Source: Desulfuromonadales bacterium (GTDB lineage: Bacteria; Desulfobacterota; Desulfuromonadia; Geobacterales; Pseudopelobacteraceae). Taken from it: 64,000 bases of DNA. The stretch lies in contig DUZS01000018.1 in NCBI GenBank assembly GCA_013349405.1, positions 1 to 64,000 on the forward strand, in the 5' to 3' direction. The stretch's first letter is position 1. Each line of letters starts with the position of its first letter. The notes under the pieces are model-generated. The model was not told where the DNA came from, did no database searches, and was given only the letters and a program-made list of their open reading frames with translations. Position numbers and translations under genes: made by a program. This document shows, in pieces, positions 1 to 64,000 of the stretch.

Positions 1-449
1 ATCTCTGTTTTCTCAAGAATTGTAAGACCATTATCTTTACCAAAGGAGTTATACCATTCAAGCGCTAGGGCGTGAGCTTCCTGCTCTTGTAATTCGTTTC
101 TTTCTCCTGTGATACTGTCATATATTTTACATTTATGCTTTAATAGTGCGTGAGCTGTTTCGTGAAAAACAACAAATATAAAAAACCTCGTAGCTGTGTC
201 TGAATAGTTAAACGTAAGTGGAAAAATTTTATCCGAAAGGACTATTATCTCTTTTGTTTCACACACTCCACGGCTTAAACGGCTTCCAATCTTAAATCTG
301 GATGTTGAGTAATATACGACATTATCAATGCAATAATTCCGAATTGCAGATGGAAAACAGCGAAATGTTTCCCGCAAGCAATCATATTCATTTTTTTCAT
401 GGGCATAACAAAATTCTGTTAGCGGAATATATGGTTTCTGTTGTTCCAA
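1..449 (-). CDS. ImmA/IrrE-like (M78-type) zinc metallopeptidase, C-terminus cut by window edge
   Basis: Open frame on the minus strand not in the ORF track: TTG at 449 after GAGGT; translation ...TRFFIFVVFHETAHALLKHKCKIYDSITGERNELQEQEAHALALEWYNSFGKDNGL... with an HExxH motif (HETAH) and a downstream E(x)EAHAxA motif. Confidence 0.65.
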   Translation of the reverse strand, partial: MEQQKPYIPLTEFCYAHEKNEYDCLRETFRCFPSAIRNYCIDNVVYYSTSRFKIGSRLSRGVCETKEIIVLSDKIFPLTFNYSDTATRFFIFVVFHETAHALLKHKCKIYDSITGERNELQEQEAHALALEWYNSFGKDNGLTILEKTE

Positions 450-609
450 TTTATTACCTCAAAAATATCTGCTGGTATTTATTATTTCTCTTCCCTCAAT
501 TCCGCCAGCAGAACCAACTCACTGCCTTTTCGCCTATTCCACGCTGCCGACGCAACCAACAAAGCCTCGATACCAGCAACTCTGCCCGCATAACCTCCTC
601 CGCCGGTTT

Positions 610-673
610 TGACCAACGGGCATGGCTTTGACCTGCCGGTCTTTTCGGGCAGGTCGTAAGCCTTGTTGGACCA
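610..673 (-). repeat. attC-like interrupted inverted repeat directly downstream of the Sel1 gene
   Basis: Minus strand GTCCAAC-aaggcttaCGACCTGCC-cgaaaagacc-GGCAGGTCaaagccatgccc-GTTGGTC; outer arms fit RYYYAAC (7/7) and GTTRRRY (6/7), with an internal GACCTGCC/GGCAGGTC stem. Confidence 0.4.
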
Positions 674-675
674 TT

Positions 676-1743
676 TTATTTGCTCTTATGTGTCTTCGCC
701 CAGATTTCTTTGGCAAGTTTCTGTGCTTTTTCAACTTGCGCACGTGACATTTCCTTCTCTGCTGTCTCCATTTGGGCTACTGCGTCTTGATTCCCGTTTG
801 CTGCAACCACAGAAGCCCAAGCATAGCCTTGAACATAACCTTCTTTTGCTGCTTTGGTTTTTCCTTTTAAAGCCTCAATTGTGTAGCGAATCGCAAGATT
901 TAAACGGTGCATGTCCATGCTAGGCCCTTCTACATTCTCATCATATGCCGCCAGCAGATGCCACTTAAGCGCTTCTTTGCTGTTTTTCGGAACACCTTTG
1001 CCATTATCGTACAAATAACCAAGGCTTATTCGAGCACCCCATTCCCCTTGGACAGCAGCCAGGCGATACCAATTCACAGCCTCTTTGTAATTTTGGGTCA
1101 CCCCAATCCCGTTTTCGTAAATACGTCCGAGATTTGATTGAGCATTTGCATCACCCTTGTCAGCAGCTAAGCGGTACCATTTTATCGCCTCATTGTAATT
1201 CACTGGAACTTCATCACCTTTTTCATACTTATACCCAAGACCAACCAAGTCTTTTGGCTTCCCTTGTAAAACAACTGATTGAAAAAGATTGTCAGCCTCT
1301 TTCTCGTCTTGTTCCACGTTGATTCCGTTTGAATACCAGATGCCAAGCTTGATTAGGGATTCCACATCCCTATTCTCGGCAGCAAGCCGATACCATCTTA
1401 TCGCCTCTTTGAAGTCCTGCGAAACGCCAGTACCTTTTTCATACATACGGCCCAATCTCACTTGCGACTGAACATCCCCTTTACTAGCAGCTTGGGTAAA
1501 CCACTTTACTGCTTCCTTGTAATCCTGTGGGACACCGGCACCTTTTGATGAATATGTCATTCCAAGATAATATTGGTGACGAACATTGCCTTTATTTGCA
1601 CCTTCAAAGTGGATTTTGTATGCTTTTTCGTAATCACCAGACTTATATGCTTTCTCAGCGTCTTCAAGTGTGTCTGCAAAAACAGGTGAGGTTAAACAGA
1701 ATGCAAACAACAACAAAGTGATAAATTTCATGGCAATCTCCAT
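676..1743 (-). CDS. Sel1-repeat (TPR-like) protein with signal peptide
   Basis: Multiple Sel1 repeats (AxxxLGxxYxxGxGVxxDxxEAxxWYxxAA); N-terminal hydrophobic signal MKFITLLLFAFCLTSPVFA. Confidence 0.85.
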   Translation of the reverse strand: MEIAMKFITLLLFAFCLTSPVFADTLEDAEKAYKSGDYEKAYKIHFEGANKGNVRHQYYLGMTYSSKGAGVPQDYKEAVKWFTQAASKGDVQSQVRLGRMYEKGTGVSQDFKEAIRWYRLAAENRDVESLIKLGIWYSNGINVEQDEKEADNLFQSVVLQGKPKDLVGLGYKYEKGDEVPVNYNEAIKWYRLAADKGDANAQSNLGRIYENGIGVTQNYKEAVNWYRLAAVQGEWGARISLGYLYDNGKGVPKNSKEALKWHLLAAYDENVEGPSMDMHRLNLAIRYTIEALKGKTKAAKEGYVQGYAWASVVAANGNQDAVAQMETAEKEMSRAQVEKAQKLAKEIWAKTHKSK

Positions 1744-1829
1744 AATTAATTCAGCAACGCCTGGTCAGTTTTTCTCGGTTTTATTTTCATTTATTTCCGG
1801 GTTCAACTACTGGATGACCAGCCCCCCGC

Positions 1830-1843
1830 GCACGTGCGCGTGA
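1830..1843. repeat. perfect 14-bp palindrome CGCGCACGTGCGCG in an intergenic inverted repeat
   Basis: gaccagccccccgcgcacgtgcgcgtgaaccggtc; flanked by GACC/GGTC arms. Confidence 0.5.
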
Positions 1844-1939
1844 ACCGGTCAACATAACAAAACAGAGGGATGACCGGAAAGCAGGAACCGTGCCTACTTC
1901 ACGGGAGTTCTTAAAGTATAAACGGCCATGCTTATACCA

Positions 1940-2011
1940 GGGGGCAAAGGTAACGTACATAAGTTCGCAACATATCTGTCAAAGAAACTTATAATCTTTT
2001 GTACGTCCCCC
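1940..2011. repeat. imperfect terminal-inverted-repeat structure
   Basis: GGGGGcaaaggtaACGTACATAAGTT ... AACTTATaatctttTGTACGTCCCCC. Confidence 0.45.
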
Positions 2012-2055
2012 TTAATTCAAGTTAGCGCAGAGCGTCGTAGTCATCCCCTCTATAA

Positions 2056-2214
2056 TCATATTTTCCCACGGCCCATCGCCACAAAGTCGTCGTTGACAAG
2101 CTTGTCCGGCTCAATTTCGTCCTTCTCCCAGAATAAACCATAGGAGGATTCGCGCTCGTGGCGCTGAAGCAGGCCAATCAATTGTTCTTTGGCCAGATGA
2201 TCGTAAGATGGCAT
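2056..2214 (-). pseudogene. N-terminal remnant of a type III restriction-modification Mod (adenine DNA methyltransferase)-like gene
   Basis: 52-codon frame MPSYDHLAKEQLIGLLQRHERESSYGLFWEKDEIEPDKLVNDDFVAMGRGKI*; resembles the typical Mod N-terminus (xLVWExDEIExDKxxNDDFVA) and stops before the catalytic motifs. Confidence 0.5.
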
Positions 2215-2253
2215 GAGGCATTTCTCGGAAGTTGTTTTAGGTTCGATGCAAAA

Positions 2254-2285
2254 GGGGCGAAGACATTTAATAGTATCTTCGCCCC
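2254..2285 (-). terminator. intrinsic terminator
   Basis: Perfect 10-bp stem GGGGCGAAGA/TCTTCGCCCC followed by TTTT on the minus strand. Confidence 0.8.
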
Positions 2286-2304
2286 GGTTGCAACATTTGA
2301 AAAG

Positions 2305-2856
2305 CTAGGCGGCAAGTAACATTTCAGATTCTTCCCGCAATTTGTCGAGCCGTTCTACTGCATGCCGCGCTTCATCAAGAGGTACATGCGGTTTAAACTC
2401 ATGAAGGCGAGCAGCGCGAGCATCAATGTCATCACCGCTTATCCCCTCTCTAGTTACATAGAGCGCTGTCGCCAAACGCTCAAGTGCCTTAACATCATTG
2501 TCGCCCAGATTATCGGCAATGAAAGTGACGTGTTGTCCATACTTAGCAAGTGTCTTCGGCGAAAGTTCCCGCGCCTTTTGCGCCATTTCACCCGGCTTGA
2601 GCTTGGGACCATAAGGGTACGGCTGTTTTTCCTGGTCAAATATTTTATCAGCACGCAACGACGTAAGCTCATCACTCAAATCAAACGAAAAAGGGCCATG
2701 TTTGTATAGGCAATATTCCAGTTCAAGGGGAACTCCAAGCAGTTCTTGGAGAAGATATGCCCCTTTCTGGATATGGGTTTCTCCGCACCAACTGCCTCGT
2801 GCTCTTAAATTTTCAGCCAGTGTCACTAAAATTGCTGCCCGTTGTATTCTTTTCAT
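2305..2856 (-). CDS. YwgA-like uncharacterised protein, partner of the HD protein
   Basis: Start MKRIQRAAILVTLAENL; ATGA overlap with the upstream HD gene; GAGGAGG RBS; pairing resembles Bacillus ywfO-ywgA. Confidence 0.5.
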   Translation of the reverse strand: MKRIQRAAILVTLAENLRARGSWCGETHIQKGAYLLQELLGVPLELEYCLYKHGPFSFDLSDELTSLRADKIFDQEKQPYPYGPKLKPGEMAQKARELSPKTLAKYGQHVTFIADNLGDNDVKALERLATALYVTREGISGDDIDARAARLHEFKPHVPLDEARHAVERLDKLREESEMLLAA

Positions 2857-4223
2857 ATATCCTCCTCTATGCTCACATCCAACAGAGCCTCTCTCTTCTT
2901 TGCCAACCATTTCTGTGCAGCAGTCAGCTTTTCGCGTGATACGTAGACGCTTTCAATAACAAGAATCGGAAGTTTACTACCGAGAATTTCCGATTCTTCA
3001 TCTGACCAGACAATACGGCCATCCCCTTTTAGTACCGGGAAGCGCGGAGACTCTGACGATTTTTGCCGATACACGTCAATTTGCACAGATTCAGATCCAA
3101 ATTCCTTACATGCCGCTTCGTAAATTATTCTGGCAGCTTCCGGATTACGCTTTACGTCATCGGGGTTGCGTTGTGACAACAGGCGCAAGTGTTCGCGCTG
3201 CACAAGCCGTCGTGCCGGAATGTGTCCGGCTGTTGATGGATCTCTGGATGCAGCGAGGAAGCCTACCGTTACTTCGTTATCGGTAATTTCCAGGTGTTTT
3301 TCAACATTGACGGGGAAACCGCCTTCCGGCAGCCATAACTTCAGAAATTCTTTCAGGTGTATATCATATATTCTTCGAACAGGGTGAAAGTAAAGTTGGG
3401 TATACATGAAATACCGAGCCAAGAGCAATGCTTCGGCAGAATGGATACCACCCTCATCAATACCCAGTAACGCCCCCTGTTCATCATCCGAAACATCGCC
3501 ATTTAGCTCTATATCCGTAGATGTTGTCGTCTCAATCTTTTTAGGCAAAATACGCAAGGTATCAATGAGTCGGTAATGATCAAATTTACCGTACGCAACC
3601 CCCGCATGGTATGAATCACGCAGGAGATAATCAATCCTGTCCACACCAAAAGAATCTCCGGTAATTATTTCAGCTAGAATGGATTCCCATGGCGAATAGG
3701 TTGCTTGCTCAAACTTCGAAAGTTCTTTTTCACCTACCGCCAGCTTGACAATGTCTTCTGTCTTCAGAGGCGGGGTCATTGCATCCCATATTTCCCGCAT
3801 TTCATCACAGCGGATAATATCCACAGTCAACCGTTCATGATTCCATTCAGGCGGAAGCAACTCTTTTTCTGCCGCATGTGAAAACGGCAAATGGCCAAGG
3901 TCATGACACAATGCAGCCATACGTAATGCCTTGCGCCAGTAGCGTTTTTTATCATCATTTTCAGGAATGATGTCCCGGACATCCTTATGCAAGTTCCCCG
4001 GACTCGTTATGACACCATAGACGCGATCAGCAAGCTCCATAACGCCAAGACAATGTTCAAATCGCATATGGGTTGCGCCGGGGTAAACAAGGCTTGTAAG
4101 AGCCAATTGATGAATATGGCGAAGACGTTGAAACGGCCTTGAATTAAGGACATTTCGCTCATCCGAGTCCATACGTATAAACACATGGATTGGATCTCGT
4201 AATTCGTGGAATTCTTTAGCCAT
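2853..4223 (-). CDS. HD-domain phosphohydrolase (YwfO/dNTPase-like)
   Basis: DPIHxFI..RPFQRLRHIHQLALTSLVYPGATHMRFEHCLGV...ALCHDLGHLPFSHAAE. Confidence 0.85.
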   Translation of the reverse strand: MAKEFHELRDPIHVFIRMDSDERNVLNSRPFQRLRHIHQLALTSLVYPGATHMRFEHCLGVMELADRVYGVITSPGNLHKDVRDIIPENDDKKRYWRKALRMAALCHDLGHLPFSHAAEKELLPPEWNHERLTVDIIRCDEMREIWDAMTPPLKTEDIVKLAVGEKELSKFEQATYSPWESILAEIITGDSFGVDRIDYLLRDSYHAGVAYGKFDHYRLIDTLRILPKKIETTTSTDIELNGDVSDDEQGALLGIDEGGIHSAEALLLARYFMYTQLYFHPVRRIYDIHLKEFLKLWLPEGGFPVNVEKHLEITDNEVTVGFLAASRDPSTAGHIPARRLVQREHLRLLSQRNPDDVKRNPEAARIIYEAACKEFGSESVQIDVYRQKSSESPRFPVLKGDGRIVWSDEESEILGSKLPILVIESVYVSREKLTAAQKWLAKKREALLDVSIEEDI

Positions 4224-4245
4224 TTTTCACCTTTTATACACAAAA

Positions 4246-4279
4246 CAAGCCCTAACAAGACTTGATCTGTTAGGGCTTG
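4246..4279. terminator. perfect hairpin between the small ORF and the HD gene
   Basis: CAAGCCCTAACA/TGTTAGGGCTTG 12-bp stem followed by TTTT on the minus strand. Confidence 0.75.
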
Positions 4280-4302
4280 TGGCAATGATTAATCAGGAAA
4301 AG

Positions 4303-4491
4303 TCATCTCATTCTTGTAGAAGAGCCTGATGCCATAAACATGCTAGCAGCACTCTTTTCGATTGAACGGCGAATCTCCATTCCTTCTGCTAATAAACGTT
4401 TCATGGTGGCATCATCAATATAAACAGTTTCCGTTGGTGGAAAGCTGATGCGTCCTTCATCAGCATTATGATTAAGTGCTTGATTGTTCAT
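4303..4491 (-). CDS. small hypothetical protein
   Basis: 62-aa ORF with terminator directly downstream. Confidence 0.4.
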   Translation of the reverse strand: MNNQALNHNADEGRISFPPTETVYIDDATMKRLLAEGMEIRRSIEKSAASMFMASGSSTRMR

Positions 4492-4621
4492 GCTGTGTTA
4501 CCTTTTTTACAGAGAATTCTTTAGTACACAACTTCTACATAGAGAATCTTTTAAGTACAGATTATTAATCACTCTGTCAAAGAAAAACAGCATACTTTAT
4601 CTCTGAAACACCTCTCCTCCA

Positions 4622-6928
4622 TCATTCACTGCTGTTGTAATCACAACCCTCTTTAGGACACTTTAAGAACTCACCCTTGCGCTTGTAAACCTTCTTGACC
4701 AGCAGCGGGAAGCCGCATTTCGGGCAGGGGCTTTCAACCGGCAGATCCCAGAGGGCAAATTTGCACTTCGGATATTGATTGCACGAGTAGAAAAGCTTGC
4801 CGAAGCGCGACTTCTTCTCGATAAGCTGCCCCTCCTTGCACTCCGGACAGACCACCCCGGTATTGAGCGGTTTTACCAGTGGCTGGATATTTTTGCAGGC
4901 CGGGTAGCCGGAACAGGCGAGATACTTGCCGAAACGGCCATCCTTGATCAGCATCGGTAGCCCGCACTTATCGCATTTTTCTTCCGAGAGCACCGGTTCG
5001 GCTATCTCAACGCCTTCAACAGTGACGTTGCGGGTGTATTTGCAGCCTTCCTGAAAACCGGAACAGGCGATAAATTTACCCCGTTTGCCGAGTTTTACCA
5101 CGAGCGCTTTACCGCATTCCGGGCAGAGCTCATCAGTCGCTTCTGTTGTCAGATCAGCCTTGCTGACCTCCCCTTCCTTCAGCTTCAGCAGGGCGATAAA
5201 CGGCTCCCAGAACGACTTTAGAAGCGGCTGCCACTCTTTTTCACCGCGGGAGACCTGATCAAGCTCCTCTTCAAGGCCGGCGGTAAAGTTATAATCGACA
5301 TATTTCTCGAAATGGGCCGTCAGCAGATCACTGACCACCATGCCGACATCTTCAGGGAAGAAGCGTTTCTTATCGAGACGGGTGTATTTTCGCTCCACCA
5401 ACGTGTTCATAATTGAGGCAAAGGTTGAGGGACGACCGATCCCGTACTCCTCCAGGGTTTTAACCAGCGTCGCCTCAGTGTAGCGCGGCGGCGGCTGGGT
5501 AAAGTGCTGCTCCGGGATAATTTCGTGAAGTTTCAGCGCGTCGCCTTCAGTCATCGCCGGCAGCAACCCTTCTTTTTCCTCATCCTGATCATCAAGCCCT
5601 TCAATATACAGCTTCATAAAACCGGGAAAGCGGATAACCGTACCGGCGGCACGGAGGCCTGCCCTGCCTGCTCCGGCAAACGGACCGGAGGCTACCGGCA
5701 TATCAAGATGTGCGGCAATATCAACAGAGGTCTGGTCCAGCAGTGCCTCTGCCATCTGACAGGCGACAGTTCGTTTCCAGATGAGCTCATACAGCTTGTA
5801 GAGGTCAGGTGTCAGATATCGCTTCAACTCAATCGGAGTTTTGGCGATATAGGTCGGCCGGATGGCTTCGTGAGCCTCCTGGGCATTTTTCGATTTTGTT
5901 TTGAAAATCCGTGGTTTGTTGAGCGCATACTCCTTGCCGTAGGCGGCAGAGATGACGTCGTGGGCATCTTTGAGGGCGAGTGTTGACAGGTTGACGCTGT
6001 CGGTACGCATGTAGGTAATCAGGCCGACTGTCCCCTCTTCTCCGACATCAATGCCTTCATAGAGCTTCTGGGCGGTCGACATGGTTTTTTTGGCGGAGAA
6101 GCCGAGCTTGCGCGATGCCTCCTGCTGAAGAGTCGAGGTAGTAAACGGTGGTGACGGGTTGCGCTTTTTCTCTGTTTTGGTGACTTTTGCCACCTGATAA
6201 CGGCCTGACTGCAGAGCGGCTTTCAGGGCGTCAGCCACCGCTTCACCCGGGATATCGAATTTACCCAGTTTTTTATCACCAACCGTTACCAGACCGGCCT
6301 TGAACTCCGATCCGGCGGGGACAGCGAGGCGGGCGGCTACAGTCCAGAACTCCTGCTCATTAAAAGCCAGAATTTCCTTCTCTCGCTCACAGACGAGACG
6401 GAGCGCAACTGACTGGACACGACCGGCAGAAAGTCCATAGCGGATCTTTTTCCAGAGGAACGGCGAGAGATTGAAACCGACCAGATAATCGAGTATCGAC
6501 CTCGCCTGTTGGGCATTGACTAGATCCAGAGCAATGTCACGCGGGTTTTTTACCGCGTGGAGTATCGCTTCTTTGGTAATTTCATGAAACTCAACCCGCT
6601 TGATTTTTATGCCGGGACTCTTTTTATCAAGTCCAAGTGCCGCAAGCAGATGCCAGGATATTGCCTCACCCTCACGGTCGGGGTCAGTTGCGAGGAGCAG
6701 TGTATCTGCCCCCTTAAGGGCCGCTTTAATGGCATCGAGATGTTTTTTGCTTTCCGGCAGCACATGATATTTGGGCTCGAAGCCTTTCTCAATATCGACC
6801 GACCCCTGCTTGCTCGGCAGGGCACGGACATGCCCGAACGAGGCCAGGACTTTAAAATCGGGCCCGAGGAATTTCTCTATGGTTTTCCCCTTGGCGGGGG
6901 ATTCAACGATGACAAGGTTTTTCGACAT
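4622..6928 (-). CDS. topA: DNA topoisomerase I
   Basis: MSKNLVIVESPAKGKTIEKFLG..., DPDREGEAISWHL, ITYMRTDS; C-terminal tetracysteine zinc ribbons. Confidence 0.97.
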   Translation of the reverse strand: MSKNLVIVESPAKGKTIEKFLGPDFKVLASFGHVRALPSKQGSVDIEKGFEPKYHVLPESKKHLDAIKAALKGADTLLLATDPDREGEAISWHLLAALGLDKKSPGIKIKRVEFHEITKEAILHAVKNPRDIALDLVNAQQARSILDYLVGFNLSPFLWKKIRYGLSAGRVQSVALRLVCEREKEILAFNEQEFWTVAARLAVPAGSEFKAGLVTVGDKKLGKFDIPGEAVADALKAALQSGRYQVAKVTKTEKKRNPSPPFTTSTLQQEASRKLGFSAKKTMSTAQKLYEGIDVGEEGTVGLITYMRTDSVNLSTLALKDAHDVISAAYGKEYALNKPRIFKTKSKNAQEAHEAIRPTYIAKTPIELKRYLTPDLYKLYELIWKRTVACQMAEALLDQTSVDIAAHLDMPVASGPFAGAGRAGLRAAGTVIRFPGFMKLYIEGLDDQDEEKEGLLPAMTEGDALKLHEIIPEQHFTQPPPRYTEATLVKTLEEYGIGRPSTFASIMNTLVERKYTRLDKKRFFPEDVGMVVSDLLTAHFEKYVDYNFTAGLEEELDQVSRGEKEWQPLLKSFWEPFIALLKLKEGEVSKADLTTEATDELCPECGKALVVKLGKRGKFIACSGFQEGCKYTRNVTVEGVEIAEPVLSEEKCDKCGLPMLIKDGRFGKYLACSGYPACKNIQPLVKPLNTGVVCPECKEGQLIEKKSRFGKLFYSCNQYPKCKFALWDLPVESPCPKCGFPLLVKKVYKRKGEFLKCPKEGCDYNSSE

Positions 6929-6977
6929 GATATGGCATTTGTCCTTTTATTGGATATATTTATTGAAGCAAAAACAT

Positions 6978-8072
6978 CTATCCCGCAACTGCGTAATGTG
7001 TGCCGGGCAGCGGCGTTACCGCTCCCTTGAGTTCGAGGTGGAGTAACATAGAGGAAACCTCACCGGCTGTCAATTCCGTTTGGGAGATGATGTCATCAAT
7101 GTGCAGCGGCGATCGGGCCAGCAGTTCATAAATGGCAGCCTCTTTCGGTGTCAGGGCGAAGGTGCGCGGCGCGGGCTGAAATAACGGCGCATCAGCAGAA
7201 GCACGGGCATATTCCGGAAGCTCTTCAAGAATATCCTCCACACAATCGACCAGCTTTGCTCCCTGTTTTATGAGACGGTTACAGCCGCGACTGGTGGCAA
7301 AAGAAATATTCCCCGGCACGGCAAAAACGTCGCGGCCATGTTCGAGAGCATACTGGGCGGTAATCAGCGAACCGCTTTTTTCGGCTGCCTCAACGACCAG
7401 CACACCGCTGGAAAGTCCGCTTATAATACGGTTGCGGCGCGGAAAATTTTCGGCCAATGGCTGCGTTCCGAGCGGGAATTCCGACACCAGACAGCCCCTC
7501 TCTGCCATCAGCGCAAAGAGTGACCGGTTTTCCGGAGGGTAGATGCCATCAACGCCGCACCCCAATACACCGATGCTGCGTCCACCGGCATGAAGCGCTC
7601 CTTTGTGCGCTGCTGTGTCGACACCGCGCGCCATACCGGAAACAATACACACACCATGACTGGCGAGCGCCTCAGACAGCTTTCCGGTGGTCAATAATCC
7701 GTATGACGTTGCCCGGCGTGAACCGACGATAGCAATGGAAAGTTCATGGGAACGCAGTTCACCTTTTACATACAGAAATGGGGGAGGATCCGGAATTTCA
7801 AAGAGGGATTTGGGATAGTCGCGTGAAACATACGTTACCAGCCGTGCAGCACTGGCCTCAAGCCTGCGGCATTCATCATCGGCAAAGCGGCGCCATGCAC
7901 CACTCTGTATCGCCTCGACAACCCCGGAATTCATGCCCCTTACCGTTGAGAGGGCAGAAGCAGAGGCCTTCAGGGCTGTTTCCGGGGAGTCAAATCGCTC
8001 CAGAAGTCGCCGAAACGCAACATTACCGATTCCGGGAACCGCCTTGAGACCTATCCAGTAATAATTTTCCAT
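6978..8072 (-). CDS. dprA: DNA-processing protein DprA
   Basis: AIVGSRRATSYG, SGMARGVDTAAHKGAL, adjacent to topA. Confidence 0.95.
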   Translation of the reverse strand: MENYYWIGLKAVPGIGNVAFRRLLERFDSPETALKASASALSTVRGMNSGVVEAIQSGAWRRFADDECRRLEASAARLVTYVSRDYPKSLFEIPDPPPFLYVKGELRSHELSIAIVGSRRATSYGLLTTGKLSEALASHGVCIVSGMARGVDTAAHKGALHAGGRSIGVLGCGVDGIYPPENRSLFALMAERGCLVSEFPLGTQPLAENFPRRNRIISGLSSGVLVVEAAEKSGSLITAQYALEHGRDVFAVPGNISFATSRGCNRLIKQGAKLVDCVEDILEELPEYARASADAPLFQPAPRTFALTPKEAAIYELLARSPLHIDDIISQTELTAGEVSSMLLHLELKGAVTPLPGTHYAVAG

Positions 8073-8095
8073 GTAACGACCTGTCACTCATAAAA

Positions 8096-8118
8096 AAGAC
8101 CGGTACGAAACCGGTCTT
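8096..8118 (-). terminator. intrinsic terminator
   Basis: AAGACCGGT/ACCGGTCTT stem with T-run on the minus strand, after the LysM gene. Confidence 0.75.
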
Positions 8119-8139
8119 GATTGCAGCATATTTGCCCGG

Positions 8140-9171
8140 TTATTTAGTCTGGCTGACGATGCGGTCACCCTTGTAGATAGCGTCAATGCTTTTGACAACC
8201 AACGCGGTGGATGTTTTATTGCCGGCGTCAAGAATAACCAGTGCACCCAACACTTCCTGCGGCAGGTTATCTATGCGCCCCTCAACATAGCGTTGGTCAA
8301 TCGTCACATCCCTGACAACGTAGAGCAGATTGCCTACCGCTGCTCCCTGACTCAAGCCGAGATCAATATAGACGATATCTCCGGCCGCAATGACGGTTAT
8401 GCCGCTGCGACTCTCAATGATGTACCCTTTAAGATCAGTACTGGTATTTTTTAACGATATTTCCCGACGGCGATTCTCTTTGTAGGGCTGCAGATAGGCT
8501 CCCGGGCTTATCTCCTTGAAGGACTTTGTAATGATGGCGCGAGAAGATTTTTTCTCAACATCCGTCAACTGCAACGCACCGAGAGGGACGAGCTTAAAGC
8601 CCATTTCTTCATTATTCAACGGGTGTTTAACGGCAACATCTTTGCGAAAAATCGAGAACTTGTCGCCGCCTTTGGCATTCAGATCGGCACCGATATCGGT
8701 ATACAAAATATCATCAACACCGGTCACTATCCGATCATGCTGCGCCCCGACTACCAGGCCGAAAGGCCTGAAGTCTTTCTCCGCCAGGAAACCTTCAGAG
8801 CCATAGAGTGTATATGTTTTTTCGGCGGCGACATCCTGATGCACTTCAACTGGCACCGCTGCTGACGGAGCAGCGGCGGTCGGGGCGTTTTTTTGTGTGG
8901 ACACGGCACCTGTCTCTGCAGGAACAAATTCCATTCTGTCAGGGAAAACGCGAACTTTCTGGCCGGGATAAATAAAATGCGGATTCGTAATCTGGCCGTT
9001 TTTTGACCACATGTTTGGCCAGTAATTCGGATCCTTAATGAACCGATCTGAGAGCCCCCAAAGCGTATCGCCCTGCTTTATGACATATGTAGTCGGCTCA
9101 TCCTGACCGGCAGCAGAGGCTGCAAACGGCATGATTAATAAAACCAATAGCAGCAGTAATTTTGATTTCAT
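8140..9171 (-). CDS. LysM domain-containing protein
   Basis: Signal peptide; TYVIKQGDTLWGLSDRFIKDPNYWPNMW...NPHFIYPGQKV. Confidence 0.85.
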   Translation of the reverse strand: MKSKLLLLLVLLIMPFAASAAGQDEPTTYVIKQGDTLWGLSDRFIKDPNYWPNMWSKNGQITNPHFIYPGQKVRVFPDRMEFVPAETGAVSTQKNAPTAAAPSAAVPVEVHQDVAAEKTYTLYGSEGFLAEKDFRPFGLVVGAQHDRIVTGVDDILYTDIGADLNAKGGDKFSIFRKDVAVKHPLNNEEMGFKLVPLGALQLTDVEKKSSRAIITKSFKEISPGAYLQPYKENRRREISLKNTSTDLKGYIIESRSGITVIAAGDIVYIDLGLSQGAAVGNLLYVVRDVTIDQRYVEGRIDNLPQEVLGALVILDAGNKTSTALVVKSIDAIYKGDRIVSQTK

Positions 9172-9212
9172 GAAAATCTCCTTATGTATCTTCGGAACAG
9201 GTCAAGCTCAAT

Positions 9213-9941
9213 TCAACGGGCATTCAGATGTTCACGAGCCTTTATCGCGGCTGTGCTGCTTGGGTATGTGGTAATAATTCTTTCAAACGATGCCGTCGCC
9301 TTGTCCTTTTCCTTCAATGCTGAAAGCGTGTACCCCAGTTTTAAAAGCGCATCCGGAGCCTTGGAGCTATTCGGATAGCTTTCGGCCACCTTCATAAAAG
9401 CTGTTTTCGCATGTGGCAGATCTGAGAGGCTATAGTGGCACTCTCCTATCCAGTACAGGGCATTGGCTGCGTAGTCACTTTGGGGATTATTTTTTAAAAA
9501 TGATTCAAATGATGCTATCGCTGCTGAAAAATTGTTGGCGCTGTATAAGCCGAATGCCTTGAGGTATTCCGCAGGGGGACCGGAGTCCCTGGCTGTGGTG
9601 GGCTGCGACGGTTGGTTGACAATTTCGACTTTGGGAGTTTGCGACTGTTGCGTAAGCTTCGCAATCCTCGCCCTCAGTTCATCACCCGAACTCCGCAGGT
9701 CTCGATTTTCACCTCTCAACTGTTTTATTTCGTCGGCAAGGGACAGAAGCCGGTCATTCTGAACGTGCTGTGTACCGGCAAGTTCATTATGACGTTGTTC
9801 CGCCTTTTTAGATGACTGGATCAAAAACTCGATCTTTGCTTCGGACTCGGCCTGACGTTTCACCGCAAGGTCATTAGCGGCGCACCCGGTAAGAAAAAGT
9901 GAGAGACAAAAAAATGGCAATAACCGGTCGGCAGGCGTCAT
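9213..9941 (-). CDS. ybgF: Tol-Pal system protein YbgF/CpoB-like
   Basis: Lipobox LTGCAAN, coiled coil, C-terminal TPRs (YLKAFGLYSANNFSAAIASFESFLKNNPQSDYAANALYWIGECHYS). Confidence 0.85.
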   Translation of the reverse strand: MTPADRLLPFFCLSLFLTGCAANDLAVKRQAESEAKIEFLIQSSKKAEQRHNELAGTQHVQNDRLLSLADEIKQLRGENRDLRSSGDELRARIAKLTQQSQTPKVEIVNQPSQPTTARDSGPPAEYLKAFGLYSANNFSAAIASFESFLKNNPQSDYAANALYWIGECHYSLSDLPHAKTAFMKVAESYPNSSKAPDALLKLGYTLSALKEKDKATASFERIITTYPSSTAAIKAREHLNAR

Positions 9942-10101
9942 AATACCCCCAATTAACATACGTTTTTCATAATTAAAGCGATAAAGCTGACTTTGTCAAG
10001 TGAAAGGTGCCTTTTCGGTTTTATTGGCTGGCTGATTATGCTAGCATTCGCTCCCCGCACAACATCAAACCGCTTATTGAATGTAATTACTGGAACTCCC
10101 T

Positions 10102-11340
10102 ATGCACAAACCTGAATTGCTGGCCCCGGCCGGCAACATGGAAAAACTTAAAATTGCGGTCCATTACGGTGCCGATGCCGTATATCTTGGTGGTCAGGCC
10201 TTCGGTCTCCGTAATAAGGCCGATAATTTCTCTCTGGATGAGATGCGTGCCGCTCTCGATTTCTGCCACGCGAAGAGCATAAAGGCCTATTTGACCGTCA
10301 ACAGCTATCCGCGCAACGAGTCTCTCCCGGAACTGGAAGAGTATCTGACGCAGATCGCCTCACTACCATTTGACGCGTATATTGTCGCCGATCCGGGGGT
10401 GATTGATGCCGTGCGGCAGATTTCACCGGAACGTGAACTGCACCTCTCAACCCAGGCAAATACCATCAACTGGCGCTCTGCCCGGTTCTGGCAGCAGCAG
10501 GGCATCAACCGCATCAACCTCGCCCGTGAAATGACGCTCGACAATATCCTCGAGACGGTACACAACGTTGCGGGCATGGAATTCGAGGCATTCGTACATG
10601 GCGCGCTCTGCATCTCCTATTCCGGCCGCTGCCTCATCTCCAGCATGCTGACCGGACGCGACGCCAACCAGGGGGAATGTACCCACCCCTGCCGCTGGAG
10701 TTATCATCTGGTGGAGGAATCACGGCCGGGCGAATATTTCCCGGTTGAAGAGGATGAAAACGGCACCTTCATTTTCAACTCGCGCGACCTCTGCCTGCTG
10801 GAGCAGCTTCCGGCGCTGGTGACAAGCGGCGTGCACGCAATCAAAATCGAAGGGCGCATGAAAGGGATCAACTATGTGGCTTCGGTGTTGCGGGTCTACC
10901 GCCAGGCGCTTGACGAATTCCTCGACAATCCGGACGGTTGGATATGCCGCCCCGAATGGCTGGGAGAGTTGGCCAAATTGAGCCATCGCGGCTACACGAC
11001 CGGTTTCCTCTTCGGTCAACCGCGCACCGTCGGTCAGGAGTACGATTCTGCCTACATCCGCAGCCACGATTTCGTCGGCATTGTTGAGGAGGTGCAGAGT
11101 GACGGGACTCTGCTGATCGATGTACGCAACCGGATCAAAACCGGTGACTTGATCGAATTCATTGGACCTGGCATGCGGAGCGACTCGATGGTTTTGGAAC
11201 AATTATCTGTTCTGCCGGAGCGCGGAGCGGCAACACCGGCGGAGGCTGCCAATCCCAATTCGCTGATACTGCTGAAAGTGCCGTTTACCGTTGAAGCGGG
11301 AGATTTGCTGCGACGGGAGAAGGCTTCTACGCCAAAGTAA
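10102..11340 (+). CDS. U32 family peptidase
   Basis: PELLAPAGNMEKLKIAVHYGADAVYLGG; EAFVHGALCISYSGRCLISSMLTGRDANQGECTHPCRW. Confidence 0.92.
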   Translation: MHKPELLAPAGNMEKLKIAVHYGADAVYLGGQAFGLRNKADNFSLDEMRAALDFCHAKSIKAYLTVNSYPRNESLPELEEYLTQIASLPFDAYIVADPGVIDAVRQISPERELHLSTQANTINWRSARFWQQQGINRINLAREMTLDNILETVHNVAGMEFEAFVHGALCISYSGRCLISSMLTGRDANQGECTHPCRWSYHLVEESRPGEYFPVEEDENGTFIFNSRDLCLLEQLPALVTSGVHAIKIEGRMKGINYVASVLRVYRQALDEFLDNPDGWICRPEWLGELAKLSHRGYTTGFLFGQPRTVGQEYDSAYIRSHDFVGIVEEVQSDGTLLIDVRNRIKTGDLIEFIGPGMRSDSMVLEQLSVLPERGAATPAEAANPNSLILLKVPFTVEAGDLLRREKASTPK

Positions 11341-11422
11341 GAAAAAACTCAAGGGCCATAGAGCTCGGAATAAGCGGATTTAACGGATAAAAGCAGTTTT
11401 TTAAATAGAAGGAAATACCCTT

Positions 11423-12784
11423 ATGACTGACCCAAAACTCCCACCCCAGAATCTCGATGCGGAAATGTCCATTCTCGGCGGTATTCTCATCGACAATGAC
11501 GCCATCAACCGGGTGCTGGAAAGCATCGTTCCGGAAGATTTCTACCGAGAGGTGCATCGTAAGATTTTTCTCGCCATGATGCAACTGTCTGACCGGCGCG
11601 AGCCGTGCGACCTGGTAACGCTGACCGAAACCCTGAAGAAAAAGGGGGAACTTGATGAAGTCGGTGGTGCCGCCTATCTGCTCATGCTGGTCGATTACGT
11701 TCCGACGGCGGCCAATGTCACCTACTACTGCAAAATCGTCAAAGAGAAGTCGGTTAACCGCAAACTGATCACCATCGCCACCGGGATCGTCACCCGCAGC
11801 TACGAAGATCAGACCGATGTCAATGAGCTGCTCGACAAGGCCCAGAAAGATCTCTACGAAATCGGTGAGAACAAGCTGCGCCCACAGTATGTGCCGATCC
11901 AGCCGCTTATCAAGGAAGCCTTTAAAATTCTCAAATCGCTCCATGACAAGAAAGAACATATCACCGGGGTGCCGACCGGCTATATCGAGCTTGACAAGAT
12001 GACCGCCGGTTTCCAGCCGGGAAACCTGATCATTATTGCTGCCAGGCCGTCGATGGGCAAAACAACTCTTGCCCTCAATATTGCCCAGCACGCCAGCGCC
12101 GAAAGCAAGAAAAAAACCGCATCGGTCATCTTCTCACTGGAGATGGGGAAGGAAGATCTGGTTATGCGCTTTCTGGCTTCTATCGCCCGTGTTGATTTGA
12201 GCAGGATGCGCACCGGCCACTTTCTGGACACTGATTGGCCCCGACTGACGAGAGCGGCGGCAGTGCTCCATGATGCCAGGATTTTCATTGATGATACTCC
12301 GGCCATCAGCGTCCTGGAGTTGCGTTCCAAAGCGCGGCGACTGAAGAGTGAACATGATATCGGGCTGATCATTGTTGATTATCTGCAACTGATGAAAGCA
12401 GGGTCAAAAATCGAGTCGCGGCAACAGGAAATTTCTGAAATTTCACAGGCCCTGAAGGCGCTGTCAAAAGAGCTCGGAATCCCGGTCGTAGCCTTGTCGC
12501 AGCTTAATCGAGAACTTGAAAAACGCGCCGACAAACGTCCGATGATGAGTGACCTGCGCGAATCGGGGGCCATTGAGCAGGATGCTGACGTGATCATGTT
12601 CGTCTACCGCGAAGCGGTGTACTGCGAGCAGTGTCGCAAACGCGACGGCTCCTGCACACAGGGCCACGACCGGACCGCTGAGCTGATTATCGGCAAGCAG
12701 CGTAACGGCGCCATCGGCACCGTAAGCCTGGCCTTCTTCGGCGAGCATACCCGCTTTGAAAACCTGAGTGACCGCAGTGAATAG
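11423..12784 (+). CDS. dnaB: replicative DNA helicase
   Basis: PPQNLDAEMSILGGILID...AARPSMGKTTLALNIA...IIVDYLQLM...SDLRESGAIEQDADVIMFVYR. Confidence 0.97.
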   Translation: MTDPKLPPQNLDAEMSILGGILIDNDAINRVLESIVPEDFYREVHRKIFLAMMQLSDRREPCDLVTLTETLKKKGELDEVGGAAYLLMLVDYVPTAANVTYYCKIVKEKSVNRKLITIATGIVTRSYEDQTDVNELLDKAQKDLYEIGENKLRPQYVPIQPLIKEAFKILKSLHDKKEHITGVPTGYIELDKMTAGFQPGNLIIIAARPSMGKTTLALNIAQHASAESKKKTASVIFSLEMGKEDLVMRFLASIARVDLSRMRTGHFLDTDWPRLTRAAAVLHDARIFIDDTPAISVLELRSKARRLKSEHDIGLIIVDYLQLMKAGSKIESRQQEISEISQALKALSKELGIPVVALSQLNRELEKRADKRPMMSDLRESGAIEQDADVIMFVYREAVYCEQCRKRDGSCTQGHDRTAELIIGKQRNGAIGTVSLAFFGEHTRFENLSDRSE

Positions 12785-12820
12785 CGTTTTTATCAAAGCC
12801 GTCAACTATGGAGGCCGGCG

Positions 12821-14473
12821 ATGCCAGAGCAGATAAAAAAAGAGGCAATGGGGGCAATACTCTCTGCGTGTAACATAATCGACGAAGATGACATTACTGC
12901 TGCCCTGGAGGAGCAGGAGCGCAGCGGCGCACGCTTCGGTGAAGCGTTGATCAACCTCGGCATTGTCACGCAGGAGGATATTGACTGGGCGCTTTCCAAC
13001 CAGCTTGACCTCCCCTATATTCACCTCAAAGTTGAAATGATCGACCCGGAGGCGGTGCGACTCGTTCAGGCGGCGACGGCAAGAAAATTCAACCTGATCC
13101 CGCTCATCAAAGCCGGAAACGAGCTGAGTATCGCCATTTCTGATCCGCTGAACAGGGCGGCGATAGACGCTGTCGAACAACAAACCGGTTGTCAGGTCAA
13201 TGTTTCTGTAGCACTTGTTCGTGAAATCCGGGAAATGATCGCAGCCTGCTATGGAAGCAATGAAAATGAGCAGATGGGATTTGAATCAAGCGTCTTTTCC
13301 GAAAAAGCTCTTGAGACAATCAATGGCGATGTAAGCGGTGCAAAACTGCTCGATTACCTGCTGATTTTCATTCTGCAGAACCGGCTTTCATCCCTCTCCC
13401 TGCAGCCAATGGGAGAATTCGTAACCATCAGTGGCAGACGGGGTGGCATTTCACGCCCGATTGGAACAGTGGCGGGCACCTATTTTAAGGATCTCACTCT
13501 CAAGATCCTTAAGAGCAGTGGTATCCCGGTCACCGGCGGATCAAATTCCAGCGGACTGCTGACGTTCAACTACCGCTCCCATCCTATCATCTTCCAGGTT
13601 GCCACCATGGCCGGCTATGGCGGTGAGTACATGACCATCCGCCCGTTTGTAGCGTCCAGCGTTCCAGACAGGCTCACCGACCTTCATCTTCCGGAGCAAC
13701 AGGAAGCTGATTTTATCCGGCTGTCCCGCATGCGGCAGGGCATCACCTTCTTTGCCTCGCGGAATACCCAGGAACGCGCGCGTTTTATTGATCTCATGCT
13801 GGAGGAGATTGATACTGACGGCAGAAACGTGATCATTCTCGGGGAAGGGCCGGGGAGAATGACAAAGCGCTTCCCGCGTATTCTTCTGCCGCGAGATGAG
13901 GCCGAACGTGCCGCAGCGGTCATGCGAGCACTGGACCATGCCCCCGACATACTTGTTATTGAAGACGCCACCGAAGGTATGCCGTTCACAGCAGCCTGCC
14001 GGGCGGCAATGAGGGGCAAACTGGTTCTCGCCGGGCTGGAAATCCGTGGAACCCGCAATGTCCTGCGCCAGCTGTTACTGTACCAACAGCAGAATTTCTT
14101 CCTCCCGGTGTTCGTCAATGGGCTGGTCTCGTTTAAGGGGATTCAGCTCCTCTGTCAGGAATGCCGGAGAGAGTATGTGCCGCCGGCTGAAGAACTTGCA
14201 GTTATGAACCTGCCTGAGAGCCCCGCATCGTTTTACCGCACTGCGGGATGTGATGCCTGTGGACACAGCGGCTTTAATGCCAGGCAGTTTCTGACCGACA
14301 CCCTCGTCTTCACTGATGAATTTCTTCGGATTTTTGAACAGACCAGCGACGTCGCAGCACTGGAAAACTACCTCAGAATGATCGGCTACCACGGTCTGGG
14401 GAAAGAAGGCTTACGACTCCTGATAGCCGGGTACGTTTCGCCTGAAGAATATATTGCTTCCGTTGTTCTGTAG
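12821..14473 (+). CDS. MshEN/GspE-N domain protein with degenerate PilB/GspE-like ATPase domain
   Basis: N-terminal MshEN-type repeats; C-terminal CxxC...CxxCG; expected Walker A replaced by ITFFASRNTQERARF. Confidence 0.75.
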   Translation: MPEQIKKEAMGAILSACNIIDEDDITAALEEQERSGARFGEALINLGIVTQEDIDWALSNQLDLPYIHLKVEMIDPEAVRLVQAATARKFNLIPLIKAGNELSIAISDPLNRAAIDAVEQQTGCQVNVSVALVREIREMIAACYGSNENEQMGFESSVFSEKALETINGDVSGAKLLDYLLIFILQNRLSSLSLQPMGEFVTISGRRGGISRPIGTVAGTYFKDLTLKILKSSGIPVTGGSNSSGLLTFNYRSHPIIFQVATMAGYGGEYMTIRPFVASSVPDRLTDLHLPEQQEADFIRLSRMRQGITFFASRNTQERARFIDLMLEEIDTDGRNVIILGEGPGRMTKRFPRILLPRDEAERAAAVMRALDHAPDILVIEDATEGMPFTAACRAAMRGKLVLAGLEIRGTRNVLRQLLLYQQQNFFLPVFVNGLVSFKGIQLLCQECRREYVPPAEELAVMNLPESPASFYRTAGCDACGHSGFNARQFLTDTLVFTDEFLRIFEQTSDVAALENYLRMIGYHGLGKEGLRLLIAGYVSPEEYIASVVL

Positions 14474-14476
14474 TTT

Positions 14477-14599
14477 TACCAAGGTGCAATCAAAATGAGT
14501 ACGAGGCGGCGAGGAAGAATAGCGACCGAGGCGTACGTTTAGTACGTTGAGGAGCTATCGACGAAGCCAACGACGTAATCGTTTGATTGCGACTTGGTA
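14477..14599. repeat. MITE-like palindromic repeat, copy 1
   Basis: TACCAAGgTGCAATCAAA...TTTGATTGCgaCTTGGTA termini; core GGCGGCGAGGA...GCGACCGAGGCGTACGTTTAGTACGTTGAGGAGC...GACGAAGCCAACGA shared with 17960-18088. Confidence 0.75.
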
Positions 14600-14616
14600 T
14601 TAGAGGGAGGAAACAC

Positions 14617-15678
14617 ATGGCACGCATTGATGCACTTTTTAATATGATGCAGGAACAGGGAGCATCCGACCTGCACCTCTCCACCGGTAATCCGCCCATA
14701 TTTCGCCAGCATGGCGAGATGGTGCGCCTTAACTTCAAGTCGCTGGGGCATGATGAACTGAAATCGATTCTGTTTGAAATTCTCAGCGATAAGCAGAAAG
14801 CCCACTTTGAGGAGACCAGAGATCTCGATTTTGCCTACGAGGTCCCGGGACTGGCCCGTTTCCGGGGCAACATCATGATGCAGTATCGCGGCATTGCCGC
14901 CGTTTTCCGCATCATCCCCGCGAAGATTCTCACCGCTGACGAGTTGGGACTTCCCGAAGGCGTGCGCCGCATGACCAACTTCAAAAAGGGACTGGTACTG
15001 GTGACCGGCCCGACCGGATCGGGAAAATCAACGACTCTTGCCGGCATGATCGACCTGATCAACTCCACCCGCAAGGAGCACATCCTGACTTTTGAGGATC
15101 CGCTGGAGTTTATTCACGAAAACAAACTGTCACTCATGAACCAGCGCCAGATCGGTCAGCATACCGACAGCTTCGCTTCGGCGCTGCGGGCGGCGCTGCG
15201 GGAAGATCCGGATGTCATCATGGTAGGAGAAATGCGCGATCTGACAACGATCCAGCTCGCCATGAGTGCCGCAGAAACAGGACATCTGGTGTTCGGCACC
15301 CTGCACACCAGCACCGCCGCCAAGACGGTGGACCGGATTATCGACGTGTTCCCGACCGACCAGCAGGAGCAGGTTCGTGCCATGCTGTCCGAGTCTCTCA
15401 AAGGCGTTATCTGTCAGCAGCTGCTGAAAACCGCCGAGGGCAAAGGGCGCATTGCCGCGCTGGAAATCATGCTCGGCACCCCGGCCATCGGCAACCTTAT
15501 CCGGGAAGGCAAGACCTTCCAGATCCCCTCAATCATGCAGACCGCCAAAAAAGACGGCATGCAGCTGATGGATCAGCATCTGCTTGACCTGCTGAAAACG
15601 AAAAAGGTCAACCCGGAAGAAGCGTATCGCTGCGCCGTTGACAAAAAGCAGTTTGAGCAGTATCTGACCCCGGCATAG
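14617..15678 (+). CDS. pilT: type IV pilus retraction ATPase PilT
   Basis: MARIDALFNMMQEQGASDLHLSTGNPP; GPTGSGKSTTLAGMID; REDPDVIMVGEMRD; GTLHTSTAAKTVDRIID. Confidence 0.95.
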   Translation: MARIDALFNMMQEQGASDLHLSTGNPPIFRQHGEMVRLNFKSLGHDELKSILFEILSDKQKAHFEETRDLDFAYEVPGLARFRGNIMMQYRGIAAVFRIIPAKILTADELGLPEGVRRMTNFKKGLVLVTGPTGSGKSTTLAGMIDLINSTRKEHILTFEDPLEFIHENKLSLMNQRQIGQHTDSFASALRAALREDPDVIMVGEMRDLTTIQLAMSAAETGHLVFGTLHTSTAAKTVDRIIDVFPTDQQEQVRAMLSESLKGVICQQLLKTAEGKGRIAALEIMLGTPAIGNLIREGKTFQIPSIMQTAKKDGMQLMDQHLLDLLKTKKVNPEEAYRCAVDKKQFEQYLTPA

Positions 15679-15693
15679 CATCAGGAGGATGTG

Positions 15694-16170
15694 ATGAATT
15701 TCAACCATTTTGACGAAAGCGGCAATGCGATCATGGTCGATGTCAGTGCCAAACAGCCGACTCTGCGGACCGCCATTGCTGCTGCAGAAGTGCGCCTCTC
15801 GACGAAGCTGCTTGCGGCAATCACGTCTGGCGGCGTTGCCAAAGGAGACGTACTCGGCGTTGCCCGCCTCGCCGGGATCATGGCAGCCAAACGGACACCT
15901 GATCTGATCCCGCTTTCCCACCCGCTCGCCATCCATAACGTCACGGTTGATTTCGAAATGAATGATGCGGCAGGAGTCATTTCCGTGCGCTGCACTGTTC
16001 GGGCCTTCGAACGCACCGGAGTCGAGATGGAAGCGATGACCGGGGCCAGCCTGGCAGCTTTGACCATTTACGACATGTGCAAGGGAAGTGATAAATCGAT
16101 TACCATCGGCGAGATCAGACTGTTGTTCAAAGAAGGGGGGAAGAGTGGTGTGTATAAGCGGGCATCCTGA
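15694..16170 (+). CDS. moaC: cyclic pyranopterin monophosphate synthase MoaC
   Basis: GNAIMVDVSAKQPTLRTAIA; KRTPDLIPLSHPLAI; GVEMEAMTGASLAALTIYDMCK. Confidence 0.96.
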   Translation: MNFNHFDESGNAIMVDVSAKQPTLRTAIAAAEVRLSTKLLAAITSGGVAKGDVLGVARLAGIMAAKRTPDLIPLSHPLAIHNVTVDFEMNDAAGVISVRCTVRAFERTGVEMEAMTGASLAALTIYDMCKGSDKSITIGEIRLLFKEGGKSGVYKRAS

Positions 16171-16186
16171 CCTCTGATTACGAAGC

Positions 16187-16216
16187 TTGACATATCTCCG
16201 ACAAAACTGGTATGGT
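16187..16216 (+). promoter_or_regulatory. candidate sigma70-type promoter
   Basis: TTGACA - 18 bp - TATGGT. Confidence 0.55.
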
Positions 16217-16256
16217 CGCAACATTACAATTGTTGTACCGGATAGCACGTCATTGC

Positions 16257-16284
16257 AAGCCCCGGAAATTTTCGGGGCTTTTTT
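16257..16284 (+). terminator. intrinsic terminator in the leader of the DEAD-box helicase gene
   Basis: AAGCCCCG gaaatttt CGGGGCTT TTTT. Confidence 0.8.
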
Positions 16285-16317
16285 CGTACCATCAGAGCAA
16301 CCAGAAAGAGGAGTTAC

Positions 16318-17658
16318 ATGCAGTTCCAAGCTTTTAATTTTCACCCCGTCATCGCAACACGTATCACAGAAGTCGGCTATATCACGCCAACACCCATCCA
16401 GCAGCAGGCAATCCCGACCGTCATGCTGGGACGCGATGTCATGGGTCTGGCCCAGACCGGCACCGGTAAAACAGCGGCGTTCGCCCTGCCTATTCTCAAC
16501 CGTTTAATGGACGGCCCGCGCGGCAAGGTGCGGGCCTTGATTGTCGCACCCACCCGGGAGCTGGCTGAGCAGATTCACGAATCATTCGTAACGCTGGGGA
16601 AACAGACCCGCCTCAGAAGCGTCACCGTCTACGGCGGCGTCAATGTCAACCCGCAGATTCAGGCACTCAAGAATGGTGTTGAAATAGTGGTCGCCTGCCC
16701 GGGACGCCTGCTCGACCATATCGGCCAGGGCACCATCAACCTGTCACATCTTGAAGTGCTGGTGCTCGATGAAGCTGACCAGATGTTTGACATGGGCTTT
16801 CTCCCCGATATCCGCCGCATCCTTGGCCACATTCCCGCCAAACGCCAGACTCTGTTGTTCTCTGCCACCATGCCGCCGGACATCAATAAACTAGCCAGCG
16901 ACATTCTGACTGATCCTGTCACCGTCAAGGTCGGCAATACCGCACCGCCAGTCACTGTAGCGCACGCCCTTTATCCGGTAGAGCAGCACCTGAAAACCGG
17001 ACTGCTGCTGGAGCTGTTGAAACATACCGATACTGATTCCGTACTGATCTTTACCCGGACCAAACACCGCGCCAAACGCCTCGGCGAGCAGCTGGAAAAA
17101 GCCGGATACAAAGCCGCCTCACTGCAGGGCAACCTCTCCCAGAATCGCCGCCAGGCAGCCCTTGACGGTTTTCGGGACGGCACCTATCAGATCCTCGTGG
17201 CAACTGATATTGCTGCACGCGGCATCGATGTCAGCCAGATATCGCATGTGGTCAATTATGACATTCCGGACACCCCGGAGGCGTATGTGCATCGCATCGG
17301 CCGTACCGGCCGTGCGGCAAAAACCGGCGATGCCTTTACCATGGTCTGCAGCGAAGACACCATCATGGTGCGGACCATCGAGAAAAAACTGGGAACTCAG
17401 CTGGAGCGCCGCACGGTAGACGGCTTTGACTACAGCGTTCCTGCTCCGAAAAAAGACGCTGAATTTGCCCGCCCGCCACGCGAACCCCGGCCAACCCGTA
17501 AACCTGCCGAAGCAAAGAAAAGTTCCGGCCCCTCGGTCAACCCGTTCAAAACGGACCATCCCGGTAACAAGCCTTCAAGCCGTCCGCAGCAGGCACGACC
17601 CGGGGCAGCAGCGGGTCCGGCTAAAACCGTTTTTAACAGTTCGCGGCGGGGGAAATAG
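16318..17658 (+). CDS. rhlE: DEAD-box ATP-dependent RNA helicase (RhlE-like)
   Basis: Q motif, AQTGTGKTAAFALPIL, VLDEADQMFDMGF, SAT, HRIGRTGRA, basic C-terminal tail. Confidence 0.9.
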   Translation: MQFQAFNFHPVIATRITEVGYITPTPIQQQAIPTVMLGRDVMGLAQTGTGKTAAFALPILNRLMDGPRGKVRALIVAPTRELAEQIHESFVTLGKQTRLRSVTVYGGVNVNPQIQALKNGVEIVVACPGRLLDHIGQGTINLSHLEVLVLDEADQMFDMGFLPDIRRILGHIPAKRQTLLFSATMPPDINKLASDILTDPVTVKVGNTAPPVTVAHALYPVEQHLKTGLLLELLKHTDTDSVLIFTRTKHRAKRLGEQLEKAGYKAASLQGNLSQNRRQAALDGFRDGTYQILVATDIAARGIDVSQISHVVNYDIPDTPEAYVHRIGRTGRAAKTGDAFTMVCSEDTIMVRTIEKKLGTQLERRTVDGFDYSVPAPKKDAEFARPPREPRPTRKPAEAKKSSGPSVNPFKTDHPGNKPSSRPQQARPGAAAGPAKTVFNSSRRGK

Positions 17659-17816
17659 GGTTCCAGTTCCGCCTTGACAGGGGCTCCACGTACAAAGGAG
17701 CTCCCGGTATCTGCCGCTCCTGCCCTCACCGGAAAAAATTCTGTCAGAAATAAAAAACTTGACTTCTGCTTGACTATTCGAGTAGGGTTTCTTCCACATT
17801 AGATTGATTGCAGCAG

Positions 17817-17901
17817 GATACACGATAATACTTAACCATCCGTGAGGGTGGGGCGGAAAGCCTACAGGGTCTCAACGAGATAGCCGGGTTGCCGAAATAT
17901 C
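17817..17901 (+). ncRNA. GEMM-I riboswitch aptamer 1 (GEMM-Ib/cGAMP-type likely)
   Basis: ggatacacgataatacttaaccatccgtgagggtggggcggaaagcctacagggtctcaacgagatagccgggttgccgaaatatc. Confidence 0.85.
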
Positions 17902-17930
17902 TGACAGATATACGGTGACCCGGTTTTTTT
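17884..17930 (+). terminator. expression-platform terminator of riboswitch 1
   Basis: CCGGGTtgCCGaaATATCtgacaGATATaCGGtgACCCGG TTTTTTT, overlapping the aptamer 3' strand. Confidence 0.8.
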
Positions 17931-17959
17931 GTGCCTTCTCCCGGTCTGTCGCTGCAATA

Positions 17960-18088
17960 GTAATTCCAATTCCAAATGAAGAGTGATATCAAGGCGGCGA
18001 GGATTGAGGCGACGAAGGCATACAAAAAGTATGTTGAGGAGCCGAAGACGAGCCAACGAAGAGAGCGCCTTGATTTAGGATTGGTATA
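17960..18088. repeat. MITE-like palindromic repeat, copy 2, between the tandem riboswitches
   Basis: attccaattccaaat...gatttaggattggtat termini; core GGCGGCGAGGATTGAGGCGACGAAGGCATACAAAAAGTATGTTGAGGAGCCGAAGACGAGCCAACGA. Confidence 0.75.
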
Positions 18089-18090
18089 TA

Positions 18091-18175
18091 GGTACACGAT
18101 AATACTAAACCATCTGCGAAGATGGGGCGGAAAGCCCACAGGGTCTCATCGAGACAGCCGGGTTGCCGAAATATC
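18091..18175 (+). ncRNA. GEMM-I riboswitch aptamer 2 (GEMM-Ib/cGAMP-type likely)
   Basis: ggtacacgataatactaaaccatctgcgaagatggggcggaaagcccacagggtctcatcgagacagccgggttgccgaaatatc. Confidence 0.88.
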
Positions 18176-18204
18176 CAACTGATATCCGGCAGCCCGGCTT
18201 TTTT
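18157..18204 (+). terminator. expression-platform terminator of riboswitch 2
   Basis: GCCGGGttGCCGaaATATCcaactGATATcCGGCaGCCCGGC TTTTTT. Confidence 0.82.
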
Positions 18205-18310
18205 ATTCCGGTCCCGGACCGGGGAGGTGATGCGGCATCAACAGAGCATAGAATATTGCCAACAACTAACGACGTGATTATAGAAATAACCCGTAGAAAG
18301 TTTGCACACA

Positions 18311-19540
18311 ATGGAGAACACCGCTATTAACAAATACATAAGTAAATTATTCTTCTGCATCGGTACCGCATCAATGATGCTCGCGCTGGCACTGGCACTG
18401 GGCGGTTGCGGCAGTTCGGGCGGAACCTCGGGAACAGCATCCGGTTCAACACCGGGCGTAAGCATCGGAACCGTCGCTAAAAGCGTCTCAAGCCCTTCCG
18501 GGCAACAGATCACAGTAAACAACGTCATCTTCACTACTGCACAGAGCAGTATTACCGTAAATGGTGACCCTGCTGCCGCTGCCGTCGTGAAACCGGGCAT
18601 GCAGGCGACAATTACCGGCTCAGTGGACGGCATGAACGGCTCGGCTGTCACTGTTGAAGTCGAGGGAGAACTGGAGGGAATGGTGGAACAGATCAACAGC
18701 GGCGCAGGAAGTATGGTCGTACTCGGCCAGACTGTGTTGGTAAACGCCCAGACTGTATTTGAAGGGACGAGCGGCCTCAGCTTACTCTCCGTAGGACAGA
18801 TGGTTGAAGTGCACGGTTTCCCTGACGCGACCGGTGTAATCGAGGCCACACGGGTAGAAGTAAAAATGTCCTCTCGACCGAACTACGTAACTGGCCCGAT
18901 CAGCAACCTCGATACCGTGGCGAAAACATTTACCATCCGTACGATCAGCGTTGACTACTCCGGCGCCAGATTGCCGCTTCAAACGCTCTCAAACGGCCAG
19001 ACGGTCAAAGTCAAGGGCGCCTATACCAACGGCGTGCTGACCGCAACAAGCATCAGGGCACACCATGTTCACCTGGACCATGGACACGCCGAACTTGAAG
19101 GACTCGTCACTGACTATGATGCCGCTGCCGGGACCTTCACCCTTCACGGCCAGCCGGTGCAACTCACGTCAACAACCAGCTACAGCCACGGTGCGGCAAG
19201 TGAAATTGCAAACGGAGTAAAAGTTGAAGTAAAAGGGGACGTAATTGACGGAGTTTTTGTAGCACGCAAGATTGACGTAGAAGGCGATCATGGCCTCCCG
19301 GTTCATCCCCCGATAACTCCGGTGACACCCCCGACACCGGTGACACTGCCTGGAAGAGCCGCCTATGACGCCAACTGCGCCGGCTGTCACATACTCGGAA
19401 ATTATGACATCAGCGGCTTTGCCCCGAATCTCTCCGGTAAAGGGAGTCTTGTCTCGGACAAAATTGTCGTCGGCCACAAGGGTATCAGCTTGAGCAGTCA
19501 ACTGCTCACCGCTCTGGCAGCCTTCGTTAACGCCAATTAG
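18311..19540 (+). CDS. lipoprotein with DUF5666-like beta repeats and C-terminal monoheme cytochrome c domain
   Basis: Lipobox ALGGCGSS; repeated GQxVxVxGxxxxGVxxAxxIxV units; C-terminal YDANCAGCHILG (CXXCH). Confidence 0.8.
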   Translation: MENTAINKYISKLFFCIGTASMMLALALALGGCGSSGGTSGTASGSTPGVSIGTVAKSVSSPSGQQITVNNVIFTTAQSSITVNGDPAAAAVVKPGMQATITGSVDGMNGSAVTVEVEGELEGMVEQINSGAGSMVVLGQTVLVNAQTVFEGTSGLSLLSVGQMVEVHGFPDATGVIEATRVEVKMSSRPNYVTGPISNLDTVAKTFTIRTISVDYSGARLPLQTLSNGQTVKVKGAYTNGVLTATSIRAHHVHLDHGHAELEGLVTDYDAAAGTFTLHGQPVQLTSTTSYSHGAASEIANGVKVEVKGDVIDGVFVARKIDVEGDHGLPVHPPITPVTPPTPVTLPGRAAYDANCAGCHILGNYDISGFAPNLSGKGSLVSDKIVVGHKGISLSSQLLTALAAFVNAN

Positions 19541-19593
19541 TAACCGTTCTTCACCACAAAATCAAATAATTTACCACCTTGAGGGGATACTTA

Positions 19594-19791
19594 ATGACTG
19601 ATTTTAACTTGATACAATTGGCTGTAGGCGTTTTTTGCGGCGTGATTCTAGCAATATCAGGCGCCTTTATAGTGTATTGGCTTCTGTTCGCTAAAAAACA
19701 ACTTTTTGTGCCTCAACAGAAGCCCCGGGAAGTAAAACTGTCGAATAGTCCGGTTTTCCAACCTAGCGAAGCGAGTGCCCAGCACAGCTGA
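19594..19791 (+). CDS. small membrane protein
   Basis: 66 aa, one TM helix LIQLAVGVFCGVILAISGAFIVYWLLF. Confidence 0.6.
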   Translation: MTDFNLIQLAVGVFCGVILAISGAFIVYWLLFAKKQLFVPQQKPREVKLSNSPVFQPSEASAQHS

Positions 19792-19820
19792 ATAGGTAAA
19801 CAGAGCCACTCATGTCAAGA

Positions 19821-19860
19821 GAAGAGGGCCTTTCCTGATACTTCCGGAAAGGCCCTCTTC
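19821..19860. terminator. strong bidirectional hairpin terminator
   Basis: GAAGAGGGCCTTTCC/GGAAAGGCCCTCTTC 15-bp perfect stem. Confidence 0.75.
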
Positions 19861-19890
19861 TGTTCTGATATGGCTGATGCTTATTGATAC

Positions 19891-20235
19891 TTATTTTTTC
19901 CGGCGATCCAGCAATGAAATAACTTTCGGTGCGCCACCCTCCCGGCGCGCTTTCAGTAAACGCTCTTTCTCACTCTTTTCCTTCTCAAGCCGTTCTTGTT
20001 CAACCGGAGAAACAAGATCCTCCAGACGAAGCGGTGTGCCCCCCATGGTAAAATCGGCTCCTTCAAGTTGATGTTCGTCAAGAATCCAGGTAAAAACCTG
20101 CAGCGGAAAGGTGAGCACCAGAAGCGTAACCTGCCACCAGCCAGGTTTAACATCAGGGACAATATCCTCTACACGAGCGTAGAAACCGGGTTTGCTATCT
20201 ACATGAATAAGTACCAGATCATTAATAGTTGCCAT
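19891..20235 (-). CDS. conserved hypothetical protein
   Basis: 114-aa ORF MATINDLVLIHVDSKPGFYARVEDI... Confidence 0.6.
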   Translation of the reverse strand: MATINDLVLIHVDSKPGFYARVEDIVPDVKPGWWQVTLLVLTFPLQVFTWILDEHQLEGADFTMGGTPLRLEDLVSPVEQERLEKEKSEKERLLKARREGGAPKVISLLDRRKK

Positions 20236-20247
20236 AAATTTACACCT

Positions 20248-20775
20248 TTACGCTATTGAATTGATGTCGCTCTGTTTTTCCGCCCACAGCAGCAACGGAG
20301 TTCTCAACGGTTCGCCGAGCAGGAGGGAAGCCTGTTCGATACATGCGCGCAGTTCCTGTTCTCCGGCGGCCAGAATCATGCGGGAGTCCGGCGACAGCTT
20401 CTCGTCAAGTGCGTCACAGATAAACAAAATACAGTCAGCCGGACGGACTCCCGGTTCCATGCTGCACCCATCACGGCTACCGTATGGACAGACCGGTTTC
20501 TGGGCAAAAAGTGCTGACGGAATATTTTGTCGTGCGACACATACCAGAGCATCAAATACATTTATCCGGTACTTGCCGTTCAGACAACATTGACCGCCAC
20601 AGTGGCGGCAGACAGAAGCGGCATCTATTTCAGCAATGACAGCGGCAAGCTCTGCTTTCGTCTGACTATAGCGGGTCACGAGTGCAGTTAAACCGGGCTC
20701 CGCTTCGCGTGGCACGCTGCAATACAGGGTTTGCAGATGCGTAATGCCAATGTTCCACAGCTGTTGATCATCCAC
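20248..20775 (-). CDS. cysteine-rich (YkgJ-like) hypothetical protein
   Basis: CRHCGGQCCLNGKY...CPYGSRDGCSM cysteine cluster. Confidence 0.55.
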   Translation of the reverse strand: MDDQQLWNIGITHLQTLYCSVPREAEPGLTALVTRYSQTKAELAAVIAEIDAASVCRHCGGQCCLNGKYRINVFDALVCVARQNIPSALFAQKPVCPYGSRDGCSMEPGVRPADCILFICDALDEKLSPDSRMILAAGEQELRACIEQASLLLGEPLRTPLLLWAEKQSDINSIA

Positions 20776-20814
20776 GGCAATTCAAGCCTTATACTTTTGG
20801 TCGTGTTTATTATT

Positions 20815-21188
20815 GGTTGAAGCAGTTCGTAAGCCGGGTTCTGTTCCCGGGTCGGGTTACCCCTTCCCGGGCAATGTCCATTCATCTGGGTATGCCGTTA
20901 CCGACACCCTCAAGCAACCAACCCGGGGGCACGAGCGGGCCGCTCTTAACGCCCCCCTATTTGGTCTTGCTCCTGACGGGGTTTACCTGGCATCCGACGT
21001 CACCGCCGAACCCGGTGAGCTCTTACCTCACCCTTTCACCCTTACCTGCCAAGGCAGGCGGACTTCTCTCTGTGGCACTTTTCCCTGGGGTCACCCCCGC
21101 TGGACGTTATCCAGCGTCACGCCCTATGGAGCCCGGACTTTCCTCCACCGGACGAACCGGCAGCGGACATCTGAACTACTTCAACCAA
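20815..21188 (-). ncRNA. rnpB: RNase P RNA, bacterial class A
   Basis: Minus strand GGAGGAAAGTCCGGGCTCC...AGAGAAGTCCGCC...GGTAAACCCC...AATAGGG...GAACAGAACCCGGCTTACGA conserved motifs. Confidence 0.93.
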
Positions 21189-21246
21189 ACCGTTTATGCA
21201 GGAGCCGCATAGAGCCGCGATTATCGCACCTGAAAGGCGCTCCTGC

Positions 21247-21960
21247 TTACTGCTGCTGCAGCTTGAGAATAAGGATTCGCTGGCAATGCGGACAGGTAAG
21301 CAGTTCCTCATGCTTGTAGAGATTGTTATACAGCTGTGGCGGCAGGTGCATGTTGCACCCCATGCAATAGCCGTCACGGGCGATTGCAAGAGCCTGCCCA
21401 CGGCGCTGTTCACGAAGAATGGTGAATTTTTTTACCAGGCTGGCCGGAATTCCTTTCGTTACATTTTCCCGGCGAACAATTTCCGCATCAATATTCGCCT
21501 GGACGGCATCAATTTCAGCCTGTTTTGCAGCAACCCTCTGAGCCGCGTTCTCGGCGAGTTCGTCACAGGTATTCTTTTTGGCGGCAAGGGTGCCGGAGAG
21601 TTCGTCGATCTGGCTGATCTTCTGCAGCAGACTCTCCTCAAGATCAGACACCTGTTTTTTGGCAGCGGTGATTTCACGGCCAACCGCCTGAAACTCTTTA
21701 TTGGTCTTGATCTCCTTCATGTTCGTTTCGGATCTGACAATATTTTCCAGCTCGGCAGCGTGGGTGCTCTCCAAGCCGGACTTTTCCGTTTCAAGCTGAG
21801 CCAGAGTTGCTTCGTTGGCGGCAATCTCTTCCCGCGCAGCATCCACACCCTGGTTAATACCGCTCATTTCAGCCAAAAGGGCACCCTGTGCACCTTTCAG
21901 TACATCGATCTGTTGATCGACCTCCTGTAATTCTTCCAGCATCTCCAGTTTCTTTTTCAA
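21247..21960 (-). CDS. zinc-ribbon coiled-coil protein (C4-type, COG1579-like)
   Basis: Long coiled coil; C-terminal CMGCNMHLPPQLYNNLYKHEELLTCPHCQRIL; TTG start after GGGGAG proposed. Confidence 0.8.
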   Translation of the reverse strand: MKKKLEMLEELQEVDQQIDVLKGAQGALLAEMSGINQGVDAAREEIAANEATLAQLETEKSGLESTHAAELENIVRSETNMKEIKTNKEFQAVGREITAAKKQVSDLEESLLQKISQIDELSGTLAAKKNTCDELAENAAQRVAAKQAEIDAVQANIDAEIVRRENVTKGIPASLVKKFTILREQRRGQALAIARDGYCMGCNMHLPPQLYNNLYKHEELLTCPHCQRILILKLQQQ

Positions 21961-22003
21961 ATTTATTCTCCCCTTGCTACGAATTAGCCTTGGCAATACT
22001 CGA

Positions 22004-23122
22004 TTATATTCGGAACGGATCGGCTTCCGCCCGACACTCTAATACGGCGCACTCTGCGTATCCGGCGGCGGCAAAAGCCCGGCCAAGCCGTTCCGCCATT
22101 GCATGCACCATGATAATTTCTGTCGGATAATGACCGGCATCAATCAAAGCCAGACCACAATCTTCGGCATCACGCGCCTCGTGATATTTTACATCACCGG
22201 TTACCAGAACATCAGCCCCCCCCCTGGCGGCATCGTGCAGCAAAGAGGCACCACTGCCGCTGCAGAGCGCCACCTTCGAGATAGTGGCATGCGGGTCTCC
22301 CACATAGCGCAGCGCCGGCGCCGAGAGAATGGTTCTTAGGCGGTCGGCATATTCAGACAGAGTCAAAGATTCAGACAAACGCCCGATCCGCCCGAGTCCA
22401 CGCTGAGCACCTTTATTGATGAGGGGGTAGAGATCAAAAGCCGGCTCCTGGTAGGGATGCACCGTCAGCAGCGCCTTCACCACCCGCGACACCTCTGCGG
22501 CGGCGATCAGCAGCTCAAGGCGTTCTTCCGGTACTTTTGATAACACCCCAACCGTGCCGGAAAATGGCTCCGCACCCTCCAGCGGGGTATACGTACCGGT
22601 GCCTCCTGCGGCAAAAGAACAGTCGCGGTAATTTCCCTCAGTCGCAGCAAAGGGGAACAGTGCCGAACGCACCTGTTCAAGGTGGTCAACCGGAACAAAG
22701 GCCACCAGCTTAACCAGTTCCGCGGACGATGTAATCCTGAGCGGGACAGAATCTGAAAGTCCTATTTTACGGGCCAGCACATCATTTAATCCACCGACGG
22801 CGATATCATAATTCGTGTGCAGAGTGACTATTGATACGCCCCCCCTGATCGCCTTGTGTATGCTTGCACCATGTGGATTGGCCGCTGAAATTGACTTGAG
22901 TGGTTTAAAAATAAGGGGGTGGTGAGTGACTAGCAGTTGGCAGGATGCGGTGATGGCAGCATCAATAACGTCCGGGGACGGATCGAGGGCAACCATGACG
23001 CGGGTTACTTCGGCTCCAGGATCGCCAATCTGCAGTCCGGGATTGTCCCACGCTTCCGCCAGCTCAGGTGGAGCAATTTTATTAATGATACCAACTATAT
23101 CCGCTACTTTAGGAGTTTTCAT
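22004..23122 (-). CDS. Nif3-like dinuclear metal center hexameric protein
   Basis: PPELAEAWDNPGLQIGDP, LLVTHHPLIFKPL, TGDVKYHEARDAEDCGLALIDAGHYPTE. Confidence 0.93.
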   Translation of the reverse strand: MKTPKVADIVGIINKIAPPELAEAWDNPGLQIGDPGAEVTRVMVALDPSPDVIDAAITASCQLLVTHHPLIFKPLKSISAANPHGASIHKAIRGGVSIVTLHTNYDIAVGGLNDVLARKIGLSDSVPLRITSSAELVKLVAFVPVDHLEQVRSALFPFAATEGNYRDCSFAAGGTGTYTPLEGAEPFSGTVGVLSKVPEERLELLIAAAEVSRVVKALLTVHPYQEPAFDLYPLINKGAQRGLGRIGRLSESLTLSEYADRLRTILSAPALRYVGDPHATISKVALCSGSGASLLHDAARGGADVLVTGDVKYHEARDAEDCGLALIDAGHYPTEIIMVHAMAERLGRAFAAAGYAECAVLECRAEADPFRI

Positions 23123-23138
23123 CGGCTACAATTAAAAA

Positions 23139-23163
23139 GAGTGCAACCTTGCGGTGTGCACTC
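23139..23163 (-). terminator. intrinsic terminator downstream of tRNA
   Basis: GAGTGCA/TGCACTC stem and TTTTT on the minus strand. Confidence 0.65.
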
Positions 23164-23237
23164 TCGTGGTGAGGTATGATAACGGGGCGTTCCCAAATAT
23201 CTGGCCGACATGCGGCGTTTATCCCTCGAATTTGAAA

Positions 23238-23314
23238 TGGTGGGCCCACCAGGACTCGAACCTGGGACCAACCGGTTATGAGCCGGTGGCTCTAGCCAAC
23301 TGAGCTATAGGCCC
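23238..23314 (-). tRNA. tRNA with CAU anticodon (probably tRNA-Met)
   Basis: GGGCCTATAGCTCAGTTGGCTAGAGCCACCGGCTCATAACCGGTTGGTCCCAGGTTCGAGTCCTGGTGGGCCCACCA, cloverleaf, CCA encoded. Confidence 0.95.
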
Positions 23315-23370
23315 GTAGGGGAGTTGCATCATAGAGGAGACACACACCCCTGTCAAGCAATTTTAACCAG

Positions 23371-23934
23371 TTAGGCGCGTGAGAGAAAGCGGCCGTCCCG
23401 TGTATCGACTTTCACCTTTTCACCGGCCTCAAGATACGGCGGGACTCGTATTTTTAAACCGGTTTCAAGAAGTGCTTCCTTGGTTTCGGCGGTAGCAGTC
23501 GCATTTTTCATGACCGGTGGTGTTTCTGTCACCGTCAACTCAACGGTCATTGGTAAATCAACGTTCACCATCCGCCCTTCAAAAAGCCCGAGAACGACTT
23601 CAGTACCATCAAGCAGGTACAACGACAGCGGTTCAAATTCATCAGCCGGCATCTCGAACTGCTCATAGTTCTCAAGATCCATAAACACCCCGTTGCCGCC
23701 GTCGGCATAGAGGAACTGCCCTTTGTGCCGTTCAAAGTCGGCCTCATCAACCTTGTCGCCCGAGCGGAACGTTTTCTCCAATACCTGGCCGGTGATCAGA
23801 TTGCGGTATTTGGTGCGTACCATGGTGTTGGCGCCACGCGCGGTGGGGGAGCTGATGGTGATATCGACGATCAGGCAGGGGGCCCCGTCAAGTTGAATGA
23901 CCAGCCCTTTTTTAAAGTCGGATGTTGAAAACAT
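23371..23934 (-). CDS. efp: elongation factor P
   Basis: STSDFKKGLVIQLDGAPCLIVDI...YLEAGEKVKVDTRDGRFLSRA. Confidence 0.96.
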   Translation of the reverse strand: MFSTSDFKKGLVIQLDGAPCLIVDITISSPTARGANTMVRTKYRNLITGQVLEKTFRSGDKVDEADFERHKGQFLYADGGNGVFMDLENYEQFEMPADEFEPLSLYLLDGTEVVLGLFEGRMVNVDLPMTVELTVTETPPVMKNATATAETKEALLETGLKIRVPPYLEAGEKVKVDTRDGRFLSRA

Positions 23935-23970
23935 GCAGATTAATTCTCCTTGGCATTGGGTGTTATTAAG

Positions 23971-24004
23971 CCCCCACCTTGATAAGGAGGGGGGTGGGGG
24001 TGGT
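23971..24004. repeat. G/C-run dispersed repeat
   Basis: cccccaccttgataaggaggggggtgggggtgg. Confidence 0.5.
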
Positions 24005-24005
24005 T

Positions 24006-24446
24006 TTATTTTTTCCGATATTCCGCCGTCGGCCAGAACGGAATGCCGCCGCGCGGAGTGAACTCTCCGCGCACCGTCAGGCAGACCGGGTCAAGGAGTT
24101 TCACCAGATCATTACAGATGCGGTTGACCCCCGCTTCGTGAAACTCGCCATGCATCCGGAACGAGCCGAGATACAGCTTGAGGCTCTTGCTCTCGACACA
24201 CAGCCGGTCCGGCTGATAATCAATAACAATTTTCCCGAAATCGGGCTGTCCGGTCATCGGACAGAGGCAGGTAAACTCAGGGCACTCGATATGCAGTGTT
24301 CCGACAACTCCTGCAGGATTCAACTCTACTGTGGCAAAAGGGCTCGGAAACGCCTCCAGAAGTCCGGCATCCGGTTTGTCATAGTTGTAGGTGGTCGCGC
24401 CGGAGCCAAGCGATTTCAGTTTGTTGTACAATTCCATGTGATTCAT
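24006..24446 (-). CDS. queF: preQ1 reductase (NADPH-dependent 7-cyano-7-deazaguanine reductase)
   Basis: [47 protein letters not shown]. Confidence 0.94.
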
Positions 24447-24459
24447 TTCCCTGATGTGT

Positions 24460-24705
24460 TTAAATCCAGGCGTCTCCGCCGTCGTACTCGTAATCAGCAC
24501 CCTTGGTTTTAAATGAAGCTCTGTATTTTGCTTCACGGGCAAGGCGTCTCATGCGTTCGGTAGCCGTTTCTCCAAGATCGGAGAGTTTTCCACGCATTTC
24601 ACGGCCAGGCGTCGGGGCAAGCAGCAGAGCGGCAGCGGCGCCGATTACGGCACCGGATACAAAAGCAATCACAGCAGCAGCGGCATTATCGTTGTTGGTA
24701 GACAT
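24460..24705 (-). CDS. YtxH domain-containing protein
   Basis: [33 protein letters not shown]. Confidence 0.8.
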
Positions 24706-24793
24706 GGCAGACTCCTTAATAGCATTTATGAATAATTTATTGCATTATCAGCTTGTTTTCTAGCACAACAGTCCGGCGGAATAAAAGTAAAAT

Positions 24794-27769
24794 TTACAAC
24801 ACCCTTGCAAGGTGCCGACGGATCATATCTTCAAAATCGGCATCACTGCTGCCGCTGTAGACCAGTGAGGAAGCGATCTCGGAAGCGAGAATGGCGCAGA
24901 GATATTTTTGCGGCAGCTTGCCGACCCGTTGACGGTACTGAGCGGTTTCCTGGAGCATGCGCGGCAGGTGGCTCGTTATTGCCTGGCGGAACGGGGCCTG
25001 CAGACAGAGCTCGGGACGCAGCGAAAAGAAGTCGAACAGCCGCGTGTAGAGGTTATTGATATTATGGCTGATCGTTTCAGAAATCTCGCTATAGAGCAGG
25101 GTCCCGTCAGCCTCCTTATGACGCAGCAGAATAAGTCGCGCCTCATCAGCGGCCCGTTTCTCCAGGATAGTTAGCACATCACCGGCATAGCGCTCTTTAT
25201 GCTCCATAAATTCACGTTCGGACAGCAGCAGGTTGGCAATAATCTCGTATGACGACGAAATGACACCGCATTTATTGGCGGAGGAGTCGCGCATCAGTGT
25301 GACGCCGCTCTTCTGCAGCTTGATCCGCGCTTCAGGAGTGATAAAGGAATTGGCTCCTTCTATGATTACCTCTGAAGAAGGCAGACCGTTTTCATCAAGA
25401 AACAGCTGCCAGTTCTGGCCATCAATCGTTTCCGGACGCCCCCCGGCCGGAATGAACAGATCCGCCTTGACCGTAAAAACCAGGTTGTTGTAGAGGCGAT
25501 TGAAGTCATCAATATCGAGCCACTCCTCACCGATACCATCAGCGGTCCGCGACACTTTTCGATGCGACTCCTTCAATCCTTCCAGGCGACGGCCGGTTCG
25601 ATAAATAATAAAACCGCCGAGACCGAGAAAGGACGGATCAAAAGCGTCGAGATCAGAGGAGAGGACGATGCGACGTAATGCGTCGTGACTGATGCCATTC
25701 GGATCATACAGAGCCGCTGTTCCGTCGAGAATCAGGCGAACCTGCATCCCGGGGCAACGATCAAGCATGATGCGCAGACAGTTGCCGGCAACGTCACCAT
25801 TCGGGCCACCGGTCATCTTGAATGAGAATGAATCGCTGCGCATGTTGATCCCGGCAGCTTCAGCCATGGTGATTTCGGCAAAGGTAACCACGCCGGTCGA
25901 GGTAACGCCGTACTCCTTGTGGTTGATGCCGAAACGCTTGCTCGACATGATGCCGACACCGAGCATATAGCCCCGTTTTTTTGACAGTGCCGCTATCGCC
26001 TCGATCATAGCGTCGTGCATATTTTCATCAGGCCCGATTTCGATCGGCTCATCATCACAGTAGTAGTCGACAACCCTGCCGTCTCTGGCTTTACCGTTTT
26101 CGGTGATAAAAATATCAAGAAATGCGTTGGCAATACCGTACTGAAGCTTGTAGAGACGGAAGTTTTCCGCTTCACCCCCTGCCTGCTCCAGATCCGAGGC
26201 ATCCAGTACGACCGCCAGTTTTGAACCCCCTTCATAGATGTCTTTGTTCTTCAGCTGCTGGGTATTCGCCAGAACATAGACTTCACGGAAGATGGTGTTG
26301 GTCGAGGTAATAAAGTCATCGGCGCTGCGGGCGATGACGGTACGCCAGCCGCCGCGGGCAATATCGGAAAAGCCGACATGGTAGCCGGCGCCGAAACGGC
26401 TGAAGAAAAAGGTGACGCGGAACGGGAGCGCTTCCGGTAGGTCAGCGGTAAATTCCCGACCCAACAGTCGCAGATACGCAGGATCAAGGCGGAAGGCGAG
26501 CGCCTGCTTTTCGACTACGAAAAAGTTCGTTTTAAGGGTGTGAGTAACCAGCAGCAGGCAGCAGCGATACACACCCCGCCTGATATCATCAAGCCAGCGA
26601 TGGCCGGTATTATACCCCTCAACAGCGGCCTCTACTTCAGCAAGAGCGGCAGCGTACAGAGTCTCACGCTCTTTCAGCTCCGGTTCAAAGCGCACCCGGA
26701 ACAGCCGTATGAGAAGCTGCGCCATTTCCGGATGATCATAAAAAGCGCTCTGAACAGCATCAAGGCCGAAGCGTTCAGGCTGCCCGTGGGCCAGGCTGGT
26801 GTGACAGAAAGAGACAAAGGCATTTACCAGCGCAGCGTCCTCTCCTGAGAGGCGCCCTTTCACAACATACTCGTGATATGCTTCGGATGATGTTGACAGT
26901 ATCTGGGTTGTACATAATTCGCGCCTCAGACTCTCTGCCAGAGGACTCTGTGGTGAAATATCCTCACCCTTGCGGCTGATAACGAGGAAAGAACCCAGAA
27001 AGTAGGGATGCACTCCATTTGAGATAGTCAGGCAGTAGGCCCTGCGGATACCGATATCGAGACGGTTGAAAACCTCCAGCGACTGCAGGAGAAAATCTTT
27101 CTGCGGTGGATTGCCGACGCCGAACAACACTCTTGTTTCTTTGGTGCCTTCACGCTCTACCTGACCGATATCAAGAAACAGTCCGCCTGAGGAGTTGGCA
27201 CTGTCAAACAGCCAGATCAGATAGGCTATCCGGGTAGGCGGCGACATCCGCATGTAGTTTTCGTTGTTCAGCCAGAGAATTTTCAGCAGCCTGTCGAGTT
27301 TTTTCAGGTCAAAACCGGGAAATGAGGAGCGCAGTTCGGTCCGCACCTTTTTTACCAGCGCCGCCGGGATATCAAGCGCGCGCTTCAGGTTAATCTCGTC
27401 ATTGTGGCGACGGTCAAACTCGAAGCGCTGAATCTCAAGTTCATCATGCTGGCCCGGCATAGCGGCATTGGAGTGGGAAAACATGGCGTAGGAGATCTCC
27501 CGTTCTCCCAACTTGGTCAGGGTACCATAGAGCGAACCGGGCCGATTGCCGCAGGCGACCACCAGTCGTTTGGCGTGGTCTGTCAGGATCAGATGGCGGT
27601 TATGCTGCAGGCAGGCCATTTCCCTGGCCAGCAGCATTAAAGCGTCATCTTCATCGGCCATAGCCTGAAAGAAATAGGGACTCATATGTTCCTGAATCCA
27701 GGCGGCATTCTCCTCTGCAGCAATTCGCGCTGCCTGGGCGGTGCGACGGACGAGCGAAGTCAGGTGCAT
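24794..27769 (-). CDS. large NAD-glutamate dehydrogenase family protein
   Basis: 991 aa; ADEAGINMRSDSFSFKMTGGPNGDVAGN-type region; VEGANSFITPEARIKLQKSGVTLMRDSSANKCGVISSSYEI. Confidence 0.88.
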   Translation of the reverse strand: MHLTSLVRRTAQAARIAAEENAAWIQEHMSPYFFQAMADEDDALMLLAREMACLQHNRHLILTDHAKRLVVACGNRPGSLYGTLTKLGEREISYAMFSHSNAAMPGQHDELEIQRFEFDRRHNDEINLKRALDIPAALVKKVRTELRSSFPGFDLKKLDRLLKILWLNNENYMRMSPPTRIAYLIWLFDSANSSGGLFLDIGQVEREGTKETRVLFGVGNPPQKDFLLQSLEVFNRLDIGIRRAYCLTISNGVHPYFLGSFLVISRKGEDISPQSPLAESLRRELCTTQILSTSSEAYHEYVVKGRLSGEDAALVNAFVSFCHTSLAHGQPERFGLDAVQSAFYDHPEMAQLLIRLFRVRFEPELKERETLYAAALAEVEAAVEGYNTGHRWLDDIRRGVYRCCLLLVTHTLKTNFFVVEKQALAFRLDPAYLRLLGREFTADLPEALPFRVTFFFSRFGAGYHVGFSDIARGGWRTVIARSADDFITSTNTIFREVYVLANTQQLKNKDIYEGGSKLAVVLDASDLEQAGGEAENFRLYKLQYGIANAFLDIFITENGKARDGRVVDYYCDDEPIEIGPDENMHDAMIEAIAALSKKRGYMLGVGIMSSKRFGINHKEYGVTSTGVVTFAEITMAEAAGINMRSDSFSFKMTGGPNGDVAGNCLRIMLDRCPGMQVRLILDGTAALYDPNGISHDALRRIVLSSDLDAFDPSFLGLGGFIIYRTGRRLEGLKESHRKVSRTADGIGEEWLDIDDFNRLYNNLVFTVKADLFIPAGGRPETIDGQNWQLFLDENGLPSSEVIIEGANSFITPEARIKLQKSGVTLMRDSSANKCGVISSSYEIIANLLLSEREFMEHKERYAGDVLTILEKRAADEARLILLRHKEADGTLLYSEISETISHNINNLYTRLFDFFSLRPELCLQAPFRQAITSHLPRMLQETAQYRQRVGKLPQKYLCAILASEIASSLVYSGSSDADFEDMIRRHLARVL

Positions 27770-27891
27770 GACATTTCTCCCTTAAAATAAAAAGATAGGT
27801 ACTATTTCGTCAAAGTTTCCAGTAGAATACGTTATATAACCATTGTGAATGAGTGACAAGGCAATAAATTAAGCAAGAAAGATCGCGTGCC

Positions 27892-29430
27892 ATGCGGAAA
27901 AAACTACCTATAGGAATTCAGACATTCCGCGAAATTCGTGAAGAGGGGTATTACTATGTTGACAAAAGTAGTTTTGCTCTTTCTTTGATTGAACAGGGGA
28001 AATACTATTTTCTCTCCCGTCCCCGGCGTTTTGGTAAAAGCCTCTTTCTGGATACCCTGAAAGAGCTGTTTGAGGCCAATGAACCGCTCTTCATGGGTCT
28101 TGCCGCCCACGATGCCTGGGATTGGTCGGTAACATACCCGGTCATCAGGATCAGTTTCGGCGGCGGAGTCTTAGGTTCTCGTGCCGAGTTGGAAGATAGT
28201 CTGGACGGGCAACTCGCGTCATATGAATCAAATCCGGAAGCTTCTGCTGGTGCGTCGCTACGGCGTCGCTTTGTACATCTCATCAAGGATCTGCACCGCA
28301 AATGCGGCCAACGGGTGGTTGTGCTGGTTGACGAATATGACAAGCCGATACTTGACCGCATCGAAGATCCAGAGACCGCCCGTGAAATCCGCGAGGGCTT
28401 AAAGGATTTTTATTCCGTTATCAAGGATTCAGATGCTCATATCAAATTTGCCTTCCTTACCGGAGTCAGCAAATTTTCCAAGGTCAGTCTTTTTTCCGGA
28501 TTGAACAACCTGAAGGACATTACCCTGGATGCCCGTTTCAGTGCCATCTGCGGCTACACCGACTCCGAACTTGAAACCGTCTTTGCCCCCGAACTGGAAG
28601 GACTTGATCGTGAAGAAGTCAGGCTGTGGTACAACGGCTATAATTGGCTGGGTGAGGCAGTTTACAACCCGTTTGACGTGTTGCTGCTTTTCGACCAGCG
28701 CCTGTTTCGCCCCTGGTGGTTTGAGACCGGAACACCGACTTTCCTGATAAAGCTGCTTTCGGAGCGACAGCAGTTCACCCCTGACCTTGGCCGGATTATG
28801 GCCCCTGAGTCACTGCTCTCCACTTTCGACGTCGGCAATATCCCCAGCGAGGCACTGCTGTTCCAGACCGGTTACCTCACCATCGATTCGGCGCGCTACC
28901 TTCCCGGACGCCTTGAACTCACCCTGCGCTATCCAAACAAAGAGGTGCTGGCCAGCCTGAACGACTGCCTGCTGCAGGCGTTATCGCAGGATCCGATGGT
29001 GCCTGCCCGCAATGTCAGCCGTTTGTACGATATCCTTATAGCACACGATATTCCGGCGCTGAAAGATCTGTTCCACTCGTTTTATGCCGCCATCCCGCAC
29101 GACTGGTACCGCAAGAATCAGCTCGCCAACTTTGAAGGATATTACGCCAGCATCTTCTACAGCTACTTTGCCGCGCTCGGGCTGGATATTCAGGTGGAAG
29201 ACAGCACCAACAAGGGGCGTATCGATATGTCGGTACGCTATAACGGTCATATCTATCTTTTTGAATTCAAGGTGGTGGAGATGACACCGGAGGGGAGAGC
29301 ACTGGAGCAGTTGCTGGCAAAAGGATACGCCGAAAAATACCGGCAGTTTGGAGAACCGATCCACCTGATCGGCGTGGAGTTCAGTCGTGAGAGCAGGAAT
29401 ATAGTCGGCTTTGAAATGGCTGAGGGGTAG
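27892..29430 (+). CDS. AAA-ATPase-like / PD-(D/E)XK nuclease superfamily protein
   Basis: KKLPIGIQTFREIREEGYYYVDKSSF...FLSRPRRFGKSLFLDTL; C-terminal GRIDMSVRYNGHIYLFEFKV. Confidence 0.88.
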   Translation: MRKKLPIGIQTFREIREEGYYYVDKSSFALSLIEQGKYYFLSRPRRFGKSLFLDTLKELFEANEPLFMGLAAHDAWDWSVTYPVIRISFGGGVLGSRAELEDSLDGQLASYESNPEASAGASLRRRFVHLIKDLHRKCGQRVVVLVDEYDKPILDRIEDPETAREIREGLKDFYSVIKDSDAHIKFAFLTGVSKFSKVSLFSGLNNLKDITLDARFSAICGYTDSELETVFAPELEGLDREEVRLWYNGYNWLGEAVYNPFDVLLLFDQRLFRPWWFETGTPTFLIKLLSERQQFTPDLGRIMAPESLLSTFDVGNIPSEALLFQTGYLTIDSARYLPGRLELTLRYPNKEVLASLNDCLLQALSQDPMVPARNVSRLYDILIAHDIPALKDLFHSFYAAIPHDWYRKNQLANFEGYYASIFYSYFAALGLDIQVEDSTNKGRIDMSVRYNGHIYLFEFKVVEMTPEGRALEQLLAKGYAEKYRQFGEPIHLIGVEFSRESRNIVGFEMAEG

Positions 29431-29518
29431 GTGTCACCAAAGCATTTCTTGACCGTATACAGTCGAGTTGGTATAGTCGCGCCCTCAATTCAATCAACCA
29501 TTAAACCGGATCAACACC

Positions 29519-30286
29519 ATGCCTGACAGACTTGGCACCATCTGTACCACGCCAAACGGCGTGGCCATACTGACTCTTACTGGAAAACACACCGTTTCTT
29601 CGCGGGATCTCCTTGAGTATCTGTATCGCCAGATTGCAATTATGGCAGGTGCGGAGGAGATCAAAGGCATCCTGGTAACCGGCTCAGAGAGCGGTTTTTG
29701 CCTCTGCTCAACTGAAGGTGCAGCATCGCCACAGAAGGCATCACACTTGTCTGACTTTGGTCAGAAAACAATGTTCAGCCTTGAAAAAATCGGCAAGCCA
29801 ACCATTGCGGTTATCGAAGGGGAATGTTCCGGAGTGGGCTTGGAAATCGCCCTCTCTTGCGATTTTATCGTGGCATCTCAGCCAGCCCGTTTCGGCTTTC
29901 CCGGCATAGCGATAGGCCAGATTCCTTTTTGCGGCGGTTCTCAGCGACTTGCCCGGTTGGTGGGTAAATCAAAAACAAAAGAGCTGATCTACAGTGGTGA
30001 TCTTATTGATGCCGAAGAAGCCTACCGGATCGCCCTGATAAACCGGCTCTACCCTGCTGGCGAAGCTGTAGTAAAGGCAGAGAAGCTGATCGAACATATC
30101 TGCAGCCGCAGCGCCAACGCGATCCGTATCGGCGGTGAAGTTGTTAATGCCGGGTATGATATCGACCTGCAGACCGCCTGCATGCTGGAACGGGACGCTT
30201 TTGCCCTCTGTTTTTCCAGCTTTGACCAGCGCGAAGGGATGCAGGCCTTCCTCGATAAGCGCACGCCGCATTTTAAAGGGGAATGA
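29519..30286 (+). CDS. enoyl-CoA hydratase/isomerase family protein
   Basis: GKPTIAVIEGECSGVGLEIALSCDFIVASQPARFGFPGIAIGQIP. Confidence 0.88.
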   Translation: MPDRLGTICTTPNGVAILTLTGKHTVSSRDLLEYLYRQIAIMAGAEEIKGILVTGSESGFCLCSTEGAASPQKASHLSDFGQKTMFSLEKIGKPTIAVIEGECSGVGLEIALSCDFIVASQPARFGFPGIAIGQIPFCGGSQRLARLVGKSKTKELIYSGDLIDAEEAYRIALINRLYPAGEAVVKAEKLIEHICSRSANAIRIGGEVVNAGYDIDLQTACMLERDAFALCFSSFDQREGMQAFLDKRTPHFKGE

Positions 30287-30385
30287 GCCATGAATCTGAC
30301 TGGATGCAACGCTTGGGACCCTGGAATCTACCACGGTAAAATCCGTAGTTTATGAAGTTAATTTATCTTTGGGAGGGTATTAACC

Positions 30386-30790
30386 ATGGCTGAAAGAACA
30401 TTACGCGTACTTGTCGGAAAACCGGGGCTGGACGGCCATGACCGGGGTGCCAAAATAATCGCCCGCGCTTTTCGCGACGCCGGCTTTGAGGTCATCTATA
30501 CCGGCCTGCACCAGACTCCAGAGCAGATCGTCTCGGCTGCCATTCAGGAAGACGTTGACTGCGTCGGCCTCTCAATTCTGTCCGGCGCTCACAACACCCT
30601 GCTCCCGAAAGTCATGCAGCTGTTCAAGGAGAAAGGGGTTGACGACATCAAGGTTTTTGGTGGCGGCGTTATCCCTGAAGACGACATCCCCGGGCTGAAA
30701 GCGGCCGGTATCTGCGAGGTTTTTACCCCCGGCACTTCCACGGAAGATATTGTCGCCTGGGTGAACGGCAACGTTCAGCCGCGAGCCTGA
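30386..30790 (+). CDS. methylmalonyl-CoA mutase C-terminal cobalamin-binding subunit
   Basis: [37 protein letters not shown], DxHxxG motif, GGGVIPxDD. Confidence 0.92.
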
Positions 30791-31515
30791 TGCCCTACAA
30801 AAAACTCCGTATAGAAGTCGCGAACCGGGTCGCGTATATTCTGCTCGATGCCGGTTCGCGCTTTAACAAACTCTCCGTCACCACTATCCGCGAACTGAAA
30901 CGTGCCTTTGCACAAATTGAGGCAGATGAATCGGCTCACGCCGTTGTTCTCAGCGGCTATCCGGGGGAGTCTTTTGCGGCGGGAGCCGATATCGGCCAGA
31001 TGGTCAACTTCTCTTCCGGCGATGCCTTCCACTTTGCCGAACTCGGGCAATCGCTGTTCGACCAGATTGAATCCTGCTCCAAGCCGGTTATCTGTGCCCT
31101 GAACGGCATCACCATGGGTGGCGGCTGCGACCTCGCCATGTCGTGCGATATCCGCATTGCCTCTGAGGGGATGCGCATCGGCCATTCCGGGGCAAAGCTC
31201 GGCATCATCACCGGTTTCTGCGGGACGCACAAACTGCCTCATATCGTCGGGAAAAATTTTGCCCGGGAAATTTTCATGACGTCTGAGCCGTACAGCTCTG
31301 CTGATGCCCTGAGAATGGGGCTGGTGGACAGAGTATATGCCACTGATGATTTCTGGCCGGAGGTACTCCAGCTTGCCGAGCGGATTGCCAGCCATCCGCT
31401 GCACGCACTTTCCGCAGCAAAGCGACTCATCAACGCCGCCGAAGACATCGACCTGCGCAGCGGCTGCCTGCTCGAGCGGGAAACAGCAACTCACATCAAT
31501 TCCCTTTCCTGCTAA
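30790..31515 (+). CDS. enoyl-CoA hydratase/isomerase family protein
   Basis: SKPVICALNGITMGGGCDLAMSCDIRIASEGMRIGHSGAKLGI. Confidence 0.9.
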   Translation: MPYKKLRIEVANRVAYILLDAGSRFNKLSVTTIRELKRAFAQIEADESAHAVVLSGYPGESFAAGADIGQMVNFSSGDAFHFAELGQSLFDQIESCSKPVICALNGITMGGGCDLAMSCDIRIASEGMRIGHSGAKLGIITGFCGTHKLPHIVGKNFAREIFMTSEPYSSADALRMGLVDRVYATDDFWPEVLQLAERIASHPLHALSAAKRLINAAEDIDLRSGCLLERETATHINSLSC

Positions 31516-34500
31516 AATCCCGCACTCTGCCATATATAACGGTAAATATCCCGCGCAGCTGCCTGTTTATCATCGTCTGTAAACGGAGGTGTCGGCAGCA
31601 GCGAATAGAGATGGTCGAGGATGAACACCTCCACTTCGGCCTGTGTCTGCTCTTTCTGCGTCCACTGCTCAAGCGGTGCCAGCAATGCCTGTATCTCACG
31701 CAGCAGGCTTTGACTGGCGACCTTAACCTTTTCTCGTTCTGCCTTGCCCAGGTCATCTCGCAGCAACATACAGAACAATGCGTATTCCTCTTCTGATAAT
31801 CCTTCTTCCATAACCCGGCGCTGCTCTTCATCCAAACTGGCAGCCAGATCAACCAGTTTTGCAAACGTTGCTTCTATACTGACGCGGTCTTTCTCCCGGT
31901 TATAGTCTGCTATGATCTCTTGATAGCGTTTGTAGTAATCCATACGGAGCGGGTTGAATTTCAACATGTTTATCAGCTTCTGCTCCACAATCTCACGGAT
32001 ATCCTGGATAGCAGTGGCCTTGCGGCGGACCTTACGGGCGAACTCGTCGCGAAGTTTTTCAAGGTCAATATTACTCAAATCATAATATTTACTCTCTGCG
32101 GGTGGTTCTGCAACCATCGTCTGGGCGTTGATTGCTTCATTGACGATCCGATGCAACTCTTTTAGTAAGGCGGCGACATCTGCAGTATCTCTACGCTCAG
32201 TCAGTTTTTTGTAGATGGCCTCAATGTTGTCATGCCGCTCGGCATACTGCCGGGATGAAGGTTCTGTCAGCAGTCCCTTGAAGCGGATGAATACGTGCCG
32301 GGCCATAATCTCGAAACGGCGCTTTGACTCGTCGGAGGTGTAAACCGCCTCCACGGCATCAGCCAGGGCCTGGATGCGAGGGAAACCTGTTGCTCCGGCC
32401 AATCGCTTCGCGTCAAAACCGAGTGACAACAGATGCCGTTCCGTCTCCTCAATGGCATCTTTCAGTGCAACAACCCGCTCTTCTATCGGCGCAACGATCT
32501 CTTCGCCACTACCACCTTCGTCACCAAGAGCATACTGAGCCAACGCCTCCCGCAGGCTCTTCAGCATGCCGTTGTAATCCACGATCAGACCAAAGTCTTT
32601 GCCGGGGAAGCGCCGGTTTGCGCGGGCGATGGCCTGCATCAGGTTGTGCGCCTTCATCGGCTTGTCGATATAGAGGGTGGACAGGCACTCAACATCAAAG
32701 CCTGTCAGCCACATGGCACAGACAATCGCAATACGGAACGGGTGCTCCGGGTTCTTGAAGGCAGACTCTACGTCTATCCGCTTGCCGTCCGGAGTCTCGA
32801 AGCCCTGCTTCATGATTACCCGGTGGGGTATGATATCGAAGCCCCACTCTTTGAAAGCGGCTACCTCACCCTGAGCCTCACTGATGATGATCTCGATGAT
32901 GGTACTTTCCAGCCAGGCTGCCTGGGCGGTGTAGCGATTCTTTTGATCAGTCAGCAACTGCCTCGTTTCGCTGTCACAGGGCACTGTCAGGGCAGCCTCA
33001 CGGGCCAGAACTTCCTTTTTGACCTCCGCAAGCTTAAGCTTCCATCTCGGCATAATCAGCTTATGCATCCGGGCACAGGTGACCTTGTCGATACAGACCA
33101 GCATCGACTTACCCGATTCCCAGCTAGTGGCGGCATGTTCTACAAAATCGTTAGCAAGTTTCACCAGGCGATCATCCGCAGTAATGACTTCGTAATCCTT
33201 ACCCAGCAGCTTTTCCAACAGTGCCGTCTGGTCTTGATCCAGGTCGGCCTTCTCAACCGCTTCGGCGATCTTGTCATTGAGGTCTAATCTGGCGATACCC
33301 AATTTTTCGCCCCGGTTCTCATAGACCAGCTTGACTGTGGCACCGTCTTCTTCGGAGCGCTTGAAGTCATAGCAGGAAACGTAACCGCCAAAAATACGCT
33401 TGGTCAGATTGTCATTTTTAAAAAGTGGTGTACCGGTAAAGCCGATAAAAGCGGCGTTGGGAAGAGCCAAACGCATGTTGCGGGCCAGTTTGCCGGCCTG
33501 GGTGCGGTGAGCCTCGTCAGAGATTACAATGATATCGTCGCGGCGACTATAGGGTTCCTCCGGATTCACTCCCTGGTTGAACTTGTGAATCAGGCTGAAA
33601 ATATAGCGATGGTTCTCTTTGAGAAGTTTTTCCAGTTCCTTACCGGAACCTGCCCGAGGTGTCTGTTCATCGATTGCGCCGCAGCCGACAAAGGTCCGAT
33701 AGATCTGGGTATCCAGATCGTTTCGATCAGTCATCAGCACAAACGTAAAGTTTCCCGGTACGCTCCGCCGCACCTTCTCCGTAAAGAAGGCCATCGAGTA
33801 TGACTTGCCGGACCCTTGCGTATGCCAGAATACACCCAGTTTGCCGAGATCGGGATGGGCCGCAACGGGAAATTGGAGCATTTCAGACAGTTCACCCTTT
33901 CCCCCAGCGGGGGAGAGGGTCGGGGAGAGAGGGGAGTCAGTCGCCTGTTCCTGAGGCAGCTCGATCACCTTATACTTCAGGCGCTGCTCCGGAGGAAACT
34001 GCAGTTTCAACTTTTCTTGAAGCACAACCGAAGCCACAGCACAGTTGACGCCCATCACCTGATGGTTACGCGCTACGACCTTACGAACGGCACCTGGTTT
34101 GCTGGCATCAAACAGGATAAAGTTTTCCAGGATATCAAGCAGCCGCTCCTTGTCCAGCATGCCATTCAGCAGCACCTCGGCATCCACACTGCCCGTGTCC
34201 TTCTCATCAACACGTTTCCATTCACCAAAATGATCCCATTCGCTGGTGATGGAGCCATAGCGTGCCCGATGGCCATTACTGACAATCAGGAAGGCGTTGT
34301 GGTGGAAGGCATGAACAATGACGTGCTCATCCAGATAATCCTTCAGGTTGCCGTCAAACCCGGCACGGATGTTCTTGTAAACCGCCTTCAGTTCGATAAA
34401 AACTACCGGCAAGCCATTGACGAAGCAGACCAGATCGGCCCGGCGGTTGTAGTTGGGGGTTCGGAGGCCGGTGAGCTTTAACTCGCGTACTGCGACAAAG

Positions 34501-34910
34501 CGGTTATTCGGTTTTCCGTCAGTTGTACCGTTCTGAAAATCGATGACTCGTGCCTGTGCGTGGCGCAGGGTGCCGTTCGGCTCCCGGTAGCTGACCGGCA
34601 CACCATCGCGGATCATCTTGTAAAAGGCTTGATTATGCTGCAGGAGGGAACGGGTGAAATCGTGATAGGTAAGAGTTGCGACCGCTGAATCAATTGCCGG
34701 GGATGGGAGGTGCGGATTCAGCGTGATCAGTGCCTGGCGCAGATCGCGCTTCAGCACCACCTCACGGGTATCGGCGCGACCAAGAAGGCTGTCCGGGCCA
34801 AAATCTTCCTGGTTCCAGGCGTAGACATTTACCCAGCCCAGCTCTTTTTCCAGATGCTCGGCAAAAGTCTTCTGAACCAGTCGATCTTCGCTGTTGATGT
34901 CGGTGATCAT
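31512..34910 (-). CDS. hsdR: type I restriction endonuclease subunit R
   Basis: GRADLVCFVNGLPVVFIELKA, GVFWHTQGSGKSYSMAFF, ISDEAHRTQ, GFTGTPL. Confidence 0.96.
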   Translation of the reverse strand: MITDINSEDRLVQKTFAEHLEKELGWVNVYAWNQEDFGPDSLLGRADTREVVLKRDLRQALITLNPHLPSPAIDSAVATLTYHDFTRSLLQHNQAFYKMIRDGVPVSYREPNGTLRHAQARVIDFQNGTTDGKPNNRFVAVRELKLTGLRTPNYNRRADLVCFVNGLPVVFIELKAVYKNIRAGFDGNLKDYLDEHVIVHAFHHNAFLIVSNGHRARYGSITSEWDHFGEWKRVDEKDTGSVDAEVLLNGMLDKERLLDILENFILFDASKPGAVRKVVARNHQVMGVNCAVASVVLQEKLKLQFPPEQRLKYKVIELPQEQATDSPLSPTLSPAGGKGELSEMLQFPVAAHPDLGKLGVFWHTQGSGKSYSMAFFTEKVRRSVPGNFTFVLMTDRNDLDTQIYRTFVGCGAIDEQTPRAGSGKELEKLLKENHRYIFSLIHKFNQGVNPEEPYSRRDDIIVISDEAHRTQAGKLARNMRLALPNAAFIGFTGTPLFKNDNLTKRIFGGYVSCYDFKRSEEDGATVKLVYENRGEKLGIARLDLNDKIAEAVEKADLDQDQTALLEKLLGKDYEVITADDRLVKLANDFVEHAATSWESGKSMLVCIDKVTCARMHKLIMPRWKLKLAEVKKEVLAREAALTVPCDSETRQLLTDQKNRYTAQAAWLESTIIEIIISEAQGEVAAFKEWGFDIIPHRVIMKQGFETPDGKRIDVESAFKNPEHPFRIAIVCAMWLTGFDVECLSTLYIDKPMKAHNLMQAIARANRRFPGKDFGLIVDYNGMLKSLREALAQYALGDEGGSGEEIVAPIEERVVALKDAIEETERHLLSLGFDAKRLAGATGFPRIQALADAVEAVYTSDESKRRFEIMARHVFIRFKGLLTEPSSRQYAERHDNIEAIYKKLTERRDTADVAALLKELHRIVNEAINAQTMVAEPPAESKYYDLSNIDLEKLRDEFARKVRRKATAIQDIREIVEQKLINMLKFNPLRMDYYKRYQEIIADYNREKDRVSIEATFAKLVDLAASLDEEQRRVMEEGLSEEEYALFCMLLRDDLGKAEREKVKVASQSLLREIQALLAPLEQWTQKEQTQAEVEVFILDHLYSLLPTPPFTDDDKQAAARDIYRYIWQSAGF
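33890..33940. repeat. dispersed palindromic repeat inserted in frame in hsdR
   Basis: ttcaccctttcccccagcgggggagagggtcggggagagaggggag encoding SPLSPTLSPAGGKGELS. Confidence 0.65.
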
Positions 34911-36778
34911 AGCGTAACCTTTTTCTGGTAAGCCTGATTCGGGTGATTAGGCTTGCCCGGCACTCGTGCCTGCAAGCGCCCATCCTTCAACATAGGATTA
35001 ATGTAGTGGTTTCTCAAAGAATCCGGATCTCTACCTAACAATCGAGCCAATGTTCGGAGTGACAGCCATTCATTGTTGCAAAGTTCTAGAATTGTTAACT
35101 CCATAATAGACTTGGGAATTTTCCCTTTACTTCGCGCTTCCGCTGCCAGTTCCATCAATCTGCTTTCCTGTTCAGCGCTAAAATGTTCGGAGTCAGGTTC
35201 CAAATGTTCGGACCTCGCGCTCAAATGTTCGGACCCTGATTCGATTTTTTCGTAACTAGCTGTAGAAGGCTCAATTATATCAAACAATCCGGGGGTATTA
35301 TTTTTCGGCCACCGATAACGTGTGCCACGTCCGTGCCCAACCTTTTCAAGCCATCCCACGCCAACAAACGCTGTCAGACGTTCGCCAATCTCCCGCGAAT
35401 GCTCTTTTCGATAATGTTGAATGTCCTCATTACTGATTTCACCAAATCTGTGTGCCAACATCAGGATAACCCGCCCCAGCTCATCCAGTGTTTTGTAACT
35501 ATCACCAACGACGGAACGTAGCTCACGCTCAACATCTTCGGGAATCATGCTTGATATCGGCATGAATACGCGGGTCGTCTCAAGAGTTGGATTCTCTGCA
35601 ACAAACGGCATTATCCAGTGCTGCTCACGCCAGGCACGCAGTATCTTCTGGAAACCGGACCCGGCCTTCTCCCCCAGTCCCAGCATCTGGAACATCTTCT
35701 GGAGGTTTGGATTGCGGGGATCGCTTACACCGCCTTGATAAAGCTGTTCACGCGGAATTCTCAAACGCCCCGGATTTGTGAACACATAGGCGTCTTTCAG
35801 CTTGATCAGAGTAATCGGACGGGATGATTGATGATCCGCATGAACCAATGAGTTCACCAGGGCTTCCCGCAGAGCCTCGTGGACATGGGTTTCTTCAAGA
35901 CGGGTGGCTTTCTTGTCCAGCTTGAATGGTGCGTCTATTCCTTCCACCAACCGGGGATACACCCGGTAGTAAAAGTTGAAAAGGTTTGGAATCCATTTGC
36001 CGTCGATAGTCAGGCGATAAGTCCAGCGTTCTTCCGGGTTGCTCGACAACTGTTCCTGATAATCAAGGTGAAAATGTGGCAGTGCATCAAGCAGGCTGCG
36101 TTCTTTTCCGAACATCAGAATGCCGGCCAGTGTAATGCCTTCAACACCTGTTCGCCGGTCGCGTCGTAACGCCCCTAAGCTCTCCAGAAAATCAGGCTCG
36201 TTCAATGCCAGAAACGGATGATCCGGATCACGGGAAGCAAAACGATTGCGATACGCGGCAAGGGAGTCGCTGTCCAGGTCGCTTAAATCAAAACCTTCCA
36301 GAATCTGGCCATCAAGCGGATCATCTCCGGCATCCCGGAGCATCTGGCGTACCTCCGTATCAATACAGCGGTAATCTCCCTCGAAGTTACGCTTGTAGCT
36401 GCCCAAGAGCAGATTGCCGTTAATGTACACTGGTCGCTGCTGACGGCTTACCTTGGGTACGTGAATGCATACAACTCTGTGCTTATCAAGCTGCAGAACA
36501 GCGACATCAGTTGCGCCACACACAGGTCGATTCAGTTTTTGAGGATTGTTGTGACCATCCCAGAATGTTTTGAGGATCGTTTCCGGTTTGCGTAAACCTT
36601 CGACAGTAAATACTCCATCTTTTTCGGCAACACCCAGCACAATGTATCCGCCATCGGTATTAGCAAAAGCAGAAACCGATTCCCACATCGAACGAGGCAA
36701 GCCGCCGTCAGCGGATTTGAATTCGATGTCCTGGTCTTCACCAAGTTGGAGGGCCTCAAGTAGTTGGTCGTTGGTCAT
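34907..36778 (-). CDS. AlbA_2 (Schlafen-like) ATP-binding transcriptional regulator-like protein
   Basis: EDQDIEFKSADGGLPRSMWESVSAFANTDGGYIVLGVAE; REALVNSLVHADHQSSRPITL. Confidence 0.88.
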   Translation of the reverse strand: MTNDQLLEALQLGEDQDIEFKSADGGLPRSMWESVSAFANTDGGYIVLGVAEKDGVFTVEGLRKPETILKTFWDGHNNPQKLNRPVCGATDVAVLQLDKHRVVCIHVPKVSRQQRPVYINGNLLLGSYKRNFEGDYRCIDTEVRQMLRDAGDDPLDGQILEGFDLSDLDSDSLAAYRNRFASRDPDHPFLALNEPDFLESLGALRRDRRTGVEGITLAGILMFGKERSLLDALPHFHLDYQEQLSSNPEERWTYRLTIDGKWIPNLFNFYYRVYPRLVEGIDAPFKLDKKATRLEETHVHEALREALVNSLVHADHQSSRPITLIKLKDAYVFTNPGRLRIPREQLYQGGVSDPRNPNLQKMFQMLGLGEKAGSGFQKILRAWREQHWIMPFVAENPTLETTRVFMPISSMIPEDVERELRSVVGDSYKTLDELGRVILMLAHRFGEISNEDIQHYRKEHSREIGERLTAFVGVGWLEKVGHGRGTRYRWPKNNTPGLFDIIEPSTASYEKIESGSEHLSARSEHLEPDSEHFSAEQESRLMELAAEARSKGKIPKSIMELTILELCNNEWLSLRTLARLLGRDPDSLRNHYINPMLKDGRLQARVPGKPNHPNQAYQKKVTL

Positions 36779-36923
36779 ATAAATACCTTTTGTGAACGGA
36801 ATGGGCAAAGGCTACGCCGTCTTTTGCGAGTTCGGTGTAGTTGGCAGTCTTGCCGGTTACAACCCGGAGAAACTTTTTGTCGATGGCCTGCCCTTCAAAA
36901 ACTAATATTTCACCTGATTTCAA
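36756..36923 (-). other. coding-like segment in -1 frame: frameshifted C-terminus of cyclase B or a gene remnant
   Basis: TTG AAA TCA...: (M)KSGEILVFEGQAIDKKFLRVVTGKTANYTELAKDGVAFAHSVHKRYLYDQRPTT*, beginning at the cyclase stop codon and overlapping the start of the AlbA_2 gene. Confidence 0.5.
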
Positions 36924-37813
36924 CGTCCTGGAACCAGAAATTTTGGGATCATATCCCAGTTTATGGAATAATTTATCAGTTCACGCCGCGTTTCATACTG
37001 AAGCGCATGATTGCTCGTCTGTGATGGAGTTGCTAGTGCATTTAACGCCCTCCCAATATTTGTGTTGGCACCGTTATTTACTGCAAAAGCAGATAGGTCC
37101 GTTGGCGACATTCCTAAAAGTGTTCGTGGACTTGAAGGCTGGCTGTATGCTGTAGAAAGGAGTCCCCCTGTTAATAGGGTGGTGCGTTCCTGTTGAATTG
37201 GGACTTGTGTTTCTTTATAATTACCTTGCAGCAAGGACTTCTCTCGTCCTTGAAGTTGTTCCATGAGTTCTTTTGAGGCGTGGCCTTCACCGGCTGGTAC
37301 ATCATTCTCCATTTTACAGGCTTTGTGTAGTGCAGGCCCGATGGCACTTACAAATGAATCACCGTATGGTCCAACTTTTGCTATGATAAGCTTCCCAAAA
37401 TGAACGACCGCCTTCGTATTACATGGGAACTTGTTTAGCGAGGCATCAAGTGACTTCATTTGGAGTGTTGCGAGTCGGCAGTAATATGCTGCAGCCAGAA
37501 CCTTTACTGCTTCTACCGATTTTGGAAAATACGCTATCACACTATCACCGGCGTATTCTGCTTGATTGCCATCAGCCCCGAAATAACGGGTTATTTCATC
37601 AACTGTAGAGAGAAACGTGTGAGCCAATTTTAGATAGGTTTGGTGAGATCTCCGCATTGTAAAAAATGTCGAACCGACCAAATCAATCTTGTATATGAAG
37701 AACTCCTTTTCTGTCCCTTCACCGCGCTTCAGAGCAGACGGAGCTTTCTCAACCATTCCACCATCTGCTTCGTCATAATACCGCTGGATGATTTCACCTA
37801 TCGTCTTAGCCAT
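36920..37813 (-). CDS. class III nucleotide cyclase homology domain protein (cyclase B; Pycsar PycC-like candidate)
   Basis: FFIYKIDLVGSTFFTM...AEYAGDSVIAYFPKSVEAV...KAVVHFGKLI...AIGPALHKACKME. Confidence 0.65.
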   Translation of the reverse strand: MAKTIGEIIQRYYDEADGGMVEKAPSALKRGEGTEKEFFIYKIDLVGSTFFTMRRSHQTYLKLAHTFLSTVDEITRYFGADGNQAEYAGDSVIAYFPKSVEAVKVLAAAYYCRLATLQMKSLDASLNKFPCNTKAVVHFGKLIIAKVGPYGDSFVSAIGPALHKACKMENDVPAGEGHASKELMEQLQGREKSLLQGNYKETQVPIQQERTTLLTGGLLSTAYSQPSSPRTLLGMSPTDLSAFAVNNGANTNIGRALNALATPSQTSNHALQYETRRELINYSINWDMIPKFLVPGR

Positions 37814-38384
37814 AGTAGGCAACCCAGAAAAGCAGAACCAGAATTGAGACAAGGGTACAACCAGCACATTTTAGACCAATATGAAACCAGGTATGCTTAT
37901 GGTCTCGAATACAGGATGTCTTTAAAACCTCGTAGGCGATCTCTCTTTTCCAGTCAGTAATATCAATCTGGCGGAGATATTCATCGAGGTTCGTAAACGA
38001 AGGCAAAAAATCTAAAGAAACGTAATATGTTCGCTTCGGCCTGAACTCACCAGAGTCAATACTTTTGAAAAGATTTTTTCGGGGATAGAGTACCATCCCG
38101 ATGGCAAAGAGCGTTGTGATTCCAAGGAATATTGAAGTGACCGATATGAACTTTATCCAGCAATGTGTCTTACAGATATCGTTAACAAGTCCGAAATTGA
38201 TAATCCCTACAACCAGAGTCATGATGATAGCAAGGACTTCCGCTTTGGTATCATATGCCCGGATAGTCTCTTGCGTTTCATCAAGTGCCTTTTGAAGGCA
38301 CTCCAAAGTGGTTTTATCTCGTATATCTGGAACCGTTTCTGTTGTGCTCTCGACCATGGTGTTCCCAATGTTAATGTCTCTCAA
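37806..38384 (-). CDS. Pycsar-type transmembrane effector-like protein (PycTM/DUF5706-like)
   Basis: LQKALDETQETIRAYDTKAEVLAIIMTLVVGIINFG plus paired TM helices and C-terminal TM; between two cyclase-domain genes. Confidence 0.6.
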   Translation of the reverse strand: MRDINIGNTMVESTTETVPDIRDKTTLECLQKALDETQETIRAYDTKAEVLAIIMTLVVGIINFGLVNDICKTHCWIKFISVTSIFLGITTLFAIGMVLYPRKNLFKSIDSGEFRPKRTYYVSLDFLPSFTNLDEYLRQIDITDWKREIAYEVLKTSCIRDHKHTWFHIGLKCAGCTLVSILVLLFWVAYYG

Positions 38385-38386
38385 AT

Positions 38387-39130
38387 TCAGCCAGTAAATT
38401 CATTCGTCAAAGGATCTATGTATTTCGCAAGCTTTGCCTTTACTCTTTCATCAAAATCATGAGGCCGAGGAGGATTGAATGCAACGAATCTAGGTGCCTC
38501 AACAAAAGCAGCTGAGTGAAGCAGGTCGTGTTTGTCTTTAATGGCGATATCTGGTGAGGTGATGACTCCCATTTTCCGGAAGTAACTGTTCTCGTCAATA
38601 TAGTTGAAAGCATTGCTGAAAGATTCAAAGGCAGATTTTGAGCAAATTACATAGCTGCTGTCCATGAGAAAATTAGTCGGTGCATTTTCTGGTTTTGCAG
38701 ACAGCAGCCGAGAACAATCGTTCATGACCGGCCCAACAAAACATTCTCGTTGTGTGATGTCTACAAATTTGGACAATACACCTCGATGCACACCAATACG
38801 AACACCCTTGATGCACCTCTTCCCCTCTACATTCGCAGTTTGAAGCTTTGCCCTCAAAGATAGACCGAGTACCAAGCCAAAACCTGCAATTTCTGGCTGG
38901 AGAATCACATAAAAGCCATCTCCTGTTGAGGCGAATCCTGCAACAACTTCATCAACTGACATCGCAGATTGCCCGGTGGAGACATTCAGAAACAATTCCA
39001 GTTCCCCGTTTAAGATGACTGCTACTCGCACTTGCTCTTCAGCAGAAAGAAGCGAGAATTTTTCGACATCAACAAGAACAACTTCTGTCACAAAGCTTTG
39101 AACTTTTGCATTGTTTTCGTAAACACTCAT
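38387..39130 (-). CDS. class III nucleotide cyclase homology domain protein (cyclase A)
   Basis: EVVLVDVEKFSLL...AGFASTGDGFYVIL...KGVRIGVHRG...FVGPVMNDCSRLLS: two metal-site Asp and N(x3)R retained. Confidence 0.65.
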   Translation of the reverse strand: MSVYENNAKVQSFVTEVVLVDVEKFSLLSAEEQVRVAVILNGELELFLNVSTGQSAMSVDEVVAGFASTGDGFYVILQPEIAGFGLVLGLSLRAKLQTANVEGKRCIKGVRIGVHRGVLSKFVDITQRECFVGPVMNDCSRLLSAKPENAPTNFLMDSSYVICSKSAFESFSNAFNYIDENSYFRKMGVITSPDIAIKDKHDLLHSAAFVEAPRFVAFNPPRPHDFDERVKAKLAKYIDPLTNEFTG

Positions 39131-40263
39131 ACTGCAATCTCCCCACTCATCAATTTCGGCAGCAGAAGATCTCGGGCGGTGCGGAGTTTTTGGTTCATTT
39201 CATCGAGTTTTTCCATCTGCCCGTGCATCGAAGTGATCGTATCAAGAAAGCTGCGCAAGAGGCCTTTTGATGGCAGCAACAGCTCGCGACTGTAGGCTAA
39301 GTCTCGATTTAAGCCTGGAACAGCGACATCGGTGTTGATGAAGTGCATGCTCTTCAACGCATAGTACAGGTAAAGATCGCTGGATTCTGCATTGATGAAA
39401 TAGACCGTATCAATCGGGTAAAAGTCATTGCTTGACCAAAACACGCTGCCGACATTGCCCTTCCGCCCGAGAATAATTGCAGGTCCTGATACCAATGCCT
39501 TTTCGTGTGTCCCGACAATTCCGCTTGATCCATAGACCGGGTATGGTCCTTCAACTCGAATGTCAGCTTTCAGCGCCTTACCGTAGTTCAGAGTGAGGTG
39601 TTCCCCCAACCTTTTCCTCTCCCACCCCTCCGGCACCCCATCCACAATGCGAGTATGCTCACGGCCAGGAAAGCGCAGGCGTACAAACCACTCTTGGTAC
39701 ACCTGACGCGCCGCATCCTCCAACAGCGCCATCCGCCGCCGGTTGTTTTCGATCAGGTCGTCGTAGGTGGAGAGGATGGAGGCGATTTCTTTTTGAATCG
39801 AAAGAGTGGGTAGTGACACAGGAAAATTAGGGAACTTTTCAAGCGGGATGCGATCCACTGTCGCGCCACTGATTACATTGCTTTCAACTGTTGCCTTCCA
39901 GTCCTGCGACAAAAAGAAATACAGCAAATATCTTCCATCTACTTGAGCTGAATCTGGACGAATCAAAGCTACTCGACGTCCCAGACATCCACGGAATCCT
40001 TCCGGTATGATTGCATAGCGATGTAGCGTCGCTTCGTATGTAAAAACAACGTCGCCCGGTTGTGGGGTTACACGGCGAGTCCACTTTGGGAATTCTTGTT
40101 CGGAAACATGGCGAATTTCTGAAAAATTAAACTGTCCATCATTCGTTATATTTTTGATTCCGAGAAAAACTGGACCATCGTCGGACTCTTTTGGTGTCGC
40201 ATGTGGCCCATCATAGATACCGATGCAGTAATCCTTTATGGGGCGAGGAACCAACTGCCTCAT
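39127..40263 (-). CDS. hsdS: type I restriction specificity subunit S
   Basis: Two target-recognition-domain halves: SLPTLSIQKEIASILSTYDDLIENNRRRMALLEDAARQVYQEWFVRLRFPG...GLLRSFLDTITSMHGQMEKLDEMNQKLRTARDLLLPKLMSGEI. Confidence 0.94.
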   Translation of the reverse strand: MRQLVPRPIKDYCIGIYDGPHATPKESDDGPVFLGIKNITNDGQFNFSEIRHVSEQEFPKWTRRVTPQPGDVVFTYEATLHRYAIIPEGFRGCLGRRVALIRPDSAQVDGRYLLYFFLSQDWKATVESNVISGATVDRIPLEKFPNFPVSLPTLSIQKEIASILSTYDDLIENNRRRMALLEDAARQVYQEWFVRLRFPGREHTRIVDGVPEGWERKRLGEHLTLNYGKALKADIRVEGPYPVYGSSGIVGTHEKALVSGPAIILGRKGNVGSVFWSSNDFYPIDTVYFINAESSDLYLYYALKSMHFINTDVAVPGLNRDLAYSRELLLPSKGLLRSFLDTITSMHGQMEKLDEMNQKLRTARDLLLPKLMSGEIAV

Positions 40264-42425
40264 ACCCCCAACTCCTCAAAAATCTCCTGTATCCGCGCCG
40301 CCAACTCCACCGCTTCCCGGTTCAGGTCGGCCAGTTCCACATGAATATCTTTGAGGGTCTGCTCAAAGTCAAAATCATCATCCACCTCCGCTGGCGCAAC
40401 CCCCACATAGCGACCAGGAGTGAGGCTCCAGTCGGCAGCCTCGATATCAGCCCGGCTGACCACCTTGCACAGCCCTGGCACCGCTGTCATCTCAGCATTG
40501 GGGAAGCGTTCCTGCAGCCAGTGAATCTGCCGGTGGAAGTAGGCAGCCAGCTTGAGCTGTTCCACCGCCAGCTTGCGTTGTTCATCCAGTTGCTTGATCA
40601 GCTTGTTGGCAGCTCGACGGTCATATAGCTCGGCTACCTTCTCGTCGCTCGCCAGATCCTGTGCCACTTGTCCACATCTGGCAGCCAGCTTGTAGAGCAG
40701 ATCTACCTGTTTTACCAAGCCTCTGATTCGCTCCGCCAGCGGGTCAAAGCTTTGCCGGGCAGCGTGCTGGTCCCAATTGGTTGACGGCAGTGTCTTGTAT
40801 GCTTTCTGGAAATTTAACAGAACCGAAAGAAGTGAAGTGCGGTCTGCATGATAGGCAACGAGTGCTTCCGACAACTCAGATAGCGCATCAGCCATGGACT
40901 CTTGCTCCCCCCTTTGCAAAGGGGGGCTGGGGGGGATTTGCTTTTCAGCGTCAGAGGCAAATCCCCCTAAATCCCCCTTTATCAAGGGGGACTTGAAAGC
41001 ATCAGCAAATTGCTTCTGCAGCTCAGTCAGAGTATTATCGAAAGCCGCCAGCTCTACCGGAATAGCGGCGAGTTCCTCATTCAATCTGGCAAAGTATTCT
41101 CGCACCAGTCCGAGAAACCGTTCCTGCTCTCCCCGATAGAGCCAGACAATGGCAGTCAGATTGGCAAGCTGCTCCGGACTGAAGTCGTAAATTTTACGGG
41201 TAACCTTGCGGTAAATGTTGCGGGCATCCAGCATCAACACCAGATCGCGGCGTTCTTTCGGCTTCCCCTTGTCAAAGTGCCACAGCTCGCATGGCACTGT
41301 GCGGGTGTAGAAGAAGTTGGAGCGGATAGAAATCATCACATCCACATCGCCGGTCTCGACCAGCTTGCGCCGCACCTCGGCCTCGCCATGCCCGCCGCTG
41401 GACGCCTGCGAAGACATGACAAATCCGGCTCTTCCTTTCGGCCCAAGGTAGCTATGGAAATAAGAAATCCAGAGATAGTTGCCGTTGCTGACTTTCTTTG
41501 ACTTATTGACCCCCGGCAGCCCGAAGGGGAGGCGGCGATCATCCTTGACCTTGTCGGCATCCACCATATCCACGTTGAACGGAGGGTTGGCCATAACAAA
41601 ATCGCACTCGCCCCAGATCGGATGTACATCCTCATAGAAGGTGTTGGCCTCGCGGATATGACCTTCCAGCCCATGCACCGCCAGATTCATCTTGGCCAGT
41701 CGGATGGTGGTGCCGGTCTTTTCCTGGCCGTAGAAGGTCACCTTGTGGCCGGTGTCCTGGCCTTGATCCTCGATAAAGTGACTTGACTGCACAAACATAC
41801 CGCCGGAACCGCAGGCCGGGTCAAGGATAATGCCGTGATCCGGTTCGATAACGTTGACAATGGTCTGAACCAGTGAAGGTGGGGTGAAAAATTCGCCGTT
41901 GTCCTGTGCCCCCTGCATGGCAAACTTCATCAGGAAATATTCGTAGATCCGTCCAAATACATCACCGCTGGCGTTACGAAGTGCCTCCGAATCAAAAGCT
42001 CTCAGGATATCTTCCAGCAGCTTGTCATCAAACTTGTCATACTCTTTGGGCAACTGTCCCCGCAATGGCTCAAACTCCGCCTCAATGGCATTCATCGCAT
42101 CTACCAACGCGGTACCAAGGCTAACGCCGGTCGGGAGTTTCAGCAGGTAGTCATAACGACCGGTCTCCGGCAACAGCAGTGCCCGCCGCTTGATGAAGTC
42201 TCCCTTCACCAATGGACGATTGGGCATCTTTCCGGCAGCCTGCTCAGCCTTGATCTGAGCAAGAGCGGTTTCGTAGCGATTGCTGGCGTGGCGCAGAAAG
42301 ATGATGCCGAGCACCGGCATACAGTATTCGCTGGATGTCAGTTTGGAGTTGGCACGGAGCTGATCTGCGGCTTCCCAGAGACTGGATTCAATTTTTTCTA
42401 TGGCATGCATGGTATTTGCGGACAT
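40260..42425 (-). CDS. hsdM: type I restriction-modification DNA methyltransferase subunit M
   Basis: ILDPACGSGGMFVQS, FVMANPPFN; N-terminal HsdM domain LWEAADQLRANSKLTSSEYCMPVLGIIFLR. Confidence 0.96.
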   Translation of the reverse strand: MSANTMHAIEKIESSLWEAADQLRANSKLTSSEYCMPVLGIIFLRHASNRYETALAQIKAEQAAGKMPNRPLVKGDFIKRRALLLPETGRYDYLLKLPTGVSLGTALVDAMNAIEAEFEPLRGQLPKEYDKFDDKLLEDILRAFDSEALRNASGDVFGRIYEYFLMKFAMQGAQDNGEFFTPPSLVQTIVNVIEPDHGIILDPACGSGGMFVQSSHFIEDQGQDTGHKVTFYGQEKTGTTIRLAKMNLAVHGLEGHIREANTFYEDVHPIWGECDFVMANPPFNVDMVDADKVKDDRRLPFGLPGVNKSKKVSNGNYLWISYFHSYLGPKGRAGFVMSSQASSGGHGEAEVRRKLVETGDVDVMISIRSNFFYTRTVPCELWHFDKGKPKERRDLVLMLDARNIYRKVTRKIYDFSPEQLANLTAIVWLYRGEQERFLGLVREYFARLNEELAAIPVELAAFDNTLTELQKQFADAFKSPLIKGDLGGFASDAEKQIPPSPPLQRGEQESMADALSELSEALVAYHADRTSLLSVLLNFQKAYKTLPSTNWDQHAARQSFDPLAERIRGLVKQVDLLYKLAARCGQVAQDLASDEKVAELYDRRAANKLIKQLDEQRKLAVEQLKLAAYFHRQIHWLQERFPNAEMTAVPGLCKVVSRADIEAADWSLTPGRYVGVAPAEVDDDFDFEQTLKDIHVELADLNREAVELAARIQEIFEELGV
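40907..40990. repeat. dispersed nested palindromic repeat inserted in frame in hsdM
   Basis: CCCCCCTTTGCAAAGGGGGG (perfect 20-bp palindrome) ...GGGGGATTTGC...GCAAATCCCCC...CCCCCTTTATCAAGGGGG; encodes SPLIKGDLGGFASDAEKQIPPSPPLQRG. Confidence 0.8.
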
Positions 42426-42530
42426 GGAATGGAAACTCCGGAGAAGGGAGGAATTGCTGCCCAGGTTGATAAGCACTTGGGTTATAACATTGCATGAACA
42501 TTACTTCAATCAGTTCTAACATTTAAAAAA

Positions 42531-42554
42531 GGGGCGTCCGTTTCCGGATGCCCC
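42531..42554 (-). terminator. intrinsic terminator
   Basis: GGGGCgTCCG tttc CGGAtGCCCC with T-run on the minus strand. Confidence 0.7.
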
Positions 42555-42590
42555 AAAGGCTTGTCGCAAAACAACAAATCCTCTGTGTAA

Positions 42591-43406
42591 CTACAGCAGC
42601 GCATCAATCGCCTGCAATCCCTCCAGTGCCCCGCAGGCCAGTGAGATATGGGGTGCCTGTATCTCCGGTTCCCGGGGGTTGATGCGAATGACCGTCGCAT
42701 GCTCATGGTTCCAGCCGATCCGCTCCGATGTCGCCCGAATTGTCGGAATAGCATTCCCTGCCCCCATTTCGATCACCGCAATGCGACGGTCAGCATGTGC
42801 CGACAAAAACCGCTCAAAGGCGTGTCCCTGAATACGGGTCCGATCCGGCAGCCATGACCAATCGCCGAACATGAGAATATTGGGGCGGCTGACCTCTCCA
42901 CAGTCGGGACAGCGCGGCAGTGGGTAACGGGCACGCATGCTGTTCTCATCAATGGGAATGATTTCATCATTATCCCAGATTCTGGCACTGCACGGAGTCT
43001 GACACTGCAGCCAGTGGATCGAACCATGAACTTCTTCAATCCGGTCTTCAGCATATCCGGCTTTTTGAAACTGACCATCGACGTTCGAGGTCACGACAAA
43101 GTACTGCGCCCCCTTCCGCTCAAGCCACTTCCTGATAATATGGAAACCTTCATGCGGGACGGTATCACGGTACAGGTTGGTCCGGTGACCGTAAAAGCCC
43201 CAGCCGAGCGTGGGATCCGCAGAAAAATGCTGCGGATTGGCACAGTCGACAAACGTGTACCCCAGCCGCGCGTATGCAGGGTACGCCTTCCAGAAACCGT
43301 GGTCGCCGCGAAAATCGGGCAGACCGGAATCAACACCCATTCCCGCACCGGCAGTAATGACAAAGACATCTGCTTCTCTCACGATATCGGCGGCATGTTG
43401 TATCAT
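42591..43406 (-). CDS. SIR2 family NAD-dependent protein deacylase
   Basis: FVITAGAGMGVDSGLPDFRG; VTSNVDGQFQKAGY; EVHGS; Cys4 zinc site CQTPC...CPDC. Confidence 0.92.
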   Translation of the reverse strand: MIQHAADIVREADVFVITAGAGMGVDSGLPDFRGDHGFWKAYPAYARLGYTFVDCANPQHFSADPTLGWGFYGHRTNLYRDTVPHEGFHIIRKWLERKGAQYFVVTSNVDGQFQKAGYAEDRIEEVHGSIHWLQCQTPCSARIWDNDEIIPIDENSMRARYPLPRCPDCGEVSRPNILMFGDWSWLPDRTRIQGHAFERFLSAHADRRIAVIEMGAGNAIPTIRATSERIGWNHEHATVIRINPREPEIQAPHISLACGALEGLQAIDALL

Positions 43407-44101
43407 CGCGGTCGCTCCCGCTGCTGAATGACCGTCAGCAGATAGTTAATCCCGAAGACCAGCACCAGCAGGATCAACGACAGGGCAATAGCGACATCAA
43501 AGTTCCCTTTGCCGGTTTCCATGACGGTTGCCGTGGTCAGCACCCTCGTCTGGCCTTTAATATTGCCGCCGACCATGATTGAAGCCCCCACCTCGGAAAT
43601 AACACCGCCAAACCCGGCCATAACCGCAGCCAGAAGCGGCAGACGAGCCTCCCGGACAAGTATCCAGACCGTCTGAATACGGGTTGCCCCCAGCGCACGC
43701 ACCTGAAGTTTGAGATTGGCAGGCAGATTCTGGATTGAAGCGATGGTAATACCGGCCACCAGCGGTGTGGCAATGACCGTCTGGGCCAGTATCATGGCGG
43801 TCGGCGTATAGAGGATTTCCAGAAATCCAAACGGGCCGCTCCGCCAGAGCAGCAAGGTCACAAACAGGCCGACAACAACCGGCGGCAGGCCCATACCGGT
43901 GTTGACCAGACTGATAACAAAACGCCGACCGGGAAAATCAGCAAGCGCCAGCACAACTCCCGAAGAAATTCCTATCAGCAGACTGACTAGCGTAGCACTG
44001 CACGATATCCCGAGTGACAGCAGGGTAACCGCCAGCACCTCGCGGTCAAGCGAGAAAATCAGCGTAAGCGCCATGCGCATGCCGTCGAGAATCAGTTCCA
44101 T
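43403..44101 (-). CDS. ABC transporter permease (tungstate TupB-like)
   Basis: TLLSLGISCSATLVSLLIG...GLPPVVVGLFVTLLL...EVGASIMVGGNIKGQTRVLTTA. Confidence 0.82.
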   Translation of the reverse strand: MELILDGMRMALTLIFSLDREVLAVTLLSLGISCSATLVSLLIGISSGVVLALADFPGRRFVISLVNTGMGLPPVVVGLFVTLLLWRSGPFGFLEILYTPTAMILAQTVIATPLVAGITIASIQNLPANLKLQVRALGATRIQTVWILVREARLPLLAAVMAGFGGVISEVGASIMVGGNIKGQTRVLTTATVMETGKGNFDVAIALSLILLVLVFGINYLLTVIQQRERPR

Positions 44102-44269
44102 CAAAGCCCTCCACAAATTACACCTTCTGACTTTTTAGATTCAAATCCCCTTATACCTTCAAGAGGGCAGCGGGGCAAGTTTAAATAGCTCAATGCTCCT
44201 TGACATGACGGAGGTGGCGTGGTATTTCAGCTACGCAATTACGCTGTTTGTTGTCTGACAATTGAATAA

Positions 44270-44456
44270 CAGATTATGGTGCCCGCAAGGGCTTGATAGG
44301 GAAGTGAGGTGTACTTCCGGTTTCATTTCGATATGGAATTGGCACGACTCCTCCGCGGACCCGCCGCTGTAAGCGAGGACAAAGGGCAATATGTCACTGG
44401 TTGAAAAAACCGGGAAGGCGCCTGGAGGAAGAATCGCGAGCCAGAAGACCTGCCAT
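44270..44456 (+). ncRNA. cobalamin (B12) riboswitch
   Basis: ggtgcccgcaagggcttgatagggaag...gccgctgtaagcgaggacaaagg...gtcactgg...gggaaggcgcc...gcgagccagaagacctgcc. Confidence 0.93.
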
Positions 44457-44522
44457 GATTTCAGCACTCAACTATTCCCCCTGGTAAGGGGAGAGTCACT
44501 CATTATCAGACTTTGAATACGA

Positions 44523-44561
44523 AAAGTCCGTATACTGCTCTTGCAGGTACGGACTTTTTTT
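44523..44561 (+). terminator. terminator downstream of the cobalamin riboswitch
   Basis: AAAGTCCGTA...TACGGACTTTTTTT. Confidence 0.8.
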
Positions 44562-44633
44562 GTTGTATCAAAGCTAATCCCCCCTGCCCCTTTATGCCCC
44601 AGAGGGTACCTTTAAAAAGTGGGGTTCTAAAAC

Positions 44634-44676
44634 CTCCCCCTTTGCAAAGGGGGATTGAGGGGGATTTGCTTTCAGG
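44634..44676. repeat. partial copy of the hsdM-embedded palindromic repeat
   Basis: ctccccctttgcaaagggggattgagggggatttgctttca vs hsdM ctcccccctttgcaaaggggggctgggggggatttgcttttca. Confidence 0.75.
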
Positions 44677-44684
44677 AGATTATC

Positions 44685-45362
44685 ATGCACATTATGGAAG
44701 GTTTTTTACCGGTCACACATGCCCTCGGTTGGAGCGTGGCTTCAGCGCCGTTTGTTGCGTATGGTCTGTACACCATAAACAGGAGAATCAAGGAAAAACC
44801 GGAGCAAAGGATACTGCTTGGCGTTGCCGCCGCTTTTACCTTTGTCCTCTCTGCACTGAAATTGCCTTCCGTCACCGGCAGCAGTTCTCATCCGACCGGT
44901 ACCGGTCTGGGTGCTATTCTGTTCGGCCCCTCTGCCATGGCACCGATCGGCATGGTCGTGCTGTTGTTTCAGGCACTTTTACTCGCCCATGGCGGCTTGA
45001 CCACGCTCGGTGCCAACATCTTCTCCATGGCGGTTGTCGGCCCCTTTGCAGCGGCAGCTATGTATCGGCTTGCCAAAGCAGCAAAAGTGCCGTTCGGACC
45101 TTCAATCTTCCTCGCCGCCTCACTTGCAAACCTCCTCACCTACGTCACCACCTCGGCCCAGCTGGCGTTTGCCTTTCCTGACCCGACCGGTGGTTTTGTC
45201 GCCTCATTTGTCAAATTTGCCACCATTTTTGCCATAACCCAGATTCCCCTGGCAATCAGCGAGGGACTCCTGACAGTGGTTGTCATGAACGCTCTGGCAC
45301 GCTTCAACGCCCCGGAACTCCAGGAGATGAATGTGACTCCGGTGTTGGAGGTAAAGGCATGA
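44685..45362 (+). CDS. cbiM: cobalt ECF transporter component CbiM
   Basis: [83 protein letters not shown]. Confidence 0.96.
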
Positions 45363-45694
45363 AACGCTATCAGAACCTGGTGATGATACTTGCAGTCGTG
45401 GCCCTGGTGGCTCTGCCGCTCTGGATGGTCAAAAAACCTGCGCCCGGCGCTGATGGCAGGGAAATTACGGTTTTTGCAGGGAGTGACGACACGGCGAAAA
45501 ATCTTGTTGGTGTCATATCGCCCGACTACAAACCATGGTTCAAATCACCGGTGGAACCGCCGGGCGGAGAAATAACTTCTCTGCTCTTTGCCTTGCAGGC
45601 GGCTTTGGGAGCCGGTTTTATCGGCTATTGGTACGGTTGTTCCACAACCCGTGCAAAACAAAAACAGGCACTTCAAAAAGAAGCCCGGTGCTGA
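45359..45694 (+). CDS. cbiN: cobalt ECF transporter component CbiN
   Basis: [55 protein letters not shown]. Confidence 0.92.
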
Positions 45695-46434
45695 CCGAAC
45701 AGTCCGCCTATACAAACCGATGGCGGCGGGTATGCCCGCTTGCGAAAGGGTTGTTCTCCCTCTGCGGCATGATTGCCGCCTTTGCCGCAGGTTCACCGCG
45801 CACCGCCCTGCTGGTAGCCTGCCTCCTCTCTGCAGCAACGATTTTAGGAGCCGGTGTCGCCGTCACACACTATCTGCGGGTTGCGTTTCCGCCACTCCTT
45901 TTTCTCGCCGCCAGCACACTTTCACTGCTGGTTTCCCTCGACTTCGGTACCTCTCAAACCGGAGTATCGCTCCACCTTGCCGGAGCTGATTTTCCCCCTG
46001 TTGCCGCTGTCTGCAGCCGCTCACTGGCCTGCCTGGCCGCCCTGCTCTTTCTTGCCCTGACCACCCCGCTCTCGGACTGTATTTCTCTGCTGCGGCGCTG
46101 CAAGGTACCGGAAACCCTGCTCGACCTGATGACTCTCTGCTACCGGACCCTCTTTGTACTGTCGGAAGCGATCCACGACACCATGACCGCCCAGTCTGCC
46201 CGACTCGGCTATACAACCGTGACGGTCTCAATACGTTCGCTCGGCGGCCTCATTTCCAACCTGATTGTCCAGGTCTGGCGGCGCAGCCATGCACTGCATC
46301 ATGCCGCCCAGGCACGGGGTAATGACGGCACTCTCCGCTTTCTTGAAAACAGCTACACCAACTCACGACTCAGTACAGCCATCGCTCTTGCCTCGGGCGG
46401 TATGATGATTGCGTTTACAGCCATACTGCCATGA
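45688..46434 (+). CDS. cbiQ: cobalt ECF transporter T component CbiQ
   Basis: CKVPETLLDLMTLCYRTLFVLSEAIHDTMTAQSARLGY; GTG start at 45688 overlaps the cbiN stop. Confidence 0.88.
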   Translation: MLTEQSAYTNRWRRVCPLAKGLFSLCGMIAAFAAGSPRTALLVACLLSAATILGAGVAVTHYLRVAFPPLLFLAASTLSLLVSLDFGTSQTGVSLHLAGADFPPVAAVCSRSLACLAALLFLALTTPLSDCISLLRRCKVPETLLDLMTLCYRTLFVLSEAIHDTMTAQSARLGYTTVTVSIRSLGGLISNLIVQVWRRSHALHHAAQARGNDGTLRFLENSYTNSRLSTAIALASGGMMIAFTAILP

Positions 46435-47288
46435 GCGACGCTATCCTGACACTGCAGCATGTCTCCTATCGCTACCCTGACGGCACACTCGCCCTTGACA
46501 ACTGTTCTCTGAAGGTCCAACGCGGATCGCGTACCGCCGTGCTTGGCGCAAACGGCGCCGGCAAGACGACCCTGTTTCTCCATCTGAACGGAATCCTCCG
46601 TCCTACCACCGGTCAGGTTCTCTGCGGCGGCGCTCCGTTTGACTACAGTCGCACCGGCATGCGGAGACTCCGCAGCCTGGTCGGACTTGTCTTCCAGAAC
46701 CCGGACAATCAGCTGTTTTCGGCCAGCGTACAGGAAGATGTCTCTTTTGGACCGATGAATATGGGACTGGAAGTGGGAGAAGTACGGAAACGGGTAGAAG
46801 AGTCTCTGCTGGCCGTAGGTATGGCGGAATCTGCCGACAGGCCGGTCCACAATCTCAGTTACGGCCAGAAAAAACGGGTCTGCATCGCCGGCGTCCTTGC
46901 GATGAAACCGGATATTCTTGTCCTTGACGAGCCGATGGCGGGCCTGGATGCCGCCATGCAGGAAGAACTGATGACCGTTCTCAACCGGTTGCACAGTGCA
47001 GGTATGACCATTATCATTGCCACTCATGACCTTGATTTTGCCTACGGATGGGCCGATGACGGCATCGTCATGAAAGCGGGACGGCTCCTGGCTGCAGGAG
47101 CCGCGACGGAGATTCTTCTCCGTGATGAGGTACAGAGCGCGCTCGGCGGCGCCCCGCTTGTCGCTGAGATTTCCCGGCGTCTACTCTTGCTTGGCGTCGA
47201 TCTTCGTGATAATGAATATATACCGCGCAGTAAGGGCGAATTACTGCAGGCAATTACGGCACAGGCAAAACAGGAGAACACGCCATGA
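46431..47288 (+). CDS. cbiO: cobalt ECF transporter ATPase CbiO
   Basis: VLGANGAGKTTLFLHLNGIL; LSYGQKKRVCIAGVLAMKPDILVLDEPMAGLD. Confidence 0.95.
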   Translation: MSDAILTLQHVSYRYPDGTLALDNCSLKVQRGSRTAVLGANGAGKTTLFLHLNGILRPTTGQVLCGGAPFDYSRTGMRRLRSLVGLVFQNPDNQLFSASVQEDVSFGPMNMGLEVGEVRKRVEESLLAVGMAESADRPVHNLSYGQKKRVCIAGVLAMKPDILVLDEPMAGLDAAMQEELMTVLNRLHSAGMTIIIATHDLDFAYGWADDGIVMKAGRLLAAGAATEILLRDEVQSALGGAPLVAEISRRLLLLGVDLRDNEYIPRSKGELLQAITAQAKQENTP

Positions 47289-48277
47289 TCATCGTTACCG
47301 GAGGGGCAGGTCTAATCGGCAGCGCCGTCGTTCAGCGCCTGAATGAGAGCGGCAGGGAAGACATTCTGATTGTGGATCACCTTGGCCACACGGATAAATG
47401 GCGCAACCTGGCGCCGCTCCGTTTTATGGATTATCTGGAAAAAGATGCCTTTGAGCGGATGCTCGATGCCGGTTCCTTGGCCGGGCGACTTGCGGGCCAC
47501 CGCGGACTTGACGCGGTCATTCACCTCGGCGCCTGTTCGGCCACTACCGAACCGGACGCCACCTATCTGGTCAAAAACAACTTTGAATACTCACGCAAAC
47601 TGGCACTGACAACGCTGGCAGCCGAAGCCCGCTTCATCTACGCCTCCAGCGCAGCGACATACGGGGACGGGGAAAACGGTTTTGTCGATGATGACCATCA
47701 ACTGCCGCTTCTCAGGCCCATGAACATGTACGGCTACTCAAAACAGCTCTTTGACCTCTGGGCACTGCGTCAGGGCCTGCTCAGCGAAATTGTCGGCATA
47801 AAATACTTCAACGTCTATGGTCCCAACGAGCAGCACAAAGGTGATATGCGTTCGCTCGTCCTCAAGGCGTATGAGCAGATCAGCGCAACCGGAACGCTCC
47901 GGCTGTTCAAGTCGTATCGCCCCGAATATGGCGATGGCGAACAGCTGCGTGACTTTGTGTACGTTAAAGACGCTGCAGCCATGACGCTTCATTTTCTTCA
48001 GGCAACCGACGCTAACGGCATATTCAACGTCGGCGGCGGCTCGACCGTCAGCTGGAACCGACTTGCCGCTGCTGTGTTCAGCGCCATGGCAAAACCGCTC
48101 AACATCGAATATATCGACATGCCGGAAGCGCTTCGCGCCACCTACCAGTACCTCACCTGCGCTGAGACGGCAAAGATCCGTGCCGCAGGGTACGGCACGC
48201 CGGTCATGACAGTTGAAGATGCGGTCAGTGATTACATCAGGAACTATCTGGTGCCGGGGAAACGACTGGGCGATTGA
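47285..48277 (+). CDS. hldD: ADP-L-glycero-D-manno-heptose 6-epimerase
   Basis: [65 protein letters not shown]. Confidence 0.94.
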   Translation: [330 protein letters not shown]

Positions 48278-48289
48278 GGAGAGTATGCG

Positions 48290-48625
48290 ATGAAACCAGC
48301 TGATAAATATTTAAAAATTGTCGAGTGGTCGGAAGAAGATGCGTGCTACATAGGGACCTGCCCTGGACTGATTCTTGGCGGCGTTCACGGCACCAACGAA
48401 GCAAAAGTGTATGAAGAATTGTGTCAGGCAGTATCAGAGGCGGTTGAACTGTATCTGACTGACGGCAAGCCTCTTCCTGCAGCCACAGCCAATAGACATT
48501 ATTCAGGACGGTTTGTTCTGCGCGTCGGAGCGGAACTGCATAAAGAGGTATCAATCAGAGCGGCGCGTGTTGGTGAAAGCCTGAACAGTTATTGCCAGAA
48601 GATTCTTCAGAATGCCGTTAATTGA
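48290..48625 (+). CDS. HicB-like antitoxin-family protein (no HicA seen nearby)
   Basis: IVEWSEEDACYIGTCPGL...A...GKPLPAATANRHYSGRFVLRVGAELHKEVSIRAARVGESLNSYCQKIL. Confidence 0.75.
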   Translation: MKPADKYLKIVEWSEEDACYIGTCPGLILGGVHGTNEAKVYEELCQAVSEAVELYLTDGKPLPAATANRHYSGRFVLRVGAELHKEVSIRAARVGESLNSYCQKILQNAVN

Positions 48626-48646
48626 GAACATACGAGAGGAACAATA

Positions 48647-48922
48647 ATGGAGTGTCAAAGACGATTTACAAGGGCGCAGGGGCATTCAGCCAGCTGTATT
48701 CTGGTGAAACCGGATGGTGATTCTTATCAGGCGACGTTAGAGAACATCTCTATCGGCGGCGCTTTGATCAAAATGGATGAAGGTGCTCCGAACAGCCTGA
48801 ATGCAGGTGACCAGTGTACCGTAACATTATGTAACAGCAGTGGTCCGCTGGCATCAGAGTACACCTGTCAAATCGTCTGGTGTGACCTTGGGCGTCTGGG
48901 TATCCAATTCATCACTCAATAA
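48647..48922 (+). CDS. PilZ domain-containing protein
   Basis: RRFTRAQGHSASCILV...ATLENISIGGALIKM...QIVWCDLGRLGIQF. Confidence 0.8.
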   Translation: MECQRRFTRAQGHSASCILVKPDGDSYQATLENISIGGALIKMDEGAPNSLNAGDQCTVTLCNSSGPLASEYTCQIVWCDLGRLGIQFITQ

Positions 48923-48961
48923 GTACCTCCGGGTAACTCACCAAACTATTACAGGTATCCC

Positions 48962-49918
48962 ATGTCCCTTGCAGAACTGGTAGTAGCAGGCAACATCCGC
49001 GCCGCCGCACGACTGATGCGCGACATCGATGATGGTCGTCCTCAGGCGGTTGAAGAGCTGAAACAGCTCTATCCTCATACCGGCAACGCCTTTATCGTCG
49101 GCATTACCGGCCCGCCGGGAGCAGGAAAATCGACGCTTGTCGATCAACTGACCGCCGCGTTCCGCGTGCGGGGTAAAAAAGTAGGCGTCGTTGCAATCGA
49201 CCCGACCAGCCCTTTCACCGGTGGCGCGATCCTTGGCGACCGCATCCGCATGAACCGGCATTCCTGCGACGAAGGGGTGTTCATCCGCAGCCTGGCAACC
49301 CGGGGCGCACTGGGCGGGCTTTCCCGCTCGACTTCCGATGTCGCCCTGGTCATGGATGCTCTCGGCATGGATATTGTTATCATCGAAACGGTTGGTGTCG
49401 GCCAGGACGAGGTCGATATCGTTAAAGAAGCGCACACGACCTGCGTTGTGATGGTCCCGGGGCTCGGTGACGATATTCAGGCGATTAAAGCCGGAATCCT
49501 GGAAATCGGCGATATTTTTGTCGTCAACAAGGCTGACCGTGAGGGTGCCGACCGGACCGCACGCGAATTAAGCACTATGCTGGACATGCGCCATTCCGTG
49601 GCAGACGGCTGGAATCCGCGGGTTATGAAGACCGAGGCGCAGCGGGGAACCGGTATTGAAGAGCTTATCGAAGAAATCCTCTCCCACCGGACTTTTTTCC
49701 AAACGAGCGGTGCCGTTACCGATTTTCTCAAAAACCGCAGTAAACGTCATTTTATCAGTATCCTGCGGGACACGCTGCTCAATAAAGCTCTCGTCTATAT
49801 GGCAGAGGACCATTATCTTGACAGGATTGTGAGTGAGATGAATGCCCGCCGCATTGACCCGTATTCAGCGGTAGAAGAAGTTTTATCAAAAATAATGCCG
49901 GAGAGAAAAGATGTTTAG
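48962..49918 (+). CDS. meaB: methylmalonyl-CoA mutase-associated GTPase MeaB
   Basis: VGITGPPGAGKSTLVDQLTAAFRVRGKKVGVVAIDPTSPFTGGAILGDRIRM. Confidence 0.96.
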   Translation: MSLAELVVAGNIRAAARLMRDIDDGRPQAVEELKQLYPHTGNAFIVGITGPPGAGKSTLVDQLTAAFRVRGKKVGVVAIDPTSPFTGGAILGDRIRMNRHSCDEGVFIRSLATRGALGGLSRSTSDVALVMDALGMDIVIIETVGVGQDEVDIVKEAHTTCVVMVPGLGDDIQAIKAGILEIGDIFVVNKADREGADRTARELSTMLDMRHSVADGWNPRVMKTEAQRGTGIEELIEEILSHRTFFQTSGAVTDFLKNRSKRHFISILRDTLLNKALVYMAEDHYLDRIVSEMNARRIDPYSAVEEVLSKIMPERKDV

Positions 49919-49989
49919 GCGTTGAATTTTTCCCGAATTGCTCTATACTCCGACTGTAAGAATATGTGATTTTTTTACTGGAGGCACTC

Positions 49990-50385
49990 ATGCCGCTGAC
50001 CGGAATTGCCCTGATAATCATAGCCGTTGCAATTTGCATACTGGTACTGACGCTGGTTCCGACTCTCCTCACCATCAAGCGCACTGCCGCTTCTGTGGGA
50101 GAGTTGGCCGATATGGTTAAAGGGGAGTTGCGACCGACTCTGCATGAACTGACCGGCGTACTCGCGGAGTTGAAAACCGTTGGCGGCGGCGTTGCCGAAC
50201 ACACCGACGATGTCAAACGTTTCATGTCGGCACTCGGCGAAACCGGCGGTAATATCCACACTATTAACCGTGCGGTCAATGTCGTCAGCAGCGTTGTGAA
50301 CACCTCTTCGGCGTGGACAACCGGCGCCAGGGTGGCAGGAAAATACTTGCTGGATCAGTATCTAAAAAAAAGAGGAGGGAAGTAA
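49990..50385 (+). CDS. DUF948-like membrane protein
   Basis: N-terminal TM helix, LTLVPTLLTIKRTAASVGELADMVKGELRPTLHELTGVLAEL. Confidence 0.75.
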   Translation: MPLTGIALIIIAVAICILVLTLVPTLLTIKRTAASVGELADMVKGELRPTLHELTGVLAELKTVGGGVAEHTDDVKRFMSALGETGGNIHTINRAVNVVSSVVNTSSAWTTGARVAGKYLLDQYLKKRGGK

Positions 50386-50387
50386 TC

Positions 50388-50690
50388 ATGTCTGACAATT
50401 GTGAAGTATCAGCGGGAACAGTTTTGGTATCATTTGTAGCGGGAGCAGCCATAGGAGCAGGCTTGGCTCTGTTGTACGCACCTAAAAGCGGTCGTGAAAT
50501 GCGTGAGGATATCCTTGATCTGACTGAAGATGCCGTTGATAAAATCAAGGAATACGCCAAAGAGGCTCAGGAAAAAATCAAAACCGCCGTCGAAGACGGC
50601 AAAGAAACCTTCACAGATAAAAAATCTGTTCTGGCCGCCGCTATTGAGGCCGGTCGCGAAGCGATGCAGAGGGAGCGCACGTCGGCGTAG
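50388..50690 (+). CDS. YtxH domain-containing protein
   Basis: VSFVAGAAIGAGLALLYAPKSGREMREDI. Confidence 0.82.
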   Translation: MSDNCEVSAGTVLVSFVAGAAIGAGLALLYAPKSGREMREDILDLTEDAVDKIKEYAKEAQEKIKTAVEDGKETFTDKKSVLAAAIEAGREAMQRERTSA

Positions 50691-50710
50691 CAGCAATCAA
50701 CCTACAGCTA

Positions 50711-50741
50711 AAAAGCCCACGAACGTTTGTGGGCTTTTTAG
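50711..50741 (+). terminator. intrinsic terminator
   Basis: AAAAAGCCCACgaacgttTGTGGGCTTTTT. Confidence 0.8.
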
Positions 50742-50847
50742 TATCCATATCCACTCTCAAACAGGGTATTTGTCAGCAAAAGCCCAGCCTTCAAGCGTTT
50801 TCGCATCATTGACTTTCAACAGTGCTTCCGTTATACTTCCACTCCCT

Positions 50848-52344
50848 ATGAAACGGCATACCGTCAGTACATATGTTTTTGTGGTTCTTGCCGCCCTGAT
50901 CTACGCGTTACCAACAGTGGCCATGGAGCCGATGCAGCCTCTGCTGGCCGAACTGATCCGGCCAAATGCACTGCTTCCGGAAGTGACGGAAGCACCTGCG
51001 CTTGCCCCTATTAGCGGCCAGAGCCCGATAGGCCCAGAGGCAGTGGCAGTTCTCCCCCCGATTTTTTCACTTGAAGAGTTGAGTGCGCGTGGTGAAGATG
51101 ATGGAGAACTCGACCTGCCGGATTCCGACCTGCCGATTTCCGATATTCCCTTGACACTTAACAGCAAAGTTGAATATTTCCTCTACTACTTTCAGACAAG
51201 CGGCAGAGTACCTTTCTCAAAATGGCTATCGCGCTCGACCCGCTATATTCCAATGATGAAGGATATTCTGAAGCGCGAAGGCATGCCGGAAGACCTCGTG
51301 TATGTTGCCATGATAGAGAGCGGCTTCCAGATGCACGCCCAGTCCTGGGCCAATGCTGTCGGCCCGTGGCAGTTCATTTCCGAAACCGGGCGACGCTATG
51401 ACCTGCGCATTGACCAGTGGATTGATGAACGCAAAGATCCGGTCAAGGCGACCACCGCTGCGGCATTGTACCTGAAGGAACTGTACGGAATGTTCAACGG
51501 TGACTGGTACCTGGCAGCCGCGGGCTACAATGCCGGAGAGAATAAAATCCTGCGGGCCATCGGCATGTACAACACCAGTGACTTCTGGGAAATATCCCGT
51601 GGTTCCTATCTGAAACCGGAAACGAAGGAGTACGTCCCCAAACTGTTAGCGGCGGCCATCATTGCCAAAGATCCCGCCCGTTACGGCTTCACCGACATCG
51701 CCTATCTGACACCGATCGAGTATGATACAACGGTAATACCTTCGCGCACCAACCTCGACCTGGCGGCAAAGCTGAGCGGGACCACCTACGAAGCGCTCAA
51801 GGAGTTGAATCCCGACCTGCGTCACTGGTGCACTCCACCCAACTATCCGGATTATCTACTCAAAATACCCAAAGGGAGCAAACAGCAATTTGAAGCTGAT
51901 TATGCAAAAGTGCCGGAAGGTCAGCGCTTTACCGAACGGGTTCTCTACAGCCGCTATCAGGTCCGCAGGAAAGATTCTCTTAAAAGCGTGGCGAGGCGCT
52001 TCAACACCTCACCCGCGACGCTGGCTGAGCTTAACGGCCTGAATGCAAAGAGTCGTATTGCCGGAAAATCGCTGCTTGTGCCGGTCAAACAGACCGTCGA
52101 TTTCAGCCATGAAGGGCGTGTGGCTAAATCGGCAGCTGCGAAGGGGGGGTATGCTAAATATTACACGATAAAAAGTGGCGATACTCTTGCTGCATTGTCC
52201 AAACGCTTCAATGTTTCGACAAAAGTGCTTTCCTCCTGGAACGACCTGAAAGCAAAAATTGCCCTCAAACCGGGTCGGCGCATAATTATTGCAAAGTTTA
52301 CCGAAAAGAACGGCGAACTGATCCCCGCCGCAACAAAAAGCTGA
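50848..52344 (+). CDS. MltD-like lytic transglycosylase with LysM repeats
   Basis: AMIESGFQMHAQSWANAVGPWQFISETGRRYDLRID; LAAAGYNAGENKI; two LysM motifs. Confidence 0.92.
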   Translation: MKRHTVSTYVFVVLAALIYALPTVAMEPMQPLLAELIRPNALLPEVTEAPALAPISGQSPIGPEAVAVLPPIFSLEELSARGEDDGELDLPDSDLPISDIPLTLNSKVEYFLYYFQTSGRVPFSKWLSRSTRYIPMMKDILKREGMPEDLVYVAMIESGFQMHAQSWANAVGPWQFISETGRRYDLRIDQWIDERKDPVKATTAAALYLKELYGMFNGDWYLAAAGYNAGENKILRAIGMYNTSDFWEISRGSYLKPETKEYVPKLLAAAIIAKDPARYGFTDIAYLTPIEYDTTVIPSRTNLDLAAKLSGTTYEALKELNPDLRHWCTPPNYPDYLLKIPKGSKQQFEADYAKVPEGQRFTERVLYSRYQVRRKDSLKSVARRFNTSPATLAELNGLNAKSRIAGKSLLVPVKQTVDFSHEGRVAKSAAAKGGYAKYYTIKSGDTLAALSKRFNVSTKVLSSWNDLKAKIALKPGRRIIIAKFTEKNGELIPAATKS

Positions 52345-52385
52345 CGCCGTTATCTCAAGTTTCCCTATAATGAAAGGAATTACCG

Positions 52386-53126
52386 ATGTATAACCTCTTG
52401 ATCTCTGCGACTGCCTCAATCGCCGTGCTGCTGATATTGATTTTTGTCCTCAAGCTTGCCTGGTGGGGGTCACTGATAGTCGCCTTTATCGTTTTCGGCA
52501 TCGTGTTTGTCCTGTTTTCAAAAATCACCATGAAGAAAGTCATGGCTTCGATTGAAACAGCCGGCAAGGACCTGCAGGCGCAGCCGCCCCGCTTTGAAAA
52601 AGCGATCCGTGAGCTGAAAGATGCGCTCCAGTACAGCAAATGGCAGTTTTATGTCGAAGGGCAGATCGAGTCGCAGATCGGCATGATCTACTATATGAAG
52701 CGAGACTTTTCGAATGCCTTCCCGCATCTGGAGAAGTCGTTCTTTAAAAACTGGGCAGCCACTGCCATGCTCGCCGTTTCTTACATGAAACGCCAGAAGA
52801 AGGACAAGATGATCAGCACCTTTGAAAAAGCGGTGCAGTGGAACGGCAAAGAATCACTGCTCTGGGCACTCTATGCCTATTGTATGAATGAGAGCGGGGA
52901 AGCCGATAAAGCGAGGGAAATCCTGACCAAGGGGCTCAAAAAGAACCCGGGGGATGAAAAATTGCAGGACCTGCTGCAATCCCTGCAGAATGGCAAAAAA
53001 ATGAATATGCGCGCCTATGGGGACCTCTGGTTTCAGTTCCACCTGGAAAGTCTCGGCGCTCTTCAGAAGTACCAGATGGCATCGATGGGCGGCCGCATGC
53101 AACGGCGTATGAGCGGCAGAAGATAA
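52386..53126 (+). CDS. TPR-containing membrane protein
   Basis: Two N-terminal TM helices, C-terminal TPR-like repeats. Confidence 0.65.
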   Translation: MYNLLISATASIAVLLILIFVLKLAWWGSLIVAFIVFGIVFVLFSKITMKKVMASIETAGKDLQAQPPRFEKAIRELKDALQYSKWQFYVEGQIESQIGMIYYMKRDFSNAFPHLEKSFFKNWAATAMLAVSYMKRQKKDKMISTFEKAVQWNGKESLLWALYAYCMNESGEADKAREILTKGLKKNPGDEKLQDLLQSLQNGKKMNMRAYGDLWFQFHLESLGALQKYQMASMGGRMQRRMSGRR

Positions 53127-53158
53127 AAAAAGGACTCCATTGAGGAGTCCTTTTTTTT
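53127..53158. terminator. bidirectional terminator
   Basis: AAAAAAAGGACTCcattGAGTCCTTTTTTTT-type hairpin (aaaaaaaggactccattgaggagtcctttttttt). Confidence 0.8.
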
Positions 53159-53163
53159 ATCTA

Positions 53164-54501
53164 TCAAGAACGCTTTCGCAGAGATTTCAGAATTTTATAG
53201 AATCCGCGCGGCGTCGAATCAAAGAGTGCAACCGGACAGCCGAGCCGATGTTCAAGTTCCACAAGCGAGACATCATCGAGAAAGACCCCTGCACCCTCCT
53301 TAACCATCACATCAGGCACTAGAAGAGCTGCGCCGATTTCATGTCCCGCCAGCGCTGCGATGATGTCATTGCCGGAGACCAGACCGCTGACGGTAACCGG
53401 CGCTCCAAAAAGAAGATTCTCTACGGCACACGCCACCAGTTCCAGACCGGTTTTCTCACCCAGCTTATCCATAAAATCACTTACAAAGGGCAATGCTGAA
53501 ACGCCGGTAACAACTGTTGCCCGGAATGTTCCGACAGGCGTGGCACGGCGCACCACCTGTGCCGCCTCCTTCATGAACAGCGGCACCATGCCGACGCCGT
53601 TTTCCAACTGCGGGAAATCACCATACTCCTTGATGGGGGGAAAAGGCAGCTTCGCTTTAAGAAAGAATTCATCCGCCAGAAAGAGAAACGGCTCTCCCAG
53701 CTTCCTGCGGAGGGCTTCAGAGCGCGGCTGCCACTCCGTTATGAAGTGCCGGGCGTATTCGGCATCTACCGGAGTCAGCGTTGGTAGTTTACTGCGATGG
53801 GCAGTAAGCCCCAGAGGCACAACTGCCAGCGACTGTACCGTGGGGAAGAGTGCGGCAAGATCAGCCACCGTACGCTGCAGCTCTTCGCCGTCATTCAACC
53901 CCGGGCAGAGCACCACCTGCGTGTGCATGACAATGCGCGCGGTGGCCAGCTTGTGCAGCTGATCCAGAATGGGAGGAATGCCTGATTTACCAAGCAATCT
54001 CTCACGAAGAAGAGGATTTGTTGCATGCACTGAAATATAGAGCGGCGAAAGGCGTTGTTCGGTGATGCGCTGCAGGGCGGAGCGGGAAAGATTGGCGAGC
54101 GTGACGTAATTGCCGTTTAAAAAAGAGAGACGATAATCTTCATCTTTAACGTACAGCGGCTTACGCAGACCTCTGGGGAGTTGATGGACGAAACAGAAGA
54201 TGCAGTTGTTGGCACAGCGGGCGGGATCCGGGGCGATGAACGTCAAACCGAGCGACTCACCTTCATCTCGTTCAACCTCCAGTTCCCACAGATCACCGTT
54301 CGGTTTTTCAATCTCCAGCAATAATTCTTCTTCGGAAGCGGTGTAGTAGCTGTAATCAATCAGATCGCGCAAATACCGGCCATTAACCGCTAATAACCGG
54401 TCTCCTGCCACAACTTCCAGTTCATCGGCAAGCGATCCGGGTGTGACACAATCAATCAGAAGTCCTGCCATTTCGTTACTGATGGAGCCGGAAAGTACCA
54501 T
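53164..54501 (-). CDS. DUF512/radical SAM-like PDZ protein
   Basis: PDZ-like N-terminus [71 protein letters not shown]. Confidence 0.9.
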
Positions 54502-54699
54502 CGGCAGAGGTTATGGTAGCGATGGCGTGTTTATAAATGAGCATGTCGCCGCCGGAATCAAGCAGCACTGAAAAGTTATCAAATGACTTGACAAACCTTC
54601 CAGTCGGTCGCCCGACATCATGATAACGGCCACCCGCACCCGCTCCTTACGCGCCTGGTTGAGATACTGGTCCTGAATATTGAATGGTGCTTTGGACAT
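54476..54699 (-). pseudogene. hfq: RNA chaperone Hfq gene with single-base frameshift as given
   Basis: [35 protein letters not shown] then frame break; one added base in GGTTTG restores [39 protein letters not shown]. Confidence 0.85.
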
Positions 54700-54703
54700 G
54701 ACG

Positions 54704-55648
54704 TTACGCCTCCTGTTGCTCAAAAAATTCAATTGCATGCCTGATTATGGTACCAGAGTTATCAGGATATTCAAACCACAATATGTCAGGATCGGCCTTG
54801 AACCAGGTCAGTTGCCGCTTGGCGTAATGCCGGGTATTGCGCTTGATCAGCCGGCAGGCCTCTTCGACAGAAAGCTCGCCAGAGAGACAGGCGGCAGCTT
54901 CCTTGTAGCCGATTGAGCGCATCGCTTTGAGGTTGCAGTCAAATCCGGCTGCAACAAGCCCGCGCACCTCAGCCATCAAACCAGCCGCAAGCATCTGCTC
55001 AACGCGCTCTTCTATCCGTTCGTACAGCAGCGCTCTGTCAACCGAGATGCCGATCTGCAGCGTGTCATAGCGACGCCCGGCAAACGCATGTTCCCGCTGA
55101 TAGCGGGAAAGCGGGATGCCGGTCAGCCGGTACACTTCGAGGGCCCGGATGACCCGCAGCAGATTATTCGGGTGGAGTGTCGCCGCCAGTTCAGGGTCAA
55201 CGAGGCGGAGCTGTTCCAGCATCGCCCCGTTACCCGCCTCCGCCGCTTCATCCTGCAGCGCCTGGCGCAGCGCTCCCGCACCGCCCGGTGAATCGACAAG
55301 CCCATGTACCAGAGCTCTGATATAGAGGCCGGTACCGCCGACAACGATGACCCGTTTACCGCGACTGACAATATCCCGGATGGCAGCATCGGCGGCAGCA
55401 GCGAAATCGGCGGCAGAAAACGGCTGATCAGGTTCGATGATATCAATCAGATGATGGCGAATCTCGCTTTGCTGCCCGGGGGAAGGTTTGGCGGTCCCGA
55501 TATCCAGCCTGCGATACACCTGCATCGAGTCAGCGTTGACGATCTCGGCATCAAGGGTGTGCGCAAGCTCGAGCGCAAGAGCACTTTTTCCGGAGGCGGT
55601 CGGGCCGCAGATGATGATGATTTTTGAGTGGATTTGATGTGACTTCAT
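54704..55648 (-). CDS. miaA: tRNA dimethylallyltransferase
   Basis: IIICGPTASGKSALALELAHTLDAEIVNADSMQVYRRLDIGTAKPS. Confidence 0.96.
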   Translation of the reverse strand: MKSHQIHSKIIIICGPTASGKSALALELAHTLDAEIVNADSMQVYRRLDIGTAKPSPGQQSEIRHHLIDIIEPDQPFSAADFAAAADAAIRDIVSRGKRVIVVGGTGLYIRALVHGLVDSPGGAGALRQALQDEAAEAGNGAMLEQLRLVDPELAATLHPNNLLRVIRALEVYRLTGIPLSRYQREHAFAGRRYDTLQIGISVDRALLYERIEERVEQMLAAGLMAEVRGLVAAGFDCNLKAMRSIGYKEAAACLSGELSVEEACRLIKRNTRHYAKRQLTWFKADPDILWFEYPDNSGTIIRHAIEFFEQQEA

Positions 55649-55704
55649 CTGCTGTTTTTCCTGGAATGCCAATATATTGCTTCTACTACAAACATTTCAC
55701 CCCT

Positions 55705-56979
55705 TCACACCCCGCTTAGCCACTTCCACAGCGGCATAATGCTGATCACACCCGCTTCAGTCGTCACCGTCTCCTCCACATCCGCAGTTAACAGCAACGC
55801 TTCCTGCACACCAAGCCCCTGCATCCCTTCAACCAGACCATGCAACTCCCGATTTCTGGTACTCACATTCGTAATATCGTAGGCCACATTGATCAAACGC
55901 GGTGACTCACCGTCCGGCAGCACAAAATCAATTTCCTGTTTTTGCCTGCCATAGCAGATGTTCTGCACCCGCCGACGTAACTGTAGAAAGACAATATTTT
56001 CGAAGATCCTGCCGATATCGGCTCCGGTTGCCAGATCAACCACCCCTTTCAGGGCGTGATCAATGGCATACAGCTTACGAGGATTACGCATGACCTCACG
56101 TTGGGAGGAAGAATTAACCGGCACAAGAAAAAGTGCATAGGCGTCTTCCAGATACGAGATATAGTCAAAAAGGGTATTCCTGGAAAGCTGGACCCCCTGT
56201 GAACGGAAGTCGTTGTATAGCTTCGAGAGACTCAGCGGATTGGATATATTGGAGAAGCACTGCTTGATGAGTGATTTGAGCAGAAAAAGATTGCCGACGT
56301 TGTGGCGGTCAGCGACGTCGCGATACATGATCATCTGCAGGTATTCGTGCAGTATCTGCTTTGCACGCAGGTCGTCCACCCCCGCTGTTTCTGGAAATCC
56401 GCCGGTGCGGCAGTACTCGGCAAAGGCATTTTTTATTACCGAGACGCTGCGCGATGAATGCCCCGTCTTGATAGTGCGGAAGCGGAGGTATTCACTGAAC
56501 GAGAGTGGAAACACCTCAAAGGGGATAGTGCGCCCTCGCAGGGACGTTGCAATTTCACGGCTCAACAGTTTGGCTGAAGAACCGGTGACGAATACGGAGC
56601 AGTTTTCCGTATCATCCAGACGACGCACAAAACGCTCCCATTCCGGTGCATTCTGGATTTCATCAAAGAAGAAATATACCCGCCGGTCACGATTGTGCGG
56701 ATACAGTTCATAGTAGGAGTCGAGAAATTCCGCCAGATCATGTGGAGTCAACGGAAAGAGTCTATCATCTTCAAGGTTTATATAGACCAAGGCATCGGCG
56801 GGAGCCGTCTGGTGCAGCTGATGTATCAGAGAGTAAAGAATGCTGGTTTTGCCGCTGCGACGGACACCAATCAGTGAAATTATCTTGCCGGAATCAAGGG
56901 GGACGTCAATGTCACGTGGCACTACACGGGAGTAATCGCGTTCCTGAGAATCGGTTATGATTTGTTTCCATGGCTTCAT
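55705..56979 (-). CDS. AAA_14/DUF4143 ATP-binding protein
   Basis: ISLIGVRRSGKTSILYSLIHQL; VYFFFDEIQNAPEWERFVRRL; VTGSSAKLLSREIATSLRGRTIPFEVFPLSFSEYL. Confidence 0.92.
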   Translation of the reverse strand: MKPWKQIITDSQERDYSRVVPRDIDVPLDSGKIISLIGVRRSGKTSILYSLIHQLHQTAPADALVYINLEDDRLFPLTPHDLAEFLDSYYELYPHNRDRRVYFFFDEIQNAPEWERFVRRLDDTENCSVFVTGSSAKLLSREIATSLRGRTIPFEVFPLSFSEYLRFRTIKTGHSSRSVSVIKNAFAEYCRTGGFPETAGVDDLRAKQILHEYLQMIMYRDVADRHNVGNLFLLKSLIKQCFSNISNPLSLSKLYNDFRSQGVQLSRNTLFDYISYLEDAYALFLVPVNSSSQREVMRNPRKLYAIDHALKGVVDLATGADIGRIFENIVFLQLRRRVQNICYGRQKQEIDFVLPDGESPRLINVAYDITNVSTRNRELHGLVEGMQGLGVQEALLLTADVEETVTTEAGVISIMPLWKWLSGV

Positions 56980-57047
56980 TTATACCTCCTGTAAGGTATA
57001 AAATAATAGTTATTTGTCTTAATGTAAAGAGATATAACTACGCAACG

Positions 57048-58865
57048 TCATGTCCGCTTGAAAATCTTCTGCAGCTCGGCCAGCGTCACCACATGCGAAA
57101 CCGGTCGGCCATGCGGACAACTGGCGGCGAAATCGGTCTGATCCATCTGCTGCAGCAGCTCCTTTATCTGCCGGTTGTCAAGCAGATGGACACCGCGAAT
57201 AACGGAGTGGCAGGCAATACGGGAGAGGAGGCCGTCCAGAGCGTCAGTAAATGCGGCGCTGGTACCGAAACTCATCAGGTCGGCGAGTATATCGCGGATG
57301 AGAAGGAGCGGGTTTTTCCGGGCAACAATGCGGGGGGCTGCCGAAACCATAAGTGTCGTGCCGCCAAACGGTTCCAGCTCAAAACCGATGCCCGCCAGAT
57401 CGGCATTGAACCTGACAGCAACCGCCACCTCGCTGAACGACAGCTCTATCGTTTCGGGAAACAGCAGCCGTTGTGACTCGATGCTGCCGCTCTGGCACTG
57501 CTGTTTCAGGCGTTGGTAGGCAACCCGTTCACTGGCGGCGTGCTGGTCAATGACAACCAGTTCCGTGTCACTCTGGCAGAGGATATATTCGCTGTGAAAC
57601 TGGCCGATAACGGCAAGCGAGGAGAAATAGCCGGTTGCTTGTGGCGGCGAATGCGGCGGTTCCGCCTCAAAGGGGGTCACCGGTTCGCGTACCGTCTCAT
57701 GAGGACGGCTCGGCACGCCTGATGGCTCACCCGTGACCGGAAATTGCTGTGGAAACACGCGTTCGCGTGTCGGCATGGCCAATGAGGCCTGCGCCGCTGC
57801 CGCAATGCGCTCACGGTATGCCTGCCCGGTTGTTTCCTTCGGGATGCTGTTCGCCATAGACGGAGACGGCAGCCATGGAGACCGGCTGAGCACCTCCTCT
57901 ACAGCCCCCTGAAGTGCATCGTGGACCACAGATTGCCGTCTGAAGCGTACTTCGTGCTTGGTCGGGTGAACATTTACATCCACTTCCCCCGGTGGCAGCT
58001 TGATAAAGAGTGCGACGACCGGATAGCGACCCCGGTCGATGACACCGCGATACGCCTGCATGACGGCATGCTGCACAACCTTGTCGCGAATAAACCTGCC
58101 ATTAATGTAGGTAAAAATTGCTTGTGTGCCGGAGCGCACCAGTGATGGAGCGGAGATAAAGCCTGAAATGGTTGCGTACTCACCACCCCCTGTGACCGGG
58201 TACAGATGCTGGGAACTTTCCCTGCCGACAACCTGGGCCAGACGCCGCTGGAGGTCACTCTGCTGCAAGCGCAGCAACTCACGTCCATCACTCGTACAGG
58301 TAAACGAGACATCAGGTCGTGACACCGCCATGCGGGCCACGACGTCACCAACGTGGCCGGTTTCGGTTTCAGCACTCTTCAGAAACTTGAGGCGGGCCGG
58401 CAGATTAAAAAAGAGCTGTTCCACACAGATAACGGTTCCGGTCGGCATACCGCAGGCACGCACATCACGCACCTTTCCGCCTTCAATGATTATTTCGCTC
58501 CCTTCCAGCGAACCGGTTTCGCGGGTCGTCAGAGAAAAACGGGAGACCGAGGCGATTGAAGGAAGCGCCTCGCCACGAAAACCGAGCGTTAAAATACTCT
58601 CTAAATCGCTGTCTACCTTGATTTTACTGGTGGCGTGGCGCTCCAGCGAAAGAAGCGCATCCTCGCGCGACATGCCATGACCATTATCGGTAACGCATAT
58701 TTTCCGTCGGCCGCCAGCGCTGATTTCTACAGAGATCTCCGTTGCACCGGCATCGAGAGAATTTTCGATTAACTCCTTTATAACCGACGCCGGACGTTCG
58801 ACGACTTCGCCGGCAGCAATTTTGTTTGTGAGTGTTTCGGGAAGAATTGAGATGCGCTGAGACAT
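57048..58865 (-). CDS. mutL: DNA mismatch repair protein MutL
   Basis: MSQRISILPETLTNKIAAGEVVERPASVIKELIENSLDAGATEI; C-terminal ACHSVIRGV...CPHGRPV. Confidence 0.96.
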   Translation of the reverse strand: MSQRISILPETLTNKIAAGEVVERPASVIKELIENSLDAGATEISVEISAGGRRKICVTDNGHGMSREDALLSLERHATSKIKVDSDLESILTLGFRGEALPSIASVSRFSLTTRETGSLEGSEIIIEGGKVRDVRACGMPTGTVICVEQLFFNLPARLKFLKSAETETGHVGDVVARMAVSRPDVSFTCTSDGRELLRLQQSDLQRRLAQVVGRESSQHLYPVTGGGEYATISGFISAPSLVRSGTQAIFTYINGRFIRDKVVQHAVMQAYRGVIDRGRYPVVALFIKLPPGEVDVNVHPTKHEVRFRRQSVVHDALQGAVEEVLSRSPWLPSPSMANSIPKETTGQAYRERIAAAAQASLAMPTRERVFPQQFPVTGEPSGVPSRPHETVREPVTPFEAEPPHSPPQATGYFSSLAVIGQFHSEYILCQSDTELVVIDQHAASERVAYQRLKQQCQSGSIESQRLLFPETIELSFSEVAVAVRFNADLAGIGFELEPFGGTTLMVSAAPRIVARKNPLLLIRDILADLMSFGTSAAFTDALDGLLSRIACHSVIRGVHLLDNRQIKELLQQMDQTDFAASCPHGRPVSHVVTLAELQKIFKRT

Positions 58866-58886
58866 GAGAGCTCCGGCTCTGTACGA

Positions 58887-58917
58887 AAAAAGAGCGGATA
58901 ATTCCGCTCTTTTTTCG
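58887..58917 (-). terminator. intrinsic terminator
   Basis: AAAAAAGAGCGGAtaatTCCGCTCTTTTTT. Confidence 0.8.
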
Positions 58918-58942
58918 TTGAGATTCAAATAATTGAAACACG

Positions 58943-59500
58943 TTATGAGGAACTTTTTTCTTTCATGTCCTCGAAGAAGGAGTCAAAATCATCTGCTCCG
59001 GCCTCATCTCCGGAAGGTACCGGTGGGTCAGGAGAATCGTCCCAGGAGAAGCTGTCAAAATCGAAGTCACCCGTTCCTGCTGAAGAGGATGCCGGTGGCT
59101 CCGCAGAGACCTGGGCAGCAAACGAAGGCACCTCAGGCTGCGGAGTCGATTCCAGAAGATCGCCGAACATATCATCCTCGAATGTCGTTTTGTTTGACTG
59201 ATCTGCAGCAGGTACCGGTTCATCAAAGTTAAATGGATCATCAGCGGGCTGAGTAGAAAGAGTTGAATCGTCCGGCAGATCAAAAGAAAAAATATCGTCA
59301 TGTATTTCCGGCGCCGTATGCATTTCATCGGGCGAACTTTCGTTCGGTCGGGATTCCTCTGCAAAATTTTCTTTAGCTTCCTGCGGGAGAACCAAAGAGC
59401 GTATTGAATACGTCTGTTTGTAACCTCTCAGGTCGACGGCACACTTCTTACAGCTGTCATAATATTCAAAGCTATTGAATCCGCATTTAGGACATTTCAT
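58943..59500 (-). CDS. zinc-ribbon acidic hypothetical protein
   Basis: MKCPKCGFNSFEYYDSCKKCAVDL then low-complexity acidic D/S/P-rich tail. Confidence 0.65.
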   Translation of the reverse strand: MKCPKCGFNSFEYYDSCKKCAVDLRGYKQTYSIRSLVLPQEAKENFAEESRPNESSPDEMHTAPEIHDDIFSFDLPDDSTLSTQPADDPFNFDEPVPAADQSNKTTFEDDMFGDLLESTPQPEVPSFAAQVSAEPPASSSAGTGDFDFDSFSWDDSPDPPVPSGDEAGADDFDSFFEDMKEKSSS

Positions 59501-59511
59501 CTACGGCTCCT

Positions 59512-60252
59512 TCACATATCGCCCCATGTATACTGCATTACCGCAAGAATAGCAATACTTGCCGTTTCGGTTCTGAGTATCCTCGCGCCAAGTGAAACCG
59601 CTTGAAAACCGTGCTGAGAGAAGTGCTCCACCTCAAGAGGATCAAAGCCACCTTCCGGCCCGATCGCCACAATAACCGAGGAGGGCTTTCCACAGGCAGA
59701 AAGGGTCTCTCTTAACGAACGGTCCTTCTCACCCTCCCACAGAAGCAGGCGCAGTTCGTGACCGGTGTCTCTGGCAACTTCAACTGCACCGGGGCTCCAG
59801 GTGACCTCCGGAACGTCAGAACGTCCGCACTGCCGGGCGGCTTCTGCAGCAATTCTATGCCATCGTTCCAGCTTACCAGCCTGTTGATCATCTCGAATTC
59901 TGGCAACGGAACGACGCCCTCCAAACAGCCGGAAATCGTGCGCTCCGAGTTCGGTTCCCTTCTGCAGAATCAAGTCAATTTTGTCCCCTTTGGGGAGCGC
60001 CTGACAGATAGTAATCTGTGGAGCGTCGGTCCCGGCGGCGGCAACGATAGCAGTAATCATAACTTCTACCCGATCATGTGCAACTTCCTTGATCGTGCCG
60101 GAGTACACTACGCCTTTTTCATCAGCCAATTGCACCACATCGCCGATGCCAAGGCGAAGTACCCGGATCATGTGATTGTAGATGCCGCCATCAAAAGATG
60201 CAGACCCGGCGCAGATTGAGCGCGAATGAATCATAAAGCGGCGCACACTCAT
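59512..60252 (-). CDS. rsmE: 16S rRNA (uracil1498-N3)-methyltransferase
   Basis: NHMIRVLRLGIGDVVQLADEKG; AIGPEGGFDPLEVEHFSQHGFQAVSLGARILRTETAS. Confidence 0.94.
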   Translation of the reverse strand: MSVRRFMIHSRSICAGSASFDGGIYNHMIRVLRLGIGDVVQLADEKGVVYSGTIKEVAHDRVEVMITAIVAAAGTDAPQITICQALPKGDKIDLILQKGTELGAHDFRLFGGRRSVARIRDDQQAGKLERWHRIAAEAARQCGRSDVPEVTWSPGAVEVARDTGHELRLLLWEGEKDRSLRETLSACGKPSSVIVAIGPEGGFDPLEVEHFSQHGFQAVSLGARILRTETASIAILAVMQYTWGDM

Positions 60253-61178
60253 TACTCGTGACCCTTCACATAGAGCATGGCGACCCATTCACCGTCGAAA
60301 ACGGTCCGGATGTATTTGAGCTGATGAGTAGCAAATCCGTGGCGGACCAACGGCTCTTTCTCCGCAAGAATACCAGAGAGAATCAATGACCCTCCCGGAC
60401 AAAGCCGCTCCGCAAGAGACGGTGCGAGTCGCACCAGCTCTTCCGCGAGAATGTTTGCCAGAATAATATCGAAATTTTCCGTCAGGGCTTCAAGCGGTGT
60501 CGTTCCGCACTCAACGCGATCAGACATGTCATTCAGCGCCAGATTTTCTCGAGCAACTTCAACGGCATCCGGGTCGACATCAAGCGCAAGAATTCTTCCG
60601 GCACCGAGTAAATTGGCAGCAATGGCAAGAATACCGGAGCCGGTACCAAGATCAAGAAGTGACGGCACCGTCAGAAGCGGACAGTTATCCATTACTGATT
60701 CCAACAATTCAAGGCAGAGCCGCGTCGTTTCATGACCACCAGTACCAAAGGCCATCCCCGGATCAATGCGGATGACAAGATCACCAGGCAACTCCGGCGC
60801 ATCTTCCCAGGTAGGCACAATCAGGAGGTGTTTACCGACTCTCAGAGGCTTAAAATGAACCTTCCAGCTGCTGCTCCAGTCTTCAGCATTCACGGCGCTG
60901 AGCGTAGGAGTTGGAAAGGAGGCTTCCGGATGACGAAGTGCTAGCGCCGCCATAAAAGCCTCAAGCTCACGCATGTGAGGTGCAGAATCATATTCTGCAG
61001 GCAGATATGCTTTTATGACGACACGAACAGAATCCGGTATTTCGCTCGTGGAAAAAGCGTCTACAGAGAGGTTGTCAACGCAGACGCCGTTGCCGGTCAA
61101 CTGTGTGAGAAAATCTGCAACTGTTTCTGAGAATTCTTCAGGGACATCGCACGCAATTTCAAGCCAGGAATCAGTCAT
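60252..61178 (-). CDS. prmA: ribosomal protein L11 methyltransferase
   Basis: RIDPGMAFGTGGHETTRLCLELLE; LLDLGTGSGILAIAANLLG. Confidence 0.95.
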   Translation of the reverse strand: MTDSWLEIACDVPEEFSETVADFLTQLTGNGVCVDNLSVDAFSTSEIPDSVRVVIKAYLPAEYDSAPHMRELEAFMAALALRHPEASFPTPTLSAVNAEDWSSSWKVHFKPLRVGKHLLIVPTWEDAPELPGDLVIRIDPGMAFGTGGHETTRLCLELLESVMDNCPLLTVPSLLDLGTGSGILAIAANLLGAGRILALDVDPDAVEVARENLALNDMSDRVECGTTPLEALTENFDIILANILAEELVRLAPSLAERLCPGGSLILSGILAEKEPLVRHGFATHQLKYIRTVFDGEWVAMLYVKGHE

Positions 61179-61417
61179 CTGTACACTCTATACATGAAGT
61201 CAGTTGCGGGAAAGAAAGGTAGCAGACGCGCGGAGCGGTGACAATAAAAATATCCTTATCTTGAAATGAGCACTCAACAATACCTGTCGCATCATTTACG
61301 GGGTGTACTAAAAAGTGAGCCGTTTCCTGACTTCTTCCTATGCGGTGGAACTGTATTTTCGCCATCATCTATGATAGTATCTTTCCGCCTGTAACTCTTC
61401 CGCATAGGAGCGCCCCC

Positions 61418-61750
61418 ATGAAGTATATCTTTTTGTTTCTTGCCATCACGGTTGTCACGGTCAGCGGCTGCGCCATGTTCACTGCCTGGAAAAGCATTCC
61501 GCCACCCGGCGGCTGTGACCAGTGCCATACCCTGCCGATCAGTGCCAACTGGCAGGCGATGTATCAGCCGACCAACGTTTCGGATGAGCGCGGTCGCCTC
61601 CCTTTCCAGACACCGGAGTACAATCAGCCGAACCTTGGCGGCCGGAAATCTCCTCTGGATGCGAAAAAAGTTGAAGAAAAAGCATGTTTTGACTGCCACA
61701 ATGCTCCCACAAAATCGCATAAAGATCTGAAAGGGCGCTTTCATCACTAA
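61418..61750 (+). CDS. small diheme c-type cytochrome lipoprotein
   Basis: Lipobox TVSGCAM; CDQCH and CFDCH heme motifs. Confidence 0.8.
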
Positions 61751-61790
61751 CCGGCACCAACCCACTCTAAATGTTTACAGGAGACCGCTT

Positions 61791-64000
61791 ATGTCACTCG
61801 ACTCATTTAAATCGGCACAGACTCTTACGGTAGACAACCGTTCCTACCGGATATTTTCTCTCGCTGCGCTCCAGCGGGCGGTGCCCGGCGATATCGCCCG
61901 GCTCCCCTTTTCCCTGAAAATCCTGTTGGAAAACCTGCTGCGCCATGAAGATGGCCAGACCGTTACAACCGATGACATCACGGCATTCGGGTCGTGGCTC
62001 GATACACGCACTTCTACGAGGGAGATCGCCTTCAGCCCGGGCCGGGTGTTGATGCAGGATTTTACCGGCGTTCCTGCCGTTGCCGACCTTGCGGCGCTGC
62101 GAAATGCGGTCGCGCGGGCGGGCGGTGACCCGGCGGTGATCAATCCGCTGATTCCGGTTGACCTGGTCATCGATCACTCGGTACAGGTAGACAGTTTCGG
62201 CAACTCAGATGCCTTTGCTGTCAACGTCGCCTGCGAAATGGAACGCAACCGCGAGCGCTACGCCTTTCTGCGCTGGGGGCAGAATGCGCTACACAACTTT
62301 CGCGTCGTGCCACCGGGAACCGGCATCTGCCATCAGGTGAATCTTGAGTATCTGGCACAGGTGGTCTGGCAGGAACAATCCGGCTCATCGGATCCGCTCG
62401 CCTATCCCGATACCTTGCTCGGAACCGACAGCCATACCACCATGATCAACGGCCTCGGCGTACTCGGCTGGGGAGTCGGCGGTATCGAGGCCGAAGCTGC
62501 CATGCTCGGCCAGGCGGTCTCCATGCTGATACCGGAAGTCGTCGGTGTGCGCCTGACCGGGGATCTCAAAGCGGGAGTTACCGCCACTGATCTGGTGCTG
62601 TCGATCACGGAACTGCTGCGCAAGGTCGGGGTGGTCGGTAAATTTGTCGAGTTTTTCGGCCTGGGACTGGACGGGCTGTCACTTGCCGACCGTGCCACCA
62701 TTGCCAACATGGCTCCTGAATATGGCGCAACCTGCGGCTTTTTCCCGGTTGACGCCGAAACGATCGCCTACCTGCGCTTTACCGGGCGGGATGATGACAC
62801 CACCGCTCTCGTTGAAGCCTACTGCCGTGCCCAGGGAATCTGGCGTGATGCCGCCACGCAGGAACCGCTGTTCAGTCAGGTAGTCGCGCTTGACCTCGGC
62901 ACAGTTGTCCCCTGTATTGCCGGGCCCCGGCGCCCGCAGGACCGGGTGCCGCTGACCAACCTCCCGCAGGTTTCCGCCGCAACGCTGCCCGCCGGAGAGG
63001 AACAGCTGCAGGTGCCGCTTGCCGGGTCGGACTCAGGATTGGCACATGGCGCGGTTGTTATTGCCGCCATCACCTCCTGCACCAACACCTCCAACCCCGG
63101 AGTCATGCTGGCGGCGGGGCTGCTGGCCCAAAAAGCGGTGGCCGCGGGACTGAGCGTCAAGCCATGGGTCAAAACATCGCTGGCGCCCGGGTCAAAGGTC
63201 GTCATGACGTATCTGGAGCAGTCAGGAGTATATGCTTCTCTGGTGCAGCTCGGCTTTGATCTGGTCGGCTACGGCTGTACTACCTGCATCGGCAATTCCG
63301 GGCCGCTCCCCGAGGCCATTGATGCCGCCATTCAGAGCGGCAATCTTGCCGTTTCAGCAGTTCTCTCCGGCAATCGTAATTTTGAAGGGCGCATTCATCC
63401 ACAGGTCAAACAGAGCTGGCTCGCCTCACCCCCCCTGGTTGTGGCCTTCGCCCTGGCCGGCACCACCAGGATTGACCTGACCAGCCAGCCGCTCGGAGTC
63501 GGCCGGAACGGGCAGCCGGTGTACCTGCGCGACATCTGGCCGTCGGTAGAGGAGATTTCCGCTCAGCAGAGCAATATTGCTCCGGAGATATTCCGCCAGG
63601 GGTATGCCGATGTTTATAGCGGCACCGACGAATGGCGACAGCTGCCGATCGGCACGAGCGCCACCTACCCGTGGGAGCCCGCCTCAACCTATGTCAAGGA
63701 GCCGCCGTTTTTTGGAGAGGATCGATCCGGTGCAGAGGCAAAGCTGCCGGGAAAAATGCGCATTCTCGCGCTGCTCGGCGATTCCATCACCACCGACCAT
63801 ATCTCACCGGCCGGCTCGATCCGCACGGCAAGCCCGGCGGGACGCTATCTGCAGCAGCAGGGGGTTGCCGTCAGCGACTTCAACTCATACGGCTCGCGGC
63901 GCGGCAATCATGAAGTCATGATGCGCGGAACCTTTGCCAATACCCGACTGCGCAATGAAATAGCTCCGCAGCATGACGGGGGCTATACGCGGCACTTTCC
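61791..64000 (+). CDS. acnA: aconitate hydratase A, 3' end cut by window edge
   Basis: [28 protein letters not shown]...[15 protein letters not shown]...IDHSVQVD...[31 protein letters not shown]; open to the window end. Confidence 0.94.

Follow-up and report, generated by a model that had tools for sequence, protein, structure and literature searches.

Why two nearly identical riboswitches, separated by a palindromic repeat, should stand before a single gene is the question raised by the leader of the DUF5666 lipoprotein gene at positions 18311–19540 (+ strand) of the window, the 64-kb stretch of DNA analysed here. The reading favoured, with a probability of about 0.87, is that this leader carries, one behind the other, two GEMM-Ib switches that respond independently to cGAMP and turn transcription ON, that the repeat is likely a passenger, and that the signal probably comes from a GacA-like Hypr GGDEF protein. 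The aptamers, the terminators, the shared pocket type, the repeat and the conservation on which this explanation builds were computed, and from there the ligand, the switching, the promoter and the cyclase activity are predicted.

A cmscan search with the Rfam c-di-GMP-I model (RF01051) shows exactly two c-di-GMP-I/GEMM-I riboswitches in the whole window, at 17820–17896 (42.7 bits, E-value = 5e-5) and 18094–18170 (45.9 bits, E-value = 9e-6). Both scores are above the RF01051 gathering score of 35 bits, and the R1 scores are 102.5 and 107.8 bits, respectively. When the P1 helix is included, aptamer 1 extends from 17817 to 17901 and aptamer 2 from 18091 to 18175, both on the + strand. These are exactly the limits that a preliminary description of this DNA had given for two near-identical aptamers, and both aptamers hold up against the GEMM-I model in Infernal. 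Each aptamer with its terminator forms one copy of a 117-nt direct repeat; the copies share 85% identity and are 274 nt apart. The window also carries a cobalamin riboswitch at 44260–44471 (111 bits) and a class A RNase P RNA at 20815–21182 on the − strand (311 bits).

Across relatives, 93% of cells in the P2 and P3 helices are paired and 8 pairs are changed on both sides. The covariation score was reached by 0 of 500 shuffles, a test in which relatedness is lost in the shuffles and the structure tested came from the same family; the covariation is chiefly in P2. Aptamer 1 displays a U at position 17, where A, C and T are found in 104, 17 and 6 of 127 aptamers, respectively. This U17, at a place where A is usual, could alter the affinity of aptamer 1. 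A decayed copy is ruled out as an explanation of U17, since C or T at this position is also present in 22 other aptamers of the 127. Equilibrium folding of the entire leader partly disturbs aptamer 2, a result that need not apply to co-transcriptional folding.

The selectivity site is Rfam match position 11, which is equivalent to G20 of Vc2 and, in the structure of the cGAMP riboswitch, to A14, a correspondence derived here from helix positions. Both window aptamers have A, not G, at this position. Both also keep all the cGAMP contacts, i.e. G8, A9, A11, A12, A14, C15, G40, A41, A42 and C75 (list of contact bases from PMC6274999). Recognition of cGAMP is determined by an A at position 20/14, and A20G turns Gmet_0970 to c-di-GMP (PMC6456294); D. 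acetoxidans aptamers obey the same A/G ligand rule (PMC9481103). Both aptamers are likely of the cGAMP type (GEMM-Ib), and the same call in the preliminary description stands at the sequence level, with A at the selectivity position and every contact base kept. That the aptamers favour c-di-GMP even with an A at the selectivity position, or bind both ligands without preference, is improbable. GEMM-Ib members do vary in selectivity and a D. acetoxidans A-type aptamer kept most of its c-di-GMP binding (PMC9481103), but the scaffold and contact bases in the window are those of the selective Geobacter members and a Hypr-type cyclase candidate is encoded in the source genome.

This GacA-like candidate (L112:1468–2835, − strand) is a REC plus GGDEF protein that carries the motifs NDVHGHLIGS and GGDEY, with Ser at the purine-recognition (selectivity) residue. 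The best hit in the PDB is 6d9m, the Hypr domain of GacA, and the candidate probably makes the cGAMP signal to which the two window switches would respond. The source genome shows 22 GEMM-I matches, 15 of them A-type and 7 G-type by the selectivity position. Since the two types coexist, cGAMP and c-di-GMP are probably both in use in this genome. Another tandem pair of the same genome (G000:C1:201998–202218; L002/L012) has the GEMM-Ib scaffold with G at the selectivity position, and probably binds c-di-GMP.

Each window aptamer is followed by a terminator on the + strand, at 17882–17931 and 18156–18204. In both, the aptamer 3′ strand, GCCGGGTTGCCGA, forms the 5′ arm of a hairpin that is followed by a T run. 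The terminator 1 hairpin (17882–17925) has a predicted energy of −25.9 kcal/mol (z = −6.75) and the terminator 2 hairpin (18156–18199) of −30.2 kcal/mol (z = −7.0), and in each case 0 of 200 shuffles were as stable. Folding thus bears out the earlier proposal of one terminator per aptamer that sequesters the aptamer 3′ strand. In 30 tandem arrays, which hold 61 aptamers, pairing of 7 nt or more of the 3′ strand into the T-run hairpin that follows is seen for 56. Because the ligand-binding 3′ strand is also a terminator arm, aptamer and terminator are mutually exclusive, and the prediction for each unit is an ON switch acting on transcription. Such a terminator architecture is found in the cGAMP ON switch of pilM in G. 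metallireducens (PMC9262584), where the ligand-binding 3′ strand is likewise captured by the terminator and the two structures exclude each other. However, one switch is described for pilM and two in series are found in the window.

Transcription would start 5′ of aptamer 1. A candidate promoter at 17759–17788 (+ strand; TTGACT, 18 nt, TAGGGT) is situated 28 nt 5′ of the aptamer 1 P1 strand; it has a weak −10, was not picked up by a consensus promoter scan and is proposed here as a promoter that is weak by consensus. Better copies are present in relatives (TTGACT-17-TAAACT in L055 and TTGACT-17-TATTAC in L056), at a nearly equal distance to the aptamer. At low cGAMP, the downstream strand would capture the aptamer 3′ strand and the terminator would form; polymerase would halt at terminator 1, and polymerase that leaked past it would halt at terminator 2. 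With cGAMP bound, P1 and P3 would retain the 3′ strand and polymerase would read through. Both aptamers would need to be occupied, i.e. the leader would act as an AND of a single ligand with itself.

Two switches in series would multiply the leak down and the fold-induction up, and would roughly double the half-maximal cGAMP with a slightly steeper response. In a simple series model of independent switches with 10% leak each, a single switch gives 10-fold induction and a pair 100-fold, with half-maximal ligand at ~2.1 K and an apparent Hill coefficient of 1.13. Independent switches in series give apparent Hill coefficients of about 1.1–1.2 in this type of model. By the model, the gain from doubling should mainly be low leak, or multiplied repression, rather than steepness. 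The steep control suggested in the preliminary description is thus retained in a weak form only, and multiplied repression is the larger effect.

Most of the gap between the two switches consists of a 128-nt palindromic repeat at 17961–18088 (+ strand), which the preliminary description did not mention. The repeat family has 28 matches in the source genome, ~20 of them near full length, and matches are found in 35 of 39 genomes of the same genus (loci L024–L050). The copies have common inverted termini, with the consensus sequences TAATACCAATTCTAAATCAAG and TATTCCAATTCTAAATCAAG. The repeat is MITE-like, i.e. short, present in many copies and bounded by terminal inverted repeats. In this it resembles the prokaryotic MITEs and palindromic multicopy sequences of Geobacter (PMC2996986), which are also short palindromic elements with many intergenic copies. 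Matching TWA trinucleotides, a candidate target duplication, flank 15 of 20 copies vs. 9.5 expected (shuffle maximum 14, n = 100). A protein-coding frame in the repeat is ruled out, as the other copies lack the ATG found in the window copy.

Leaders without the repeat, in G036 and G010, show an aptamer spacing of 143–145 nt, and the window spacing of 274 nt, minus the repeat and one target copy, is ~148 nt. The repeat is most likely a passenger insertion. A promoter or processing site contributed by the repeat 3′ of terminator 1, which would leave aptamer 2 as the sole controller, is quite improbable. The repeat does sit exactly between terminator 1 and aptamer 2, and its RNA folds strongly (z = −5.5). 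However, no promoter-like match was recognised on the + strand of the repeat region by the consensus scan, a weak scan that failed to pick up the presumed real promoter as well; aptamer 2 shows the same local fold with the inserted repeat upstream of it; and aptamer 1 and terminator 1 are intact. Two working switches in series, with the repeat as a passenger, remain the preferred reading.

A different dispersed repeat is contained in the gaps of L065 and L064 (297 and 308 nt, the other longest in the set). This second repeat (L064:1062–1245; genus g12, homologous gene) has >20 matches per genome. A relationship to the window repeat is ruled out, as nothing is shared beyond 11 nt. Since the same gap holds different repeat families, it was invaded at least twice. 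The spacer between tandem riboswitches thus tolerates mobile elements, as the repeat insertion shows.

The regulated gene encodes a putative protein of 409 aa from its presumed start codon. The protein displays a lipobox (LGGC), DUF5666 in three stretches (Pfam, E-value = 1e-40) and a single CxxCH haem site near the C-terminal end, with weak cytochrome c matches below the Pfam cut-off. This agrees with its earlier naming as a DUF5666-cytochrome lipoprotein, the cytochrome c part being the weaker one. Cytochromes are classic targets of cGAMP riboswitches, and a DUF5666-cytochrome target is therefore not unusual.

Relatives of the gene are found in 17 other genomes among the 78 searched. In six of these (G036, G059, G066, G071, G054 and G064) the relative is preceded by a GEMM-I pair, all A-type, and in G010 by an A-type triplet (L056:946–1320). 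The G010 locus is also syntenic, with moaC directly upstream; moaC is two genes upstream in the window. The relative in G055 has one aptamer and that in G008 has none. In G051, the aptamer adjoining the gene is G-type and matches the c-di-GMP-I-GGC model RF03167 (L060:1260–1343), and an A-type aptamer is situated ~1.1 kb upstream. The G051 leader likely represents a ligand switch at the same gene. As G008, G055 and G051 show, members of this gene family can do without the doubled cGAMP arrangement. Among 96 leaders collected with the A-type aptamer model, 66 carry one aptamer, 29 carry two and one carries three. The DUF5666-cytochrome gene family appears to keep two or three cGAMP-type switches across the order, with exceptions. 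That two or three switches of the same type are kept despite large protein divergence fits selection for low leak. The DUF5666 cytochrome lipoprotein is thus an added conserved target in a likely cGAMP regulon of the Geobacter-related lineage.

Two-input control, as also suggested in the preliminary description, in which the aptamers would answer different ligands (cGAMP and c-di-GMP) and the gene would need both, is not borne out and is highly improbable, for although the A-type (15) and G-type (7) GEMM-I aptamers of the source genome make it likely that both signals are used, the two window aptamers share one pocket type, their contact bases being identical and the selectivity position A in both, each of the 5 tandem pairs of the source genome is single-type (4 A/A, 1 G/G), and the same holds for all 30 arrays of the wider tandem set, which is biased by its collection with the A-type model.

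Several tandem cGAMP riboswitches have been published for G. sulfurreducens, including omcAHG/GSU2885, where RNA at the second switch was undetectable after deletion of the cyclase gene gacA (PMC6456294). As in the window, two cGAMP-type aptamers stand in series before a cytochrome operon or gene. However, the window gene encodes a single-haem lipoprotein with DUF5666, and its two switches are separated by a dispersed repeat. In the pseudo-cooperative tandem c-di-GMP-I riboswitches (347 doublets and 12 triplets; PMC9481103), aptamers of the same class are likewise repeated and each has an expression platform to itself, but the window pocket is of the A-type (cGAMP), as read here from the sequence. 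The window pair is real and well conserved, and adds a new member to a kind that had been reported from Geobacter. The locus gains added interest from the repeat insertion and from a conserved Shine-Dalgarno (SD)-like motif.

This motif, GGRGGTG, is found in the gene family 3′ of the last terminator and ~80–150 nt upstream of the presumed start codon; in most relatives this codon has an SD of its own. In the window it reads GGGGAGGTG (18221–18229, + strand), just past terminator 2 and ~80 nt before the start codon. Of 10 leaders of the gene family, 9 have the motif, the L055 leader being scored by eye, as opposed to 3 of the 79 other GEMM-Ib leaders (Fisher p = 3e-9, a value that overstates independence, as the sequences are related). 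The bearers noted are the window, L055, L056, L058, L059 and L062–L065. A reversed control motif was found in none of the leaders. A motif general to GEMM leaders is ruled out by its presence in only the 3 of 79 others.

Stabilising SD-like motifs (STAB-SD) are known in Bacillus. It is doubtful that the motif here forms a second control or stabilising layer coupled to riboswitch read-through, e.g. as a ribosome standby site, an mRNA stabiliser or a leader peptide start. A second layer of the SD type was not found described for cGAMP riboswitches in the literature examined, and the role of the motif is a lead, not a finding. No ATG able to open a short leader open reading frame follows the motif in L058, L062, L063 and L064; such an ATG is present in L055, L056, L059 and the window. 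The possible window open reading frame, MRHQQSIEYCQQLTT, consists of 15 codons (18230–18277, + strand) and is situated directly after the SD-like motif.
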